Shown here piece by piece: positions 1 to 60,488 of a stretch of DNA of 60,488 nucleotides. The notes beneath the pieces are model-generated. The model was not told where the DNA came from and made no database searches. It was given only the letters and a program-made list of their open reading frames with translations. Both the position numbers and the translations under genes were made by a program. The stretch covers positions 1 to 60,488 of the forward strand of contig CANQFP010000003.1 in the NCBI GenBank assembly GCA_947599965.1, written 5' to 3'. Within the stretch, counting starts at the first letter, position 1, and every line of letters starts with the position of its first letter. Source of the stretch: an uncultured Atopobiaceae bacterium (GTDB taxonomy: Bacteria; Actinomycetota; Coriobacteriia; Coriobacteriales; Atopobiaceae).

Positions 1-143
1 TTCCCCTCCAGGACTTCACGTCCGACTCCGACATCGACTGGTCGCAATCGGTCTCCGACATCGACACGCAGCTCTACAAGAAGTACGGCCTGTCTGAGGA
101 CGAGATCGACTTCATCGAGACGCATGTGAAGCCGATGGAGTGA
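1..143 (+). CDS. C-terminal end of a DNA methyltransferase (partial)
   Basis: The window opens inside a gene read from base 3, with its stop TGA at 141-143. The 46 visible residues contain the stretch DIDxQLYKKYGLSxDEIxFIE and end in VKPME. From memory this resembles the C-terminus of Eco57I/type ISP-like adenine-specific methylases, whose last residues often read IDxQLYxKYxLSxEEIxFIE. The catalytic motifs lie outside the window. The stop sits three bases before the ATG of the next gene, a helicase/nuclease restriction protein, so the two almost certainly form one restriction-modification transcript. The family call is moderate; the coding call is firm because the frame is open and followed directly by the next gene. 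Confidence 0.7.
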   Translation, partial: PLQDFTSDSDIDWSQSVSDIDTQLYKKYGLSEDEIDFIETHVKPME

Positions 144-145
144 CC

Positions 146-3100
146 ATGCCTCCCAAGATCAAATCCTTCGTAGAGGTAGAGCCTCGGGTTTACGCCTACA
201 TCACGCCGGAGATCGAGAAGCACCACGGCTGGTCGAAGATCGGCTACACGGAGAAGCAGACTCCCGAAGATCGCGTGAGGCAACAGACCCATACCGTCGA
301 CATCGACTACGTGATCGAATGGCACGAGAGGGCCCAGTACACCGACGGTACCGGCGAACTCTTCCGGGATACCGACTTCCACAACTATCTCGAGCGGCAC
401 GAGGGCGTTGATCGCATCCCGGGCACGGAATGGTTCCATATCGTCGCTCCCGAATCACATGACACGTTCCTCACCTTCGCCGCACGCGGAATAGAAGCCA
501 TCGAAGATGGATCCAATTACGTCTTGCGAGATGAGCAACTTGATGCCGTCGAGAAGACGCGAGCGTATTTCGAGGCCGGGGGCACGGAATTCCTCTGGAA
601 CGCCAAGCCGCGCTTCGGGAAGACCCTGACGGCCTACGACCTCGTTCGCACGATGGGCATGAGGAACGTGCTCGTCCTCACGAACCGTCCCGCCATCGCG
701 CATTCATGGCTTGATGACTTCGTGAAGTTCATCGGTTGGCAAGATGGCGGGCGCTATGCCTTCGTCACGGACAACAACGTGCTCAAAGGCCAAAACGGCG
801 TGACGTCGCGCAGCGTCTACGCGCATCGGACGAGCGCGGAACGGCCCGATTCGCCGACCGCACATCGAATGATCGCCTTCGAATCGTTGCAAGGCCTCAA
901 AGGATCGGTCTATTTCGGCGGTGACTACGACAAGCTCAAATGGCTCACGCAGGTCAAATTCGACCTGCTCGTACTCGACGAATCGCACGAGGGCGTCGAC
1001 ACGGAGCTCACCGAGCTCGCGCTCAGGCAGATCAAGCGAACTCGCACTCTCTTTCTTTCCGGGACACCCTTCAAGGCGCTGGCGGACGCGCGTTTCGATG
1101 AGGACCAGATCTTCAACTGGACGTATCTCGATGAGCAGCAGGCGAAGCTCGACCACGAACGGGATGAGGTGAACCCCTACGAGGACATGCCCTCGATGGA
1201 GATGTACACCTACCAGATGTCCGCCATGATCGAAGGCGAGCTCTCGAAGCGAGCCGACCTCTCCGAGGGCAGGTCCGCCGACATAGCCTTCGATCTCAAC
1301 GAATTCTTCGCCGTTCAGGAGACCGGGGCATTCCGGCACAAGGAGTCCGTGGAGCGCTTTCTCGAATCCTTGACCACGCAGGAGAAGTATCCGTTCTCCA
1401 CTCCGGAACTCCGTGCGGAGCTCTCCCACACCCTCTGGATTCTCGACCGAGTCGACTCGGTGAGAGCCCTGGCCAAGATGCTCGCCGCCCACCCGGCTTT
1501 CAAGGACTACAAGGTGGTCGTGGCGGCCGGCGACGGCAAACTCGACGAGGAAACCGAAAACAGGACGGCGTACGAGCGGGTCAAGCGGGCCATCGCGGAG
1601 AACGACAAGACCATCACGCTCTCCGTCGGGCAGTTGACGGTGGGCGTGACCATTCCCGAGTGGAGCGGCGTGCTCATGCTGTGCAACATGAGGAGCGCCC
1701 AATCCTACGTGCAGGCGGCGTTCCGTGCGCAAAACCCGTGCTTGTTCGAGAAGAACGGGAAGTTCTATCGCAAGGAGCGGGCGTACGTCTTCGATTTCGA
1801 CCCCGCCCGCACCCTCATCGTGTATGAACAGTACGCGAACAGCCTGAAGCCGGGAACGGCGGGTGGAGCCGGAACCGCCGAAGACCACAGGCAAAACGTA
1901 AAGAGGCTGCTGAACTTCTTCCCCGTGATCGCAGAAGACGATGCGGGGAAGATGGTGCCCCTCGACGCGAGCAAGGTCCTGTCGATGCCGCGCAAGATCA
2001 AGTGCGAGGAGGTCGTGCGCCGGGGCTTCATGTCCAACTATCTCTTCCAGAACATCTCGAACCTCTTCAGCTCCCCGGCGCTTTACAAGGTGATCATGGA
2101 GAGCCTCCAACCCTATAAGGAGCCGAGGCCGAAGCACACGGTTATCGAGAGCATCGAGGACATCGTGGTGGATGCCCATGGGGACGTCGTCACGTCGCCC
2201 GAGACGGTTCGCAGGAAGGCCAAGGACCTGTTCAGCGAGAAACAGTACGAGTCCGTTGAAAAGGTCGTGAGCATTCCCATCCGCCTCGCGTCGTCCGAGC
2301 ACGATCTCGACGAGGTCAAAGCGAAGATCGAGCGGCATGCCGACGATGTCGCCCAGGCCCTGAGCGATACCTTCGTCAACACGGCGTTGGAGGCGAGCGA
2401 TCTGAAGCCGCGTGCAGAAGCGCGTCTACGGAGGAAGCTCGAGGACGCGGTCACGAAGTCCTATGGCAGCGTGGTGCAGGATTACGAGCGCGAGGTTCGC
2501 ATAGCCGCCACGGAGTTCGAAAGCTCGAAGAAGGCCGCCGATACGGAACTTGAATTGCAGGAGGCTCGGAAGGCCTTTGAAGCGGCGACGCAGGAGGCGG
2601 ATCGCAATCTCGCCGCAGCCCTCGAGGAGGTCAGCCAGACGATTCTCGAGGAACAGCCTCTCGCAATCGTCGAGACGATCGAGCGCGAGGAGACGTTGAC
2701 CAAGAAGCAGAACGTGGAGAACGCGATCCGCGACCATCTTCGGGGATTCTCGCGGACGATACCGAGCTTCATCATGGCCTATGGCGATCGCAACCTCACG
2801 TTGGCCAACTTCGACGACTACACCGAAGACGATGTGTTCAGGGAAGTCACGGGAATCACGGAAGATGAGTTTCGCCTGCTACGCGACGGGGGAGACTATC
2901 GTGACCCGGAGACGGGCGAGGTGTCGCATACGGAGGGCCATTTCTTCGACGCGACGGTCTTCGACGATTCCATCCAACAGTTCCTCGACAAACGCGATGA
3001 GCTGCAGAATTACTTCGACGAGACGCTCGTGGAGGACATCTTCGATTACATCCCACCCCAGAAGACCAACCAGATCTTCACGCCCAAATGGGTTGTGAGG

Positions 3101-3475
3101 GAGATGGTCGACCTCCTCGAGCAGGAGAATCCGGGGTGCTTCGATGATCCGAACGCCACCTTTGCGGATCTCTACATGAAATCAGGCCTCTTCATCACCG
3201 AGATCGCAACGAGGATGTACAACAGCGAGGCTCTGATGGATGCCATTCCCGATGACGATGAGCGCATACGCCACATCTTGCTCGAGCAGCTCTACGGCAT
3301 GGCGCCGACGAAGATCATCTACCTCATCGCCATGAACTTCATTTTCGGCTTCAACGATGAGCTGCGACAGCAGGCGGCGGAGGGGAAGCTCAAGCACTAC
3401 GCGCTGGCGGATGCCGCCCAAGCCGCGAAGCAAGGCACGCTGCAGAGACTCGTGAACGGGAAGTTCGGACGTTAG
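146..3475 (+). CDS. GIY-YIG/DEAD-box restriction protein with degenerate methylase-like C-terminus
   Basis: Putative restriction subunit of about 1,109 residues. Residues about 14-46 look like a GIY-YIG/T5orf172 nuclease module (VYAYIT, then WSKIGYT, then an Arg-containing helix). A superfamily 2 helicase/translocase core follows, with a Walker-A-like KPRFGKT near residue 155, a DESH box near 280 and SGTPF (motif III). A charged coiled-coil region spans about 700-880. The C-terminal 150 residues resemble the start of an N6-adenine methylase: QIFTPKWVV, then a motif-I-like ADLYMKSGLF. No NPPY catalytic motif follows, so methylation presumably comes from the partner encoded just upstream. ATG at 146 is preferred over GTG at 140 because GGAG at 137-140 is correctly spaced. 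A hairpin follows the stop. The domain calls are mine and unverified. Confidence 0.85.
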   Translation: MPPKIKSFVEVEPRVYAYITPEIEKHHGWSKIGYTEKQTPEDRVRQQTHTVDIDYVIEWHERAQYTDGTGELFRDTDFHNYLERHEGVDRIPGTEWFHIVAPESHDTFLTFAARGIEAIEDGSNYVLRDEQLDAVEKTRAYFEAGGTEFLWNAKPRFGKTLTAYDLVRTMGMRNVLVLTNRPAIAHSWLDDFVKFIGWQDGGRYAFVTDNNVLKGQNGVTSRSVYAHRTSAERPDSPTAHRMIAFESLQGLKGSVYFGGDYDKLKWLTQVKFDLLVLDESHEGVDTELTELALRQIKRTRTLFLSGTPFKALADARFDEDQIFNWTYLDEQQAKLDHERDEVNPYEDMPSMEMYTYQMSAMIEGELSKRADLSEGRSADIAFDLNEFFAVQETGAFRHKESVERFLESLTTQEKYPFSTPELRAELSHTLWILDRVDSVRALAKMLAAHPAFKDYKVVVAAGDGKLDEETENRTAYERVKRAIAENDKTITLSVGQLTVGVTIPEWSGVLMLCNMRSAQSYVQAAFRAQNPCLFEKNGKFYRKERAYVFDFDPARTLIVYEQYANSLKPGTAGGAGTAEDHRQNVKRLLNFFPVIAEDDAGKMVPLDASKVLSMPRKIKCEEVVRRGFMSNYLFQNISNLFSSPALYKVIMESLQPYKEPRPKHTVIESIEDIVVDAHGDVVTSPETVRRKAKDLFSEKQYESVEKVVSIPIRLASSEHDLDEVKAKIERHADDVAQALSDTFVNTALEASDLKPRAEARLRRKLEDAVTKSYGSVVQDYEREVRIAATEFESSKKAADTELELQEARKAFEAATQEADRNLAAALEEVSQTILEEQPLAIVETIEREETLTKKQNVENAIRDHLRGFSRTIPSFIMAYGDRNLTLANFDDYTEDDVFREVTGITEDEFRLLRDGGDYRDPETGEVSHTEGHFFDATVFDDSIQQFLDKRDELQNYFDETLVEDIFDYIPPQKTNQIFTPKWVVREMVDLLEQENPGCFDDPNATFADLYMKSGLFITEIATRMYNSEALMDAIPDDDERIRHILLEQLYGMAPTKIIYLIAMNFIFGFNDELRQQAAEGKLKHYALADAAQAAKQGTLQRLVNGKFGR

Positions 3476-3500
3476 GTCGCTACGGGAAGTGCAGTCCGTG

Positions 3501-3528
3501 CCCGCACGCACGCCGTGCGGGTGTTGTT
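3501..3528 (+). terminator. Intrinsic terminator after restriction gene
   Basis: CCCGCACG (3501-3508) and CGTGCGGG (3514-3521) form a perfect 8-bp stem with a 5-nt loop, followed by TGTTGTT. It sits 26 bp after the restriction gene stop and likely ends that transcript. Confidence 0.65.
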
Positions 3529-3592
3529 CGGCTTGAGCGGCTCTACACTGGGAAGTAATCGATGAACACCGCTGCCCGCGGAAGGACGCACC

Positions 3593-4498
3593 ATGCACTA
3601 CGAGGAGATTCCGCTGCGTGAGGATGGTACGGCGACGCTTCGCTGCTATCTCCTCGATCCCATGGTCTCGAGCAAGGCAAAGAAGATCCGCCCCGCCATG
3701 CTCATCTGCCCCGGTGGCGCCTACCTCTCGCTCTCGAACAAGGAGGGCGAGCCGGTGGCGGCGCGGTGGATGGGCTACGGCTACCAATGCTTCGTCGTGA
3801 TGTACAAGCACTACGTCGTCTCCGACCCCACGCCGGAACATCCGGAGCCCGTGGTCGATGCCGGTGCGCACTACCCCGAGCCGACGATCGATCTCATGCG
3901 CGCCATGGCGATCGTGCGCGAGCACGCCGATGACTGGGCGATCGACTCAGATCGCGTCTACTGCATGGGCTTCTCCGCCGGCGGCCACGTGGTGGGCACC
4001 CTGGCGGAGCGCTTCGACGATACCGAGCTCCTGAAGCGAGCCTCGGCGACGGCGGATGCGGTGAAGCCCACGGCCATCGTGCTCGGCTATCCGATGGTGG
4101 GAGTGAGCGACCCCACTGGCTCGCGCCACGGCAACGCCCCCTGGCTCGCAGCGGTGGCCGCGCTCATGCCGTCCGCGATCTTCGGCACGGAGAATCCCAC
4201 CGTCGAGCAGGAGGCCGAGATCGATCTCGCGCTCCATGCGCGCTCGGACATGCCGCGCGTCTTCATCTGGCTCTCCGCCGAGGACGAGGCGCTTCCGCCC
4301 ACGGACACGCTCGACTTCGCGAAGGCGCTCTGGGAGAAGGAAGTGCCCTGCGAGCTCCACATGTACCAAACGGGCCCGCACGGCACGTCGCTCTGCGACT
4401 GGTCGAGCGAGGGCTCTCCGCAGGATCTCCAGCCCTATTCGGCGCACTGGGTGGGGGAGTGCCTGCGCTGGCTCGACCGCGACGCGAAGCACGAATGA
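3593..4498 (+). CDS. Alpha/beta hydrolase (esterase/acetyl-xylan-esterase-like)
   Basis: Predicted soluble 301-residue alpha/beta-hydrolase. The oxyanion-hole region reads LICPGGAY. The nucleophile elbow is GFSAGGH near residue 125, a plausible acid is in the SAEDEALPP segment, and the catalytic histidine is in GPHGTSL near the C-terminus. The size and motif spacing match BD-FAE/acetyl-esterase-like enzymes that deacylate sugars or small esters; the substrate cannot be read from sequence. No signal peptide is visible, so it is probably cytoplasmic. ATG at 3593 is preceded by GGAAGGA at good distance. It stands alone between a terminator and a small acidic gene, so no operon partner informs its role. 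Confidence 0.85.
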   Translation: MHYEEIPLREDGTATLRCYLLDPMVSSKAKKIRPAMLICPGGAYLSLSNKEGEPVAARWMGYGYQCFVVMYKHYVVSDPTPEHPEPVVDAGAHYPEPTIDLMRAMAIVREHADDWAIDSDRVYCMGFSAGGHVVGTLAERFDDTELLKRASATADAVKPTAIVLGYPMVGVSDPTGSRHGNAPWLAAVAALMPSAIFGTENPTVEQEAEIDLALHARSDMPRVFIWLSAEDEALPPTDTLDFAKALWEKEVPCELHMYQTGPHGTSLCDWSSEGSPQDLQPYSAHWVGECLRWLDRDAKHE

Positions 4499-4618
4499 GG
4501 CGCTTGCACTCTTATCGTGCTCTCCAGGCTCGCTGGGCGATAGAACGGGCGTCCGAGGGGAACAAATCGCGTATATACAGAGCGAGACGAGCGTTCCGAT
4601 CGAGAAACGGGGGCCATC

Positions 4619-4816
4619 ATGGCTGACGATCCCAAGAACGATGTGAAGCAGGAGAACGAGGACGACTTCTTCGTCGATCCCGAGGGCGCTCCCGTCTTCG
4701 AGGACGTGAAGGACGATCCCGACGCGGCGAACGAGGAGACCTTCACCGATCCCCTGACCGAGGAGAACCCGCTCGACGGCTACGCCGAGATGCATCTCAT
4801 CGACGGCAACAACTAG
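4619..4816 (+). CDS. Small acidic hypothetical protein
   Basis: A 65-residue protein very rich in Asp and Glu (segments such as NEDDFFVDPEG and DDPDAANEE), with no cysteine, signal peptide or membrane segment; it is probably disordered. A GGGGG ribosome-binding site lies just upstream of the ATG, and a strong hairpin terminator follows 25 bp after the stop. Both support a real, separately transcribed gene. I do not recognise a family. Its composition would suit a protein-binding or charge-buffering role, but that is speculation. Confidence 0.65.
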   Translation: MADDPKNDVKQENEDDFFVDPEGAPVFEDVKDDPDAANEETFTDPLTEENPLDGYAEMHLIDGNN

Positions 4817-4841
4817 CCGATTGGCAGGGGCGACTCGAAAG

Positions 4842-4872
4842 GGGCCGTGGTCTTCGGACCGCGGCCCTTTTT
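4842..4872. terminator. Hairpin terminator between convergent genes
   Basis: GGGCCGTGG (4842-4850) pairs with CCGCGGCCC (4859-4867) with one G-U pair and is followed by TTTTT. It lies between the small acidic gene (+) and the cytochrome b-like gene (-). The T-run serves the plus strand; the stem could act in both directions. Confidence 0.75.
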
Positions 4873-4895
4873 CCCGGGCTGATGGCGCGGCGCGA

Positions 4896-5531
4896 CTAGA
4901 GCACGAGTGCGCCGAGGTAGAAGTGGATCATGCCGCCCACGTAGAGCGCGAAGAGGATGCCGCACGCCCAGTAGCAGACCTTGTCGATGACCTTTAGGGT
5001 GTCGGGATTGCTCACCATGTGCACGAGCATGAGCCCCTGGCCGAGCGAGACGGCCACGTGCATCATCACGAATCCGAAGAACGCGAGCTCGGTTGCCACG
5101 TAGAAGAGAAACATCAGCAGGTCGAGCTTCTCTCCCGTCGCGACGGCGCCGAACGCCTCGATGTGGAAGTGCAAAAGGATGATGATCGCGATCGCGCTCA
5201 CACGCTGGATGAGGATCGATCTCGGGTCCTTCTTGTAGGTGAGGGCGCCACCTTCGGCAAAGAAGAAGAACAGCACGAGCACGAGGAACACGTGGACGAC
5301 CACGCAGCCGGCGATGATCCACGCCGAGCTCACGGCGACGTCGCGGTTGTACCAGCCGGTCCACATGGACCAGCCCATCATGAGCGAGTGATAGCAGAGT
5401 GCGAGCACCGTGATGAGGGCGATCCACGCGTTCACGCGCCGGAGTCCGAGCCCCGGCACCGAGGGGCGGGGTTTCACGGCGGAGGATGGGCGGGCCGGTG
5501 TGAGGGAGCTGGCGGATTTCTGCGGGCTCAT
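4896..5531 (-). CDS. Multi-pass cytochrome b-like subunit (SdhC/FrdC type)
   Basis: A 211-residue membrane protein with about five hydrophobic helices (near residues 34-52, 68-91, 106-125, 137-160 and 186-210). Histidines lie inside or at the ends of helices (CYHSL, VVVHVF, LLHFHIE, MMHVA, LVHMV, MIHFY). That pattern suggests haem b ligation, as in membrane anchors of succinate dehydrogenase/fumarate reductase. No flavoprotein or iron-sulfur subunit gene is adjacent, so the partner must be elsewhere or the role differs. The start is placed at the ATG giving MSPQKS because upstream sequence in this frame is antisense to the dehydrogenase gene. Only a weak ribosome-binding site is visible. The coding call is firm and the family call tentative. 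Confidence 0.65.
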   Translation of the reverse strand: MSPQKSASSLTPARPSSAVKPRPSVPGLGLRRVNAWIALITVLALCYHSLMMGWSMWTGWYNRDVAVSSAWIIAGCVVVHVFLVLVLFFFFAEGGALTYKKDPRSILIQRVSAIAIIILLHFHIEAFGAVATGEKLDLLMFLFYVATELAFFGFVMMHVAVSLGQGLMLVHMVSNPDTLKVIDKVCYWACGILFALYVGGMIHFYLGALVL

Positions 5532-5641
5532 GGGCGGTGCCTCGGCTTTCGATCGATCAGACGTGCCTTGGCCCCACTCTACTCGCGGCGCGCCGGGGAG
5601 GCGCCGAGCCCTGCGTGAGCGGTGGAGAGCGGGTCGCCTCC

Positions 5642-8260
5642 CTAGCGCACGAAGAGCCGCACGAGCTTCTCCGAGAGCTCGCGATAGGGCTGGTAGCGAA
5701 GCGGGAGATCCATCCACGTGAGCTTGTTCACGATGCTCTTCTCGTGGCTGAAGGCCTCGTAGCCGCGTTTGCCGTGGTAGGAGCCCATGCCACTCGCGCC
5801 CACGCCGCCGAAGGGCATGGACGAGGTGGCGAGGTGGATCACGACGTCGTTCACGCACCCGCCACCGAAGGCGTGCTCGCGCATGACCTTGTGGGAGAGG
5901 ATCGGATCCTCGCTGAAGAAGTAGAACGCGAGCGGGTGCGGGCGCTCGTCCACCTCGGCGAGGGCCGCGTCGAGGTCGTCGTAGGCGATGATCGGCAGGA
6001 TCGGGCCGAAGATCTCCTCGCCCATGCAGGCGTCGTCCCACGAGACGTTCGTGAGGACGGTGGGGGAGATCTTGCGCTCGGACGCGATGGCCTCGCCGCC
6101 GACCGCGACCTTGAGCGGGTCGATGAGACCGAGCAGGCGCCGGTAGTGCTTGTCGTTCACGATGGCCACGAGATCGGGGTCCTCGAGCGGGTTCTGGCCG
6201 AACTGGCGGTGGATCTCCCCCTCGATCTCGTCGACGAGCTCTTGGGCGATGGCGCGATCGACGAGCACGTAGTCAGGCGCCACGCAGGTCTGGCCGGAGT
6301 TCAGGAACTTGCCCCAGACGATGCGGCGCGCGGCGAGGGCGACGTTGGCCGTCTGCTCGACGATGCAGGGGCTCTTGCCGCCGAGCTCGAGGATGGCAGG
6401 CGTGAGGCGCTCGGCGCAGTGGCGGAGCACCTCGCGGCCCACGGGCTGGCTCCCGGTGAAGAACACGAGGTCGAAGGGCTCGTCGAGGAGCGCCTTGTTC
6501 TGCTCGCGGCCTCCGGTCACGCAGGTCACGTGCTCGGGGCCGAAGGCATCCGCGATGAGCTTGCGGATGATGGCGCTCGTGGCGGGGGAGTAGGCGCTCG
6601 GCTTCACGACGCAGCAGTTCCCGGCCGCGATGGCGTCCACGAGCGGATCCATCGTGAGGAGGAAGGGATAGTTCCACGGGCTCATGATGAGGGTCGTGCC
6701 CATGGGCGAGCGGGTCGTGTAGGAGACGGAGGCGGTCTGGGCGAGCGGCGTCCAGGCGAGCTTGTCGGCCATGGAGCCGAGGAGATGGCGCTTCTGGTAG
6801 TGGAGCTCGGAGAGCACGAGCCCGACCTCGCACATGTAGGACTCGAAGCGGCTCTTGGAGAGATCGGCCGCCAGGGCATCGTAGATGTCCTGCTCGTGTT
6901 CGAGGATGGCGTGCTCGAGCTGGTCGAGGGCGCGAATCCGGAAGCTCCGCTCGAGCGTGCGGCCCTCGGCGAACCACGCCCTCTGGCGGCTCACGAGCTC
7001 CGTGATCTCCCGGGCGCGCGCCTCCGGGGTGTCCTCGGGGCCCTCCTCGAGCTCCTCGGCGGGCGCCATGAGCGCGCGGAAGACGTTGGCGAGGCTGCGG
7101 GCGTCCATGAGCACGGGCACGGGGTAGAGCGGATTGGCCTCGGCCGCGGCCCATTCCGAGAGCTGCGGGATGTCGGCGCGACGGATCTCGGGGAAGGTAT
7201 CGGGAATGCCGAAGCGCACCTTCATCTCGACGATCTTGGCGATGAAGCGCTGGGCCGCCTCGTGGGCCGGCGTGGAGGGGGTGGCGAGCCCGGCGGCGAC
7301 GGCGAGATCGGCCAGCTTCGGCTCCGCGGCCTCTCCGTAGATCTCGAGCATGAGCGGCAGGATCACCGCGTTAGCGTAGCCGTGGGGGATGTCGTAGGCG
7401 CCGCCGAGCGCGTGCGCGACGGCGTGCACGTAGCCCACGTAGGAGACGGTGAACGCGCATCCCGCGAGGTAGGCGGCTTGGAGCATGGCACGTCTGGCCG
7501 CGAGGTCCTCCGGATGCCCGTAGCTCTCCTCGAGGTTCTCGAAGATGAGGCGCACGGCCTCGAGGGCATCGGATCGGGTCTGCTCGGTGGTGGAATTGCC
7601 GATGTAGGCCTCCACGGCGTGGGTGAGGGCGTCGAGGCCGGTCGTGGCCGTGAGCGAGGGCGGCAGCGTGCGCGTCATCTCGGGATCGAGCACGGCGTAG
7701 CGGGGGATGAGCGGGAAGTCGTTGATGGCGTACTTGTGGCGCGTGCGCGCGTCGACGATGACGGCGGCCAGCGTCACCTCGCTGCCGGTGCCGGCGGTCG
7801 TGGGGATGGCGATGAGGAGCGGCAGGGGATGGAGCACCTTCAGGATGCCCGCGAGCTTCGAGAGCGGCGTGCGCGGGCGGGCGACGCGGATGCCCACGCC
7901 CTTGGCGCAGTCGATGGAGGAACCGCCGCCCACGGCCACGATGGCGTCGCAGCCCTCCGCCTTGTAGAACTCGTAGGCCTCCTCCACGGTCTCCGTCGTG
8001 GGATTGGCGCGCACGTCGGCGAAGATCGCGCAGCCGATGCCCGTCGCGTTGATGGCGCTGATGAGCTCCTTCGTGCCCTCGAGCTGGTAGACGCCCGGGT
8101 CGGTGACGATGAGCGGACGCCTCGCACCCTCCTTGCGCAGGATCTCCGGCACGTCCTTCACCGAATCGAGCACCTCGGGCCGGCGATAGGGGAGCACGGG
8201 GATGGCAACGCCCATGCCGGTTTGGAACGTGCGGCACCAGGCCTGCTCGATGGGGTTCAT
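5642..8260 (-). CDS. Fused iron-type alcohol dehydrogenase - aldehyde dehydrogenase
   Basis: A single 872-residue chain. Residues about 1-390 form an iron-dependent alcohol dehydrogenase. It has the nucleotide motif [11 protein letters not shown] and metal ligands in DALTHAVE (Asp, His), AHALGG and PHGYAN (two His). A short acidic Ala/Glu/Pro-rich linker leads to an aldehyde dehydrogenase domain with [15 protein letters not shown] (base Glu) and NSGQTCVAP (nucleophile Cys), ending like class-3 aldehyde dehydrogenases (SHEKSIVNK). The order is the reverse of AdhE, and the aldehyde half looks like the non-acylating class-3 type rather than the CoA-acylating type. It would interconvert alcohol, aldehyde and acid with NAD(P). 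The start MNPIEQ follows GGAAGGATCC. A palindromic operator candidate sits upstream. Confidence 0.92.
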
Positions 8261-8332
8261 GGAGGATCCTTCCGGTTGACGATGCGCGAGGCGCGGGGTG
8301 GCGATGAAGCGTCGCGTGCGGTTTTCTCGATT

Positions 8333-8348
8333 GGTTGAAAGTTCAACC
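8333..8348. promoter_or_regulatory. Inverted-repeat operator candidate
   Basis: GGTTGAA-AG-TTCAACC has perfect 7-bp arms. It lies just downstream of the minus-strand -10 at 8355-8360, overlapping the expected transcription start of the alcohol/aldehyde dehydrogenase fusion. A dimeric repressor site is the simplest reading. Confidence 0.5.
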
Positions 8349-8354
8349 TCGCGC

Positions 8355-8360
8355 ATTCTA
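8355..8360 (-). promoter_or_regulatory. Candidate -10 for adh-aldh fusion
   Basis: Read on the minus strand this is TAGAAT, about 95 bp upstream of the start codon. No good -35 is visible at 17 bp, which would suit an activated or weak promoter. It is positioned beside the inverted repeat at 8333-8348. Confidence 0.4.
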
Positions 8361-8401
8361 GCGGACCGTGGCACCTCCGATGCCCTACGTTGCGATCTCA
8401 A

Positions 8402-8423
8402 CTAAGGATGAGCTAAGGATGAG
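8402..8423. repeat. 11-bp perfect tandem repeat
   Basis: CTAAGGATGAG occurs twice in direct head-to-tail contact (8402-8412 and 8413-8423) in the divergent intergenic region. It could be a direct-repeat regulator site or a slippage duplication. Confidence 0.6.
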
Positions 8424-8540
8424 ACGAAGAACGGGTCGCCCGGTTCCAAACGGCCCTTGGGACGAGCGGTGCGTTTTGAACAAATCCGCCTCGCGAATGG
8501 GGCGAATTGTTGTGACGGCCCTGTGGTTCACTAGGCGCAG

Positions 8541-8560
8541 CCGAGGGCATGCGCCCTCGG
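8541..8560. promoter_or_regulatory. GC-rich hairpin in sbcD leader
   Basis: CCGAGGGC-ATGC-GCCCTCGG is a perfect 8-bp stem with a 4-nt loop, 30 bp before the sbcD start. No T-run follows, so it is more likely a leader structure than a terminator. Confidence 0.4.
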
Positions 8561-8589
8561 TGCTCGAGTTTCGGCGACGGGAGCGGGCG

Positions 8590-9753
8590 ATGCGATTTCT
8601 GCACATCGGCGATCTTCATCTCGGCAAGGTGGTCTCGGGCTATTCCATGCTCGAAGATCAATGCCAAACGTTGGAGCGGCTGTTGGACGATGCCGAGGAG
8701 GCCGAGGTGGAGGCCCTCGTCTTCGCGGGGGATCTCTACGATCGCTCGGCTCCCTCCGCCGAGGCCGTGGCGCTTCTGGATTGGCTTCTCACCGAGGCCT
8801 CGGAGCGGGGCTTCGAGGTGCTGCTCATCCCCGGCAACCACGATTCCGCCGAGCGCGTGGGATATGGTTCGGTGCTCCTCGAGCGTCAGGGCGTGCATGT
8901 GGCGCCGCCCTTCGCCGGCTCGATGACGAGCGTCATCCTCGAGGACGCGTACGGCGAGGTGCGCTTTTGGCTTCTGCCGTTTCTGCGGCCGGGCACCGTG
9001 CGCCCCTTCTTCGAGGAGGCCGAGATCGGCTCGGACTACGCCGCGGCGCTGGGAGCGGTGCTCGAGGCCGCGAGCGTGGATCCTGGCGAGCGCAACGTCC
9101 TCGTGGCGCATCAGTTCGTGCGTGCCGGCGGTGCGGAGCCCGAGCGAAGCGATTCCGAGACGAGCATCGGCGGTCTCGATGGCGTGGATGTCTCGCTCTT
9201 CGACGACTTCGACTACGTGGCCCTGGGGCACCTCCATCGTCCCCAGCGGGTGGGGCGTGGTACCGCGCGCTACGCCGGATCGCTCTTGAAGTACTCGCTC
9301 TCCGAGGCCCATGGGCAGAAATCGGCCGTGCTCGTGGACCTGGGGCCGAAGGGCGAGGTGGAGTGGTCGCTCCTGCCGCTCAGGCCGCCGCACGATCTTC
9401 GCGAGATCCGCGGGCCGCTCGACGAGCTTCTCGCCGAGGAGGTGCTCGGAGCGGCCGATCGCGAGGACTACGTCCACGCCATCCTCACCGATGACGAGCC
9501 CCCGGTCGACGCCCTCGCGCGGCTTCGCGCGACGTTCCCCAGGCTCATGGCCATGGATGTGGATAACGCGAGCACCCGGCGCATCGCCGATCTCGCCCAC
9601 GTCCAGGTGGAGGAGGCGGCGGACGACCCCCTCGAGCTCTTCGAGCGCTTCTTCGAGGAGCAGACGGGGCGTGAGGTCTCGAGTGTGCAGCGCGAGTTCT
9701 TGAACGAGGTCTTCGCCGAGTGCCTCGTCGATTTCGAGGGGAGTGCCTCATGA
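8590..9753 (+). CDS. sbcD: Exonuclease SbcCD, nuclease subunit SbcD
   Basis: A 387-residue Mre11-type metallophosphoesterase that works with SbcC to cleave DNA hairpins and blocked or protein-bound ends. All metal-binding motifs are visible in order: GDLHLGK (residues 7-13), GDLYDR, GNHDS, AHQF and GHLHR. The start is the ATG giving MRFLHIGDLHLG, the normal family N-terminus, preceded by a purine-rich GGGAGCGGG. Its TGA overlaps the ATG of sbcC (ATGA), so the two subunits are translationally coupled as expected for a stoichiometric complex. Confidence 0.97.
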   Translation: MRFLHIGDLHLGKVVSGYSMLEDQCQTLERLLDDAEEAEVEALVFAGDLYDRSAPSAEAVALLDWLLTEASERGFEVLLIPGNHDSAERVGYGSVLLERQGVHVAPPFAGSMTSVILEDAYGEVRFWLLPFLRPGTVRPFFEEAEIGSDYAAALGAVLEAASVDPGERNVLVAHQFVRAGGAEPERSDSETSIGGLDGVDVSLFDDFDYVALGHLHRPQRVGRGTARYAGSLLKYSLSEAHGQKSAVLVDLGPKGEVEWSLLPLRPPHDLREIRGPLDELLAEEVLGAADREDYVHAILTDDEPPVDALARLRATFPRLMAMDVDNASTRRIADLAHVQVEEAADDPLELFERFFEEQTGREVSSVQREFLNEVFAECLVDFEGSAS

Positions 9754-12575
9754 GGCCGATCAAGCTCACCATGAGCGCCTTCGGGCCCTACGGCTCCACC
9801 GTCGAGGTGCCGTTCTCAGAGCTCGGAGACCGTGGCATCTATCTCATCACGGGAGACACCGGAGCCGGCAAGACGACCATCTTCGACGCCATCTCCTACG
9901 CGCTCTTCGGCGAGACCTCCGATGCCGATCGCCCGGCCGCGGCGCTCAGGAGCCATTTCGCATCCCCGGATCTGCCCACCGAGGTGGAACTCGAGTTCAG
10001 CTATCGGGGAGAGTGCTATCGCGTGACGAGGACCCCGAGGCAGGAGCGTCCGAGGAAGCGCGGGGAGGGCATGCTCACGGCCGATCCGACGGCACGGTTG
10101 CGCCTGCCCGACGGCAGGGAGGTGGAGGGTGTCTCGGCGGTGGACGCAGCCGTGCGCGAGCTGCTCGGATTCGACAAGGAGCAGTTCCGCCAGATCGCGA
10201 TGATCCCCCAGGGGCAGTTCCGTCGCCTGCTCACCGCCTCGTCGGACGATCGGCGAAAGATCTTCCGAGAGCTCTTCGGCACGGCGCCCTTCGAGGCCGT
10301 GCAACGCGAGCTCAAGAACCGTCAGATGGCGCTCTATCGCTCGGATGCGGAGGCCAAGACGGCCATCGCCTCCACGCTGAGACTCGTGCAGCTCACCGGT
10401 GAGGAGCGCAGCGGCGCCTTCGAGGAGCTGCGGGAACATGCCGCCGTGAAGGGTGACGCGGTGCTCGAGTTGCTGCGTGCCCAGAAGCGCCAGGACACCG
10501 CCGAGGAGAAGCGCCTCGATGGCGAGATCGCTCACCTCACCGCGCGGATGAGTGCGGTGGACGCATCGCTCAACGAGGCCAAGCGCAGGGAGCGGATCAT
10601 CGCCGAGCTCGATCAGCTGGAGGAGCGCATCGCCGAGCTCGAGGCGGCGCGCGCCAGGGCCGAAGCCGCTCGCACGAAGGCCGAGAGCCATGAGCCGGAG
10701 ATCTCCGAGCTCGCGCTTCGCGCGCGGACTCTCACGGCGGCGCTCGACGATCTGCGCGCACTCGAGAAGGCGCGTTCGGAGGTGGCAGAGCTCGAGCGGG
10801 AAGCTCGCACATCGGATACCGGGCTCGTCGATTCCCGCCTGGACCTCGAGCGATCTCTTGGCAGCAGCGTCGTCCTTCCCGATGGTTCGACCAACTCCTC
10901 GGCGTTGGAATTCGTGCTCGATGCGTCGAGAAACCACGTGGCGGAGCTCCGCGCTCGGGGTGCGGAGCTGGAGGGCGCGCTCGGCGAGCGCGCCCGGGTC
11001 CAATCCGAGCTCACGGCCCTCGGCGAGAATCGCGATGCCCTGGTCGGGCGGCTTCGGGAGCTCGCCGATCTCGAGGAGCGGGTCGATGGGGCCGAGACGG
11101 CGGAGAAGCGCGCCGCGGAGGCGTATGCGCGAGCCCGCGCGGCGGCCGATGAGACGCTTCACCTCTTCACGTCGTTCGAGCGGCGGTTCCTCGACGAGCA
11201 GGCGGGCGTTCTCGCAGAGCGCCTCGAGCCCGGGGAACCGTGCCCCGTCTGCGGTTCCCGCGAGCATCCCGCCCGTGCCCATCGTTCCGAGACGTGCCCG
11301 AGCGAGGCGGAGGTCGAAGCGGCCCGGCTGCGCTCCGAGCACGATCGAGAGGCGGCCGCGGCGGCATCGAGGCGTGCCGGCGAGGCGGCGGCCCGAGCCG
11401 AGGCCGCGCGCGAGGCCCGTGCGGAGTTCCTCGCAACCAAGGGAACCGCGGAGGCGATGAACGGAGAGCTCGAACGCCTTGCGGAAGAGGCCGCGCGCAA
11501 GGAGCGGGATGCCGGGCGGCTCGCCGCCCGATGTGCCGAGCGGGAGCGGGCACTCGAGGGCGCCGACGCCCTCGAGCGGCGCATCCGGAGCGCCGAAGCG
11601 GCCAGAGACGAGCTTGTGAAGCACTCCCAGGAACTCGCCAAGCGCATCGCCTCGGCAAGGGCGCACGCGGAAACACTCGAACAAGGGCTCCCGGTGCGAA
11701 GCCTTGCCGAGGCCAACGCCCAGATCGAGGCGGCGAAGAAGCGGATGGACACCTTGAACGCCGCGCGAGAGCGGGCGCGCTTAACCTTCGACGAGGCGAC
11801 GGCGGCCCACGGGGCGGCAACGGCCGATCGTGAGGCGCGCCGGAAGTTGCTCGCCGAGCTTCCCGAGGCGCGCCTCGAGGATATCGAGGCGCAGAGAGGA
11901 GAGCTCGAGGCGCGTCGACGCGAGCTCGCCGATGAGCGCGACGGCGTGCACGCCCGGCAGAGCACGAACGAGAGAGCCGCACGCGAGCTCTCCTCATGGC
12001 TCGGGCGCTACGACCGCCTGCTCGAGGAACACGGCGTCGTGGATGTTCTCGCAAACGCCGCCACCGGCAACCTCCCGTCGGCCGCGAAGGTCACCTTCGA
12101 GACGTTCGTCCAACAGGCCTACCTCGATCGCGTTATCGCCGCGGCCAATCGGCGCCTCGAGATCATCGCCAACGGGCGCTACGAGCTCCGACGGCGCAAG
12201 GAGGCCTCCGACAGGCGGCATCAATCGGGTCTCGAGCTCACGGTCCTCGATCGTCGCACGGGCAGGGAGCGCGATGCGGCCACGCTCTCCGGAGGGGAGT
12301 CCTTCGAGGCCTCGCTCTCGCTCGCCCTCGGGCTCTCCGATGAGGTGCAGGCGCGTGCCGGCGGAATCCGCCTCGACACGCTCTTCATCGACGAGGGCTT
12401 CGGCTCGCTCGATTCCGAGGCGCTCCAAAACGCCATCCGCATGCTCACGAGCCTCACGCCCGAGGACAAGCTCGTGGGTATCATCAGCCACGTGGATGCC
12501 TTGAGGGAATCCATCGACACGCGCATCGTGGTGACGTCGGGGCGCGAGGGCTCTTCGCTTTCCGTCGAGGTCTAG
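9750..12575 (+). CDS. sbcC: Exonuclease SbcCD, ATPase subunit SbcC
   Basis: A 941-residue SMC/Rad50-like ATPase. Walker A is GDTGAGKTT near residue 35 and the Q-loop region (MIPQGQF) near 155. Long Glu/Arg/Ala-rich coiled coils flank the zinc hook CPVC near residue 500. The ABC signature LSGGESF and Walker B LDTLFIDEGFGSLD lie near the C-terminus. It holds DNA ends and drives the SbcD nuclease. ATG overlaps the sbcD stop. Only two bases separate its stop from the next start (a CDF transporter), so it heads a longer transcript that includes metal transport genes, which is unusual company for sbcC. Confidence 0.97.
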   Translation: MRPIKLTMSAFGPYGSTVEVPFSELGDRGIYLITGDTGAGKTTIFDAISYALFGETSDADRPAAALRSHFASPDLPTEVELEFSYRGECYRVTRTPRQERPRKRGEGMLTADPTARLRLPDGREVEGVSAVDAAVRELLGFDKEQFRQIAMIPQGQFRRLLTASSDDRRKIFRELFGTAPFEAVQRELKNRQMALYRSDAEAKTAIASTLRLVQLTGEERSGAFEELREHAAVKGDAVLELLRAQKRQDTAEEKRLDGEIAHLTARMSAVDASLNEAKRRERIIAELDQLEERIAELEAARARAEAARTKAESHEPEISELALRARTLTAALDDLRALEKARSEVAELEREARTSDTGLVDSRLDLERSLGSSVVLPDGSTNSSALEFVLDASRNHVAELRARGAELEGALGERARVQSELTALGENRDALVGRLRELADLEERVDGAETAEKRAAEAYARARAAADETLHLFTSFERRFLDEQAGVLAERLEPGEPCPVCGSREHPARAHRSETCPSEAEVEAARLRSEHDREAAAAASRRAGEAAARAEAAREARAEFLATKGTAEAMNGELERLAEEAARKERDAGRLAARCAERERALEGADALERRIRSAEAARDELVKHSQELAKRIASARAHAETLEQGLPVRSLAEANAQIEAAKKRMDTLNAARERARLTFDEATAAHGAATADREARRKLLAELPEARLEDIEAQRGELEARRRELADERDGVHARQSTNERAARELSSWLGRYDRLLEEHGVVDVLANAATGNLPSAAKVTFETFVQQAYLDRVIAAANRRLEIIANGRYELRRRKEASDRRHQSGLELTVLDRRTGRERDAATLSGGESFEASLSLALGLSDEVQARAGGIRLDTLFIDEGFGSLDSEALQNAIRMLTSLTPEDKLVGIISHVDALRESIDTRIVVTSGREGSSLSVEV

Positions 12576-12577
12576 AC

Positions 12578-13564
12578 ATGGAAAACGCCGTACGGGGCAA
12601 CGCATCTCGCTATCGGGAGGTTCGGAGGATCCTCTGGACCATCCTCGCCCTGAACGTGCTCGTGGCGCTCGCGAAGTTCGGTTGGGGCACGATTTCCGGC
12701 TCCATGGCCATGACCAACGACGGCATCGCGAGCTTCTTCGACGGATTCTCGAACCTCGTCGGGCTGCTCGGCGTGCGCATCGCCGCGAAGCCGCCGGACG
12801 CCTCGCATCCCTATGGCCACGCGAAGTACGAGACCTACGCCTCGGCGGTCATCGGCGTGGCGCTGCTCATCGCCGCTGCCGAGATCGCCACGAAGGCCAT
12901 CTCGTCGCTCGTGGGCGGTGAGAGCGTCATTCTCGTCGATTGGGTGAGCTACGCAGTCATGGTGGGCACCCTCGTCGTGAACCTCGGCGTCTCCATCTGG
13001 GAATCGCGCCAGGGCGCGCGCCTCAAGAGCGAGGTGCTCGAGGCCGATGCCAAGCACACGCGCTCAGACGCCTACGTCTCCGTCTCCGTCATCTGCTCCC
13101 TCGTCTTCGTACAGCTCGGCATCGCCGCCGCTGATGCCGTGGTATCGCTCCTCGTGGCCGTGGCGGTGCTCGGTTCGGCCATCTCGATCTTCCGCCAGGC
13201 GTCGCGCACGCTGGGCGATGCCTCGCGTCTGAGCACGGTCGCCGTGGCACGTCTCGTGGAAACCGTGCCGGGAGTTCGCTCGGTGCACGAGGTGCGAAGC
13301 CGGGGGAGCGAGGGTGAGGTCTACGTGGACCTCCACATCCTGCTCGATCCGGAGATGACGCTCATGGAGGCCCATGATCGGGCCACCGAGGTCGAGCGCC
13401 TCATCGAGGAGATCTATCCCGAGGTGGCAGACGTCATGGTGCACATGGAACCGGACGTCGCCGAGGAGCGCCGAGACGCCCTCGGTCCCGGGATTCCGCG
13501 CGAGGAGTATGGTTCGGGGAGCCGCATGCGAAGGAGTGCGGGTGCGAGAAGGAGACAGTCATGA
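12578..13564 (+). CDS. Cation diffusion facilitator transporter, copy 1
   Basis: A 328-residue cation efflux protein: an N-terminal membrane domain with about five to six helices and a C-terminal ferredoxin-like regulatory domain (GSEGEVYVDLHILLDPEM). Helix 5 keeps the metal ligands HTRSD. In helix 2 the usual (H/D)xxxD reads ASFFD, so the first ligand position is alanine; the preceding Asn-Asp of TNDGI might substitute. HPYGHAKYET follows helix 2, as in the family. CDFs exchange Zn, Fe, Mn or similar ions for protons; the substrate is unclear here. It starts 2 bp after sbcC, and its TGA overlaps the ATG of the Zn alcohol dehydrogenase. Confidence 0.92.
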   Translation: MENAVRGNASRYREVRRILWTILALNVLVALAKFGWGTISGSMAMTNDGIASFFDGFSNLVGLLGVRIAAKPPDASHPYGHAKYETYASAVIGVALLIAAAEIATKAISSLVGGESVILVDWVSYAVMVGTLVVNLGVSIWESRQGARLKSEVLEADAKHTRSDAYVSVSVICSLVFVQLGIAAADAVVSLLVAVAVLGSAISIFRQASRTLGDASRLSTVAVARLVETVPGVRSVHEVRSRGSEGEVYVDLHILLDPEMTLMEAHDRATEVERLIEEIYPEVADVMVHMEPDVAEERRDALGPGIPREEYGSGSRMRRSAGARRRQS

Positions 13565-14598
13565 GAGCCGAGGGAGCGTTTTTCCTGGGAGCCGAGGCCG
13601 ATCCCGTCTTCGAGGTCCGCGAGATGGAGTTCGGCGAGATCGGACCCCATGAGGTGCTCGTGGAGGTTCGCGCCTGCGGTGTCTGCGGCACCGACGTGCA
13701 CATCTACCACGGCGAAAAGGGGTCCGCGGACGTGACGCCGCCCGTGGTGCTCGGCCATGAGTTCTCCGGTCGCGTCGTCGAGGTGGGCTCGGAGGTGGAG
13801 GTCGTGGCGCCCGGGGATCACGTGACGCTCGATCCCAACATGTACTGCGGTCGCTGCCGGCCCTGCCGCATGGGTAGGAAGCAGTGCTGCGAGCATCTCT
13901 TCGCCCTCGGCGTGAACGTGAACGGCGGTTTCGCGGAATACGCGCTCTGCCCCGACACCCAGTGCTATCCCGTCTCCAAGGACGTGGGTTTCGAGGCGGC
14001 TGCCATGGCCGAGCCCCTGGCCTGCGCCATCCACGGCATCGATCAGGCGAACATTCGCGAGGGCGAGAACGTGCTCGTCATCGGCGGCGGCACCTTGGGC
14101 CAGATGATGTGCCAGCTCGCCCAAGCGGCGGGTGCCTCCACGGTCATCCTCTCCGAGCCGGTGAAGCTTCGCCGGGAGGTGGGCCTCGCCCTTGGCGCGG
14201 ACGCGGTCATCGACCCCATCCACGAGGATCTCGTCGCCGAGGTGGCGGAGATCTGCGGCGCGCCCGGGGCCGACGTGGTCATCGAATGCGTGGGCAATCC
14301 CCGCGTCGCCCGTCAGGCCATCGACGCCGCCGGCCCCTGCGGTCGCGTCGTGCTCTTCAGCGTACCGGCCGTGGACGCGACCCTCGAGCTTCCGCTCTTC
14401 GACGTCTACGCCAAGGAGCTCACGATCGCGGGTTCGCGCATCAACCCCGATACGCACCAGCGAGCCGTGAACCTCCTGGACGCGGGGCTCGTGGACGTGA
14501 CGAAGCTCATCACGCATCGCTTCGGCATCGATGAGCTCGAGCAGGCGATCCTCACCCAGCAGGGCTCCGATTCCATCAAGGTGATCGTCACCCCCTAG
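13561..14598 (+). CDS. Zinc-dependent medium-chain dehydrogenase (sorbitol/threonine DH-like)
   Basis: A 345-residue medium-chain dehydrogenase/reductase. Catalytic zinc ligands lie in ACGVCGTD (Cys) and LGHEFSG (His-Glu). Structural zinc is held by the four cysteines of CGRCRPCRMGRKQCC near residue 100. The Rossmann motif is VIGGGTLGQ near residue 175. The overall pattern is closest to polyol or L-threonine 3-dehydrogenases, which oxidise a secondary alcohol with NAD(P). Specificity cannot be assigned. It is translationally coupled to the upstream CDF and sits between two CDF paralogues, which could supply or remove the zinc that this enzyme requires; that link is inference. Confidence 0.92.
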   Translation: MRAEGAFFLGAEADPVFEVREMEFGEIGPHEVLVEVRACGVCGTDVHIYHGEKGSADVTPPVVLGHEFSGRVVEVGSEVEVVAPGDHVTLDPNMYCGRCRPCRMGRKQCCEHLFALGVNVNGGFAEYALCPDTQCYPVSKDVGFEAAAMAEPLACAIHGIDQANIREGENVLVIGGGTLGQMMCQLAQAAGASTVILSEPVKLRREVGLALGADAVIDPIHEDLVAEVAEICGAPGADVVIECVGNPRVARQAIDAAGPCGRVVLFSVPAVDATLELPLFDVYAKELTIAGSRINPDTHQRAVNLLDAGLVDVTKLITHRFGIDELEQAILTQQGSDSIKVIVTP

Positions 14599-14674
14599 CC
14601 GGAAGCGCTCGGCCAGAGCGCGGCGAGCGCGGGGTACATACCACGGCAGTGGCTTCGATGAGGTGGGAGGCGCC

Positions 14675-15646
14675 GTGGCCGACACGCGTGAGAGTTCCGA
14701 GATCCGTGCGCAGACGCCCGCCGCGCGCATCGACGCCGCGAGCCGCGCCAAGACCCTCACGCGGATCCTCTGGATCGGCTTCGCGCTGAACGTGGTCGTC
14801 GCCGTCTTCAAGTTCGTCTACGGCAACGTCACGTGCTCCATGTCCATGACCAACGACGGCATCGCGAGCTTCCTCGACGCCGGCTCGACGCTCATCGGCC
14901 TCGCCGGCGTATCCATCGCGAGCCGTCCGCCCTCCGATCGCCACCCCTACGGCCACGCCAAATACGAGACCTACGCCTCGGTGGCCATCGGCGTCATCCT
15001 CATCGTCGCCGCCGGCGACATCGCCCGCGAGGCGATCGAGACGCTCCTCGAGGGCGGCAGCCATGTCATGGTGGATTGGGCGAGCTACGTCATCATGCTC
15101 GGCACCATGGCCCTCAACATCTGGGTCGCCTGGTGGGAGGGCCGCTGGGGCCGCGAGCTCCACTCCGAATCGCTCACCGCCGACGCCAAGCACACGTGGA
15201 CCGACGTCTACGTCTCGGTCTCGGTCATCTGCTCGCTCATCTTCGTGCAACTCGGCTATCCCGCGGCCGACGCCCTCGTCTCCCTCATCGTCGCCCTCGC
15301 GGTGCTCGCCTCGGCGATCTCCATCTTCCGCGAGGCGAATCGCACCCTCTCCGACGTCTCGCGGCTCGACGCCGGCGAGGTGGCCGAGATGGTCGAGGGC
15401 GTGCCGGGCGTCGCCGGCGTCCACGAGGTGCGCAGCCGCGGCACCGAGGGCGAGGTCTACGTCGACCTCCACGTGCTCCTCGATCCGGAGATGACGCTTC
15501 GCGAGGCCCACGAGGTGGCGAGCGAGGCCGAGGCGCTCCTCGAGCGCACGTTTCCCGAGGTGGCGGATGTGAGCGTGCTCATGCGGCCGGCCGAGGACGC
15601 GGCGGGAGGCGCATCGGCGGACGATGCACCCGCTCCGGGCGCCTAG
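14675..15646 (+). CDS. Cation diffusion facilitator transporter, copy 2
   Basis: A 323-residue paralogue of the CDF at 12578, sharing TNDGIASF, HPYGHAKYETYAS, ADAKHT, SVSVICSL and the C-terminal EVYVDLHVLLDPEM block. As in copy 1, helix 5 keeps HTWTD while helix 2 reads ASFLD, with alanine in place of the first His/Asp ligand. GTG at 14675 is preferred as start because GGTGGGAGG lies just upstream; GTG at 14663 is an alternative adding four residues. Its stop shares the CTAG palindrome with the stop of the convergent EIIB-ROK gene. The paralogues probably arose by local duplication. Confidence 0.92.
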   Translation: MADTRESSEIRAQTPAARIDAASRAKTLTRILWIGFALNVVVAVFKFVYGNVTCSMSMTNDGIASFLDAGSTLIGLAGVSIASRPPSDRHPYGHAKYETYASVAIGVILIVAAGDIAREAIETLLEGGSHVMVDWASYVIMLGTMALNIWVAWWEGRWGRELHSESLTADAKHTWTDVYVSVSVICSLIFVQLGYPAADALVSLIVALAVLASAISIFREANRTLSDVSRLDAGEVAEMVEGVPGVAGVHEVRSRGTEGEVYVDLHVLLDPEMTLREAHEVASEAEALLERTFPEVADVSVLMRPAEDAAGGASADDAPAPGA

Positions 15647-17082
15647 GCGAGCTGCGGCTCGGTGATGATGGCCTCGGCTTCGAGGCGCTGGAGGCAGAGC
15701 GCGAGCATTCCGACGAAGATGCGCTCGCGCACATCGCTCACGGCCACGAGATCGGGCACGTAGCCGCCGGGCAGGTGCTCGGCCACCTCGGCGCGAAGCG
15801 CGTCCATGTCGGGCACGAGGTCGCATGCGATGTAGAACGCGTCCGGGGCCACGATGCAGCTCATCGCGATCACATGCGCCGCGGCGCCGTGGAGCACGGC
15901 ATCCGGGCTCCAGCGCATCTCATCAGCGTCACGCGGAAGCGCGTACATCTCCTGGACCGCGCCGATCTCCCCGGCGAACCCGCGACGCCCCTTCAGGAGC
16001 TTGCCGTCGATGACGGTGCCGGCGGCGCCGGTTGCGTGCCCCGTCTGCTGCACGAAGATCGAGACGTTCTCGTAGAGCTTCTGCGACGCGTAGCAGCCCA
16101 CGGCCGCGGCGTTGGCGTCGTTTTCCGCGAAGACCCGCACGCCGAAGTCGGCGCTCAACGTGCCGCCGAAGTCGTAGCTGGTGTCGGACGAGGGCGGGAA
16201 GGTCACCTGCGCGCCGTCCACGATGCCCGGCACCACGACCCCCACGGCATCCACCTTCGAGAAGTCGAGCCCCGATGAGCGCAGCGACACGAGCAGGTCG
16301 TTCACGTCGCGGAAGTCCACGCGGAGCTTGGCCACGCGGCCGGAGCGCGTCACCTCGCCACCCACGTAGAGCCGGTAGCGGATGGTCGTCCTGTCCGAGT
16401 GGAGGTTCACGTAGACGACGAGCACGACCTTGTCATTCAGCACGTCGCGCACGATTCGCAGATCCGGCGCGTCGGGCGTGGTGGCGTCGAGGGCGTCGAG
16501 CAGAAGGCGGATCGCGCCCGTGGCGTCGTAGGCCCCGTAGATCTTGGCGGGGATCTCGAAGACGGGTGTGGAGGGGAAGGCCTCGGCAACCTGCTTGCGC
16601 AGATAGCCCACCTGCGGTGCGAGCATCACCGCCGCGTAGGAGCCGTGTTCGGCGATCGCGGCCTCGAGGGGCTTGGCCACGAAGGTGTAGCCGAGCGAGA
16701 GCGAGGCGGCGCTTATGGAGAGCTTCTCCGCGAACATCATCGTGGTGAGCCCCGTCGTGCAGCAGAGGAGCACGGTCTGGGTTTCGCGTGTGCCCTGCTT
16801 GAGGAGCACCTCGAGCATCTCCTCGAAGAGCTCCTCGGCGCGATTGAGATCGGTGAGCTCGAAGTGCAGATGGAAGACGGGTTCGCAATCCTCGCAGGAG
16901 GAGCGGAGGATGGTGAACTCGACGATGCGCGGAGCCCCGTCACCCACCTCGTAGAAGGTGACCTTCGCCTCCGCGTGCTCGGTGGAGAGCACGATGGTGT
17001 CGTCATCGACCGAACGGATCGTGCAGCCGTCGATGCTTCGCGAGAGGATCCACGAGCGGAAGTCCTGATAGTTCTGGGCCAT
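15643..17082 (-). CDS. PTS EIIB(Lac)-like / ROK-fold fusion protein
   Basis: A 479-residue three-part protein. Residues 1-100 are an unrecognised domain with SSCEDCEPVF. Residues about 101-200 resemble a lactose/cellobiose EIIB: LLCCTTGLTT (candidate phospho-Cys108), then MLAPQVGYL, VFEIPAKIYG. Residues about 210-479 are a ROK fold: GVVVPGIVDG, ENDANAAAVG (Asp as in sugar kinases) and KGRRGFAGEIG. The ROK zinc motif CxCGxxGC is absent, and no helix-turn-helix is visible at the N-terminus, so it is not a standard NagC/Mlc repressor. It may be a phosphorylation-sensing sugar kinase or regulator. Next gene on the strand is a GH13 glucosidase upstream. A TACACT box lies 48 bp before the start. 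Confidence 0.85.
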   Translation of the reverse strand: MAQNYQDFRSWILSRSIDGCTIRSVDDDTIVLSTEHAEAKVTFYEVGDGAPRIVEFTILRSSCEDCEPVFHLHFELTDLNRAEELFEEMLEVLLKQGTRETQTVLLCCTTGLTTMMFAEKLSISAASLSLGYTFVAKPLEAAIAEHGSYAAVMLAPQVGYLRKQVAEAFPSTPVFEIPAKIYGAYDATGAIRLLLDALDATTPDAPDLRIVRDVLNDKVVLVVYVNLHSDRTTIRYRLYVGGEVTRSGRVAKLRVDFRDVNDLLVSLRSSGLDFSKVDAVGVVVPGIVDGAQVTFPPSSDTSYDFGGTLSADFGVRVFAENDANAAAVGCYASQKLYENVSIFVQQTGHATGAAGTVIDGKLLKGRRGFAGEIGAVQEMYALPRDADEMRWSPDAVLHGAAAHVIAMSCIVAPDAFYIACDLVPDMDALRAEVAEHLPGGYVPDLVAVSDVRERIFVGMLALCLQRLEAEAIITEPQLA

Positions 17083-17129
17083 GGCGTCTCCGTCATATCG
17101 ATGCGCGCAGGCGTACGCGCTCAGAGCCT

Positions 17130-17135
17130 AGTGTA
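17130..17135 (-). promoter_or_regulatory. Candidate -10 for EIIB-ROK gene
   Basis: TACACT on the minus strand, 48 bp upstream of the EIIB-ROK start and within the 71-bp gap after the GH13 gene. No clear -35 is seen. Confidence 0.3.
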
Positions 17136-17153
17136 GCCGCCGCGCGCCTCGGC

Positions 17154-18581
17154 TCAGTCGAGTGCGATGAGCGCGCCCGCGTGGGGGGCGAGGCGGATGC
17201 GAAGCGCACCTCCGTCGAGCTCGACGTCGGCCGCTCCCGCAACGACCGCGGCCGAGGCGGCGTCCACGGGAAGCCCCACGGAGATCTCCCGCTCGCCATC
17301 GGCGTTGTTGAGCGCCGTCACGCACGCCCTCTCACCGCCCGTGGCGTTTTCCGGATGGCCCGCCTCGAGCACGCGCGCGAAGGCGTAGGTCTCGTTTTGG
17401 AGGAGCAGCTCCCGGTAGGCGCCCCAGGAGAGCTCCGGCCGAGCGGCCTTCGCGGCGTTGAGCGCCCTCACCAAAGGCGGGATCTCGGGATGCGGCGCGG
17501 AGAGCGCCGCCAGGTCGAGGGCCGGGCGAAGCGGCTCGTCTGCCGCGGGTCCTTGGCCCTTGCGCCCCTCGATGCCGAACTCGCTTCCGTAGTAGACGGA
17601 GGGTATGCCGAGGATCGTGAAGAGGAACACGGTCACGGGCGTGAGATCGGCCTGGTCATCCAGCTTCGATGCGATGCGGTCGACGTCCTGGTTGTCGCAG
17701 AAGGTGTAGAGGTGCGCGCCCTGGCACGCGCCCCACGGGCCGAAGAGCCGAAGCACGTTGTGCCCCATCTCGAAGTAGTTATGGGAGTTGTGCGCGCTCC
17801 AGATGGCCTTCGAGAGCTCGTAGTTGGTCACGGAATCGAGGTGCGCCTCGTTCAGCCAGCGTTCGTAGTTGCCGTTGATGACCTCGCCCATGAGCCAGAA
17901 ATCGCCCCGGAGCGCCTTCATCCGCCCCACGAGTTGGCGCAGGAACTCGAAGTCCATGACGTCGGCGGAATCGAGGCGGATGCCGTCGATCCCGAAGTCC
18001 TCGAGCCAGAACTGCGCGACGTCGAGGAGGTAGTCGCGCACCTGCTGGTTGGCGAGGTCGAGCGCGGGCAGGATGTCCACCCCGCGCCAGCCCTCGTAGC
18101 CGAAGCCGTCGCCGAAGGGGCCCTGCCAGTCGAAGTTCACCCCGCGATACCACTCCTTGGCCCAGGAATCCCAACGCTTCTCGCGAAGGTCGCGGAAGGC
18201 GAAGAAGTCGCGGCCGGTGTGGTTGAAGACGCCGTCCACGACCACGCGTATGCCGAGCTCGTGGCAGTGGCGCACCCAGGCGCGGAACTCCTCGTTCGTG
18301 CCGAGGCGACTGTCCACGCGCCGGTAGTCCACGGTGTCGTAGCCGTGCGTCGAGCTCTCGAAGAGCGGGCCGATGTAGATGGCCGTGAAGCCGAGCTCGG
18401 CGGCGTGCTCGGCCCAGGTGGCGAGGCGATCGAACGGGGCGGGCGGAGGTTCGATGCCCCGCTCCGCGGCACCGCGCGCAAGCTGCGTCATCGCATCCTC
18501 GAAGGTGTTCTCCCGGGGGCACCCGCAGAGCCCGAGCGGGTAGATGTGGTAGAACCGCGCGCTTTCATACCAAGGAGCCAT
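17154..18581 (-). CDS. Glycoside hydrolase family 13 (cyclomaltodextrinase/alpha-glucosidase-like)
   Basis: A 475-residue cytoplasmic alpha-amylase-superfamily enzyme. The family-13 regions are present: DGVFNHTG (region I), GIRLDSADV with the nucleophile Asp (II), MGEVINGNY with the acid/base Glu (III), and CDNQDVDRI where NHD is usual (IV). A short beta-sandwich domain ends the chain. It would cleave alpha-1,4-glucans or maltodextrins taken up by the cell. No signal peptide is visible. The N-terminus MAPWYESARFYHIYPLG is typical of enzymes without N-terminal starch-binding domains. It lies upstream of the EIIB-ROK gene on the same strand, consistent with sugar-linked control. A minus-strand TACAAT box is at 18646-18651. 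Confidence 0.92.
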   Translation of the reverse strand: MAPWYESARFYHIYPLGLCGCPRENTFEDAMTQLARGAAERGIEPPPAPFDRLATWAEHAAELGFTAIYIGPLFESSTHGYDTVDYRRVDSRLGTNEEFRAWVRHCHELGIRVVVDGVFNHTGRDFFAFRDLREKRWDSWAKEWYRGVNFDWQGPFGDGFGYEGWRGVDILPALDLANQQVRDYLLDVAQFWLEDFGIDGIRLDSADVMDFEFLRQLVGRMKALRGDFWLMGEVINGNYERWLNEAHLDSVTNYELSKAIWSAHNSHNYFEMGHNVLRLFGPWGACQGAHLYTFCDNQDVDRIASKLDDQADLTPVTVFLFTILGIPSVYYGSEFGIEGRKGQGPAADEPLRPALDLAALSAPHPEIPPLVRALNAAKAARPELSWGAYRELLLQNETYAFARVLEAGHPENATGGERACVTALNNADGEREISVGLPVDAASAAVVAGAADVELDGGALRIRLAPHAGALIALD

Positions 18582-18645
18582 GGCCGCCTGCCTCTCGAAG
18601 TCCCGTGCACCGTCTGGGCGCTCGCCCGCGAAGGGCCACCGGGCG

Positions 18646-18651
18646 ATTGTA
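18646..18651 (-). promoter_or_regulatory. Candidate -10 for GH13 gene
   Basis: TACAAT on the minus strand, 65 bp before the GH13 start, in the 179-bp divergent gap with the SGNH-GNAT gene. The -35 is poor. Confidence 0.35.
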
Positions 18652-18760
18652 GGAGCCTCGCGCCGCTGACGGAGCCGAGCCGGTTGATTTACAGCTCGGA
18701 GCTCCTCCGCGCCCCAGTTGCCGGCTCCTTCGTGGGATTATGGGACGAGGGAGGTAGACC

Positions 18761-20968
18761 ATGGCAACGCTACTTTGGCAGGCGACGGCGGGCGAGGCGT
18801 GGACCGTTCGGGCGCGCGCGAGGGATTTCCTCTCGGGGCAGATCGTCCTCTCCGACGAGACCGTCGCGGGCGAGCAGGGCTGGACGCGTCCGCTCCGCTT
18901 CACCACCGAGCAGATCCGCGCCCTCTCCAGCGTCGCGGCATGGCACCCGGCGCTCTATCGCTCGCAGGCTACGTCCTGCGCGGGCGTCTGCGTCGAGGTG
19001 AGGACGACCGCCGATCATCTCGCCCTCGAGGTGTCGCGTGATCTCGGCAACGCCCGCGTGGGCGACGAGACGGCGGCGCTCGCGGAAGACGGGTTCTCCC
19101 TCGACATCGATGGGCGACACGTGCCCGAGGTGCTCGATGCCCATGGGACCGGGTTCGTGGTCGTCGACCTCTCCGGCGAGAAGCGCGCGAAGGCGCCGCG
19201 CGTCGTTCGCATCTGGCTTCCCGCGTATTCCGGGTGCTCCGTGCGCGCGATCCTCGCCTCCGCCGACCTCGAGGCGCTGCCCGAGCGCAGGACGCTCCTC
19301 GTCCTCGGCGGATCGATCGCCCAGGGCCAAAGCGCCCACGACCCCGGCCTCGGTTGGGCCCAGACGCTTCGCCGCACGGCCGACCTCGAGGTCATCAACC
19401 AGGGACTTCTCTCCCAGATCTTCCAGCCGAGCGCCCTCTCGCCTCTGGCGGGCGTCGTCGACCCCGATCTCGTATGGGTGGCCTATGGCGGCACCTATCG
19501 CCACGAGGAGTGCTACGAGAGCTCCGTGGAGCGCGACGTGCGCGCCGCCCTCGGCGTCATCCGGCGGCTCTGGCGCGATCGGCCGACCTGGATCGCGACG
19601 CCGACCCCCCACGATGAATCCGCTCGACCCTCCAGCGCCAAGAGCTGCTGGCGCGAGGTGCCGATGATCCTCGAGCACATCGCCGATCGCTGGCCGCAGT
19701 TCGAGCTCGTGGACGGCGACGACCTCCTCGACGCCGACCCGGAGCTCTTCGAAGACGCCGACCATCCGAACGCCGCGGGCCATGAGCTCATGGCCACGCG
19801 CATCGCCCGCGTGCTCGCCGGAAAGCCCGCCATCACCGATCGCGAGCGCGAGGATCGCGCGTTGCCCGCGTTCTTGCGTGAGATGGAACGTCGTCGGCCG
19901 GTGGCTCCCGAGGCTCCCGAAAAGCCCGATGCGGCGGACGCCGAGGCGGCCGAGCTCGTGGAGGAGGCCGTCGCCGAGGGCGAGGATGCGTCCGAGCCCA
20001 CGCCAGCCGCCGCCAGGCCCTCGCCCTCCTCCCACGCGGGCGGGGACGCCGGGGAAGCCGACGACGAGGACATCACCGACGTGGAAGTCGAGTTCGTCGA
20101 GGTGGAGGCCGAGGTGGCCGAGGCCACGACGGTGCTCGACGCCCGGTCCATCCGCGCCGCGATGAGGCGCACCGGAGAAGCGAACGCCTCCGCGAAGGGC
20201 GCCGCTCCCGCGCGCACGGTCTCCGCGCGCACCACCGGCCGCGCCATGGGAGCCGACGTGGACGCCGTGATCGAGCGGCTCGCCGCCGGACCTCTCGACA
20301 GCGTGCCCATGGAGCAGATCCTTCGCCGCGGTCTCGGGAAGCTGAGCTACGCCGGCGAGGGCTTCTGCAGCGTCGACCTCGCCGACGGCACCCGCTACTT
20401 CTTCGGCGACGACGTCGTCGAGGCCAAGCGCGCCATGGGCCGGCAGACGCGCCCGAGCCTCGCCGTCATCCTCTCACCCGAGCTCGAGAGCGTCGTGCGA
20501 CGCGTCTTCCCCACGAACGAGGTGAGCCTCGCCTACAAGCTCGCCGTCTGGGAGGGCACCGATCCGCTCCCGATCGAGGCGCAGCTCGACATCCGCCGCC
20601 TGGGCGCGAGCTGGGCCACCACCATCCGCCGAAGCTACAGCTTCCCCGAGGGGGCGAGTGCGGCAGAGATCGCGCATCTCCTCGCCAAGGGGCGGATCCT
20701 CGGCGGCTTCGACCTCGATAACCAGCTCGTGGGTTTCATCGGCGAGCATCCGGACGGAGCCCTCGGCATGCTCGAGGTCTTCCCGCGCGCTCGCCGGCGC
20801 GGCTACGGTTCGGCGCTTCTGGCTGCCAAGGCGAATGAGCACCTCGCCCAAGGGTGGACCCCGTTCAGCCAGGTGATGAGTGCCAACGAGGTCTCGCTCG
20901 CGCTCCACGAGGCCCTCGGCTTCACCATCGTGCCCACACGTCAGCTCTACATCCCCATGGAGGGTTAG
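18761..20968 (+). CDS. SGNH hydrolase - GNAT acetyltransferase fusion
   Basis: A 735-residue protein. Residues 1-170 are beta-rich and resemble the N-terminal domain of SGNH esterases. Residues about 175-355 are an SGNH/GDSL hydrolase with GGSIAQG (Ser185), a GGTYR block and DADHPN (Asp332/His335). An acidic, Ala/Glu-rich, probably disordered linker follows (about 365-490). The C-terminal half ends in a GNAT acetyltransferase fold (FPRARRRGYGSALL, the acetyl-CoA loop, near residue 680, then SANEVSLALHEALGF). No signal peptide is seen. It may remove an acyl group and acetylate a related substrate. It begins an operon with an ATP-grasp and an HD-domain gene, 6 bp before the next start. The substrate is unknown. 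Confidence 0.85.
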   Translation: MATLLWQATAGEAWTVRARARDFLSGQIVLSDETVAGEQGWTRPLRFTTEQIRALSSVAAWHPALYRSQATSCAGVCVEVRTTADHLALEVSRDLGNARVGDETAALAEDGFSLDIDGRHVPEVLDAHGTGFVVVDLSGEKRAKAPRVVRIWLPAYSGCSVRAILASADLEALPERRTLLVLGGSIAQGQSAHDPGLGWAQTLRRTADLEVINQGLLSQIFQPSALSPLAGVVDPDLVWVAYGGTYRHEECYESSVERDVRAALGVIRRLWRDRPTWIATPTPHDESARPSSAKSCWREVPMILEHIADRWPQFELVDGDDLLDADPELFEDADHPNAAGHELMATRIARVLAGKPAITDREREDRALPAFLREMERRRPVAPEAPEKPDAADAEAAELVEEAVAEGEDASEPTPAAARPSPSSHAGGDAGEADDEDITDVEVEFVEVEAEVAEATTVLDARSIRAAMRRTGEANASAKGAAPARTVSARTTGRAMGADVDAVIERLAAGPLDSVPMEQILRRGLGKLSYAGEGFCSVDLADGTRYFFGDDVVEAKRAMGRQTRPSLAVILSPELESVVRRVFPTNEVSLAYKLAVWEGTDPLPIEAQLDIRRLGASWATTIRRSYSFPEGASAAEIAHLLAKGRILGGFDLDNQLVGFIGEHPDGALGMLEVFPRARRRGYGSALLAAKANEHLAQGWTPFSQVMSANEVSLALHEALGFTIVPTRQLYIPMEG

Positions 20969-20974
20969 CAAGCC

Positions 20975-22411
20975 ATGGATCGAGAAACCCCGAGGCCGGA
21001 ACGGGAATGCCCGGCCACGCGCGGCGGGCTCGTCCTCGAGGAGGAGTTCAACGCGCTCTGCGCCTCGCTCGCGGGTGACGTCGAGAGCCGCCGCGAAGGC
21101 GATTCCTACCTCGCCACCACCCACGCCCTCTACCACGGCCGGCCGCTCTCCTGGGCGTTCACGCCCAAGATCCTCACGTCCGCCGGCGCCGCCTACCTGG
21201 CCGAGATCGCCGAGACCATGGGCTCCATCATGGCCAAGGTCACCCGCGCCTTCCAAGCGGACGCGAAGGTGCGCGCGGCCTTCGCGCTGCCCCGCGAGGT
21301 CGAGGAGCTCTGCGTCCTTCCCTGCGGCTACGCCGAGGAGATCCCGCTCGCCCGCGTGGACATCTTCCTCGACGAGCGCACCGGCGCCTTCCAGTTCTGC
21401 GAGCTCAACACCGACGGCTCGGCCGGCATGACGAGCGCCGTGGAGGTCACGAACGCCATACGGCGCTCGGCGACCTATCGCGCCTTCGCAGAGCGTCACG
21501 GCTCCATGCGCACCTTCGACGTCATCGGCGCCTGCGCGGACGCGATTCTCGCCACCTACGACGAGTGGGAGGGGAGGGGCACCTCCGGCCATCCGGCGGA
21601 GCGCCCGGTGATCGGCGTCGTCGACTACGGTGAATCCATCTCGGCCGACGAGGTGGCGCACTTCGTCGAGCACTTCGCGGAGCGCGGGATCGCGTGCCGG
21701 TTCTCGGAGATCCGCGAGCTCGAGGTCGCCTCGAGCCCCGAGGGTCCCCGGATCGCCGACGCGATCGGGGCCTTGGACGTCGTCTGGCGCCGCGCCGTGC
21801 TCTCCGAGATGCTCGAGAAGCCCTGTGCGGGGTCTGAGGCGCTCGTGCGCGCCCAGGCCGAGGGCCTCGCCTGCGTCGTCGGGGGCTTTCGCACCTGGCC
21901 CTGCGCGACCAAGACCGTCTTCGCGGCGCTTCGAAGCCCCGTCCTCCGCGATCTCCTCACCCCGGCGGAGCGTCGCTTCGTCGAGGAGCACGTGCCCTAC
22001 ACCGAGGTGCTCTCCGAGACCACGGACCTCTCGCGCTTCGTCGAGAAGGACCGCTGGATCGTGAAGCCGCAAGACGGCTACAACGCCATGGGGGTCGTCG
22101 CCGGCCTCGACGAGACGCCGAAGGCCTGGCAGGAGGTGCTCCTGCGCGCGGCCGAGGGCCATTCGGTCATCCAGCGCTACGCCCCGCAGTTCAGGGCTCC
22201 CGTCTATCTCGGAGGCGAGCTGCCGCGCGGTGAAGATCCCCTCATCTGCCTCGAGGAATCCATGATGGAGGGGCTCTTCCTCTTCCGCGGGCGCTTCGCC
22301 GGCGTCTTCACGCGCTGCGGACGCGAGGCCACGATCGGCGAGTGGACCGATCGCCTGAACATGGGGTGCCTCGTGGTGGATGACGAGCCTGCGGGAGGGG
22401 AGCGGTCGTGA
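20975..22411 (+). CDS. Circularly permuted ATP-grasp / glutathionylspermidine-synthase-like ligase
   Basis: A 478-residue protein that looks like a C-N ligase of the permuted ATP-grasp or glutathionylspermidine synthase group. FCELNTDGSAGM near residue 150 matches the ELNxDxP-like Mg/ATP region. RWIVKPQDGYNAMG near residue 360 holds the ATP-binding lysine, and residues about 400-450 form the second grasp half. No amidase domain is attached. Such enzymes join a carboxylate to an amine with ATP. It is 6 bp downstream of the SGNH-GNAT gene, and its TGA overlaps the GTG start of the HD gene, so the three act together. The reaction partner is not deducible from sequence. Confidence 0.75.
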   Translation: MDRETPRPERECPATRGGLVLEEEFNALCASLAGDVESRREGDSYLATTHALYHGRPLSWAFTPKILTSAGAAYLAEIAETMGSIMAKVTRAFQADAKVRAAFALPREVEELCVLPCGYAEEIPLARVDIFLDERTGAFQFCELNTDGSAGMTSAVEVTNAIRRSATYRAFAERHGSMRTFDVIGACADAILATYDEWEGRGTSGHPAERPVIGVVDYGESISADEVAHFVEHFAERGIACRFSEIRELEVASSPEGPRIADAIGALDVVWRRAVLSEMLEKPCAGSEALVRAQAEGLACVVGGFRTWPCATKTVFAALRSPVLRDLLTPAERRFVEEHVPYTEVLSETTDLSRFVEKDRWIVKPQDGYNAMGVVAGLDETPKAWQEVLLRAAEGHSVIQRYAPQFRAPVYLGGELPRGEDPLICLEESMMEGLFLFRGRFAGVFTRCGREATIGEWTDRLNMGCLVVDDEPAGGERS

Positions 22412-23646
22412 GCGTCGCCTCCGACGATAGGCTCTCGAGCGCGGCCGCCGCCGAGGTCGCCGGGCGCGTCGAGAGCCACTACGTGAGCCCCTACGCGGCA
22501 AAGGACGCCGACGCCCTGCGCCGCGATCCCGTGCGCGACCGATCGAGCGTGCTTCGCCCCGCCTACCAGCGAGACGTCGAGAAGATCCTGAACGTCCCCG
22601 CCTACAACCGCCTCGCTGGAAAGACGCAGGTCTTCTCCTTCGCCTCCAACGACGACGTCACGCGCCGCGGCCTCCACGTGCAGCTCGTGGCCCGCACGGC
22701 CAAGGACATCGGTCGTGCGCTCGGGCTCAACCTCGAGCTCATCGAGGCCATCGGCCTCGGTCACGACATCGGCCACACGCCCTTCGGCCACGCCGGGGAG
22801 CGCTTCCTCGACGCGATCCTCGACGAGCGCACCGGCCGCCACTTCTTCCACAACGTGCATTCGGTGCGCGTGCTCGACGCCCTCTACCATCGCAACCTCA
22901 CCCTGCAGACCCTCGACGGCGCCCTCTGCCATAACGGCGAGTACGAGCGGAGGCGCTTCACGCCCACGGGCCTCGGCACCTTCGACGACCTCGACGGCGC
23001 CGTGGAGGCGGCGGGCCGAGAGGGGGATCGCATCGTCTCCCACCTCGTGCCCATGACCCTCGAGGGCTGCGTCGTGCGCATCTCCGACATCATCGCCTAC
23101 GTGGGCAAGGACAGGGCCGACGCCATCCGCGCCCACCACGTGGAGGCCGACGACTTCGAGCGCGCCCAAGGCGGCGATTACAACGCCTACGCCCTCGGCT
23201 ACTTCATCGCCGACGTCGTGGAGCACTCGCTCGAGGGAACGGCCGAGGGCGCCGGCGCATGCGGCTGGATCGCCATGAGCGACGAGGCGTTTTCCGAGCT
23301 CGCACGCGCAAAACGCGAGAACTACGCGAAGATCTACCGCACGACCGAGCTCTCCGGCTCCACGGCCGAGCTCGTCGAGGAGCTCTTCCGGCTCGTCTAT
23401 GCGACGGCCATCGGCTGGCTCGAGGACGAGGCCACCGATTCGCCGATCTTCCGCCACCACATCGCGCAGCTCGAGCGGGAAAGCGGCTACTACGGCAGGC
23501 ACTACGACTGGTCAAGCGACCTCGACCAGACCTGCGTGGACTATCTGGCGTCCATGAGCGACAACTACTTCCTCGCGCTCGCCGAGCGCATCGACCCGAC
23601 GCTCACCGCGAAGCTGCCCTCGCACCCCTACTTCCGCGAGGACTGA
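22408..23646 (+). CDS. HD-domain dNTP triphosphohydrolase-like protein
   Basis: A 412-residue protein of the deoxyguanosine triphosphatase group. The HD metal site is complete: RGLHVQLV (His90), GLGHDIGHTPFGH (His119-Asp120) and a later RISDIIAY. These enzymes cut dNTP to deoxynucleoside plus triphosphate and trim nucleotide pools; some act in phage defence. The N-terminus (DRSSVLRPAYQRDVEKIL) also matches the family start pattern. GTG at 22408 overlaps the preceding TGA. Its 3' end overlaps the convergent EIIB-AroQ gene by 19 bp. Coupling to an ATP-grasp and an SGNH-GNAT protein is unusual for this family. Confidence 0.85.
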   Translation: MSVASDDRLSSAAAAEVAGRVESHYVSPYAAKDADALRRDPVRDRSSVLRPAYQRDVEKILNVPAYNRLAGKTQVFSFASNDDVTRRGLHVQLVARTAKDIGRALGLNLELIEAIGLGHDIGHTPFGHAGERFLDAILDERTGRHFFHNVHSVRVLDALYHRNLTLQTLDGALCHNGEYERRRFTPTGLGTFDDLDGAVEAAGREGDRIVSHLVPMTLEGCVVRISDIIAYVGKDRADAIRAHHVEADDFERAQGGDYNAYALGYFIADVVEHSLEGTAEGAGACGWIAMSDEAFSELARAKRENYAKIYRTTELSGSTAELVEELFRLVYATAIGWLEDEATDSPIFRHHIAQLERESGYYGRHYDWSSDLDQTCVDYLASMSDNYFLALAERIDPTLTAKLPSHPYFRED

Positions 23647-24602
23647 GCCTCGCGCAGGTGCTCGGCGAGGATGCGGATGGCGTGGGCGTAGCCCTCGAGG
23701 CCCTCGCCGGCCACCGTGGCGAGGCACGCCTCGCGCACGTAGGAGGTCTGGCGGAACCCCTCGCGTTCCATCACGTGCGACATGTGCACCTCGACGCAGG
23801 GAAGTCCCACGGCCTTGAGCGCGTCCAGGAGCGCCACGGAGGTGTGGGTGTAGGCGGCGGGGTTGAGCACGATGCCGTCGAAGGAGAGTCGCGCCTCCTG
23901 GATCATGTCCACGAGATCGCCCTCGTGGTTCGACTGATAGCACCGCACCTCGCCGAACCCCTCGGCAAGCGCCGTCTCATGGCAGAGTTCCACGAGGTCG
24001 TCGTAGGTGTTCTCGCCGTAGATGCCGGGCTCGCGCACGCCGAGGAGGTTCATGTTGGGCCCGTTGACGATGAGCACCGCGCAGTCGGCGAGCTCGGATT
24101 CGGCTTCCGCGTCGCTCTCCGTCTCGTCGTCCACGGAATTCAGGAGCTCACGCAGGCGCTCGAGATCCTCGCGGGAAAGCGCGCCGGAGACGCTCTGGGT
24201 TGCGCCGGAGCGCGCGAAGAGGTTCGTCTCGTCGCGGTTCGCGTGGCCGCGGCGAAGCCCCTTGGGTGTGAGCTTCATGACGGCCGTGGAATTGCGGTGC
24301 GAGATCGGCATGGCGAGGCGATCGGCCATGTCCTCGGCGACGGCGTTCACCACCGCCGGCCCGAACACCACCTCGACCCCGGAATCGCCGCGCTTCCTCG
24401 CGGAAAGCACGTGGTGGATGGCCCGGATGGCCGAGAGGTCGACGAGGGAGATGTCATCCAGCTCAAGACGCAGCCGGGTCATGCAACGGGCGAGGGAGCG
24501 CACGTTGCCGGGTCCTCCGGTGGCGTCGAGAAGTGCCTGGGAATACGGAGTGGTCTCCATGAGGCCGCCCATCCTCTGCGCGCCGGCGACGGGAGCATCC
24601 AT
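23628..24602 (-). CDS. aroQ: PTS EIIB(Glc)-like - type II 3-dehydroquinate dehydratase fusion
   Basis: A 324-residue fusion. Residues about 18-96 resemble a glucose-family PTS EIIB: GGPGNVRSLARCMTRLRLEL with Cys40 in the phospho-acceptor place, later VEVVFGPAVVNAV. A linker of about 75 residues follows. Residues about 172-324 are a type II dehydroquinase (third shikimate step): NGPNMNLLG, catalytic Tyr in GIYG, SNHEGDL, NPAAYTHTS, and EVHMSH where EVHxSN is usual. No PTS permease is nearby. Start choice is uncertain: ATG 24602 gives the full frame, while ATG 24560 (METTPYS) lies 12 bp after AGAGG and still keeps the EIIB core. It is the last gene of the aromatic cluster, 194 bp after aroEK. 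Confidence 0.92.
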   Translation of the reverse strand: MDAPVAGAQRMGGLMETTPYSQALLDATGGPGNVRSLARCMTRLRLELDDISLVDLSAIRAIHHVLSARKRGDSGVEVVFGPAVVNAVAEDMADRLAMPISHRNSTAVMKLTPKGLRRGHANRDETNLFARSGATQSVSGALSREDLERLRELLNSVDDETESDAEAESELADCAVLIVNGPNMNLLGVREPGIYGENTYDDLVELCHETALAEGFGEVRCYQSNHEGDLVDMIQEARLSFDGIVLNPAAYTHTSVALLDALKAVGLPCVEVHMSHVMEREGFRQTSYVREACLATVAGEGLEGYAHAIRILAEHLREAQSSRK

Positions 24603-24796
24603 CGGGCGCGGGAATAGAAGTTCGCAAACCTACGGTCTCATGAGTGGCGTGCGCTCCGATATTCAGGTATGTGAGCGGTCGCCGGGGGCGCCAAACGGTC
24701 GAATAACCCGTCGAACGGCGGCATCTTCATGGAACGTCCATCGAGGTTTGTGGATATGTTGTGGATCGATCTCCGTAGATCCAACAGGGCGAGGGC

Positions 24797-26209
24797 TCAG
24801 AGATCGAGGAGCTCCCTCACGAGGAGCGCATCGCCCTCGGCCGTGCCGGTGCAGGCGATCTCGAGGTCGGCCCAAGCGCGGTAGAGGCCCATGCGCTCGG
24901 CGGCGAGAACCTCGATGCCCTTGGCGGCCGTGACGGGTCGGTCGTCTCGCGCGAGCTCCTCGAGCGGCCGGTCGAGCATGATCACATAGCCGTTCTGGCG
25001 CAGGAGCTCGAGGTTCTCCGGGCGCGTGACGATGCCGCCGCCGCAGGCGACCACGAGCCCCGTGCCCCTGGACACTTCGCGCAGGATGGCCGTCTCCTCG
25101 GCGCGGAAGGCGGCCTCGCCGTTTCTTCGGATGTAGTCGGCGGGGGAGAGGTCGTGGTCCACCTCGAACGTGTCGTCGAGGTCGACGAACGGGCGGCCGA
25201 TGTAGTGCGCGAGCCTGCGTGCGGCCCCGGTCTTGCCGGCGCCGGGCATGCCGATGAAGTAGAAGTCGCGCTTCTCCTTCTCGAGCTCGCCGAGGAGGCG
25301 CTCGGGAAGCTCGAGGTCGAGCGTTCTGCCTTGGAAGGCCTCGCTCGAGGCGAAGGCCTGCGCGACGAGCATGCCGAGCCCGCCCTCGGAGGGCACGCCC
25401 CGCCTCTCGGCCTCGATGACGAGGCGGGTGCGAAGCGGGTTGTAGATGAGGTCGAGCACGCCCATGAGCTCGGGAAACGCCTCGAGCACGCCGGGGGCGA
25501 GCGGGCTTTCGGGGCAATTCGGGAACATCCCCACCGGCGTCGCGTTCACGATGAGCCGCGCGTCGGCGTGGCGCTCGGCGAGGCCGTCGTAGGTCTCGGG
25601 GCCCCGGCGCGAGACGGTCACGACCTCGGCGCCCACGTCCTCGAGCACGGCGCGCACCGCCTCCTGGGCGCCGCCGGAGCCGAGGATGAGGGCCTTCTCG
25701 CCCCCGAGCAGCTCCTCCGGCTCCGCATCGTGGGCCCTTCGCGTGAAGCGCCGAAGCAGCCAGTCGAACCCGAAGACGTCGGTGTTGCTCGCGACGATCG
25801 TGCCGTCCTCGCGTTTCACGAGCGTGTTCGCCGCCCCGAGCCGCTCGGCCGTCGCGCTTGACTCATCGGCGAGCTCGAAGGCGCGCCGCTTGTAGGGGAT
25901 CGTCACGTTGAGCCCGCGCCAGGCGCCTTCGCGGAGGAACGCCTCGACGTCCCCGGGCTCGCGCTCGAAGAGCCGATAGGGGGTGCTTCCCAGAAGCGCA
26001 TGGATTCGCGGCGAGAAGGAGTGGCCGAGCGTGCGTCCGAGGAGCCCGAAGCGCGCCTCCGGTTCCCCTTCCGCCTCCCGATGCGCGCAGATCTCGGTGT
26101 CCAACTCCGCCGCCACGGCGTCCGCCGCGGAGGCGATGGTCTCGTCTTGGGGCGTCATGCCCGGGGCGCGCTCCGCGAAGATCTCCTCTTCGCCCGCGGC
26201 CTCGCCCAT
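24797..26209 (-). CDS. aroE: Shikimate dehydrogenase - shikimate kinase fusion
   Basis: A 470-residue bifunctional enzyme for shikimate steps four and five. After a 50-residue acidic N-terminal tail, residues about 52-305 are AroE: GRTLGHSFSPRIH, NVTIPYK with the catalytic Lys, SNTDVFGF with the catalytic Asp, and the NADP motif GSGGAQEA. Residues about 315-470 are AroK: Walker A GMPGAGKT, DLDDTFE, FRAEET and the glycine-rich CGGGIV. The ATG overlaps the pheA stop (TGATG), so translation is coupled. Fusion of AroE to AroK places consecutive activities in one chain. Confidence 0.97.
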   Translation of the reverse strand: MGEAAGEEEIFAERAPGMTPQDETIASAADAVAAELDTEICAHREAEGEPEARFGLLGRTLGHSFSPRIHALLGSTPYRLFEREPGDVEAFLREGAWRGLNVTIPYKRRAFELADESSATAERLGAANTLVKREDGTIVASNTDVFGFDWLLRRFTRRAHDAEPEELLGGEKALILGSGGAQEAVRAVLEDVGAEVVTVSRRGPETYDGLAERHADARLIVNATPVGMFPNCPESPLAPGVLEAFPELMGVLDLIYNPLRTRLVIEAERRGVPSEGGLGMLVAQAFASSEAFQGRTLDLELPERLLGELEKEKRDFYFIGMPGAGKTGAARRLAHYIGRPFVDLDDTFEVDHDLSPADYIRRNGEAAFRAEETAILREVSRGTGLVVACGGGIVTRPENLELLRQNGYVIMLDRPLEELARDDRPVTAAKGIEVLAAERMGLYRAWADLEIACTGTAEGDALLVRELLDL

Positions 26210-27354
26210 CAGAGAACCTCGGAGTAGGAGCCGAGGTAGCGGAACTCCTCCACCACGTCGTCGAGCGAGCCGATGAGGCGGCTGAACTCGGGCGCCGTCA
26301 CGGGGCAGTCCATGTCGAAGTAGAAGGAGTAGTCGAAGTCGCGATCGGGCAGCGGCCGGCTCTCGAGCTTGGAGAGGTTGATGTCGAAGCTGTAGAAGCG
26401 CGCGAGCACCTTGTAGAGCGCGCCCGGCTCATCCGCCGTCACCACCCAGAGCGAGGTGCGATCGGCCCCGGGGTAGATCTCGAGGTCCTTGGAGATGCAG
26501 GCGAAGCGCGTGTAGTTGTTGCCGAGGTCCTGGACCCCGCGCTTTAGGATCTCGAGGTCGTAGAGCGCGGCGCACGAACGGCTGCCGAGGGCGGCCTTGG
26601 TGGGATCGTCGGCATCTGCCACCATCTTCGCGGCCACGGCGGTGTTCTCCACGATGTGCACGGTCACGTCGGGAAGCGAGGCGAGGAAGTCAGCGCACTG
26701 CTCGATGGCCTGCTGGTGGGAGTAGATGTCGCGAATGCCCTCGAGGGTAGCGCCGTGCCTGGCGAGCAGGCTGTGGTCCACCTTCAGGCGCACGGTGCGG
26801 CAGATGTGGAAGTCGTAGGCGCCCATGAGGTCGAAGACCTGGTTCACGGTGCCGGCGGTCGAGTTCTCGAGCGGCAGCACGCCGTAGGAGCAGAACCCCT
26901 CCTGGACCGCCTTGAACACGCCTTCGAAGGTGGAGAAGTAGGCGATGGTCGGATGCTTGAAGAGCCGATCGGCCGCCATCTGCGAATACGCGCCCTCCAC
27001 CCCCTGGCAGGCCACGAACGCGTCCTGAGGGAAGAGGTTCGGGGTGTTCTCCATGGCCGCGTGGATGCTCTTCACGAGCCCGCTTCTCTGGGGCGCGAGA
27101 TTGGCCTGGTTCGCGCGGGAGACCTCGAAGAGCAGGTTGAAGAGCACGATGGCGTAGTCGCGCAGCTCATCGGGCACCTTCTCGGCCACGTCGGCGAGCT
27201 TTTGGCGCTCGCGCATGCGGTCGAGCACGGGCAGCCCATGGGCGCTCTTGTAGGCGCCGACCTCGTCCGTGGCGGCCATGCGCTCGCGGAAGAGCGCGAT
27301 GATTTGATCGTCGATGGCGTCGATGCGCTCGCGAATGACGGAGAGGTCTTCCAT
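26209..27354 (-). CDS. pheA: Bifunctional chorismate mutase - prephenate dehydratase
   Basis: A 381-residue P-protein that converts chorismate to phenylpyruvate. Residues 1-90 are an AroQ-class chorismate mutase (IRERIDAIDDQIIALFRERM). Residues about 110-290 are prephenate dehydratase (GVEGAYSQ, LPLENSTAGTV, NNYTRF). Residues about 300-375 are an ACT domain with ESRP, the usual phenylalanine-feedback site. GGGGAGA lies just upstream of the ATG. It is 45 bp downstream of aroC and coupled to aroEK. Confidence 0.97.
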   Translation of the reverse strand: MEDLSVIRERIDAIDDQIIALFRERMAATDEVGAYKSAHGLPVLDRMRERQKLADVAEKVPDELRDYAIVLFNLLFEVSRANQANLAPQRSGLVKSIHAAMENTPNLFPQDAFVACQGVEGAYSQMAADRLFKHPTIAYFSTFEGVFKAVQEGFCSYGVLPLENSTAGTVNQVFDLMGAYDFHICRTVRLKVDHSLLARHGATLEGIRDIYSHQQAIEQCADFLASLPDVTVHIVENTAVAAKMVADADDPTKAALGSRSCAALYDLEILKRGVQDLGNNYTRFACISKDLEIYPGADRTSLWVVTADEPGALYKVLARFYSFDINLSKLESRPLPDRDFDYSFYFDMDCPVTAPEFSRLIGSLDDVVEEFRYLGSYSEVL

Positions 27355-27399
27355 GGCGTCTCCCCTTACCTTCCTGAATCGGTCCGAAGCGCCCCTAGC

Positions 27400-28494
27400 C
27401 TAGCGAATCAAATCCATGATGGTGATGGCCATCATGGCCTCCGCGACGGGGACGGCGCGGGGTGCGATGCAGGGGTCGTGACGGCCGCGGACGCGGAGCT
27501 CCGTTTCCACGAGGCGCTCGACGTCGACGGAGCGCTGGGGAAGGGAGATGGAGGAGGTCGGCTTCACGGCGATCCGGGCCAGAAGCGGCGCTCCCGTCGT
27601 GATGCCGCCGAGGATGCCGCCGGCGTCGTTCTTCGCCGGCACGATCTCGCCATCGACGAGCGCGAAGGGATCGTTGGATCGGGAGCCGCGCATGCGCGCG
27701 AGCTCGAAACCGGCGCCGAACTCGACGCCCTTCACCGCGGGAATGGCGAAGAACGCCCGGGCGAGCTCGTTCTCCACGCCTGAGAACATCGGATCCCCGA
27801 GGTCGGCGGGCACGCCCGTCGCGCAGACCTCGACGATGCCGCCGACGGAATCGCCCGCCTTCGCCGCCTCCTCGATGGCGGCGATCATGGCCTCGGCTGC
27901 CTCGGGGGAAAGCGTCGGGAAGGGGCTCTCGGCGAGCTTGGCCATCTGCGAGGCGAGCTCGGCGCGAGCCGCATCGTCGGTGGCGCGGGCGGAGAAGGGC
28001 TCGTCGGCGATGCCCGCGACCTCCGCGAGGTGCGCGGCGACGGAAACGCCCCGCTCCGCGAGCCATTGGAGGCAGAGCCCGCCCGCGGCCACGAGGGGAG
28101 CCGTGAGGCGTCCGGAGAACTGGCCGCCACCGGAGCGATCCCAATCCGCGCCCCACCTGCGCCATGCGACGAGGTCGGCGTGGCCGGGCCTCGGCACCAT
28201 GCCCATGGCCGCGTAATCCTGGGGGCGCGTGTCGGTGTTGGCGATGGCGAGCGCGATGGGGGCGCCCGAGGTGCGGCCGGCGGCGTTCAGGCCGGAGAGG
28301 AAGCGCACCTCGTCGGCCTCGGCGCGCTTGGTCGCCCAGGGCCCTTGGCCGGGCGCCCGCCTGGCCATGAGGGCGGCGAGACGCTCCTCGTCGACTGCGA
28401 GCCCGGCGGGGAAGCCGTCGATGACGCAGCCGATGGCCTCGCTGTGGGATTGCCCGAAGACGCTCACGCGAAGCACGTGCCCGAAGGTGTTCAC
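27400..28494 (-). CDS. aroC: Chorismate synthase
   Basis: A 364-residue enzyme that makes chorismate from EPSP using reduced flavin. It starts with MNTFGHVLRVSVFGQSHS, the family N-terminus, from a GTG codon with a strong GGAGGAGG that overlaps the end of aroA. The substrate/flavin region reads SGGGQFSGRLTAPLV rather than the RGGGRSSARETA of enterobacteria, a variant known in clostridial enzymes. GDSVGGIVEV is also present. Three bases separate it from aroA, indicating strict co-transcription. Confidence 0.96.
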   Translation of the reverse strand: MNTFGHVLRVSVFGQSHSEAIGCVIDGFPAGLAVDEERLAALMARRAPGQGPWATKRAEADEVRFLSGLNAAGRTSGAPIALAIANTDTRPQDYAAMGMVPRPGHADLVAWRRWGADWDRSGGGQFSGRLTAPLVAAGGLCLQWLAERGVSVAAHLAEVAGIADEPFSARATDDAARAELASQMAKLAESPFPTLSPEAAEAMIAAIEEAAKAGDSVGGIVEVCATGVPADLGDPMFSGVENELARAFFAIPAVKGVEFGAGFELARMRGSRSNDPFALVDGEIVPAKNDAGGILGGITTGAPLLARIAVKPTSSISLPQRSVDVERLVETELRVRGRHDPCIAPRAVPVAEAMMAITIMDLIR

Positions 28495-28497
28495 GAT

Positions 28498-29868
28498 CTA
28501 AACCTCCTCCACGACGCCGCCCAGGGCCCGATAGGCCTCGAAGAAGGTCGGGTAGCTCTTGGAAACGCACTCGGCGCCGAGGATGGCTACGGGGCGCGCG
28601 GCGCGGAGGGCCCCGATGGCGGCCATCATGGCGATGCGGTGGTCGCCCGCGCAGCGCACGACACCGCCTTCGAGCTTTGCCACGCCCTCGATCTCGAGCT
28701 CATCGCCCTCGACGCGAGCCCTCCCGCCGATGGCGCGAACGGCCTCGGAGACGCTCTCCAGCCGATCGCTCTCCTTCAAGCGCAGGCGCTTCGTCCCCGT
28801 GAACCTGCTCGTGCCCTCGGCGAGGGCGGCCGTGATGGCGAGGGGGCAGATGAGATCGGGGGTGTCGGCGAGGTCGAGCGTCGCGGCGCGGAGCCCCTTG
28901 CTCGAAGCCCGGCAGGCGGCGCCCTCGCGGCTCACCCGCACGCCCATGAGCGCGAGCGCGGCTTGGATGGCCCGATCGCCCTGGAGGCTCCTCGGGTTGA
29001 GGCCGGAGACGGTGACGTCGGCTCCGAGCGCGCCGGCGGCGAGCCAGAAGGCCGCCTGGGACCAATCGCCCTCCACGGCGACGTCGCCGGGCGTGACGAG
29101 TCGCTGCCCCGCCTCCACGCTGAAGCGCGTGCCGTGCTCGAGATGGGAGCCGGAGAGCTCGCCCGCGCCCTCGCCGGAAGCGTCGGTGCGCTCCATGGCG
29201 GCGGTGACGCCGAAGGCGCCGAGCGCCTCCATGGTGAGGCGCACGTAGGGCTTGGATTCGAAGGGATCGGCCACGTGGAGATCCACGCCCCCGGCAAGAA
29301 GCGGCGACGCGAGGAGGATGCCCGAGATGAACTGCGAGCTCACATCTCCCGCGAGGTCGAACCGGCCGCCCGAGAGCGGCCCCTCGGCCAGAAGCGGGAG
29401 CTCGCGGGCGCTCCTTTTGCGAATGGTCGCGCCGTGCCGCATGAGCTCCTCCACCAAGGGCCCGAGCGGGCGATCGGGGAGCCGCCCTTCGCCCGTGAGG
29501 CGCGCACTCGTGCCGAGAGCGCACACGACGGGCAGGAGAAAGCGCAGCGTCGCGCCCGATTCCCCGCAATCGAGCTCGACGTCGGAGAGGGCGACGGGGC
29601 GCCCCGAGGGATCGTGGGGAAGTGGCGTCACCCTGAGACCGCGGGTGACGAGCCCCGAGGCGTCGCGTCGCTCGACCGTCTGCACGCGGGCGCCGAGGGC
29701 ACGAAGGCAGCGCACGGTGGCGGCGATGTCGGCCGAGCCCTCCTCGAGGGCGAGGAACGTGGGGGTGTCGGCGAGGGCCGAGAGGATGAGGAGCCGCTGG
29801 GCGATGGATTTCGAGGCGGGGGCGCGAACGCCCCCCACGAGCTGCGCCCGGGAGCACACGAGGTCCAT
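28498..29868 (-). CDS. aroA: 3-phosphoshikimate 1-carboxyvinyltransferase (EPSP synthase)
   Basis: A 456-residue EPSP synthase joining PEP to shikimate 3-phosphate. Visible motifs: APASKSIAQR near the N-terminus (phosphoshikimate/PEP-binding Lys and Ser), CGESGATLRFL, the DWSQAAF-like EGDWSQAAFWLA, and LRLKESDRL near residue 350. Length is normal. ATG is 35 bp after aroB; its stop is 3 bp before the aroC start codon. Confidence 0.97.
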   Translation of the reverse strand: MDLVCSRAQLVGGVRAPASKSIAQRLLILSALADTPTFLALEEGSADIAATVRCLRALGARVQTVERRDASGLVTRGLRVTPLPHDPSGRPVALSDVELDCGESGATLRFLLPVVCALGTSARLTGEGRLPDRPLGPLVEELMRHGATIRKRSARELPLLAEGPLSGGRFDLAGDVSSQFISGILLASPLLAGGVDLHVADPFESKPYVRLTMEALGAFGVTAAMERTDASGEGAGELSGSHLEHGTRFSVEAGQRLVTPGDVAVEGDWSQAAFWLAAGALGADVTVSGLNPRSLQGDRAIQAALALMGVRVSREGAACRASSKGLRAATLDLADTPDLICPLAITAALAEGTSRFTGTKRLRLKESDRLESVSEAVRAIGGRARVEGDELEIEGVAKLEGGVVRCAGDHRIAMMAAIGALRAARPVAILGAECVSKSYPTFFEAYRALGGVVEEV

Positions 29869-29903
29869 GAGCTCAACTCCTTCCGCGCTCGCCCACGGCG
29901 CCG

Positions 29904-31046
29904 CTAGAGGCTCGGGCCTTCCGCGCTCGGCAGGATGCCGAGGCGGCAGAGCTCGGCGAAGTCGTCGATGGGCATGGGGTGCACCACCACGTCGCCCAGG
30001 TAGCGCACGATGTCCACGTTGATGCTCTCACCGTGGCGTTTCTTGTCGGCGCGCGCCCGCTCGACGATGTCGGCGACGGGTACGTCGGTCGTGTCGGGGA
30101 GGCCGTGGCGGCGCACGCACTCGACGATCGAGCGGGTGACGGCCGCCGGGGTGAGGCCGAGCGCCGTCGCCCCGCGGCAGACGATGCAGAGCCCCGCGGC
30201 GACGCAGGAGCCGTGCCCCGCGCGGTAGTTCGAGGCGGCCTCGATGGCGTGGCCCACGGTATGGCCGAGGTTGAGCGTCTGGCGAACGCCCGCCTCGCGT
30301 TCGTCGGCGACCACGACGTCGCGTTTCACCTCGACGTTCGCGGCCACGAGATCCACCATGCGATCGAAATCGAGCGCGGAGCAGTCGCTTCCCGAGAGCC
30401 GCGCCACCACGGGGTCCTCGCTGATCTCGAAGAAGAGATCGGGCCCCGAGAGCACGCCGTGCTTGATGACCTCGCCGAAGGAATCGACGAGGAGCGCGGG
30501 CGAGAGCGTGGCCAGCGTCTCCACGTCGGCCACGACGAGCGAGGGCTGGAAGAAGGCGCCGGCGAGGTTCTTGCCACCGCGCAGATCCACGGCCGTCTTT
30601 CCGCCGACGGAGGAATCCACCATGGCGAGGAGGCTCGTGGGCACCTGCACCACGCGCGTGCCGCGCATGTAGGTGGCCGCGGCGAAGCCGCCGAGGTCGC
30701 CGGTCACGCCGCCGCCGAGGCAGACGACGCCGTCGTCTCGGGTGAGGCCCGCATCGGCCATGACCTCGAGGCAGGTCCCGAAGGTTGCGAGGTTCTTCCG
30801 CTCCTCGCCGGCCTCGAAGACGAAGACGTTGATCTCGAGGCCGGTGGCGCGAAGGCTGTCGGCCACGCGCTCGCCGTAGAGCGGCCAGACGTGGCTGTCG
30901 GAGACGATGAGCACCTTCTCGCCCGGCAGGAAGGGGCGTGCGAGCGATCCGAGCTCGTCCAGGAGGCCGCGCCCCACGAGCACGTCGTAGGTCCGCGAGG
31001 CCGCGGGCACCTCGATGGTGCGAGGGGCTCCTGCGCGCGCGCTCAT
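29904..31046 (-). CDS. aroB: 3-dehydroquinate synthase
   Basis: A 380-residue NAD- and metal-dependent dehydroquinate synthase, second step of the pathway. Key motifs: GGGVTGDLGGFAA, RGTRVVQVPTSLLAMVDSSV, GGKTAVDL, SFGEVIKHG, and metal ligands in NLGHTVGHAIE and AGHGSCVA. The start is the ATG giving MSARAGAP, which overlaps the tyrA stop (ATGA); upstream sequence in the same frame is antisense-like noise within tyrA. Confidence 0.97.
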   Translation of the reverse strand: MSARAGAPRTIEVPAASRTYDVLVGRGLLDELGSLARPFLPGEKVLIVSDSHVWPLYGERVADSLRATGLEINVFVFEAGEERKNLATFGTCLEVMADAGLTRDDGVVCLGGGVTGDLGGFAAATYMRGTRVVQVPTSLLAMVDSSVGGKTAVDLRGGKNLAGAFFQPSLVVADVETLATLSPALLVDSFGEVIKHGVLSGPDLFFEISEDPVVARLSGSDCSALDFDRMVDLVAANVEVKRDVVVADEREAGVRQTLNLGHTVGHAIEAASNYRAGHGSCVAAGLCIVCRGATALGLTPAAVTRSIVECVRRHGLPDTTDVPVADIVERARADKKRHGESINVDIVRYLGDVVVHPMPIDDFAELCRLGILPSAEGPSL

Positions 31047-31957
31047 CGGCCCTCCGCCTCCCGCTTCAGACGGTCGCCCTCGGCGAGGAGCTCCTCCAGC
31101 CGATGGCGATCGCCCGCCCTGAGGGCGTCGGCGTAGGCGCACAGATGCTCCACGAGCTCGTCGATCTCGGTCGTGAGGTTGTCGGCGTCGTCGAGGAAGA
31201 GCTCCGCCCACATCGTGGCGTTCAGGCGCGCCACGCGGGTGAGGTCGAGGTAGGAGCCGGCCGAGAAGCCCTTGTGCACGCGAGCGCGCGGGCTCTTCAC
31301 GTAGGCGTTGGAGACCACGTGGGCGAGCTGCGAGGTGTAGGCGATGATCTCGTCGTGCTCGGCGGGGGAGGCCACGGTGTAGGAGCCGAAGCCGAGGGGC
31401 TCGAGAAGCGCGGTGAGCCTGTCCAGAAGCCAGAGCCGCTCGATCTCCTCGGTCTCGGGGTCGGGGCAGAGCACCATCGGCGCCTTGCGAAACATCGTGG
31501 CCCGCGAATGGGCGAAGCCGGAGTACTGCGTGCCCGCCATCGGATGGCAGCCCACGAAGGAGAAGCCGTGTTCGCGGGCGAGCGGCCAGAGCTCGGCGCA
31601 GACCGCGCGCTTGACGCCCGCGGTGTCGATGACGATGGTGCTCGGGTTCACGAGCTCGGCCTTCTCCTTGAGCCAGCCCACGAGATGCTCGGGGTAGGTG
31701 GTGAGCACGATGAGCTCGCAGGTGCCGATCACGTCGTCGGTGAGCTCGCCCGTGGCCGATTCGATGAGGGCGAAGTCGAGCGTGGAGCGCGTGCGGTTCC
31801 AGATGTAGACCTCGCGGCCGGCATCGTGGAAGGCCTTGACCACCGAGCCGCCCATGAGGCCGAGTCCGACGACCCCCACGCGCCCCGCCACGACGGGCGC
31901 GGCCGGTGAGGCGTCGCCCGCGTTCACCTCGGCTGCCTTGGCCTCGGATTCGCTCAT
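31043..31957 (-). CDS. tyrA: Prephenate dehydrogenase
   Basis: A 304-residue NAD-dependent enzyme that oxidises prephenate to 4-hydroxyphenylpyruvate for tyrosine. It begins with a short acidic tail, then the Rossmann motif VGLGLMGGS. GCHPMAGTQYSGF holds the catalytic His, and HVVSNAY and FSAGSYLDLTRVA follow. No ACT domain or chorismate mutase domain is attached; the mutase comes from pheA. ATG (MSESEAK) overlaps the stop of the DAHP synthase gene, and its own stop overlaps aroB. Confidence 0.95.
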   Translation of the reverse strand: MSESEAKAAEVNAGDASPAAPVVAGRVGVVGLGLMGGSVVKAFHDAGREVYIWNRTRSTLDFALIESATGELTDDVIGTCELIVLTTYPEHLVGWLKEKAELVNPSTIVIDTAGVKRAVCAELWPLAREHGFSFVGCHPMAGTQYSGFAHSRATMFRKAPMVLCPDPETEEIERLWLLDRLTALLEPLGFGSYTVASPAEHDEIIAYTSQLAHVVSNAYVKSPRARVHKGFSAGSYLDLTRVARLNATMWAELFLDDADNLTTEIDELVEHLCAYADALRAGDRHRLEELLAEGDRLKREAEGR

Positions 31958-32973
31958 TCGTCCTCCATCTCCACGGCCTGGCGCACGAGGGCGATCCGGC
32001 GCATGGCGTTTCGGAACTGGTCGGGGGTGAGGGCCTGGGCGCCGTCCGACCACGCGCGCGAGGGCTCGGGGTGCACCTCGATCTCGAGGCCGTCGGCGCC
32101 CGCCGCCGTTGCGGCGAGGGCCGCGGAGACCACGTAGCGCGTGTAGCCGGCCGCGTGGCTCGGATCGCCCACGATGGGCAGGTGGGAGAGCTGATGGCAG
32201 ACGGCGATGGCGTTGGTGTCGAAGGTGTTTCTGGTGTGGGTCTCGAAGGTGCGGATGCCGCGCTCGCAGAGGATGACGTTCTCGTTGCCCTCGCTCATGA
32301 CGTACTCGGCGGCCATGAGGAACTCGTCGATGGTGGCCGCGAAGCCGCGCTTGAGGAGCACCGGGACGTTCGTCTTGCCGACCTCCTTCAGAAGCGGGAA
32401 GTTCTGCATGTTGCGGGCGCCGATCTGCATGACGTCGACGTCGTACTTCAGGAAGAGCCCCACGTCGCGCGGGTCCATGACCTCGCTCACGATGGGCATG
32501 GAGAGCTCGGCCTTGGCCTCGGCGAGGATCTCGAGGCCCGCGGCCCCCATGCCCTGGTTCGCGTAGGGGCTCGTGCGCGGCTTATAGGCTCCGCCGCGAA
32601 GCATCGTCGCGCCCGCGGCCTTCACGGCGCGCGCGATCTCGATGAGCTCCTCGCCCTCGACCGAGCAGGGTCCGGCGATCACCTGGAAGTGCCCGCCGCC
32701 GAGAAGGACGCCGTTTCCGCAGTCCACGACCGTATCGACCGGATGGAACTTGCGATTGGCGAGCTTGAAGGGTTCGGAGACGCGCGTCACCCGCTCGATG
32801 ATGTCCATGGATTCGAGCAGGAACGGGTCGACGGAGAAGGTGTCGCCCACGAGGCCGACGACGGTCTCGTTCGTGCCCTCGGAAACGTAGGCGGAAAGGC
32901 CCTTGGATTCGATCCAGGCGATGAGGTGCTGCAGTTGCTCGGGGGTGGCGGTCGGTTTGACGATGGCGATCAT
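31954..32973 (-). CDS. aroF: 3-deoxy-7-phosphoheptulonate synthase, type I-beta
   Basis: A 339-residue first enzyme of the shikimate pathway (PEP plus erythrose 4-phosphate). Residues 1-70 form the small ferredoxin-like regulatory domain seen in Thermotoga-type enzymes. The barrel follows with IAGPCSVEG, MLRGGAYKPRTSPY, QIGARNMQN, LLKRG and the metal site in HLPIVGDPSHAAG. It heads the aromatic cluster, divergently placed from tRNA-Arg. A TACTCT box on the minus strand at 33038-33043 could be the -10. The gene name among aroF/G/H is conventional only. Confidence 0.96.
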   Translation of the reverse strand: MIAIVKPTATPEQLQHLIAWIESKGLSAYVSEGTNETVVGLVGDTFSVDPFLLESMDIIERVTRVSEPFKLANRKFHPVDTVVDCGNGVLLGGGHFQVIAGPCSVEGEELIEIARAVKAAGATMLRGGAYKPRTSPYANQGMGAAGLEILAEAKAELSMPIVSEVMDPRDVGLFLKYDVDVMQIGARNMQNFPLLKEVGKTNVPVLLKRGFAATIDEFLMAAEYVMSEGNENVILCERGIRTFETHTRNTFDTNAIAVCHQLSHLPIVGDPSHAAGYTRYVVSAALAATAAGADGLEIEVHPEPSRAWSDGAQALTPDQFRNAMRRIALVRQAVEMEDE

Positions 32974-33037
32974 GGAGTCTCGTTTCGTTCGGGGCCCTTT
33001 CGGGGCCTGCTTCCTCGGCCGGCTCCGCGTGCGCCTT

Positions 33038-33043
33038 AGAGTA
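33038..33043 (-). promoter_or_regulatory. Candidate -10 for aromatic operon
   Basis: TACTCT on the minus strand, about 65 bp upstream of the DAHP synthase start, in the gap shared with the divergent tRNA-Arg promoter. No convincing -35. A small stem (GGGCCC-TTTC-GGGGCC near 32997) lies in the leader. Confidence 0.3.
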
Positions 33044-33080
33044 GGCCAGAGCGCGCCTCGAGGGCGTGGAATTCCTGTTC

Positions 33081-33086
33081 TATAAT
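33081..33086 (+). promoter_or_regulatory. tRNA-Arg promoter -10
   Basis: A perfect TATAAT 17 bp upstream of the mature tRNA 5' end. The expected -35 position (33058-33063) reads TCGAGG and is poor. Confidence 0.6.
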
Positions 33087-33102
33087 CGCTTCGCCGGCAC
33101 AG

Positions 33103-33179
33103 GCCCTCGTAGCTCAGTGGATGAGAGCGCTCGCCTCCGGAGCGAGAGGTCGCGGGTTCGAATCCCGCCGAGGGTACCA
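33103..33179 (+). tRNA. tRNA-Arg(CCG)
   Basis: Clover-leaf read by eye. Acceptor GCCCTCG pairs with CGAGGGT (the terminal pair is G-U). The D-arm is GCTC/GAGC, and the anticodon stem CTCGC/GCGAG encloses the loop CTCCGGA with anticodon CCG. The T-arm is GCGGG-TTCGAAT-CCCGC, and a CCA end is encoded at 33177-33179. It decodes CGG. The gene ends 85 bp before the P-type ATPase start. Confidence 0.95.
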
Positions 33180-33264
33180 TGGGCCCGGGGGTGGAACAAC
33201 CGCACTAGCTGCGGGTATGGAGGGTTCCGCCCTCGAAGACGAGCAAGGCGGCGGGAAGGCTTTC

Positions 33265-35688
33265 ATGGCTGAGCGAGACGAGGGTGCCCAGAGGCAGACC
33301 GCCACGCCGCTCACGGGCCTCACCTCGGAGGAAGTCGCCGATCGCGTCGCCCGCGGGCTCGTGAACGTCGATACATCGCCCACCACCAAGACCATCCCGC
33401 AGATCGTCGCCGATCACACGCTCACGCTCTTCAACGCCGTGAACGTCTTCCTCGCGGTGCTCGTCTTCATCACCGGCAGCTATCGCAACATGCTCTTCCT
33501 GCTCATCGTCATCGCGAACGCGGCCATCGGCATCTTCCAGGAGATCCGCTCGAAGATGGCCGTCGATCAGCTCTCGATCCTCGCGGCGAGGTCCGCCACG
33601 GTCATCCGCGACGGGGTCGAGACGGCCGTGCCGCCGGACGAGATCGTCGAGGGCGATCTCGTGGTGCTCTCCCACGGCGACCAGGTCCCGGCCGACCTCA
33701 CGGTGCGCGAGGGCGACGTCTACATGAACGAGTCGCTGCTCACGGGCGAGAGCCGCCCCGTCGAGAAGCACGTGGGCGACGAGCTGCTCTCGGGCTCCTT
33801 CGTGGCCTCGGGCTCGACGAAGGCCCAGGCCACGCGCGTGGGCGCCGCCTCCTACGCCGCGCGCATCAACGACGAGGCCAAGCAGGCAAAGCCGGTGAAC
33901 TCCGAGATCATGACCACGCTGAAGATGATCATCCGCCTCGGCACGTGGGTGCTCCTGCCGGTGGGGCTCTTCCTCTTCCTGCGCTCCTTCTTCGCCGGCC
34001 TCGGCTTCGACGAATCGATCCTCTCCACCGTGGCCGCCGTCATCGGCATGATCCCCCAGGGGCTCGTGCTGCTCACCTCGACGGTGCTCGCCATCGCCAC
34101 CATGCGCCTGGCGCTCAACAAGGTGCTCGTGCAGCAGCTCTACTGCATCGAGACGCTCGCGCGCGTGGACGTGCTCTGCCTCGACAAGACGGGCACCATC
34201 ACGGCGGGCGTCATGGAGATCCGCGAGGTGCGCCCCGAGGAGGGCCTCACGCAAGACGAGGTCGTCGGCGCCATGGCCACGGTCGCCAAGGCCAGCGAGG
34301 CCGATGCCAACGAGACGGCGCTCGCCGTCCTCTCCTACGCCGAGGAACACGCCTTGCCCACGCAACCCATCGCGCGGGCCGTGCCCTTCTCGAGCGAGCG
34401 AAAGTACTCCGGCTGCGTCACCGAGGACGGGCGGGGGCTCGTCTTCGGCGCCGCCCAGTTCGTGCTTCGCGGACGCTTCTCGGAGGTGGAGGCGACGGTG
34501 CGGAGCTTCCCGGCGACCTCGCGCGTGCTCGTGGTGGCGCGCTGCGAGGGCTTCGACGACGAGAACGAGATCGTCGGCGAGCCCGAGGTGCTCGGCTTCG
34601 TGGCCATCTCCGACCACGTGCGCTCCTCGGCCCCCGAGACGCTCGCGTACTTCCGCCGCCAGGGCGTGGAGCTGAAGATCATCTCCGGCGACGATCCGGC
34701 CACCGTGGCCGCCATCGCGAAGGAGGCGGGCGTCGAGGGCTCGGAGAAATGGGTCGACGCCTCCACGCTCGCCGACGACGAGGCCCTCGCCGAGGCCGTC
34801 CGCACCCACACCGTCTTCGGCCGCGTGACTCCCCAGCAGAAGAAGGGGCTGCTCCTCGCGCTCAAGGCCGACGGACACACGGTGGCCATGACCGGCGACG
34901 GCGTGAACGACGTGCTCGCGCTTCGCGAAGCGGACTGCTCGGTGGCGATGGCCTCCGGCTCCGACGCGGCGCGCGCCGTGGCCGAGATCGTGCTCGTCGA
35001 CAACGACTTCGCCCACATGCCCGAGGTCGTGGACGAGGGGCGTCGCTCCATCAACAACCTCCAGCGCTCGGCCTCGCTCTTCCTCGAGAAGACGGTCTTC
35101 TCCATGGCCATCGGCGTGCTCTGCATCCTCATGCCGCCCTATCCCATGCTGCCCATCCAGCTCTCGCTCATCTCGGGCAGCCTCATCGGCATCCCCTCCT
35201 TCGTGCTCGCCCTCGAGCCCAACCACGATCGCGTGAAGGGCGACTTCCTCGCCCACGTGCTCTCGCGCTCCATGCCGGCGTCGGTGGCCGTGATCGTGGG
35301 GCTCGCCCTCGTCGTCTTCGCGCGGGCCTTCATGCCGCTCACCACCGAGCAGGTCTCGACGATCGCCACCTGCGTGACGAGCGTCATCGGCATCTGGCTC
35401 ATCTGGCGACTCTCGCGGCCGCTCAACTGGCTGCGCACGACGCTCCTCGTCGTGACCATCCTCGAGATCGTCTTCGGCGTCACCATCTTCGGTTGGTTCT
35501 TCGAGATGGCCCCGCTCTCCTGGACGATGCTCGGCTATCTCGTGGCGCTCTCCGCCCTCGGGATCCTCATCTTCGAGATCCTCTGGCGCCACGCGCAGCG
35601 AAACGAGACCCCCGAGGGCATCTACGGACGATTCGCCAAGAAGGTGGAGGAGAAGAGCCATGAGCGAGGCAGCCAGCGGAGCCTTTAG
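33265..35688 (+). CDS. P-type cation-transporting ATPase (CtpE-like)
   Basis: An 807-residue P-type ATPase. Motifs: LTGES (actuator), DKTGTIT with the phosphorylated Asp, KYSG-type nucleotide site, GDDPATV, and TGDGVNDVLAL (hinge). About eight to ten membrane helices are present. The helix-4 ion site reads MIPQGLVLLTS; the related CtpE/calcium pumps have PEGL, so the usual Glu is Gln here. The nearest type by motif is mycobacterial CtpE, linked to calcium, but the substrate is not provable. ATG 33265 follows GGGAAGG; upstream in-frame codons reach back through the tRNA and are rejected. The last 29 bp overlap the aconitase gene. Confidence 0.93.
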   Translation: MAERDEGAQRQTATPLTGLTSEEVADRVARGLVNVDTSPTTKTIPQIVADHTLTLFNAVNVFLAVLVFITGSYRNMLFLLIVIANAAIGIFQEIRSKMAVDQLSILAARSATVIRDGVETAVPPDEIVEGDLVVLSHGDQVPADLTVREGDVYMNESLLTGESRPVEKHVGDELLSGSFVASGSTKAQATRVGAASYAARINDEAKQAKPVNSEIMTTLKMIIRLGTWVLLPVGLFLFLRSFFAGLGFDESILSTVAAVIGMIPQGLVLLTSTVLAIATMRLALNKVLVQQLYCIETLARVDVLCLDKTGTITAGVMEIREVRPEEGLTQDEVVGAMATVAKASEADANETALAVLSYAEEHALPTQPIARAVPFSSERKYSGCVTEDGRGLVFGAAQFVLRGRFSEVEATVRSFPATSRVLVVARCEGFDDENEIVGEPEVLGFVAISDHVRSSAPETLAYFRRQGVELKIISGDDPATVAAIAKEAGVEGSEKWVDASTLADDEALAEAVRTHTVFGRVTPQQKKGLLLALKADGHTVAMTGDGVNDVLALREADCSVAMASGSDAARAVAEIVLVDNDFAHMPEVVDEGRRSINNLQRSASLFLEKTVFSMAIGVLCILMPPYPMLPIQLSLISGSLIGIPSFVLALEPNHDRVKGDFLAHVLSRSMPASVAVIVGLALVVFARAFMPLTTEQVSTIATCVTSVIGIWLIWRLSRPLNWLRTTLLVVTILEIVFGVTIFGWFFEMAPLSWTMLGYLVALSALGILIFEILWRHAQRNETPEGIYGRFAKKVEEKSHERGSQRSL

Positions 35689-38386
35689 CGCAAACGAGCA
35701 CTCCGAAATCGAACGCTCCCTTGCGGGTGCGGCCTTCGAGAAGGCCGTGCGCGCGGCACGCGAACCGAGGGAGCTCGAGGTCGCGGGTACCGTCCATCGC
35801 TTCATCGACGTGGCGGGGATCCCGGGCGCGCTGCGCATCCCGCGGGCTTCGGTGCGCTTCCTCGAGAACGTCATCCGCCGCGCGCCCTCCGACGAGGCCG
35901 CCGTCACGGCCGCCCGTCGCGTCGTGGCCGCCGGCCTCGAGGGCAGGGCGGGGGAGGAGATCGAGTTCTCGCCCACGCGCGTGCTCTTCCAGGATTTCAC
36001 CGGCGTGCCCATCTTCGTGGACTTCGCCGCCATGCGCGATGCGATGGTGGCCGAGGGCGGCGACCCGGTCGTCGTGAACCCGAAGATCCCCTGCGTGCTC
36101 GTGGTGGACCACTCGGTGCAGGCCGATTGCGCAGGCGAGGCGGGCGCGGCCGAGCTGAACCTCGCCGTCGAGGCGAGGCGAAACGCCGAGCGCTTCAGCT
36201 TCCTCAAGTGGGCGGCCGAGAACTTCGACAACGTCGAGATCGTACCACCCGGGCAGGGCATCTGCCACCAGCTCGGCGTCGAGCGCTTCTGGAGCGTCGT
36301 GGCAAAGGACGCCCTCTCACCTGAGGGCCTCATCGGCTTCGACACCGTCGTGGGCTCCGATTCCCACACCACCACCGCGAACGGCATCGGCGTCATGAGC
36401 TGGGGCCTCGGCGGGATCGAGTGCGAGGCGGCGGCGCTCGGCCTCTCGCTTCCCATGAACGTGCCCGAGGTGGTGGGCCTTCGGCTCACGGGCGGGCTTC
36501 GCCCGGGCGTCCAGGCCATGGATCTCGCCCTCACGCTCACGCAGCTTCTTCGCGAGACGGGCGTGGTGGGCAAGATCGTCGAGGTCTCCGGCCCCGGGGT
36601 GGCCACGCTCACGGCCACCCAGCGCGCCTGCGTGGCGAACATGACGCCCGAATACGGCGCCACGGCCACGCTCTTCCCCGTGGACGACGAGGTGCTCTCG
36701 TATCTGGCGCTCACCGGCCGCGGCGAGGAGCAGGTGGAGCTCGTGCGCTCCTACTACCTCGCCCAGGGCATCTTCGGCGAGGAGGGCATCGACGTGCCCC
36801 GCGTCTACTCCGAGACGATCGAGTTCGACCTCGCGAGCGTGGAACCCTGCCTGGCCGGCCCCTCGAGGCCGCATAACCGCGTCACGCTCGCCGGTCTGCG
36901 CGAACGGGTGCTCGAGAACGCCGCGAAGCGCGGCCACGGAGCCGACGAGACGGCAGAGGTGGAGCTTCCCGAGGGAAGCTTCGAGCTGGGGTGCGGCTCC
37001 CTCGGCCTCGCGGCCATCACGAGCTGCACGACGGCCACCGATGCGGCCATGGTCGTGGCGGCGGGGCTCCTCGCGAGAAACGCGCGCGAGCGCGGGCTTT
37101 CCGCGGCTCCTTGGGTGAAGTGCATCCTCGGGCCCGGCTCCAAGGCCACCACGAAGCTCCTCGAGGACGCTCGCCTGGCCCGTCCGCTCGCCGAGGTGGG
37201 CTTCGCCCTCTGCGGTTGGGGCTGCCTCGCCTGCATCGGCAACTCCGGGCCCCTGAAGCCCGCCGTCTCGGCCGCCTCCGAGAAGCTCGAGCTCACGAGC
37301 GTGCTCTCGGGCAACCGCAACTTCGACGGGCGCATCTCGCCCGATTGCGCGCAGAACTACCTCACGACCCCCTCGCTCGTCGTGGCCTACGCCATCAAGG
37401 GCACGCTCGCCGCGAACCTCGAGGTCGAGCCGCTCGGCGTGGACGAGGCGGGGGAACCCGTGATGCTCTCCGACGTCCTGCCCGACCCCGCCGAGGTCGA
37501 GGCCGTGCTCGCCGAGTGCCTCACGCCGGAGCTCTTCGAGGCCACCTCCGACCTCGCCTCCGGAGGAGCCGCCTGGGACGCCCTCGAGGCGCCCGCGGGC
37601 ACGACCTATCCCTGGGATCCCGCCTCCACCTACATCCGCAGGCCGCCCTACTTCGAGGACGCGCGCCCGGCGGAGCGCGTGGGCGTTTCCGGAGGACGCT
37701 GCCTCGCGCTTCTCGGCGACTTCGTGACCACCGACCACATCTCGCCCGCGGGGACGATCCCCGAGGGCTCTCCCGCCGCCCTCTACCTCGAGGAGCGCGG
37801 CGTGGCCGTCCCCGATCTCAACACCTACGGCTCGCGTCGCGGAAACCACGAGGTCATGGAGCGCGGCACCTTCGCCAATCCGCGCTTGGAGAACGTCCTC
37901 GCGAGGGGCGAGGCGGGCGGTCTCACGGCCGATCCCGTGACGGGCGAGCTCGCCACCATCTGGGACGCCTCCGAGAGCGCCCGCGAGGCGGGCCTCGATC
38001 TCCTCATCATCGCCGGCAAGATGTACGGCAGCGGCTCCTCGCGCGACTGGGCCGCCAAGGGCCCAGCGCTCCTCGGCGTTCGCTGCGTGGTGGCCGAGAG
38101 CTTCGAGCGCATCCACCGCTCGAACCTCGTGGGCATGGGCATCCTGCCGCTCGAGCTCGAGGACGTGGGCCTCGCCGACCTCGGCCTCACGGGCCGCGAG
38201 ACCTTCGACGTGGAGCCCGTGGAGGTGGCGCTCGGCAAGCCCGCGCCCCGCACGACCCTCACCGTCACCTCCGAGGACGGCACGCAGCGCCACGTGCGCT
38301 GCCGCGTGCGCATCGACACGCCCACCGAGGCCCTCTACATGGCAAAAGGCGGTATCCTACCCTACGTCTTGAGCGACATGGCCTAG
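35660..38386 (+). CDS. acnA: Aconitate hydratase
   Basis: A 908-residue AcnA/IRP1-type aconitase converting citrate to isocitrate. Cluster cysteines lie in ITSCTTATDA (SCTN is usual) and CGWGCLACIGNSGPL. GSDSHTTTANGIGVMSWGLGGIE is present, cited here in part. The swivel domain has GSSSRDWAAKGP, written GSGSSRDW here, with the substrate Arg. The start ATG lies inside the end of the ATPase gene, giving a 29-bp overlap and probable co-expression. A perfect hairpin follows the stop. No other citrate-cycle gene is visible, so it may feed glutamate synthesis. Confidence 0.96.
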   Translation: MSEAASGAFSANEHSEIERSLAGAAFEKAVRAAREPRELEVAGTVHRFIDVAGIPGALRIPRASVRFLENVIRRAPSDEAAVTAARRVVAAGLEGRAGEEIEFSPTRVLFQDFTGVPIFVDFAAMRDAMVAEGGDPVVVNPKIPCVLVVDHSVQADCAGEAGAAELNLAVEARRNAERFSFLKWAAENFDNVEIVPPGQGICHQLGVERFWSVVAKDALSPEGLIGFDTVVGSDSHTTTANGIGVMSWGLGGIECEAAALGLSLPMNVPEVVGLRLTGGLRPGVQAMDLALTLTQLLRETGVVGKIVEVSGPGVATLTATQRACVANMTPEYGATATLFPVDDEVLSYLALTGRGEEQVELVRSYYLAQGIFGEEGIDVPRVYSETIEFDLASVEPCLAGPSRPHNRVTLAGLRERVLENAAKRGHGADETAEVELPEGSFELGCGSLGLAAITSCTTATDAAMVVAAGLLARNARERGLSAAPWVKCILGPGSKATTKLLEDARLARPLAEVGFALCGWGCLACIGNSGPLKPAVSAASEKLELTSVLSGNRNFDGRISPDCAQNYLTTPSLVVAYAIKGTLAANLEVEPLGVDEAGEPVMLSDVLPDPAEVEAVLAECLTPELFEATSDLASGGAAWDALEAPAGTTYPWDPASTYIRRPPYFEDARPAERVGVSGGRCLALLGDFVTTDHISPAGTIPEGSPAALYLEERGVAVPDLNTYGSRRGNHEVMERGTFANPRLENVLARGEAGGLTADPVTGELATIWDASESAREAGLDLLIIAGKMYGSGSSRDWAAKGPALLGVRCVVAESFERIHRSNLVGMGILPLELEDVGLADLGLTGRETFDVEPVEVALGKPAPRTTLTVTSEDGTQRHVRCRVRIDTPTEALYMAKGGILPYVLSDMA

Positions 38387-38387
38387 A

Positions 38388-38407
38388 GGAGGCGCCCCGG
38401 CGCCTCC
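38388..38407 (+). terminator. Hairpin after aconitase gene
   Basis: GGAGGCGCC (38388-38396) and GGCGCCTCC (38399-38407) are perfect 9-bp inverted arms starting 2 bp after the stop. No T-run follows, so termination is likely but not certain. Confidence 0.5.
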
Positions 38408-38484
38408 CACCTCGTCGCGGGACCAAACGAACCTCAAACGCCCCCGGCCCTCACATGGGCCATATCCCGAAGGCAGGTCTCACG

Positions 38485-39438
38485 GTGCTCTGTCCCCGCT
38501 GCGGCTCCGCGCTCCCCGAGGGCGCTTCGCGCTGCCCCTCGTGCGGTGCGGATCTCTCGCCGCTCGCGGCGCCCACCGCGGAGGACCTCACGTGGTGCCC
38601 CGCCTGCGGAAGCGTCGTCTCGCGTGAGATGGACGCCTGCCCCCACTGCGGTCTTCCGCTCTTCGGGCAGGCCGATCCCCTCGATCCGGGCACGGCCGAG
38701 CCCGGCGATCCCTCCGAGCGCGACACGCGCCTCCTCCCCCGGCTCCAGAGTGCCATTCCCTCGCCGGATGACGATCCCGAGCTGGAGGGCGCCAGGCGGC
38801 CGCGGGCGGCCCGGAGCCTCATCGTCGCCGCGGTCGCGGCGGCGGTGGTCGTGGTGGCCGCGATCCTCGTCCTCGCGCACCCGTGGAACCCGAACCTCTA
38901 CGACACGCGCGCCGATACCCCGGCCGACACCTCCATGGAGGGGTTCCCCGGCACGGTGGACAAGCTCTCCGGCCAAGACACGTCCTCGGAGGCGCCCGAG
39001 ACGCTCACCGCCGACGAAGCAACGTTCGCCGTGCTCACGGGGGCCCTCGAGGAGGCCGACGTCCTCTCCCAGGAGCTCACGGCCGAGATGGCGAACCTCA
39101 CCGGCGCCGCTTCGGCGAGCCCCGAGACGCGCGAGGCGTGGAGCGAGGAGGCCGAGGCCACGTCGCTTCGCGTCTCCAACCTCATCGCGAGCGTCCAGGC
39201 GGCGGATGTGAGCACCGGCACCTACGCCGAAGCCCAAGCCGAGCTCGTGACCATGGGCAACTACCTGCGAAATCGCGCAGACGCCATCACGGGGGCCTGG
39301 GAGGCGATCCTCTCCCCGGGTGCAACGGAGGCCGGCATCGCCGAAGCCGTATCCTCGGCCGAGACCGAGAACCGCACCTACGCGAACCTCTATCGCGCCG
39401 CGCGCGGCGACTTCGAGCTTCCCGATGCGGTTGCGTGA
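38485..39438 (+). CDS. Double zinc-ribbon membrane protein
   Basis: About 317 residues. Two N-terminal zinc ribbons (CPRCG...CPSCG and CPACG...CPHCG) occupy about residues 2-60, followed by an acidic spacer. One membrane helix (SLIVAAVAAAVVVVAAILVLA, near 113-133) precedes an extracytoplasmic Thr/Glu/Ala-rich helical domain. GTG 38485, which gives MLCPRCGSAL, is preferred because AAGGCAGG sits just upstream. ATG 38455 would add ten residues without a ribosome-binding site. Function unknown; zinc-ribbon plus single-helix proteins are common in actinobacteria and often guessed to be envelope sensors. Confidence 0.75.
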   Translation: MLCPRCGSALPEGASRCPSCGADLSPLAAPTAEDLTWCPACGSVVSREMDACPHCGLPLFGQADPLDPGTAEPGDPSERDTRLLPRLQSAIPSPDDDPELEGARRPRAARSLIVAAVAAAVVVVAAILVLAHPWNPNLYDTRADTPADTSMEGFPGTVDKLSGQDTSSEAPETLTADEATFAVLTGALEEADVLSQELTAEMANLTGAASASPETREAWSEEAEATSLRVSNLIASVQAADVSTGTYAEAQAELVTMGNYLRNRADAITGAWEAILSPGATEAGIAEAVSSAETENRTYANLYRAARGDFELPDAVA

Positions 39439-39581
39439 GATGGGGTTTGCGCGTGCGTATCCTGTGAAAAGCGTCCGAGGCTGGTATGCTTTCGGGCGGC
39501 TGACCTGTGCTCGTGCAGGAGGAAACCCCTCCGGGTTTCGGCTGAGCGGCCGAGGCCGGTGGGAGCTGAAAAGGGGAGATC
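39439..39581 (+). promoter_or_regulatory. Extended -10 promoter and structured leader of TPR-mre operon
   Basis: TGGTATGCT (39482-39490) is an extended -10 (TGn plus TATGCT). The roughly 85-nt leader then holds a perfect GAAACCC-CTCC-GGGTTTC hairpin (39522-39539) and a small CCTG/CAGG stem before it. No T-run follows. The ribosome-binding site GGGGAGA is at the end. I cannot match it to a known riboswitch. Confidence 0.45.
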
Positions 39582-41123
39582 GTGGATTCACAAGCCTTTG
39601 AAGCGGGTCGACGCGCCTATCAGAACGGTGACTTCGTGCAGGCGTCCGCCCTGCTCGCCCAGGCCAAGGCCCCCGGCGAGATCAACGGCGCCGTCGACCA
39701 CCTGAGGGGAAACGCCCTCATGCGCCTCGGGCTCTACGAGGATGCGGCTCGCGCCTACGGCGACGCCCTCGCCGATGAGTCCTACGGCAGGGTGGGCGCC
39801 CTCGCCACGAACCGCGGGCGCGCCTATCTCGCGGCCGGCCAGGCCGACGCCGCCATCGCCTCGCTCACCCAGGCGCTCTCCGACGCGAGCTATCCCACGC
39901 CCTACAAGGCCCAGGCGGCCCTGGGCGAGGCCTACGAGCGCCTCGGCCAGCCGCGCGAGGCCGGCGCCGCGTGGCGAAACGCCGCCATCGACGAATCCAA
40001 TCCGAACCCCTCGCTCGCCCTCACGAAGCTCGGTGGCTGCTTCATGCAGCTCGGCCGCCCCGCTGACGCGATCGAGGCCTATCGCACGGCCCTCGACTTC
40101 TCCGCGCCCCAGGCCTCCCAAAACGCCCTCTACGCCGAGCTCGGCGAGGCCTACGTGGCTGCGAACCGCCTGACGGAGGCCGCCGACGCCTTCGGCCAGG
40201 CCATGGCCGACGGCACCTACCAGCTCACGCCGAACCAGCAGGCCGCCTATGCCGCCGCCGCGAACGCCATGCGCGCCCTCGGCGTCACCGGTCGTAGCGA
40301 GACCGACGCCATGCTCGCCGCCGCGGGCTACGGCACGCCCGGCGGCACCGGTGCGGGCGCGGTGGATCCGCTCGATCCGCTCGGCTCGTCGGGCGAGTTC
40401 ATCCCGAGCCCCGAGGACACCGGCTTCTTCGAGATCAGCGAGCAGGACATCGTCGAGAACGCGAAGCAGAAGGCCAAGGTCGAGCGCAAGAACAAGCACA
40501 CCGGCCTCAAGGTCTTCATCGCGCTGCTCGTCATCATCGGCGTGCTCGCCGCGTGCGCCGTGGGCCTCTACACCCTGGGCTACGGCTGGCCCATGCAGGA
40601 GGACACGGTGAACGGCCTCTTCAGCGCCTCCACGACGGGCGAGGATCCGAGCACCTACCTCGCGAGCGGCCTCTCGGAGGATCAGATCGCCGCCATCGAG
40701 TCCATCATCCCCGCGGGCGCCACCGTGACCATCGACGGCGTGGACCGCACCATGAACTCCTCCACGGTGACCCTCACGGCGACCCTCGCCGAGGGCGGCA
40801 CCCAGAGCTACATCGTCACGCTCGTGCGCGAGGGCATCGGCTGGAAGGTCTCCGACGTCCAGCTCTCCTTCGATTCGCTGCTCGGCGACGGCGCGAACTC
40901 CGGCACCCAGGACACCACGACCACCGACACGGCGCTCATCGACGACGGCGCCACGACCCCCATCGACGACACGTCAACCACGACGATCGACCAGACGACG
41001 TCCGACGGCACGGGAGACGGCCAGGACGCCTCCGCGGGCGATGCGACGACGATCACGGAAACCGTCGACACCGGCATCGTCGAGGGCGAGAACGGCCAGT
41101 CGGGCGAGACGCCCGTCGAGTAG
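39582..41123 (+). CDS. TPR-repeat membrane protein upstream of mreB
   Basis: A 513-residue protein. Residues 1-250 are tetratricopeptide-like helical repeats (EAGRRAYQNGDFVQAS, GNALMRLGLYEDAARAY, GEAYERLGQPREAGAAW and others), cytoplasmic by position. A membrane helix follows near 308-332 (VFIALLVIIGVLAACAVGLY). Outside are a small DUF4878-like domain and a Thr/Asp/Ser-rich low-complexity tail. GTG is the start, with GGGGAGA eight bases upstream. It is 23 bp before mreB in the same transcript, so it may scaffold or regulate the cell-elongation complex; that is inference. Confidence 0.85.
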   Translation: MDSQAFEAGRRAYQNGDFVQASALLAQAKAPGEINGAVDHLRGNALMRLGLYEDAARAYGDALADESYGRVGALATNRGRAYLAAGQADAAIASLTQALSDASYPTPYKAQAALGEAYERLGQPREAGAAWRNAAIDESNPNPSLALTKLGGCFMQLGRPADAIEAYRTALDFSAPQASQNALYAELGEAYVAANRLTEAADAFGQAMADGTYQLTPNQQAAYAAAANAMRALGVTGRSETDAMLAAAGYGTPGGTGAGAVDPLDPLGSSGEFIPSPEDTGFFEISEQDIVENAKQKAKVERKNKHTGLKVFIALLVIIGVLAACAVGLYTLGYGWPMQEDTVNGLFSASTTGEDPSTYLASGLSEDQIAAIESIIPAGATVTIDGVDRTMNSSTVTLTATLAEGGTQSYIVTLVREGIGWKVSDVQLSFDSLLGDGANSGTQDTTTTDTALIDDGATTPIDDTSTTTIDQTTSDGTGDGQDASAGDATTITETVDTGIVEGENGQSGETPVE

Positions 41124-41146
41124 GCGGGTGGACGGAGCGCGCGAGC

Positions 41147-42205
41147 ATGGGAGTCATCGACACATTCCTCGGGGATTCGCTCGGCGATAGGGGAGACCTC
41201 GCCATCGACCTCGGCACGGCCAACACGCTCGTGGCCGTCCGCGGCGAGGGCATCGTCTTGAACGAGCCCTCGGTGGTGGCCATCGACCAGAACGAGGAGC
41301 GCGTGCTCGCCGTGGGCATCGACGCCAAGCGCATGGTCGGCCGCACGCCGGGCTCCATCACCGCGTTCCGCCCGCTCAAGGACGGAGTCATCGCCGACTT
41401 CGACGTCACCGAGGTCATGCTCCGCTATTTCATCGAGAAGGCCCAGGGCAACCGTCGTCGCTGGCCCTGGTCGCCGCGGCCGCGCGTGGTCGTCTGCGTG
41501 CCCTCCGGCGTCACGTCGGTGGAGAAGCGCGCGGTCTTCGAGGCCACGATCCAGGCGGGCGCCAGGCGCGCCTACCTCATCGAGGAGCCCATGGCGGCGG
41601 CCATCGGCGCCGACCTGCCCATCGAGGAGCCCACGGGCTCCATGGTGGTCGACATCGGCGGCGGCACCTCCGAGGTGGCCGTCATCGCCATGGGCGGCAT
41701 CGTCGTCTCGCAGTCCATCCGCACCGCGGGCGACGAGTTCGACGAGACGATCCTCGAGCACGTGAAGAACGCCCATAACCTCCTCATCGGCGAGCGCACC
41801 GCCGAGGACATCAAGATCAAGGTGGGCTCCGCCGCCCCGCAGCGCGAGGAGCTCGACGTCGAGGTGAACGGCCTCGATGCCTCGAGCGGCCTTCCGAAGA
41901 CCGCCCACATCACCTCCGAGGAGATCCGCCGCTCGCTCAACCAGCCGCTCGACGAGGTCACGAAGGCCGTGAAGGTCGCCCTCGATCGCACCCCGCCCGA
42001 CCTCGCGTCCGACCTCATGTACTACGGCATCATGCTCACGGGGGGCGGCGGGTTGCTCCGCGGCCTCGACACGCGCCTTCGCGAGGAGACGGGCGTGCCC
42101 GTGAACGTGAGCCCCACCGCCCTCGAGAACGTTGTGAACGGCTGCCTGAGGGTCCTCGAGGCCAACGCGCTCTCCGGCGGCTTCGTGCAGAGCACGGGCT
42201 ACTAG
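41147..42205 (+). CDS. mreB: Rod-shape-determining protein MreB
   Basis: A 352-residue bacterial actin. Phosphate and nucleotide loops are clear: AIDLGTANTLV near residue 18, VVDIGGGTSEVAVI near 175, and LTGGGGLLRGLD near 300. It polymerises under the membrane and guides the Rod complex during lateral wall growth. ATG follows GGAG. It is first of the consecutive mreB-mreC-mreD-mrdA-rodA set, an arrangement expected in rod-shaped cells. Confidence 0.97.
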   Translation: MGVIDTFLGDSLGDRGDLAIDLGTANTLVAVRGEGIVLNEPSVVAIDQNEERVLAVGIDAKRMVGRTPGSITAFRPLKDGVIADFDVTEVMLRYFIEKAQGNRRRWPWSPRPRVVVCVPSGVTSVEKRAVFEATIQAGARRAYLIEEPMAAAIGADLPIEEPTGSMVVDIGGGTSEVAVIAMGGIVVSQSIRTAGDEFDETILEHVKNAHNLLIGERTAEDIKIKVGSAAPQREELDVEVNGLDASSGLPKTAHITSEEIRRSLNQPLDEVTKAVKVALDRTPPDLASDLMYYGIMLTGGGGLLRGLDTRLREETGVPVNVSPTALENVVNGCLRVLEANALSGGFVQSTGY

Positions 42206-42217
42206 GCGGCGGAGTCG

Positions 42218-43192
42218 GTGGCGCAAAACTCGTCCCTCTCCGGCCTGGGCAGAAACGACGACGGCCGCCTGCGGACGTTCGTCATCCTCGTCGTCGTGTC
42301 GATCGTGCTCCTCACGCTCGCGTGCAGGCCGGAGACGAAGCCCGTCTTCGACGCGGCCCAAGGTGCCGCGTCCGTGGTCACGGCGCCGGTGCGCGCGGTC
42401 GGAAACGTCGTCACGATGCCCTTCCGCGGCCTCGGCAACGTCATCGGCAACCTCACGGCTCCCGAGGAGACCCTCTCCGAGCTGAGGGATCAAAACGAGC
42501 AGCTCATCGCCGAGAACGCGCTCCTGCGCGAGCAGGCGCTCGCCGCAGAGCGGCTCGAGGCGCTCCTCGAGCTCCAGAGCACGAACAAGCTCACGTCGAC
42601 GGGCGCGCGGGTGATCTCGGGCGCCGTCGATTCGGCCACCTCCACGATCACGATCGACAAGGGCTCCACATCGGGGCTCGAGGTCGGCATGCCCGTCACC
42701 GATTCGCTCGGCCTCGTGGGGCAGATCAGCGAGTGCAACCCCACCACCTCCGTCGTGCGACTCATCACCGACGAGCGCTCCGGCGTGGCCGCGCTCGTCC
42801 AGGAGAGCCGTGCGCAGGGCCAAGCCGAGGGTGCCTCCGACGGGAGCCTGCGCCTCACGCTCGTGCCGAGCGACCAGAAGGTGGAGCTCGGCGACATCGT
42901 GGTCACGAGCGGGCTCGGCGGGGTCTTCCCGAAGGGCCTGCCCCTGGGCATCGTGACCTCGGTCAATCGAGGTGACGGCGAGCTCTACCAGACCATCATC
43001 ATGCGCCCCGTCGCCCTCACCACACCCTTCGAGGAGGTGCTCGTGGTGACGGACATCACCGACGACCAGCACGCCACCGCCGAGGAGGCCGACGCGGCCC
43101 AGCGCCAGGACGCGAACGCCCAGGCGAACGCCGCCCAAAGCCCGGAAGACGGAGACGACGGGGGCGCCGATGGGGGCGCTGACGGGCAATGA
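42218..43192 (+). CDS. mreC: Rod-shape-determining protein MreC
   Basis: A 324-residue bitopic protein. The N-terminal cytoplasmic tail precedes one membrane helix (TFVILVVVSIVLLTLAC, near 20-36), and a coiled coil (residues about 85-115) leads to the periplasmic beta-barrel core (DKGSTSGLEVGMPV, GLVGQI, SGLGGVFPKGLPLG). A polar Asp/Gly/Ala/Gln tail ends the chain. It links MreB and MreD to PBP2. The start is GTG. Its TGA overlaps the mreD ATG. Confidence 0.95.
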   Translation: MAQNSSLSGLGRNDDGRLRTFVILVVVSIVLLTLACRPETKPVFDAAQGAASVVTAPVRAVGNVVTMPFRGLGNVIGNLTAPEETLSELRDQNEQLIAENALLREQALAAERLEALLELQSTNKLTSTGARVISGAVDSATSTITIDKGSTSGLEVGMPVTDSLGLVGQISECNPTTSVVRLITDERSGVAALVQESRAQGQAEGASDGSLRLTLVPSDQKVELGDIVVTSGLGGVFPKGLPLGIVTSVNRGDGELYQTIIMRPVALTTPFEEVLVVTDITDDQHATAEEADAAQRQDANAQANAAQSPEDGDDGGADGGADGQ

Positions 43193-43743
43193 TGATCGTC
43201 AACGACCAGAACCAGCGGCTGCGGCGCCTCGTCATCCTCGCGCTCGTCTGCGCGGTGCTCCAGCTCATCCTCGCGCCGGTGCTCGTCATCGGCGCAGGGC
43301 ATCCGAACTTCTGCCTCGTCTTCGCGATCGTGGCCTCGTTTCCGGGCGGCGGAGTGGCCCCGCTCTGGGCGGCCTTCCTCGCGGGGCTCTTCTTCGACCT
43401 CACCGCGACCTCGCCGGTCGGCCTCATGGCGCTTCTGCTCGTGCTCGCGTCCTTCGCGCTGAACCCGCAGGATCGCGATCGGCTCGTCGAGGAGCCGGCA
43501 CGCTGCCTTCGCGATTCGGCCTTCGCCGTGCTCGCCGTCGAGCTCATCTACCAGCTCATGCTGCTCGTCATCTTCCCGGGCCCGAGCATTGCCGACGTGT
43601 TGTTTTTGCGATGGCTGCCGTCTTCGCTCTGGGATTGGATGTGCCTAGTACCCTTTGTCGTCGTTCTATCCAGGCCCACCACCGACGTCCTCACGCTCGG
43701 CGGCGGCAAGAAGAACCTCACGGGCAAGCGCTACAAGCTCTAG
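43189..43743 (+). CDS. mreD: Rod-shape-determining protein MreD
   Basis: A 184-residue integral membrane protein with about five helices. Identification rests on hydropathy and its position between mreC and the PBP2 gene. PLWAAFLAGLFFDLTATSPVGL is the loosely conserved core of the family (given in part by its key residues GLFFDL). ATG overlaps the mreC stop. Confidence 0.92.
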   Translation: MMIVNDQNQRLRRLVILALVCAVLQLILAPVLVIGAGHPNFCLVFAIVASFPGGGVAPLWAAFLAGLFFDLTATSPVGLMALLLVLASFALNPQDRDRLVEEPARCLRDSAFAVLAVELIYQLMLLVIFPGPSIADVLFLRWLPSSLWDWMCLVPFVVVLSRPTTDVLTLGGGKKNLTGKRYKL

Positions 43744-43761
43744 CGCGAAGATGAAGGTCCC

Positions 43762-45789
43762 ATGGATCGATCCATCCTCATATTCCTCGCCATCGTCATC
43801 GTGGCCGTCGTGGTCGTCCTGCTCTGGTTCGTGCGGAACCGAGACAAGAACCCCATCAAGGTGGACATCGGCGGCCAGACCCCCCAAGCCACGGGCGGCG
43901 AGGGCGAGAGCACCGAGAAGGGCTTCAAGCGGCGCCTCCTCGGCCTCGGCATCTTCTCGGGTACGATCTTCGGGGTCCTTTGGGCGAGACTCTGGTCCAT
44001 GCAGCTCGTGGGCACCGATGAGTACGCCGAGCAGGCCGAGCTCAACCGCACGCGCTCCGTCACGAGCCCCGCTCCCCGCGGGCGCATCCTCGACCGCAAC
44101 GGCGTCGAGCTCGTCACGAACCGCCCCTCGCTCGCCGTCGTGGCCACGGCCGACGTGCTCGAGAACGAGCGGGAGATGCACCTGCTCGCGAACCTCCTCG
44201 GCATGCCCTACATGGCCGTGCGCCGCAACATCCAAAACGCCACCGAGGGCGTGCAGAGCAATCGCACCGTGGCCGTGGACGTCTCCAGGGCCGCCGTGGC
44301 CTACATCGAGGAGCACCCCGATCTCTTCGAGGGCATCACCATCGAGGAGCGCAGCCAGCGCGCCTATCCGAATGGTTCGCTCGCCTCCCACGTGCTCGGC
44401 TACACCGGCCCCGTGACCTCCGAGCAGCTCGAGGCCGTCTCCGACGATCGCGCCAAGATCACCTATGAATCGGGCGACGTCGTGGGGCAGGCCGGCGTGG
44501 AGTACCAGTACGAGGACGTGCTCCAGGGCATCCGCGGCGAGCGGCAGGTCTACGTGAACGCCGCGGGCGACGTGACCGGCGTCGCGGCCGAGATCGAGCC
44601 GGTGAGGGGTTCCGACGTCACCCTCACCATCGACGCGAAGATCCAGAAGGCGGCCGAGGAGGGCCTCGAACACGCCATCACGGCCTCCACGGCGCTCGCG
44701 AGCGGCGGCCCCGGGCGCGGCGCCTGCCTCGCCCTCGACGTCACCAACGGCGAGATCCTCGCCATGGCGAGCGCGCCCACGTTCGAGCCGTCGGTCTTCG
44801 TCGGCGGCATCGCCACGGCCGACTGGGAGCAGCTGAACGACGAGAAGAGCGGCTATCCGCTGCTCAACCGCTGCGTCTCGGGCACCTACCCCTCGGCCTC
44901 CACCATCAAGCCGCTCTCCTCCTTCGCGGCCTTCGATTCCGGCGTCTCCACGATCGGCTCGGTCTACAACTGCCCCGGCTTCTGGACCGGCTTCGGCGAG
45001 GCTGCGGGCCAGTATTGCTGGAACCACAGCGGCCACGGCGCCATGGACATGCGCTCGGGCATCGTCTACTCCTGCGACAGCGTCTTCTACGAGATCGGCA
45101 AGGCCATCTTCTATTCCGACACCCCCGAGGCCCTCCAGGCGAAGTTTCGCCAGTGGCACCTCGGCTCCACGACCGGCGTCGACTTGCCGAGCGAGGCGGA
45201 GGGGCGCATCCCCGACGCCCAGTGGAAGTGGGACTACTTCAGCTCCTGGAGCGACGAGGATCGGGTCTGGCACGGCGGCGACACGACGAACCTCGTCATC
45301 GGCCAGGGCGACATGCTCGTGACCCCGCTCCAGATGGCCTGCGTCTACATGGCCATCGCCAACGGCGGCACCATCTGGACGCCCCACGTGATGAAGGAGG
45401 TCGCGAACGCGAGCGCCTCGGGTTCCGTCCTCTCCTTTGAGCCGAAGAGCGTGACCATCGACGAGAGCACCGAATACCTCGACTTCGCGAAGGACGCGCT
45501 CGAGGGCGTCATCTACGAGGAGGACTACGCCGTCACCTCGCACTTCTCGAACCTGCCCGTGAGCGTCGCCGGCAAGACGGGCACCGCCGAGCGCCAGGGC
45601 TACGAGAACTCCACCGGCTGGTTCGTGGCCTACGCGCCCGCCGACGACCCGAAGTACCTCGTGGCCGCCGTCATCGAGGAGGGCGGCTTCGGCTCAACCT
45701 CGGCCATGTACGCCGTGCGCGACGTCCTCGGCGCCATCTACGACACGCCCGACACCTCCGACGCGGTGTCCTCGGTCGGGGCACGCTAG
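43762..45789 (+). CDS. mrdA: Penicillin-binding protein 2 (elongation transpeptidase)
   Basis: A 675-residue class B penicillin-binding protein cross-linking peptidoglycan in the Rod complex. Transpeptidase motifs are SxxK (STIK in SASTIKPL), SCD in YSCDSVF and KTGTAE. The PBP dimer domain begins near RGRILDRNG. Two hydrophobic segments precede it: residues about 4-26 and about 57-79, separated by a polar linker. Most homologues have one, so topology may differ. GAAGG precedes the ATG. It is followed by rodA after 7 bp. Confidence 0.95.
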   Translation: MDRSILIFLAIVIVAVVVVLLWFVRNRDKNPIKVDIGGQTPQATGGEGESTEKGFKRRLLGLGIFSGTIFGVLWARLWSMQLVGTDEYAEQAELNRTRSVTSPAPRGRILDRNGVELVTNRPSLAVVATADVLENEREMHLLANLLGMPYMAVRRNIQNATEGVQSNRTVAVDVSRAAVAYIEEHPDLFEGITIEERSQRAYPNGSLASHVLGYTGPVTSEQLEAVSDDRAKITYESGDVVGQAGVEYQYEDVLQGIRGERQVYVNAAGDVTGVAAEIEPVRGSDVTLTIDAKIQKAAEEGLEHAITASTALASGGPGRGACLALDVTNGEILAMASAPTFEPSVFVGGIATADWEQLNDEKSGYPLLNRCVSGTYPSASTIKPLSSFAAFDSGVSTIGSVYNCPGFWTGFGEAAGQYCWNHSGHGAMDMRSGIVYSCDSVFYEIGKAIFYSDTPEALQAKFRQWHLGSTTGVDLPSEAEGRIPDAQWKWDYFSSWSDEDRVWHGGDTTNLVIGQGDMLVTPLQMACVYMAIANGGTIWTPHVMKEVANASASGSVLSFEPKSVTIDESTEYLDFAKDALEGVIYEEDYAVTSHFSNLPVSVAGKTGTAERQGYENSTGWFVAYAPADDPKYLVAAVIEEGGFGSTSAMYAVRDVLGAIYDTPDTSDAVSSVGAR

Positions 45790-45796
45790 GAGCGCC

Positions 45797-47023
45797 ATGC
45801 CCGCGCACGCCAAGACATCCCCGCGCCCCCGCACCCTGAGCGACCTCGCGCGCCCGCTCGACAGCGGCGCGAGCCCGCAGGGGCCCAAGACCCGCGCCCT
45901 CGCGCGACCGAAGATCCTGAAGGAGCTCTACCTGCCGGTGCTCATCCCGGCGCTCCTGCTCGTGGCCTTCGGGCTCGTGGTCGTGTGGTCGGCCTCTCTC
46001 TCCATCGACGACGCCTCGCTCCCGCGCCAGCTCATCGGGTTCGCCATCGGCCTCGCCGCGGCCGTCTTCATCTGGCGATACGACTACCGCGACCTCGCGA
46101 ACTTCACGTCGGCCCTGCTCATCGCCGACATCGTGCTCTTCCTGTTGCCGATGATCCCGGGGCTCGGCTACTCGGCCAAGGGCATGACGGGTTGGATCCA
46201 GATCCCCCTCATCGGACTTCGCATCCAGCCCTCCGAGATCATGAAGCTCGTGACCATCTACCTCATGGCGGCACTCGGCGCCTCCTACAACGGGCGGATC
46301 AAGCAGTTCGACGACTACCTCAAGCTCTGCGGCATGCTCGCGATCCCGTTCGTGCTCCTCGTGACGCAGGACCTCGGCTCGTCGCTCATCGTCCTCGTCG
46401 CGGGCGCCGCCATCATCATCTGCTCCGGCGCCAAGGCCGAATGGGTGATAGCGACCCTCGTGCTCGTGGCCGTCCTCGTCGGCGTCGTCATCTTCTGCTC
46501 GATCACCGACGGCCTGCCGAACATCCTCAAGGACTACCAGGTGAAGCGCCTCATCGTCTTCGTCGACCCCTCGGTCGATCCGGCCGGTGACGGCTACAAC
46601 CTCCAGCAGGCCAAGATCGCCGTGGGCTCGGGCGGCCTCTTCGGCAAGGGGATCGGAAACGCCACGCAGGCGGGCCAGGGGTTCTTGCCCGAGGCGCACA
46701 CCGACTTCGTCTTCGCGCTCCTCGCGGAGGAGTTCGGCTTCTTCGGCACATGCGTGCTCCTCGTGCTCTTCGCCTGGCTCATCTTCGCCACCATCGCACT
46801 CGCCCAGCGCGTCGACTCGCCCTTCGGGAAGCTCGTGCTCGTGGGCGTCGTGGCCATGTGGTCGTTCCAGGTGCTCGAGAACATCGGCATGTGCCTCGGC
46901 ATCATGCCCATCACGGGCATCCCGTTGCCCTTCATCAGCTACGGCGCCTCGTCGATGGTGGTGCAGATGGCGGCCGTGGGCATGGTCCAGTCGGTGTGGT
47001 TCCATCGCCCCAAGGCGGGCTAG
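45797..47023 (+). CDS. rodA: Peptidoglycan glycosyltransferase RodA
   Basis: A 408-residue SEDS-family polymerase with ten predicted helices. After a 45-residue Pro/Arg-rich cytoplasmic tail the first helix is followed by the SEDS signatures GWIQIPLIGLRIQPSEIMK, QDLGSSLI, the loop ending in GYNLQQAKIAVGSGGLFGKG, and PEAHTDFVFA. It ends with GIPLPFISYG. It polymerises glycan strands with PBP2, whose gene it follows by 7 bp. Confidence 0.96.
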   Translation: MPAHAKTSPRPRTLSDLARPLDSGASPQGPKTRALARPKILKELYLPVLIPALLLVAFGLVVVWSASLSIDDASLPRQLIGFAIGLAAAVFIWRYDYRDLANFTSALLIADIVLFLLPMIPGLGYSAKGMTGWIQIPLIGLRIQPSEIMKLVTIYLMAALGASYNGRIKQFDDYLKLCGMLAIPFVLLVTQDLGSSLIVLVAGAAIIICSGAKAEWVIATLVLVAVLVGVVIFCSITDGLPNILKDYQVKRLIVFVDPSVDPAGDGYNLQQAKIAVGSGGLFGKGIGNATQAGQGFLPEAHTDFVFALLAEEFGFFGTCVLLVLFAWLIFATIALAQRVDSPFGKLVLVGVVAMWSFQVLENIGMCLGIMPITGIPLPFISYGASSMVVQMAAVGMVQSVWFHRPKAG

Positions 47024-47052
47024 CGCTATCCGACCCGGCGTCGTGCTCGGGT

Positions 47053-47058
47053 TACACT
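47053..47058 (+). promoter_or_regulatory. Candidate -10 between rodA and the DUF697-like gene
   Basis: TACACT lies 42 bp before the next start codon, in the 76-bp gap after rodA. There is no good -35, so it may only supplement read-through from the mre operon. Confidence 0.25.
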
Positions 47059-47099
47059 AGGGGTTTGGATGGAACCGGCGAACCTCTGGGGGAGAAGCC

Positions 47100-48161
47100 A
47101 TGGCGCTCTTCGACTTTCTGAAAGCGACGAACCTCGTCGAGATGTTCAACACGTCGCGTGAGGCGGAGGCCGAACGCACCCAGGCGGTGCGCGTGGCGGT
47201 CTCCGTGGACCCCGAGACGCCGATGGAGATCGTGGGCGCCGTGCGCGAGGCGCTCGTGCCGCAGACCTCCCAGGCCATGGTCGTCGTGTCGCGCATCGAG
47301 CCGGGCGTGGTGCCTCCGGCCGACCCCTCGACCGACCTCTCGCTCGTGCTCTGTGGCGGCTCGACGCAGCTCTGCCACGAGTGGGGCATCGCCTGGCTCA
47401 AGGCCAACGTGCCCACGCTCATGGTCGGGCGCTCGGCGGTGGAGGTGCCGGGGTGCACGCTCGGCGGCCTCGTCGCCTCTCGGCTCTGCGCCTCCGACCC
47501 CGCCGACCTCGTCGATCGCCTCGGCCATTGGATCGTCGCCAGCACGGCCAAGGACGTGGCCTTCGCCGCGAACTTCCCGTTCTGCCGGCGCGCCGTCGCC
47601 TCCGACCTCATTCGCGCCGTGGCGCTTTCCAACGCCGCCGTCGCCACGTTCAACTTCATCCCGGGCGTCTTCGACTTCGCCATGGTCACGGCCAACGAGT
47701 TCAAGCTCGCCCTCGACATCGCCTCCGTCTACGACCAGAAGATCTCCTTCGAGCGCCTGCCCGAGGTCATCTCGATCGTCGCCTTCGGCGCGGTGCTGCG
47801 CACCGTGGCGGGTCTCGCAGAGAAGGCCGTGCCGAAGCTCGCCTGGCTCGTGCGCGGCGCGGCGGGCTACGGCGGGGCGCTCTTCACGGGAAACGTCCTC
47901 GTTGCGCGCTTCGAGGGCGGATCTGCGCTCGAGGGGCCCCTGGGTGCCATCCTCGCCCGCGCGAAGGAGCTCGGCTCCGCGGCCGCCGAGAAGGTGGGCA
48001 CGCTCACGGGCGATGTGGTGAAGCTCGGCCCCGATGCCTTCTATCTGCATCCCCGCGGCGCTCGCGCCTCCGCAGCGGGCCCTGGCGAGGTGGTGGAGGC
48101 CGAGGAGGCCCCCGCACCGGGCTGGATCGAGTTCGGCTCCCACGGCCTCTCGGCGAGCTAG
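47100..48161 (+). CDS. DUF697-like conserved hypothetical
   Basis: A 353-residue protein of unknown function. Residues about 160-265 contain two amphipathic or hydrophobic helices and NAAVATFNFIPGVFDFAMV, which resemble the DUF697/YcjF-type membrane-associated domain found beside small GTPases. The first 150 residues are alpha/beta with no nucleotide motif visible. GGGGGAG precedes the ATG. It lies 76 bp after rodA and may belong to the elongation operon. Confidence 0.75.
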   Translation: MALFDFLKATNLVEMFNTSREAEAERTQAVRVAVSVDPETPMEIVGAVREALVPQTSQAMVVVSRIEPGVVPPADPSTDLSLVLCGGSTQLCHEWGIAWLKANVPTLMVGRSAVEVPGCTLGGLVASRLCASDPADLVDRLGHWIVASTAKDVAFAANFPFCRRAVASDLIRAVALSNAAVATFNFIPGVFDFAMVTANEFKLALDIASVYDQKISFERLPEVISIVAFGAVLRTVAGLAEKAVPKLAWLVRGAAGYGGALFTGNVLVARFEGGSALEGPLGAILARAKELGSAAAEKVGTLTGDVVKLGPDAFYLHPRGARASAAGPGEVVEAEEAPAPGWIEFGSHGLSAS

Positions 48162-48215
48162 GCGAAGGCGCCTCGAGGCTCTTGTGGAGCTCGGGCGCGA
48201 GTCGCTGGTTTTGCG

Positions 48216-48244
48216 TTGACGCTCCAGCTAGATGCCTCTATAGT
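48216..48244 (+). promoter_or_regulatory. Sigma-70-type promoter of rplU-rpmA
   Basis: TTGACG (48216-48221), a 17-bp spacer and TATAGT (48239-48244). The start is expected near 48251, leaving a leader of about 35 nt before rplU. This is the best promoter in the window. Confidence 0.8.
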
Positions 48245-48285
48245 TGACCCTTGCGCCGAAAACCATGACCGAAGGAATCCACTCC

Positions 48286-48603
48286 ATGTATGCAATCGTC
48301 AAGACCGGTGGCAAGCAGTATCGCGTGAGCCAGGGCACGATCCTCGACGTCGAGAAGCTTCCCGGCGAGGTGGGCTCCGAGGTGGAGCTCCCCGTGCTCC
48401 TCGTCTCGGATGGCTCCACGACCGAGGCCTCGCCCGCAGCCCTCGAGGGCAAGACCGTCACCGCCAAGGTGCTCGACCACCACAAGGACAAGAAGAAGAT
48501 CGTCTTCAAGTTCCACAAGCGCAAGCGCTATCACCGCCTGAGGGGCCATCGCCAGCAGCTCACCTCGCTCGAGGTCGTGAGCCTGCCCGAGCTCTCGGCT
48601 TAA
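48286..48603 (+). CDS. rplU: Ribosomal protein L21
   Basis: A 105-residue 50S subunit protein beginning MYAIVKTGGKQYRV and ending with HRLRGHRQQLTSLEV, both diagnostic. The family start is ATG 48286 with GAAGGA nine bases upstream; an earlier in-frame TTG/ATG region would add non-homologous residues. It is co-transcribed with rpmA after 30 bp. A strong promoter is at 48216-48244. Confidence 0.98.
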   Translation: MYAIVKTGGKQYRVSQGTILDVEKLPGEVGSEVELPVLLVSDGSTTEASPAALEGKTVTAKVLDHHKDKKKIVFKFHKRKRYHRLRGHRQQLTSLEVVSLPELSA

Positions 48604-48633
48604 GCGTCCGACCACGAACGAAGAGAGGCTCCC

Positions 48634-48894
48634 ATGGCACACAAGAAAGGTCTCGGCTCCTCGCGCAACGGCCGCGATTCCAACGGTCAGCGCCTTGGCG
48701 TAAAGCGCTCCGGAGGGCAGTTCGTGAAGGCCGGCGAGATCATCGTCCGCCAGCACGGCACCCACATCCACCCCGGCGAGAACGTCGGCATCGGCAAGGA
48801 CGACACGCTCTTCGCGAAGGCCACCGGCCACGTGAAGTTCGTGCGCGGCGCCCGCCACACCGTGAGCGTCGTCACGGAAGACGACGCCGCGTAG
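48634..48894 (+). CDS. rpmA: Ribosomal protein L27
   Basis: An 86-residue 50S protein near the peptidyl-transferase centre. It begins [16 protein letters not shown] directly, with no cleavable N-terminal extension of the Firmicute type. [19 protein letters not shown] and GTHIHPG are diagnostic. AGAGG precedes the ATG. A terminator hairpin follows. Confidence 0.98.
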
Positions 48895-48917
48895 CGCGCC
48901 ATCCCACATGGCATGAA

Positions 48918-48948
48918 GCGGGCTCGCCCTTCGGGGTGGGCCCGCTTT
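48918..48948 (+). terminator. Intrinsic terminator after rpmA
   Basis: GCGGGCTCGCC and GGTGGGCCCGC form a long GC stem around TTCGG, followed by TTT. It closes the rplU-rpmA transcript and separates it from obgE. Confidence 0.8.
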
Positions 48949-48980
48949 CGCGTGGCACGGTGCACGTGCGGGTGCCGTCG

Positions 48981-50600
48981 TCAGGCGCGAAGGCAGCCGG
49001 GGCAGCGGGCGAGGATGCTCGGGCATTGCGCGAGCCCGCCGCCCGCCGTCTCCCGAAGGGACGCCGGCAGGGCGTGGCCCACCTCGTCCATGGCCCTGAG
49101 CGCCTCGTCGAAGCTGACGGGGCTCCTCACGCCGGCGAGTGCGAGGCGCGCGGCGCAGAAGGCCTCGGCGACACCGCCGGCGTTTCGCATCTGACAGGGA
49201 AACTCCACGAGCCCGAGCGCGGGATCGCAGACGATCCCGAGCGTGTTCGCGATGGCGATGGAGGCGGCCGTGAGGCAGGCCGCGGGAGATCCGAAGAGCA
49301 TCTGCGTGAGGGCCGCGGCGGCCATCGCGGCCGCGACGCCGGTCTCCGCCTGGCAGCCCGCCTCGGCTCCCGAAACCGACGCATTTCCCTGGGCGAGGGC
49401 GCCGATGGCCGCGGCGCACCAGAGCCCCATCTCGAGGCGGGGAAGATCGCGGACACTCGCGGGGGAGATTCCCGAAGCCTTCGCGAGCGCCTCGCCGAGT
49501 GCGATGAGGGAGCCGGGGACGATCCCCGAGGCACCGGCCGTGGGAGCGGCGACGATGACGCCCATGGCGTCCGAGCGCTCGATGGTGGCCATCGCGTAGG
49601 CGATGGCGGTCGCCTCCACGGAGGAGCCGAGGGCCGAGAGGGCGCGCCTGCCGTCGTAGACCCGTTTCGCCTCGCCGTCGAGAAAGCCCCCGAGGGAGGG
49701 TCGGGGCGCCTCGAGGGTGTCGCGGACCTCCTCGCCCATGACGGCCATGACCTTCGCCATCGAGGCGTCCACGGAGGCTGGAGGGTCCGCCAGAGGGTCC
49801 TGGGCCACGAGCGCTATCTCGCGGTTGCGCATGATCCGCCCGAGGGAGCCCGGCAGGCCCTCGGCGAGCGCCAGGAGCTCCGAGGCGGAGGAGAAGTCCT
49901 CGGGAAGCGTTCCCGGCGATTGCAGGCGGCCGCCCGCGACGTAGAGGACGCGCCCGTAGACGACCTCGGGATCCTCGGAGAGCGCTTCGAGGAGCTCCAC
50001 GGGGACGACCTCGTCGGATTCCATCACGGTGAAGGCGTCCTCGCCGGGAGCCTTGCGCGTGGTCTTGATGAAGGCGATGTTCACGCCGGCCTCGGCCACG
50101 GCGGTGCAGAGCCTTCCCAGCACGCCCGGCTGGTCGTGGTGGCGGATGAAGAGGGTCGGCAGATCGCCCGTGACCTCGATGGCCGCTCCGTCGATGGCGG
50201 AGAGGCGCATCCTCCCGCCGCCGATGGATTCGCCGCGGACGGTCACGGCGGAGCCGTCCTCGAGGTCGAGGCGCACGTCGGCCGTGTTGGGATGGAGTTC
50301 GGGAGCGGACGCGACGAGCTCGAAGGAGATCTCGACTCCGCGTTCCGCGGCGATCTCGAGGGATTCGCGGATCCGGGGATCGTCGGTGTCCATGCCGAGC
50401 ACGCCCGCCACGAGGGCCTTGGCGGTGCCGTGGCCCTCCGCCGTATCGGCGAAGGAGTTGTAGAGCGTGAAGGCCGCCCGAACCGGGGGCGCCGGGGCGA
50501 TGGCGGCCGCCATGCGCCCGATGCGCAGGGCGCCCGCGGTATGGGAACTCGACGGCCCCACCATGATGGGGCCGAGCACGTCGAAGGCGGAGGGGAGCAC
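48981..50600 (-). CDS. sdaA: L-serine dehydratase, single-chain iron-sulfur type
   Basis: A 539-residue enzyme deaminating serine to pyruvate. The beta domain (about 1-150) begins DVLGPIMVGPSSSHTAGA, an ACT-like segment follows (about 150-230, HHDQPGVLGRL), and the alpha domain (about 255-539) holds three cluster cysteines in AGCQAETG, IVCDP and FPCQMRN. GTG at 50598-50600 is preferred as start, with AAAGGA upstream. It lies on the minus strand inside the usual rplU-rpmA-obgE order. Typical of amino-acid-fermenting anaerobes, and oxygen-sensitive because of its [4Fe-4S] cluster. Confidence 0.95.
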   Translation of the reverse strand: MLPSAFDVLGPIMVGPSSSHTAGALRIGRMAAAIAPAPPVRAAFTLYNSFADTAEGHGTAKALVAGVLGMDTDDPRIRESLEIAAERGVEISFELVASAPELHPNTADVRLDLEDGSAVTVRGESIGGGRMRLSAIDGAAIEVTGDLPTLFIRHHDQPGVLGRLCTAVAEAGVNIAFIKTTRKAPGEDAFTVMESDEVVPVELLEALSEDPEVVYGRVLYVAGGRLQSPGTLPEDFSSASELLALAEGLPGSLGRIMRNREIALVAQDPLADPPASVDASMAKVMAVMGEEVRDTLEAPRPSLGGFLDGEAKRVYDGRRALSALGSSVEATAIAYAMATIERSDAMGVIVAAPTAGASGIVPGSLIALGEALAKASGISPASVRDLPRLEMGLWCAAAIGALAQGNASVSGAEAGCQAETGVAAAMAAAALTQMLFGSPAACLTAASIAIANTLGIVCDPALGLVEFPCQMRNAGGVAEAFCAARLALAGVRSPVSFDEALRAMDEVGHALPASLRETAGGGLAQCPSILARCPGCLRA

Positions 50601-50662
50601 GGTCGTCCTTTCCCTTGGGCAACGCTCGGGGCGGAGGCGCCATGGGGCCTCGGGCCTGACGA

Positions 50663-50703
50663 TACAATGGCGAACGCCCGAACCCGAGAGAAGGAACCCC
50701 GAG
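50663..50703 (+). promoter_or_regulatory. obgE promoter -10 and ribosome-binding site
   Basis: TACAAT (50663-50668) is a good -10, and AGAAGGA (50689-50695) lies 8 nt before the CTG at 50704. There is no ATG, GTG or TTG at a position consistent with this site and frame. Confidence 0.6.
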
Positions 50704-52068
50704 CTGGCCGATTTCACCGATAGAGTGCACATCCACGTGAAGGCGGGGGATGGCGGCGCCGGCTGCCTCTCCTTCCGGCGCGAGGCGCACGTGCCCAAAG
50801 GCGGCCCCGACGGCGGCGACGGAGGCGACGGAGGTTCGGTCATCCTCGTGGCCGACCCCCAGAAGTCCTCGCTCGTCGACTACCGCTACCAACACCACTT
50901 CTCCGCCGAGCGCGGCACCCACGGCCAGGGCGCCCGCAAGCACGGCAAGGACGGCGAGGATCTCATCCTGCCCGTGCCGTTGGGAACGCAGGTGCGCGCC
51001 CTCGACGAGCGGACCATGGAGCCCGTCGCCGAACTCGGCGACCTCACCCGAGCGGGCGAGCGCCTCGAGGTGGCGCGCGGTGGCAAGGGCGGCTACGGCA
51101 ACCCGCACTTCGTGACGAGCGTGCGCCGGGCGCCGGCCTTCGCCGAGCGCGGCGAGCCGGGCAAGGAGCTCTGGATCGAGCTCGAGATGAAGCTCATGGC
51201 CGATGCGGCGCTCGTCGGGATGCCGTCGGTGGGGAAGTCCTCGCTCGTGGCGGCCATGTCGAAGGCGCGCCCGAAGGTGGCGAGCTATCCCTTCACGACG
51301 CTCATCCCGAGCCTCGGCGCCGTGCGCACCGAGGACTACGACTACGTGGTGGCCGACGTGCCCGGCCTCATCGAGGGCGCGAGCGCGGGGCGCGGCCTCG
51401 GCCACGACTTCCTCCGCCACATCGAGCGCTGCTCCGTGATCGTCCACGTCGTGGACGCGACGGGCGGCTTCGAGGGGCGCAACCCCGTGGCCGACCTCGA
51501 GACCATCGACGTCGAGCTCGCCACCTACGATTCCGAGCTCGCCACGAGGCCGCAGGTGATCGTGGCGAACAAGGTGGACATGCCCGAAAGCGCTCAGGCC
51601 GTGGCCGCCGTCGCCGCCAAGGCGGCCGAGCTCGAGCGCCCCTTCTTCGCCGTCTCCGCGCTCACCGGCCAAGGCATCCCCGCCCTGAAACAGGCGCTCG
51701 GCGCCCTCGTCTTCGAGGAGCGCGCGAGGAGGGTGGCTGAGCTCGCGGACGCCGAGGAGCCCTACGAGCGCATCTGGCGGGGCGCGCGCAGAAGCGACGA
51801 GCCCCCCTTCACGCTCGTGCGCGAGGAGGACGGCTGGCGCATCGGCGGCGAGAGGCCCGAGCGGTGGGTGGTCCAGACCGATTGGGATAACGACGAAGCC
51901 GTGGCCTACCTCCAAAGTCGTTTCGCGCGCCTCGGCATCGACGACGCCCTCGCCGAAGCCGGCGCCGAAAACGGCGACGAGGTGCGCATCCTCGACATCG
52001 CCTTCGACTACGTCGGGCCCCGAGAGCTCGCGGACGATGAGCTCGATGGCGCGGAGGGGAGACGATGA
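50704..52068 (+). CDS. obgE: Obg-family GTPase with apparent CTG start
   Basis: A 454-residue essential ribosome-assembly GTPase. The glycine-rich Obg fold (about 5-158: HVKAGDGGAGCLSFRRE, GGPDGGDGGDGG), the G domain with Walker A GMPSVGKS, DVPG (G3), NKVD (G4) and SALTG (G5), and a C-terminal OCT domain (about 365-440) are complete. Alignment with the family N-terminus places the start at residue L of LADFTDRVHIHV, encoded by CTG 50704 and preceded by AGAAGGA. The next in-frame GTG (50725) would cut into the fold and has no ribosome-binding site. Its stop overlaps proB. Confidence 0.92.
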   Translation: MADFTDRVHIHVKAGDGGAGCLSFRREAHVPKGGPDGGDGGDGGSVILVADPQKSSLVDYRYQHHFSAERGTHGQGARKHGKDGEDLILPVPLGTQVRALDERTMEPVAELGDLTRAGERLEVARGGKGGYGNPHFVTSVRRAPAFAERGEPGKELWIELEMKLMADAALVGMPSVGKSSLVAAMSKARPKVASYPFTTLIPSLGAVRTEDYDYVVADVPGLIEGASAGRGLGHDFLRHIERCSVIVHVVDATGGFEGRNPVADLETIDVELATYDSELATRPQVIVANKVDMPESAQAVAAVAAKAAELERPFFAVSALTGQGIPALKQALGALVFEERARRVAELADAEEPYERIWRGARRSDEPPFTLVREEDGWRIGGERPERWVVQTDWDNDEAVAYLQSRFARLGIDDALAEAGAENGDEVRILDIAFDYVGPRELADDELDGAEGRR

Positions 52069-53192
52069 GCCGCGGGCACCGCGAGTATCTCGACCATGTG
52101 GTCGTCTGCAAGGTGGGGAGCTCCTCGCTCGTGGACGAGGAAGGGGCCTTCGACGGTTCGCAGGTGGCGGCCATCGCCCGCGAGGCGGCCGAGATCGCCC
52201 GGGGCGGATGGCGGCCCATCATCGTCTCCTCGGGTGCCGTGGCCGTGGGCATGGGGCGCCTCGGGCTCGCGTCCCGGCCGCGCGACATCCCCGGGCTCCA
52301 GGCGGCCGCGGCCGCCGGCCAAGCGGCGCTCACCGAGGCCTACGCCCGGGAGCTCGCCCGGTTCGACCTTCCCTGCGCCCAGGTGCTCCTCAACCGGCGC
52401 GATGTCGTGGATCGCGAGAGCTACCTGCACATTCGCCATACGTTCGAGCGCCTGCTCGAGCTCGGGGTCGTGGCCATCGTGAACGAGAACGACACGACGA
52501 GCGTGACCGAGTTCTCCTTCGGTGACAACGACCTCCTCGGCGCCATCGTGGCCACGCTCGTCGGGGCCGAGCGCTACGTCATCCTCACCGACATCGACGG
52601 CCTCTACACGGCCGATCCCTCCAAGAACGAAGGAGCCCGGCGCATCGAGCGCGTGGAGGCCATCGACGACGATGTGCTCGCGCTCGCGGGGGAGAGCGCC
52701 TCGGGCATCGGCACCGGCGGCATGCGCTCGAAGCTCTCCGCGGCTCGCGCGCTCATGGCGGCGGGCATTCCCACGGCCATCGTGAGCGGACGCGACCCCG
52801 GCGCGCTCTCGGCGGCGGTGGCGGGGGAGGTGCGCGGGACGCTCTTCGCCGCATCCGAGGAGCTCCACGAGCCTGCGCGCAAGCTCTGGATCGCCCTCGC
52901 CGGCGTGCCGAAGGGCACGATCGTCGTGGACGAGGGAGCCGCGAGGGCCCTGGTGGAGGGTGGTGCCTCGCTTTTGCCCGTGGGCGTTTCCGGCGTCGAG
53001 GGGGTCTTCGATGCCGGCGACGTGGTCTCGGTCGTCGACCGAGACGGCCGCCTCATCGCGCGCGGCGTCTCGCGCTACAGCGCCGAGGAGCTCGCCAAGG
53101 CGCGTGGCCTCAAGCTGGACGTCGTGGCGCGTTTCCTGCCCGCCAAGGCCGACGTCCCGGCCATTCACCGAGACGAGCTCCTCGTCTTCTAG
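52065..53192 (+). CDS. proB: Glutamate 5-kinase
   Basis: A 375-residue first enzyme of proline synthesis. The kinase domain has VVCKVGSSSLVD, IVSSGAVAVGMGRLG, NENDTTSV and GTGGMRSKLSAAR. Residues about 280-370 form a C-terminal PUA domain (GTIVVDEGAARAL). ATG overlaps the obgE stop, so the pair is translationally coupled. proA is not visible next to it. Confidence 0.97.
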   Translation: MSRGHREYLDHVVVCKVGSSSLVDEEGAFDGSQVAAIAREAAEIARGGWRPIIVSSGAVAVGMGRLGLASRPRDIPGLQAAAAAGQAALTEAYARELARFDLPCAQVLLNRRDVVDRESYLHIRHTFERLLELGVVAIVNENDTTSVTEFSFGDNDLLGAIVATLVGAERYVILTDIDGLYTADPSKNEGARRIERVEAIDDDVLALAGESASGIGTGGMRSKLSAARALMAAGIPTAIVSGRDPGALSAAVAGEVRGTLFAASEELHEPARKLWIALAGVPKGTIVVDEGAARALVEGGASLLPVGVSGVEGVFDAGDVVSVVDRDGRLIARGVSRYSAEELAKARGLKLDVVARFLPAKADVPAIHRDELLVF

Positions 53193-53213
53193 CGCTCTCG
53201 CGTGGATTTGCCG

Positions 53214-53879
53214 CTACCAGGCGGCGCGACCCTCCCAGGCCATGTTCCAGAAGCCGAGCTCGTAGCGCGAGCAGGCGATGAAGATCTCCTCGAGGTGGGC
53301 GAGCTGCTTCTCCGTGTAGTCGGCGGTGAGCGCGTCAAGGGCCTCGGTGAGCTCGACGTTGTAGTCGTGGTAGTCGTCGGCGTAGGACGTCACCCACTGC
53401 CCGTAGAACTCGTCCTTGCCGGCCTCGGGGTTGGCTTCGAGGATCTTCCGGGCGATCCACTCGTAGGTGAGCGCGCAGGGCATGAGCGCCGTCAGGATCT
53501 CGGCCTCGCCCTCCTCGTAGGCCACCTTCAGCATGTAGGAGGTGTAGGAGCGGTTCGGCAGCGCGAGCTCCGTCGCCTCCACGGCCGCCTCGGAGAGGCC
53601 GCACTCGGCGATGTAGCCGGTTTGCGTGTCGAGCTCGTACTTCACGAGCATCGCCACGTACTCGGTGAAGAGCCGCATCGTCTCGTTCGAGCGGGCCTTG
53701 GCGATGCCGATGGAGAAGACCCGCGTGTACTCGCGGATGTAGAGGTAGTCCTGGAGGATGTAGTCGAGGAAGCGCTCCTTCTCGAGCGTGCCGTTCTGGA
53801 TCCCGAGGATGAAGGGATGCTCGAGGTAGCGGTCCCATATGGATTGCGAGGCGTTGACGAGACGCTCAGTGGTGCCCAT
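53214..53879 (-). CDS. tenA: Thiaminase II / aminopyrimidine aminohydrolase TenA
   Basis: A 221-residue all-helical TenA protein that salvages degraded thiamin by hydrolysing aminopyrimidines. FLDYILQDYLYIREY, the catalytic Cys in MPCALTYEWIA near residue 137 and the C-terminal YELGFWNMAW are diagnostic. No thi genes or thiamin riboswitch are nearby; only 45 bp separate it from the J-domain gene upstream on the strand. It converges with proB. Confidence 0.93.
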   Translation of the reverse strand: MGTTERLVNASQSIWDRYLEHPFILGIQNGTLEKERFLDYILQDYLYIREYTRVFSIGIAKARSNETMRLFTEYVAMLVKYELDTQTGYIAECGLSEAAVEATELALPNRSYTSYMLKVAYEEGEAEILTALMPCALTYEWIARKILEANPEAGKDEFYGQWVTSYADDYHDYNVELTEALDALTADYTEKQLAHLEEIFIACSRYELGFWNMAWEGRAAW

Positions 53880-53924
53880 GGTTCCTCCTAGCGAAGGTGG
53901 CGAAGTGGAGCTCTCTTTGGGCCC

Positions 53925-54680
53925 CTAGGATAGCGTCCTTTCGCCGTGGACCTTGCGCTCAAGCCAGGCGATGAGCTCCAGGAGGATGAGCTGTATGAAA
54001 TCGGTGATGAAGCCGTTGAAGAGGTTCACGATGGCCAGGGGCACGAGCACGCATTGCCAGAGCAGGAAGTCGAGAAACCCGCCCCGGTAGAGCAGGATGA
54101 AGTGGAAGCCGCCGAAGTTCTGCAGGTAATCGAGCCCGGCGTGCTCGGGTGAGATGAAGAGGAGGAGGATGATCGCGAGGAAGGCGATGCGGAAGGGGAA
54201 GTGTTCGACCACGCGATAGGCGAGGCAATGGCGCGGAGGGGCCGCCTCGGGGTCGGGCTCGGGCGCGGGCTCGGGGGCTCGGGGCGCGCCGGACGGTGTC
54301 TTCGGCACGACGACGGGCGGTTGGGGTTTCGGCTTCGGGGGCGTCCACGTGGAGCTCGAGTGCGAGGGCGAGCCGGCGTGGCCTCCCCGGCTCTGCCCGC
54401 GGTAGCCGGACGCTCCACCGTAGCTCGCCGAACCGCGATAGCTAGAGCCGCCCGAGCTCTCGGCCGTGAGCGTCTTCGCGCCCCGGGAGAAGTAGGCCTT
54501 CAGGTGGGCGTAGGACTCGTTGATGATCGCCATGCGGCGCGTGGCCTCGGCCCTCAGGTGCTCCTGGGGCTGGAGATCGGGGTGCCAGCGGCGCGCTTCG
54601 CGTGCGTAGGCCTTGCGAAGCGCCCGCTGGTCGTAGGTTCCCGTGAGGCCGAGGTAGCGCTCGGCCAATCCCTTGTTCAT
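53925..54680 (-). CDS. Membrane-anchored J-domain protein
   Basis: A 251-residue protein. Residues 1-65 are a J domain (YLGLTGTYDQRALRKAYARE, with HPD at residues 33-35), able in principle to stimulate a DnaK-type ATPase. A Gly/Ser/Tyr- and Pro-rich linker follows (about 75-145), then two hydrophobic segments near 158-178 and 190-225 and a short basic tail. The start MNKGLAER is chosen because upstream sequence does not fit a J domain; no strong ribosome-binding site is visible. No dnaK is adjacent, so it may recruit the chaperone to the membrane. Confidence 0.8.
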   Translation of the reverse strand: MNKGLAERYLGLTGTYDQRALRKAYAREARRWHPDLQPQEHLRAEATRRMAIINESYAHLKAYFSRGAKTLTAESSGGSSYRGSASYGGASGYRGQSRGGHAGSPSHSSSTWTPPKPKPQPPVVVPKTPSGAPRAPEPAPEPDPEAAPPRHCLAYRVVEHFPFRIAFLAIILLLFISPEHAGLDYLQNFGGFHFILLYRGGFLDFLLWQCVLVPLAIVNLFNGFITDFIQLILLELIAWLERKVHGERTLS

Positions 54681-54739
54681 CGCTCGGGCCACAGCCAGAC
54701 CCGAACCGGTCCACGACGCGCGATCTGCGCCGGCATCGC

Positions 54740-56143
54740 CTAGTGGCCCGCCTCGGTGAGCTCGCGTGCCACCGGATCGGTGACGCTCACGCCCTCGGCT
54801 TTGAGCTCGGCGATCACGGGCGCGAATTGCGGCAGGTGGCGCTCGTGGGCGATGAGGAGCTCGTCGAGGACGCGCTTGGCCGTGGCACCCGAGGGGATCT
54901 GCGGGTTCAGGAAGAAGGCCTCGAGGGCGAGCCCGTAGTCGCCCGTCACGGCGGCCTCGCAGACGCAGAGCTCCATGTTCTTCATCACCTGGAGCCATCC
55001 GCGCTCGGCGGGCGGGAGCGGCCCGAAGGCGATGGGCAGCGCACCGGCGGAGCCCACGTGCGCCGAGACCTCCACGACGCAGTCGGCCGGTAGATCGGGC
55101 ACGGCGCCGTTGTTCTGCGTGGAGAGCACGATGTGGGTGTTCGCATTGTTGTAGATGGCGCTGATGGTCTCGCAGGCGGCGTCCGAATAGTGCGCGCCGC
55201 CGCGCTTGGCGAGCTGCTCGGGCTTGTGGTCGAGGTTCGGATCCTTGTAGAGCTCGAAGAGCTCGTCCTCGGTCTTCTTCACCTGCTGGGCGCGCGTGCC
55301 CACCTCGGGATCATCGAACTCCTCGAGGGCGTGGGCGAGCATCTCCTCCTGGCGCCAGTAGTAGCGGTGGTAGCCGCAGGGGATGAGCCCGGCGCGCTTC
55401 ACCTGCTCGGGGAAGAAGCGCACCTGGAAGATGTTCGCCGGCGTGCCGTCGTCGACGTCCGGATCGCACATCTTCTCGATGATGTCCTGCGTGACCTCGT
55501 GGCCGTCGAGGTCGAAGACCCGATGCCAGTGGAAGTGGTTGAGGCCCGCGAACTTGAAGATGAGCTCGTCCGGCTCCTTTCCGATGAGCATCGGCTCTTT
55601 GAGGATCGCGTTCACCGGCACGTTGCAAAGGCCGACGACCTTGTCCCAGTGGCCGTAGCGCACGACGGCCTCCGTGACCATGCCCGAGGGGTTCGTGAAA
55701 TTCACGAGCCAGGCGTCGGGGCAGAGCTCCTTCATGTCCTCCACGATGTCGAGGATCACGGGGATGGTGCGGAAGGCCTTGAGGATGCCGCCCGCGCCGT
55801 TGGTCTCCTGGCCGAGGATGCCAAAGGAGAGCGGGATGCGCTCGTCCTTGATGCGAGCGTAGAGGAGGCCGACCCTGAACTGCGTGGTCACGAAGTCGGC
55901 GCCCGGCAGGGCCTCGCGGCGATCGAGTGTGAGGTGCACCTTCACGTCGTAGGGCGAGGCGTCCCACATGCGCTGGGCCATCTCGCCCACGATGCGCATC
56001 TTCTCCTCGCCCTCGGGGATGTCCACGAGCCAGATCTCGCGGATGGGGAGCTCCTCATAGCGCTTGATGAAGCCCTCCATGAGCTCGGGGGTGTAGCTGG
56101 ATCCGCCGCCGATGGTGACGATCTTCACGGGTTTCTTGGCCAT
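54740..56143 (-). CDS. Glycoside hydrolase family 4, 6-phospho-beta-glucosidase-like
   Basis: A 467-residue NAD- and Mn-dependent glycosidase acting on phosphorylated disaccharides brought in by the PTS. GGGSSYTPELMEGFI (nucleotide region), TNPSGMVTEAVVRY, LCNVPVN (metal Cys near 172) and GLNHFHW (metal His) are diagnostic of the beta-specific subgroup. A strong GGAGGGAGAGGA precedes the ATG. No PTS permease is in the window. It lies downstream of an aldo/keto reductase on the same strand with a 102-bp gap. Confidence 0.94.
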   Translation of the reverse strand: MAKKPVKIVTIGGGSSYTPELMEGFIKRYEELPIREIWLVDIPEGEEKMRIVGEMAQRMWDASPYDVKVHLTLDRREALPGADFVTTQFRVGLLYARIKDERIPLSFGILGQETNGAGGILKAFRTIPVILDIVEDMKELCPDAWLVNFTNPSGMVTEAVVRYGHWDKVVGLCNVPVNAILKEPMLIGKEPDELIFKFAGLNHFHWHRVFDLDGHEVTQDIIEKMCDPDVDDGTPANIFQVRFFPEQVKRAGLIPCGYHRYYWRQEEMLAHALEEFDDPEVGTRAQQVKKTEDELFELYKDPNLDHKPEQLAKRGGAHYSDAACETISAIYNNANTHIVLSTQNNGAVPDLPADCVVEVSAHVGSAGALPIAFGPLPPAERGWLQVMKNMELCVCEAAVTGDYGLALEAFFLNPQIPSGATAKRVLDELLIAHERHLPQFAPVIAELKAEGVSVTDPVARELTEAGH

Positions 56144-56245
56144 GGGGCTTCCTCTCCCTCCTCGGCTCGGCGCATGTGCGACCGAGCGGTTCTCGCTGCC
56201 CCAGTGTCGCACAGTGCCGAGACTCGCACGGGTGGCCGGGGCGCC

Positions 56246-57361
56246 TTACGCCTCCAACTCCTCGACGGCGCGCTTCAGGGTCTCGATGACCTCGATGTGC
56301 TGCGGGCAGATGGCCTCGCAGCTGCCGCAGGCGATGCAATCGGAGGCTCGGCCGCGGCCCTCGACTGCCGCCTCGTAGGCCGCCTTCGCCTCCGCCTTCG
56401 CCAAGCCGGTCGAGAGATCGTTCATCACCGCGAAGATCTCCGGGATGGGGATCTCCCGTGGGCAGCTCGGCGTGCAGTAGTGGCAGGCCGTGCACGGGAT
56501 CTGCTCGGAGAACCCGAGGAAGGTCATCGCGTCGCCGATCACGCGGCGCTCCTCGGCCGAGAGCGGCCGGAAGTCGCGGAAGGTCGCGAGGTTGTCCGCC
56601 ATCTGCTCGGGCGTGGACATGCCCGAGAGCACGGTGAGCACGCCGTCGAGCGATGCCGCGAAGCGAAGCGCCCAGGAGGCGGGGGAGGCGCCGGCGTCCA
56701 CGCTGTGGAAGAGATCCTTCACGCTCACCGGCGGATCGGCCAGGCGCCCTCCCTTCACGGGTTCCATGATCACCACCGGCTTCTCGTGGGCGCGCGCCAC
56801 CTCCCAATTCGCACGGGACTGCACCGTTGGATTCTCCCAGTCGGCGTAGTTGATCTGCAGCTGCACGAACTCGACCTCGGGATGTTCGGTGAGGAGCTCG
56901 TCGAGGAGCTTCGGGCCGCCGTGGAAGGAGAAGCCGATGTGGCGGATGAGCCCCTCGCGCTTCTTCTCGGCCACGAAATCCCAGAGGCCGAAGCGCTCGT
57001 ACTTCTTGTAGTTGGCGTCCATGAGCGAATGGAGCAGGTAGAAGTCCACGTAGCTCAGCTTGGCGCGGTTGAGGCTCTTCTCGAGCTCGCCCTTGGCCAT
57101 CTTCGCCGTGGGCACGGCCGTGGCGAAGAGCTTCGTGGCCACGGTGTAGCTCTCACGCGGATGGCGCTCCACGAGCGCCTTCGCCATCGCCTTCTCGGAG
57201 CCGGGGTAGACGAAGGCGGTGTCGAAGTAGGTGAAGCCCGCGCCGAGGAAGGCATCCACCATGGCCGCGGTCGTGTCCACGTCGATGCCCGCGCCCCGCT
57301 TGGGAAGGCGCATGAGTCCGAATCCGAGTTTCGGGGTGTGTGCGACGTCGATGGGTTCCAT
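56246..57361 (-). CDS. Aldo/keto reductase with two 4Fe-4S ferredoxin motifs
   Basis: A 371-residue protein. Residues 1-270 are an aldo/keto reductase barrel with the tetrad Asp and Tyr in FDTAFVYPG, Lys in ATKLF and His in LLHSL. Residues about 293-360 form a ferredoxin-like module with two CxxCxxCxxxCP motifs (CTACHYCTPSCP and CIACGSCEAICP). These enzymes are common in anaerobes and may pass electrons between ferredoxin and carbonyl substrates. GGAGGAA precedes the ATG. The gene is divergent from a lipoprotein gene. Confidence 0.95.
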   Translation of the reverse strand: MEPIDVAHTPKLGFGLMRLPKRGAGIDVDTTAAMVDAFLGAGFTYFDTAFVYPGSEKAMAKALVERHPRESYTVATKLFATAVPTAKMAKGELEKSLNRAKLSYVDFYLLHSLMDANYKKYERFGLWDFVAEKKREGLIRHIGFSFHGGPKLLDELLTEHPEVEFVQLQINYADWENPTVQSRANWEVARAHEKPVVIMEPVKGGRLADPPVSVKDLFHSVDAGASPASWALRFAASLDGVLTVLSGMSTPEQMADNLATFRDFRPLSAEERRVIGDAMTFLGFSEQIPCTACHYCTPSCPREIPIPEIFAVMNDLSTGLAKAEAKAAYEAAVEGRGRASDCIACGSCEAICPQHIEVIETLKRAVEELEA

Positions 57362-57472
57362 GGTTCCTCCCGTGGACGCGATGAACGCTTGGGCTGAGTG
57401 TAGGGCGCACGGCGAGCGGTTCACCCCGCGCGGCGGAAGGTCATGGCTTTTAGGTTGCCTTTAGGGCGCGCG

Positions 57473-57485
57473 GGGTACCGTACCC
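57473..57485. promoter_or_regulatory. Inverted repeat in divergent promoter region
   Basis: GGGTAC-C-GTACCC has perfect 6-bp arms and lies between the aldo/keto reductase and lipoprotein genes. It is a possible regulator site. Confidence 0.35.
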
Positions 57486-57497
57486 TCAACGAGAACG

Positions 57498-57513
57498 CTT
57501 GGCCGCGGCCAAG
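57498..57513. promoter_or_regulatory. Perfect 16-bp palindrome upstream of lipoprotein
   Basis: CTTGGCCGCGGCCAAG is fully self-complementary and ends 17 bp before the lipoprotein start. It could be an operator or form a hairpin in the mRNA leader controlling translation. Confidence 0.45.
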
Positions 57514-57530
57514 GAACGAGGGGATGGAAC

Positions 57531-58172
57531 ATGAACCTGAGCACAACCACCACACGGCATCTGACGGGTCTCTTCGGCGTGGTCTGCGCACTCGGCGTCG
57601 CCGTGTGCCTCACCGCATGCGGCGCCGTCGTACCCGAGCCCGTCGGCGACGGGCAGACCGAAACCGTACCCGTGGAGGAGACGACGCCGGAGGAGCAGGT
57701 GGAGACGCCCTCCCAGACCGCGCCCGTGACCACCCCCACGAACAGCTCGAACGCGCAGGCGGACCCCGAGGCGGCCAAGCAAGCGCTCGACTTCGAGCTC
57801 ACCCAGTTCGCCAACGGCGATGTCGATGAGATCGACACGCCCACCATCGATCAGCTGGACGATCAGGATCTCCTCACCCCGGCCGTCGTGAGTGCGTGGC
57901 TCTCCGGCTTCAACTTCTCGCTCGGCGAGGCCACGTCCACGAGCACCTACACCGCCACCGTCGACGCCACCATCACCTGCCGAAAGATCGGCGCGGCCTA
58001 CAACTCCGGGAGCCTCACGGCGAACCAGCTGGCAGAGGCACTCTCCACGCTCCAGCCCGAGACGACCACGGTCTCCGTCGAGATGATGCTGGACGACGAC
58101 GGCGAGTGGGAGCCCAGCATGACCGGCTACACGGCGCTGAACGACGCGCTCGTGGGCCCGCTCGCCCGCTAG
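57531..58172 (+). CDS. Secreted lipoprotein of unknown function
   Basis: A 213-residue protein. The signal peptide ends with the lipobox LTAC near residue 30 (hydrophobic core LFGVVCALGVAVCLTA). A Pro/Thr/Glu/Val-rich linker follows, then a small alpha/beta domain from about residue 78 (AKQALDFELTQF, DATITCRKIGAAYNSG) that resembles DUF4878/NTF2-like extracytoplasmic domains. I do not recognise a specific family. GAGGGGATGG precedes the ATG. It is anchored on the outer face of the membrane and divergent from the aldo/keto reductase. Confidence 0.85.
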   Translation: MNLSTTTTRHLTGLFGVVCALGVAVCLTACGAVVPEPVGDGQTETVPVEETTPEEQVETPSQTAPVTTPTNSSNAQADPEAAKQALDFELTQFANGDVDEIDTPTIDQLDDQDLLTPAVVSAWLSGFNFSLGEATSTSTYTATVDATITCRKIGAAYNSGSLTANQLAEALSTLQPETTTVSVEMMLDDDGEWEPSMTGYTALNDALVGPLAR

Positions 58173-58187
58173 GAGCCGTTTTCCTGC

Positions 58188-58210
58188 CGGAGCCGGGCAT
58201 AGTGGCTCCG
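58188..58210 (+). terminator. Possible terminator after lipoprotein
   Basis: CGGAGCC (58188-58194) and GGCTCCG (58204-58210) form a perfect 7-bp stem 16 bp after the stop, without a T-run. Confidence 0.35.
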
Positions 58211-58228
58211 TGAGCCGACGTGACGAAT

Positions 58229-58265
58229 CGTCACCCCTTCGTTGAGATTTGGCGGAGGGGTGACG
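58229..58265. promoter_or_regulatory. Long inverted repeat before surface-protein gene
   Basis: CGTCACCCCT (58229-58238) and AGGGGTGACG (58256-58265) are perfect 10-bp arms around a 17-nt centre, ending 30 bp before the candidate -10 at 58295. Two operator half-sites or an activator site would fit. Confidence 0.45.
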
Positions 58266-58294
58266 TCGTTCTCGGGCGCGGGTGGGCGCTTCCG

Positions 58295-58300
58295 TAGAAT
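58295..58300 (+). promoter_or_regulatory. Candidate -10 for surface-protein gene
   Basis: TAGAAT lies 39 bp before the start ATG. The -35 is poor, in line with activated transcription from the inverted repeat upstream. Confidence 0.4.
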
Positions 58301-58338
58301 GGTGCGATCGTATCGACGAGACAGATTGCGAACCCTAT

Positions 58339-60488
58339 GACGTTCACCTCGCACCGGCACGTCGTGCGCGCCCTCGCGCTCGTGCTTTGCCTCACCTTCG
58401 GGCTCGTTCTGGGCGGCCTCGCTCGGCCTGCTCTTGCGGCGTCCGGCACGTGCACGATCGACGGCCTCACGTTCACCTACACAGGCGACACCGAGGGCGT
58501 CGTCCCCGCCACGGAGAGCCCGGTTGGAAGCGGTCTCATCACACTACGCGCTCCCGCGGGCACGGTCGCCATCTCGGGGACTTCAGACGCCTCCTTCACG
58601 CAGATCGTCGTCGCCAAGGACAACCGGGCGGCGATCGAGCTCGACGGCGTGCACATCGACGAGCTCAACTCCGGGAGCCAACGGCACACCGTGGTCATCG
58701 AGGGTGCAACCGAGCTCACGCTCACGGGAACCAACGTGATCTACGCGGATAAGCGCTACTCCGCCCTCTGGACGCCGAACGAGCTCACCATCACGGGTTC
58801 CGGCTCGCTCGACTGCATCGATTCGGGTAAGGCCAACGCCGCCATCTCCATCATCGCCAAGGATCTGACGATCGGCGAGGCGGCGGGCGATGCTCCCACG
58901 ATCGAGGCCCTCCTCATGGCGGGCACGCTCTACACCACGGGCGTCACGCAGGCCACCGGCACGCTCACCGTGAACGGCGGCACCGTCACGGCGGAGAGCA
59001 CGGCCAACTACCAGCAGGCCATCTCCGCCGGCACGTTCATCCTGAACGACGGCACGGTGACGGCGATGATCAGCGGCCGGCGCTCGGACGCCGTGAGCGC
59101 CAAGGGCGTCCGGGTGCTCGGCGGGTCGCTCACGGCCAAGGGCACGGGCGACACCGGCCACGGCATCGCCGCCGGCAGCCTCACCGTGGCGAAGGGCGGA
59201 ACGAGCGACCCCGTGCTCGATCTGCAGGGGACGGTGAGCGCCGTCGGATGCCCGGTGGTGCTCCGGGCCTCGAGTGCGGACGCGGCGGACTTCTATCCCT
59301 GGCTCGTGCGGGGCGGCACGGATGCGAAGAACTCGACAGCGGTTCCGAGCTCATGGACGGTGCGGTCCTTCGCCGGCGCCGGCAACGCCACGACGGCCGC
59401 GACCTCGGGCATCACCTTCGATTCGACGTGCCTTCTCATAGAGCGGGCCGAGCTCACGAAGCTCTCGTTCACGCCGGCGGCGGATCAGAGCCCCGCGGGC
59501 GGGGATGCCGGTGTGCCCGATGCGCAGACCGCGGGACTCACGGCAGGTGGACGGGTCTATCTCGACCTGACGTATACATTCTCCGTTGGCGGGACGGATG
59601 TTTCCGCCCTCAACTTCGGCTCCACGCCGCTCACCACGTTCTTCCCGGTGAAGTCCCACGTCATCAACCCCGCGGGCAACGCGACGGCCGAGTATGCGGG
59701 TGGCACGCAGGGCTGCCTCGTCATCGGGAGCTCACCGACGGGTCGCACCACCTCGATCGAGCCCAGGTCATGGGGGCTTCTGGACGAGGTCTACGGAACG
59801 CACGTCGATGAGGTCATCACGCCGTGCAGTTTCCCCATGAAGTACGACGTCACGTTCTATATCGGGGCCGATGCCACGTGGACCGGTGGGCCGACGGGCC
59901 CGGTGACTACGAAGGCCGACGGCACATTGGATTCGTCCGTTTCGTGGCTTAGCACGAACCCGACGTTGACTGACCACACGTTCAGCTACTGGCAGATCGA
60001 GGGCGGCGGGATCGTCACCGATCTCGCCTCGCACGTCTTCAATGCCGATACGACGCTCACCGCCGTCTACGCTCAAACCACGGTGAACGTGACCTTCAAC
60101 CCGAACAAAGGGACGTGGGCATCCGGCACCCCGGCAAGCTCGGAACTCACGATTTCCGTGCCGTCGGGTAAAACGGTCAGCGCCCCGGCCACACCGCCCA
60201 CGCGCTCGGATTTCGTGTTCCTCGGTTGGTACACCGGGACGGACTCATCGGCCACCCCCGTCGACTTCACCAAGCCGGTGAGCGCTGCCACCACCTACTA
60301 CGCGCAGTGGGGGAGGCCCGGGCTCGCGTTCGCCACCTCAAGCCAAACCGTGCAGGCGAACCATGAGATCAAACTCACGGTGAGCGCAACGGCTGAGCCG
60401 GAGACCACGGGCCTCGCCGCGCCCACGCCCGTCCCCACGGGGCTCACGGTGTCCGCGAACCCTCCCTGCAGCCTGACCGAGCCCGAGC
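58339..60488 (+). CDS. Large secreted surface protein with beta-helix and InlB-type repeats (partial)
   Basis: The frame is open from ATG 58339 to the window end: 716 complete codons with no stop, so the gene continues outside. Residues 1-35 are a signal peptide (core LALVLCLTFGLVLGGLA, cleavage near ALA-A). Residues about 40-300 carry short beta repeats of the kind TLTVNGGTVTAES and RVLGGSLTAKGTG, suggesting a beta-helix carbohydrate-binding domain. Residues about 495-655 hold Listeria-Bacteroides/InlB-B-type repeats, the second ending FLGWYTGTDSSATPVDF...YYAQW. A C-terminal wall anchor, if any, lies outside. A probable adhesin. The ribosome-binding site is weak. Confidence 0.88.

Follow-up and report, generated by a model that had tools for sequence, protein, structure and literature searches.

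The analyzed window (60,488 nucleotides of a contig from an uncultured Atopobiaceae bacterium) carries on its minus strand a single uninterrupted ORF (5642–8260; ATG at 8260, stop codon at 5642–5644), encoding a predicted 872-aa protein in which an alcohol dehydrogenase (ADH) is followed by an aldehyde dehydrogenase (ALDH). An alternative TTG start at position 8401 (919 aa) was rejected, since the homologs share the MN... start and the ATG is preceded by a GGAGG-like site. Pfam analysis identified the domains Fe-ADH (PF00465; residues 33–193), ADH_Fe_C (PF25137; 204–396) and Aldedh (PF00171; 410–843), which confirms the ADH-first domain order (ADH 33–396, ALDH 410–843) proposed in a sequence-only reading of this DNA.

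The iron-containing ADH half (residues 1–396; 7073–8260, minus strand) contains the metal ligands D210, H214, H279 and H293, i.e. the Asp-His-His-His set of group III enzymes, as well as D54, located at what we take to be the NAD-specificity position, where an Asp fits NAD. The class-3-like ALDH half (residues 410–872; 5645–7033, minus strand) contains N530, E625 and C659, the catalytic Asn/Glu/Cys set of class-3 ALDHs (ALDH3). The metal-ligand and catalytic positions are conserved wherever they are covered, in fused and separate forms alike (100 non-duplicate loci, see below), so that the metal ligands and the nucleophilic Cys are indeed intact, as had been claimed. The fusion carries Ala556 (Ala in 89 of the 100 rows) at a position occupied by Glu in ALDH3A1 and S. 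aureus AldH; this replacement may, we presume, admit NADP into the ALDH half.

The protein was modeled with AlphaFold using a 91-row alignment (pLDDT 89, pTM 0.75), which replaced an 11-row run with a pLDDT of 63. The two halves are joined by a flexible linker (about residues 401–409; 7034–7060, minus strand), whose residues 402–409 were modeled with very low confidence (pLDDT <50), as expected of a disordered stretch. Residues 3–22 (8195–8254, minus strand; conserved motif YCR-x-F-Q...LPY) are predicted to form an amphipathic helix, and alignments with solved ADHs start only at about residue 32. Most relatives have a cationic, amphipathic helix here, that of the window protein being less charged. 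A further conserved amphipathic stretch is present at the end of the ALDH half (modeled helix 861–871, low confidence). The two terminal helices suggest contact with the membrane surface or between subunits. Each of the 50 rows listed in a Foldseek search matches only one half of the protein.

A gene encoding a 211-aa membrane protein (4896–5531, minus strand) is located 110 bp downstream of the fusion gene and is kept beside it in relatives; it is a putative member of the same unit, and it gave no Pfam or NCBIfam match. Elsewhere in the window, two genes of CDF-type cation efflux proteins (12578–13564 and 14663–15646) flank a gene for a threonine-dehydrogenase-like zinc dehydrogenase (13561–14598), perhaps as a result of duplication around one gene. 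ORF 140–3475 (1111 residues) lies in a stretch of lower GC content (60%, compared to about 69%). It appears helicase-like by its motifs, gave no NCBIfam match and is possibly a mobile or restriction-linked gene.

Distribution and origin of the fusion

The same fusion is present in six genomes of one Atopobiaceae group, including the window genome. It is complete in four of them (the window, L007, L008 and L009) and cut by contig ends in two (L010 and L043). All five genomes labeled as belonging to the own or same genus match the fusion, in one case (G343) with the match spread over two contigs. The five other Atopobiaceae carriers are MAGs named Lapin, which, by the name, come from rabbits. 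Although the window genome is a 96-contig draft, the joining of two genes by a sequencing or assembly error, which the sequence-only reading had named as a finding that would refute it, has a negligible probability and is refuted by the independent genomes of this group and by similar fusions in other lineages.

The search for other proteins of the same domain order, which that reading had proposed, was based on a scan of GTDB genomes (80 loci) supplemented by a class-wide search of 396 genomes. Four loci (L087, L088, L089 and L097) were dropped as duplicates, and L144, which contains only the ADH half, was left out of the pair count. This analysis revealed 100 loci with both halves, 18 of them fused under translation table 11. 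A nineteenth fused locus (L044; 25.8% GC) was recognized when TGA was read as Trp: its TGA codons are placed at conserved Trp positions (e.g. P-W-N-Y-P), and the AdhE gene of the same genome contains seven in-frame TGA codons as well. The L044 fusion (6001–8600 of that locus) comes from a MAG labeled Mycoplasmataceae, and the clade in which it is placed otherwise consists of Clostridia MAGs; this reflects either transfer into a lineage with TGA=Trp or a mislabeled bin. A further sample of 151 genomes, from the family to which one of the Clostridia genomes with a fusion belongs, added 16 loci containing both halves (5 fused), giving a total of 24 fused (19/100 plus 5/16) and 92 separate forms (81 plus 11) among 116 loci. 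Since the loci were fetched by their similarity to the fusion, these fractions are not unbiased frequencies.

In most other relatives, which include many gut members of the Lachnospiraceae, Oscillospiraceae and Coriobacteriia, ADH and ALDH are encoded by two neighboring genes in that order, either overlapping or a short distance apart, and their frames may be the same or different. The fusion was derived from an ADH-ALDH operon pair, and its domain order is the former operon order. In one unfused close relative of the Clostridia fusions (L129, genome G506), the ADH gene and the ALDH gene overlap and are read in different frames, possibly representing a pre-fusion state.

The phylogeny of each half, likewise proposed in the sequence-only reading, was reconstructed after removal of short loci and of five near-identical Collinsella-like loci (80 of 82 single-half reference sequences entered the alignment). 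On both trees the fused rows fall into four groups: (i) the Atopobiaceae fusions; (ii) a Clostridia clade (L029, L030, L033–L038, L041, L042, L044, L045, L046 and L145); (iii) G504 and G510; and (iv) G525 and G494, with groups (iii) and (iv) found in the 151-genome sample of one family. The fused label requires four changes on both half-trees, and the starred branches force three of them.

AU tests, performed on trees of 41, 45 and 46 rows representing hand-picked subsets, rejected a single origin on both halves for groups i+ii (p = 0.009 and 1.3e-5) and for ii+iii+iv (p = 6e-8 and 6e-11). The combination i+iii was rejected on the ADH half (p = 0.030) and not on the ALDH half (p = 0.096), and i+iii+iv was rejected on the ALDH half (p = 0.027). 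Groups iii+iv joined were not rejected (p = 0.145 and 0.387). At least three independent origins of the fusion are therefore well supported, and four is the best estimate.

Counts alone cannot polarize the changes of state, and groups iii and iv may form one clade, so it was considered whether a single ancient fusion might have been split many times later. This scenario is improbable: parsimony requires more splits than fusions, splitting leaves unexplained why the linkers of the fused groups are unlike in both length and sequence, and the genes of separate pairs frequently overlap with a change of frame, unlike the outcome of a simple split.

Conserved operator and MarR-type regulators

A MarR-type gene lies upstream of the ADH-ALDH pair, directly or with one gene between, in 26 loci; in many others the upstream sequence is too short for its presence to be assessed. 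Two members that were scanned gave a Pfam match to PF12802 (MarR_2). The intervening gene, present in a few loci, encodes a DegV protein (L030) or a choloylglycine-hydrolase-like protein (L033, L037 and L041). With L032 excluded from the count (its MarR gene begins at the locus end), the palindrome TTGA-N4-TCAA was identified either upstream of the MarR gene or at its start in 24 of 25 testable loci, often doubled, with the copies about 45 bases apart. The rest of those loci contains 4 such sites in 310,826 bases, and palindromes with a spacing of 3, 5 or 6 were found in none of the 25 windows upstream of MarR.

The same palindrome is placed upstream of the fusion gene, at its promoter, in all six Atopobiaceae. 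In the window it forms a perfect inverted repeat, GGTTGAA-AG-TTCAACC (8333–8348), which overlaps the probable transcription start and is a putative MarR-type operator. It directly follows a -10-like element, TAGAAT (8355–8360, minus strand), an arrangement shared by 5 of the 6 Atopobiaceae (TAAGAT in L009). A scan for promoter consensus sequences at the fusion gene found no promoter pair. A second, related copy (GTTG-N6-CAAC; 8389–8402) is located farther upstream, and such a copy is present in 5 of the 6. Among the 66 loci in which no adjacent MarR gene was found, the site is present in 14, including all six Atopobiaceae and six near-identical Collinsella-like loci, and 52 are without it. The fusion gene and the MarR gene of its relatives therefore have an operator in common, as expected of a MarR regulon, and this link between a MarR-type operator and the ADH-ALDH pair is what is new here. 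It suggests that the fusion gene is under MarR-type control via TTGA-N4-TCAA.

In the window genus the MarR gene does not adjoin the fusion gene. A MarR homolog (41%) is encoded elsewhere in the window genome (contig C20, 7242–7673; L116 of genome G000), and no such operator was found within 16 kb around it; that this homolog controls the fusion gene is a guess. It directly follows a gene whose iron-sulfur protein product resembles an FeFe hydrogenase. The longer form GTTGA-N4-TCAAC was found four times in the window genome, compared to none for its backwards control, and the other copies (contigs C4, C27 and C50) revealed no clear regulon.

FabT was also considered as the owner of the operator. 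Its box, given as ANTTTGATTATCAAATT in the available text of PMC10138225, has a spacing of 3, compared to the spacing of 4 observed in 24 of 25 loci (3 in 0 of 25). The NCBIfam scores were weak as well, and this candidate was rejected.

Proposed function

On balance, the protein is likely to be a bifunctional, MarR-controlled, NAD(P)-dependent oxidoreductase converting aldehydes into alcohol plus free acid, which arose from an ADH-then-ALDH pair fused separately in at least three lineages. The iron-ADH half would interconvert alcohol and aldehyde with NAD(H), and the class-3 ALDH half would oxidize this aldehyde, yielding the free carboxylic acid. Most likely, a toxic aldehyde, which is probably hydrophobic or aromatic, would be disposed of in a fermenting cell partly as alcohol and partly as acid, at a low net redox cost. 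The gain from fusion might be a fixed 1:1 ratio of the two activities or a shorter transfer of the aldehyde, and the terminal helices may dock the enzyme on the membrane surface.

Comparison of the neighborhoods across loci revealed no conserved metabolic neighbor of the pair or the fusion besides MarR, and the neighboring genes indicated no substrate. A link to plasmalogens through DUF2229 (PF09989) proved uninformative, since this domain is present in 23 of 24 genomes regardless of whether they contain the pair.

Of the other explanations, the one that survives best, although we consider it unlikely, is one-way catabolism of an alcohol through aldehyde to acid, in which the aldehyde would be passed between the halves and two reduced cofactors would be gained per alcohol. 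Under this explanation the domain order would equal the reaction order, and the ADH half does resemble models of choline and methanol dehydrogenases too, at scores below the cut-off. However, iron-ADHs often favor aldehyde reduction, strict anaerobes would need an electron sink, and the neighborhood comparison identified no conserved gene for alcohol uptake or release. A precedent for a co-operonic and functionally coupled ALDH/ADH pair is gbsA-gbsB, as described in the available text of Konno et al. (PMC12454647).

A rather doubtful possibility is that the recurrent reversed fusion is docked on the membrane surface and acts there as a redox-neutral dismutase of aldehydes. The NADH of one half would be turned over by the other, and a hydrophobic aldehyde would yield alcohol and acid at one site; the cofactors might also differ, with NAD used by ADH and NADP tolerated by ALDH. 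If this were true, the recurrence of fusion with the order unchanged would point to selection for coupling, and the family would serve to test independently whether inter-domain channeling is an invariable result of joining ALDH to ADH.

It is very improbable, in turn, that the protein is an AdhE-like fermentation enzyme whose ALDH half acylates CoA despite its class-3 appearance. ALDHs of the acylating AdhE type lack the general-base Glu. E625 is present in all covered rows of the pair and the fusion, and Val occupies the aligned place in the AdhE of the window genome itself. For this reason the free acid, which the sequence-only reading had expected as the product, remains the better guess compared with acyl-CoA. 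The window genome keeps an ordinary AdhE (split over the ends of contigs C47 and C63), so the fusion probably serves another purpose than plain ethanol fermentation; AdhE was searched for in 13 genomes, two of which (G092 and G396) apparently represent one genome, and scored above the cut-off in 7. Use of CoA by the fusion may nevertheless occur, since BdhE, an independent fusion with an ALDH half most similar to ordinary aldehyde dehydrogenases, reduces acetyl-CoA according to the available text of PMC12454647.

Relation to known enzymes

The ADH half matches 1,3-propanediol oxidoreductase (3bfj), the methanol dehydrogenases of B. methanolicus and lactaldehyde reductase (FucO), with which it shares the metal ligands and the NAD-type Asp. 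Compared with these iron-containing ADHs, the fusion has in addition the conserved N-terminal amphipathic helix and the ALDH half. The class-3 resemblance claimed for the latter was borne out by both sequence and fold: among the matches listed, its nearest relatives are S. aureus AldH (6k10, 42%; also 6k0z), human FALDH (4qgk, 39%), ALDH3A1 and benzaldehyde dehydrogenase. The nine PDB sequence matches listed are ALDH3-type or MdlD, and the first 14 Foldseek rows are ALDH3-type, MdlD or ALDH3-like. These enzymes, 39–42% identical over the fold, differ from the fusion in standing unfused and, in the case of ALDH3A1 and S. aureus AldH, by the Glu at the place of Ala556.

AdhE (NF010378, K04072) likewise combines an ALDH fold and an iron-ADH in one protein for two-step alcohol/aldehyde chemistry. 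However, it has ALDH first and ADH second and is of separate origin, whereas the ALDH half of the fusion is class-3-like with a general base. The fusion scores 260 bits, compared to the NF010378 cut-off of 951 bits, and is derived from a different gene pair, so the term "AdhE-like" used in the earlier reading holds only as an analogy.

A close parallel is BdhE (Konno et al. 2025, PMC12454647; PDB 9LDL), which, as far as the available text describes it, is also an ALDH/ADH fusion formed from neighboring genes independently of AdhE. It has the opposite order (ALDH first) and other source families, and its structure (9ldl_C) matches the reversed fusion in two stretches only. BdhE is a ring tetramer by cryo-EM, while the reversed fusion is known here from its sequence and a predicted model. 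In the literature covered, which lies mostly outside subscription journals, no study of a reversed ADH-ALDH fusion was found; the one treatment is in the available text of PMC12454647, which notes, in a single sentence and its methods and without follow-up, five reversed ADH-ALDH proteins in InterPro. These have the same domain order as the fusion and may include members of the present groups.

Konno et al. (2025; PMC12454647, available text) used two ALDH-first enzymes, AdhE and BdhE, to argue that fusion leads repeatedly to inter-domain contacts and channeling. The present groups contribute three or more additional fusions of separate origin with the domains reversed; each has extant unfused relatives, and the linkers differ between them. 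They can therefore be used to ask whether the order of the genes determines that of the domains, whether channeling re-evolves and which structures result, while the conserved operator provides a handle on when gut bacteria need the ADH-ALDH enzyme.

Follow-up and report, generated by a model that had tools for sequence, protein, structure and literature searches.

What function might a protein serve in which an EIIB domain of the PTS is joined to a ROK fold? The question is posed by a gene on the minus strand (positions 15643..17082) of the 60,488-nucleotide stretch of DNA from an uncultured Atopobiaceae bacterium that was analysed here (the window), in which one intact open reading frame encodes 479 amino acids. 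An earlier note on this DNA had read the product as an unrecognised N-terminal domain followed by a lactose/cellobiose EIIB-like domain and a ROK fold, and had offered two functions for it, a phosphorylation-gated sugar kinase or a sensor acting on the adjacent GH13 gene.

Architecture of the EIIB-ROK protein

A fusion created by misassembly or frameshift was ruled out by 90 homologues, which are mostly encoded in a single uninterrupted frame (a few copies carry one stop). The genome of the window (1.43 Mb, 96% complete) holds two EIIB-ROK copies that are 46% identical to each other, and orthologues, with 66–74% identity to the protein in the window, are under constraint (dN 0.04–0.20 versus dS 0.41–0.65; dN/dS ~0.1–0.4). 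Since there are two copies in the genome and 90 aligned homologues, and since dN lies well below dS, the gene does not owe its form to chance. The three-part layout was confirmed by Pfam, NCBIfam, a profile of 43 family members and fold matches. A Pfam scan of the whole protein found only ROK and PTS_IIB, and the AlphaFold2 model of the full chain (pLDDT 84.6, pTM 0.82) displays a predicted ROK fold and a predicted ChbB-like EIIB domain.

The middle part (residues 101–198, approximately; 16489..16782, minus strand) is of the EIIB(Lac/Cel/Chb) type by profile and fold matches. Pfam PTS_IIB (PF02302) covers residues 104–182 with 19.9 bits in the whole protein and 23.6 bits when the domain is scanned alone (cut-off 23.6), and paralogues score 24.8–38.3 bits against the same model. 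The top ranks in NCBIfam were PRK10499 and the pts-lac EIIB (1.3e-8), the family profile retrieved the chitobiose EIIB 1h9c (E=5.9e-15), and the predicted domain superimposes on ChbB (2wy2) with a TM-score of 0.87 and an rmsd of 1.5 Å over 98 columns. The ChbB fold match and the chitobiose EIIB profile match rule out that this region is a mere Rossmann-like insertion, a doubt that the earlier note had raised. The C-terminal part (residues 215–472, approximately; 15667..16440, minus strand) is matched above cut-off by Pfam ROK (PF00480, residues 275–376, E=7.5e-14); model residues 218–470 match ROK structures with a VIA Z of ~21, and the family profile finds the ROK N-acetylglucosamine kinase 2hoe (E=7.3e-12).

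The N-terminal domain (residues 1–98; 16789..17082, minus strand) was modelled alone with a pLDDT of 89.8 and is predicted to adopt an alpha-beta5-alpha fold in the order H-EEEEE-H. Scanning it against Pfam revealed no family and no helix-turn-helix (HTH), in agreement with the claim that an N-terminal HTH is missing, and searches of the PDB and of a viral structure library with the domain gave no significant fold match. Its best VIA matches (Mediator, Fbxo7, frataxin and T3SS-chaperone-like) had middling Z and low identity, and no function was drawn from them. Glu55 is invariant in this domain; the SSCEDC sequence (residues 61–66), which had been proposed as its motif, is present in the window copy and unconserved across the family. 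In the class sample, the domain was encountered only in genomes that also encode a full-length EIIB-ROK protein. A subgroup of the family from genera g13 and g25 (L051, L052, L055, L056, L059 and L062) bears ~255 extra N-terminal residues in which motifs resembling those of calcineurin-type phosphoesterases (GDIHG, GD, GNHE and GHYH) were picked out by eye; the extension had no match in Pfam, NCBIfam or PDB sequences.

The Cys108 loop and the ROK active site

Cys108 (codon 16759..16761, minus strand), the predicted phosphorylation site that had been singled out as a candidate from the start, aligns with the active cysteine of EIIB. It is kept in 89 of the 90 aligned homologues, all of which come from 5 of the 35 sampled Atopobiaceae genera, and the pattern C-[TSAN]-x-[GA]-x-T-[TS] surrounds it in 89/90; the sole exception, L079, lacks most of the loop. 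Cys107 forms an adjacent CC pair with Cys108 in 77/90 homologues, as might be expected if the two cysteines were a redox or metal switch and not a site of phosphorylation. This reading is very improbable in our estimation: Cys107 is replaced by Ser, Val or Tyr in 13/90 homologues, while Cys108 and the phosphate loop are kept in 89/90.

The PTS genes of the window genome comprise EI, EIICs and a single EIIA-Lac, the last adjoined by a gene for a free EIIB. The intact loop and the presence of EIICs would also suit a working EIIB of a Lac/Cel-type permease, with the ROK half acting as a sugar-binding modulator or anchor. We hold such a role to be unlikely, as no EIIC gene was recognised among the immediate neighbours of family genes, a free EIIB already lies beside the EIIA, and a genome may carry as many as eight family members.

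The ROK half has parted with most of the signatures of a kinase. Among the signatures listed for ROK proteins (PMC5458393) is DxGxT, the nucleotide motif of the N-terminal lobe, which is found at its site in 1 of the 90 homologues and is missing from the other 89, the window copy among them. ExGH is present in none of the 90 (the window copy reads EIGA, with Glu372 kept and the His replaced), nor does any of them carry the zinc motif CxCGxxGC, whose absence from the window copy had been remarked upon earlier. The catalytic Asp322, which lies in the active-site loop ENDAN (residues 320–324; 16111..16125, minus strand), is kept in 19/90 homologues including the window copy and replaced in 71/90 (by Asn in 68), whereas the sugar-pocket residues N321 and G371, and mostly E372, are kept. 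As a control, the same scan applied to five ROK kinases from related genomes recovered DxGxT in 5/5 and ExGH in 4/5, while two classical HTH-ROK regulators (L083 and L088) lacked DxGxT, like the EIIB-ROK family. Absence of the zinc motif is not decisive on its own because true ROK kinases without it exist (PMC5458393); with DxGxT, ExGH and the zinc motif lost and the catalytic Asp mostly changed, the ROK half is most likely a pseudokinase. Judged by alignment, the loss of chemistry is less complete in the window copy, which retains Asp322, than in most paralogues. The statement that the protein is neither a NagC/Mlc repressor nor a plain glucokinase is borne out by the missing N-terminal HTH, the missing zinc motif and the lost kinase signatures.

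Two kinds of kinase nevertheless had to be weighed. The ROK fold, the Asp322 of the window copy and the existence of zinc-less ROK kinases (PMC5458393) would agree with an ATP-dependent sugar kinase that is merely gated by EIIB, the first option of the earlier note, which we find barely credible in a protein that, like nearly all its relatives, is without DxGxT and ExGH. Alternatively, the protein could be a soluble PTS-dependent sugar kinase, in which a sugar bound by an ATP-less ROK cleft would receive the phosphate of EIIB~P and the ROK half would stand in for the membrane EIIC. With the donor switched from ATP to phosphocysteine, one would expect the ATP-site motifs to be lost and the EIIB loop to be preserved, and the conservation of N321, G371 and mostly E372 in the sugar pocket, together with the catalytic Asp in the window copy and 18 others, would fit as well. 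Against it stand the replacement of Asp322 in 71/90 homologues and the loss of the ExGH His in all; we know of no precedent for EIIB~P passing phosphate to a sugar in a ROK cleft, and give this mechanism a slender chance.

Overall, alignments and predicted structure show an EIIB domain with an intact putative phosphorylation loop, joined to a ROK domain from which the kinase signatures are missing. With the Cys108 loop near-invariant and the ROK kinase motifs lost, the predicted phosphorylation site is constrained and the kinase site not. The EIIB-ROK protein is thus probably a soluble sugar-status sensor or regulator that is fed by the PTS, and no kinase: gating by phosphorylation, as first proposed, fits the near-invariant loop, and of the two functions offered the sensor was the better half.

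Distribution, neighbouring genes and unfused relatives

In a sample of 140 Atopobiaceae genomes, the family occurs in 42 genomes from 5/35 genera, a single genome holding at most eight copies, and in the class sample it is present in only 3/125 genera. The full architecture was not found outside Atopobiaceae in the class or phylum samples, which are samples and no census; the other matches listed in the phylum sample span EIIB alone or ROK alone. Named relatives are uncultured Atopobiaceae whose isolate names ('Lapin') hint at rabbits as the source, and the family has so far been found confined to a few genera of gut Atopobiaceae. A plasmid search found none.

The GH13 gene (alpha-amylase clan; 17154..18581, minus strand) lies 71 bp upstream of the EIIB-ROK gene on the same strand, and its nearest model is a cyclomaltodextrinase, far under the cut-off of that model. 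Five orthologous loci of the same genus have GH13 as the immediate upstream neighbour on the same strand; other homologues sit beside varied genes. The suggested link to GH13 therefore holds as an arrangement conserved within one genus, and as the target of the whole family GH13 was ruled out, since homologues elsewhere adjoin other genes, most often HAD phosphatases. The latter are the commonest neighbour of family genes (9/106), and 13/43 family genes have one within 3 kb, versus ~1.7 expected from the density of HAD genes. This count was made by hand and includes one case supported solely by a BLAST cluster. Collapsed by eye to ~8/30 independent cases, the enrichment has a P of ~3e-5 in a Poisson test that takes gene positions as random. 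An association with GH1 phospho-glycosidases (4 cases versus 1.8 expected) was not significant.

Some further proteins were observed. In the window, 18761-20968 (plus strand) encodes a 735-aa protein with an SGNH/GDSL hydrolase part and a C-terminal GNAT acetyltransferase, and 23628-24602 (minus strand) a 324-aa protein in which a glucose-type PTS_EIIB (E=7.9e-12) is fused to a type II 3-dehydroquinate dehydratase (E=3.3e-52). The latter, another EIIB domain without a permease and here on a shikimate enzyme, has a homologue (cluster c7) kept in three loci of the same genus, and no paper on such a fusion was found in the open-access literature. At L080 (G000:C47), plus-strand genes at 1224-1949 and 2524-3372 encode proteins (241 and 282 aa) that each contain a tandem pair of EIIB(Lac) domains and adjoin a free EIIB (416-721) and the single EIIA-Lac of the genome (761-1156).

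Genus g19 (G667 and G668) harbours fused copies (L100, L101, L103 and L104) as well as unfused parts in the same genomes. The G667 operon (L151, minus strand) comprises, in order, a 207-aa N-domain+EIIB protein (8200-8823), a Cof-type HAD sugar-phosphatase (7298-8269) and a 329-aa ROK protein with an extra N-terminus (6183-7172); glyoxalase-like, PHP and MFS transporter genes come next, and a GH1 gene lies on the opposite strand. The match of the free g19 ROK to the family ROK profile (E 6e-25 to 4e-27) extends over most of its length, whereas ordinary ROKs match mainly over ~110 residues. In a tree of few, hand-chosen ROKs with long branches, the free ROK clusters with the family (support 99/97). 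Its N-terminus looks winged-HTH-like, with a weak Pfam match (MarR_2, E=0.09), and a relative, L157, matches HTH_24 at 1.3e-5. Because a free ROK with an HTH-like N-terminus both matches and groups with the family ROK, the comparison, drawn from few sampled sequences on long branches, points to a regulatory ROK ancestry for the ROK part. The window genome yielded no HTH-ROK partner, and its other ROKs look like plain kinases. The L157 gene (2026-3057, plus strand), from a genome of the same order, encodes a short zinc-less HTH-ROK regulator of 343 aa that matches the C-terminal part of the family ROK.

A proposed role and its relation to known systems

We propose that EI/HPr and an EIIA, for which the single EIIA-Lac of the genome is the obvious candidate, would phosphorylate Cys108 when no cognate sugar draws phosphate, and that Cys108 would be dephosphorylated when such a sugar does. 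The state of Cys108 and a sugar or sugar phosphate bound in the ROK cleft would jointly set the conformation of the protein, with output through the N-terminal domain or a partner protein; DNA binding through an HTH is unlikely, as no DNA-binding domain was seen. The protein would most likely inform the cell of the sugars that it is importing, and paralogues may be tuned to different sugar loci. The analysis thereby offers a concrete predicted PTS phosphorylation site in a family without annotation and what would be a clear-cut example of a pseudokinase derived from a sugar kinase fold, and the unfused g19 operon provides a direct comparison for dissecting function.

Regulators that carry EIIB are known already; searches of Pfam, NCBIfam and open-access papers turned up no description of EIIB fused to ROK, and those of papers none of ROK pseudokinase sensors. 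With the EIIB proteins of the Lac/Cel/Chb class (ChbB, CelA) the domain shares sequence, fold and the same active cysteine loop, but it sits fused inside a larger soluble protein. EIIB cysteines control the regulators MtlR and CelR (PMC11537053, PMC3478281), and the PRD regulators with EIIB(Gat)-like domains (MtlR, LicR and CelR) resemble the proposed sensor in using an EIIB cysteine in a regulator-type role; they differ in having PRD and HTH domains, none of which the Pfam scan found in the EIIB-ROK protein, in lacking ROK and in carrying an EIIB of another class. To the ROK regulators NagC, Mlc, Lmo0178 and MecR2 the protein is akin in its ROK fold (residues 213–475 were matched to Mlc and MecR2) and in the loss of kinase motifs, absent from L083 and L088 too with respect to DxGxT, yet it has EIIB instead of an N-terminal HTH, no zinc motif and a shorter C-terminal half. 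A further precedent is the Mlc-EIIB(Glc) complex (3bp8), found as a fold match, in which a ROK protein is paired with, and controlled by, an EIIB in trans. In that complex the EIIB is part of the membrane-borne glucose transporter and represents a different class, and Mlc is a DNA-binding protein, whereas the EIIB-ROK protein holds its EIIB in cis; if our reading is true, the link between EIIB and ROK has evolved by a second route, in cis, and has expanded up to eight-fold within a single group of gut bacteria.
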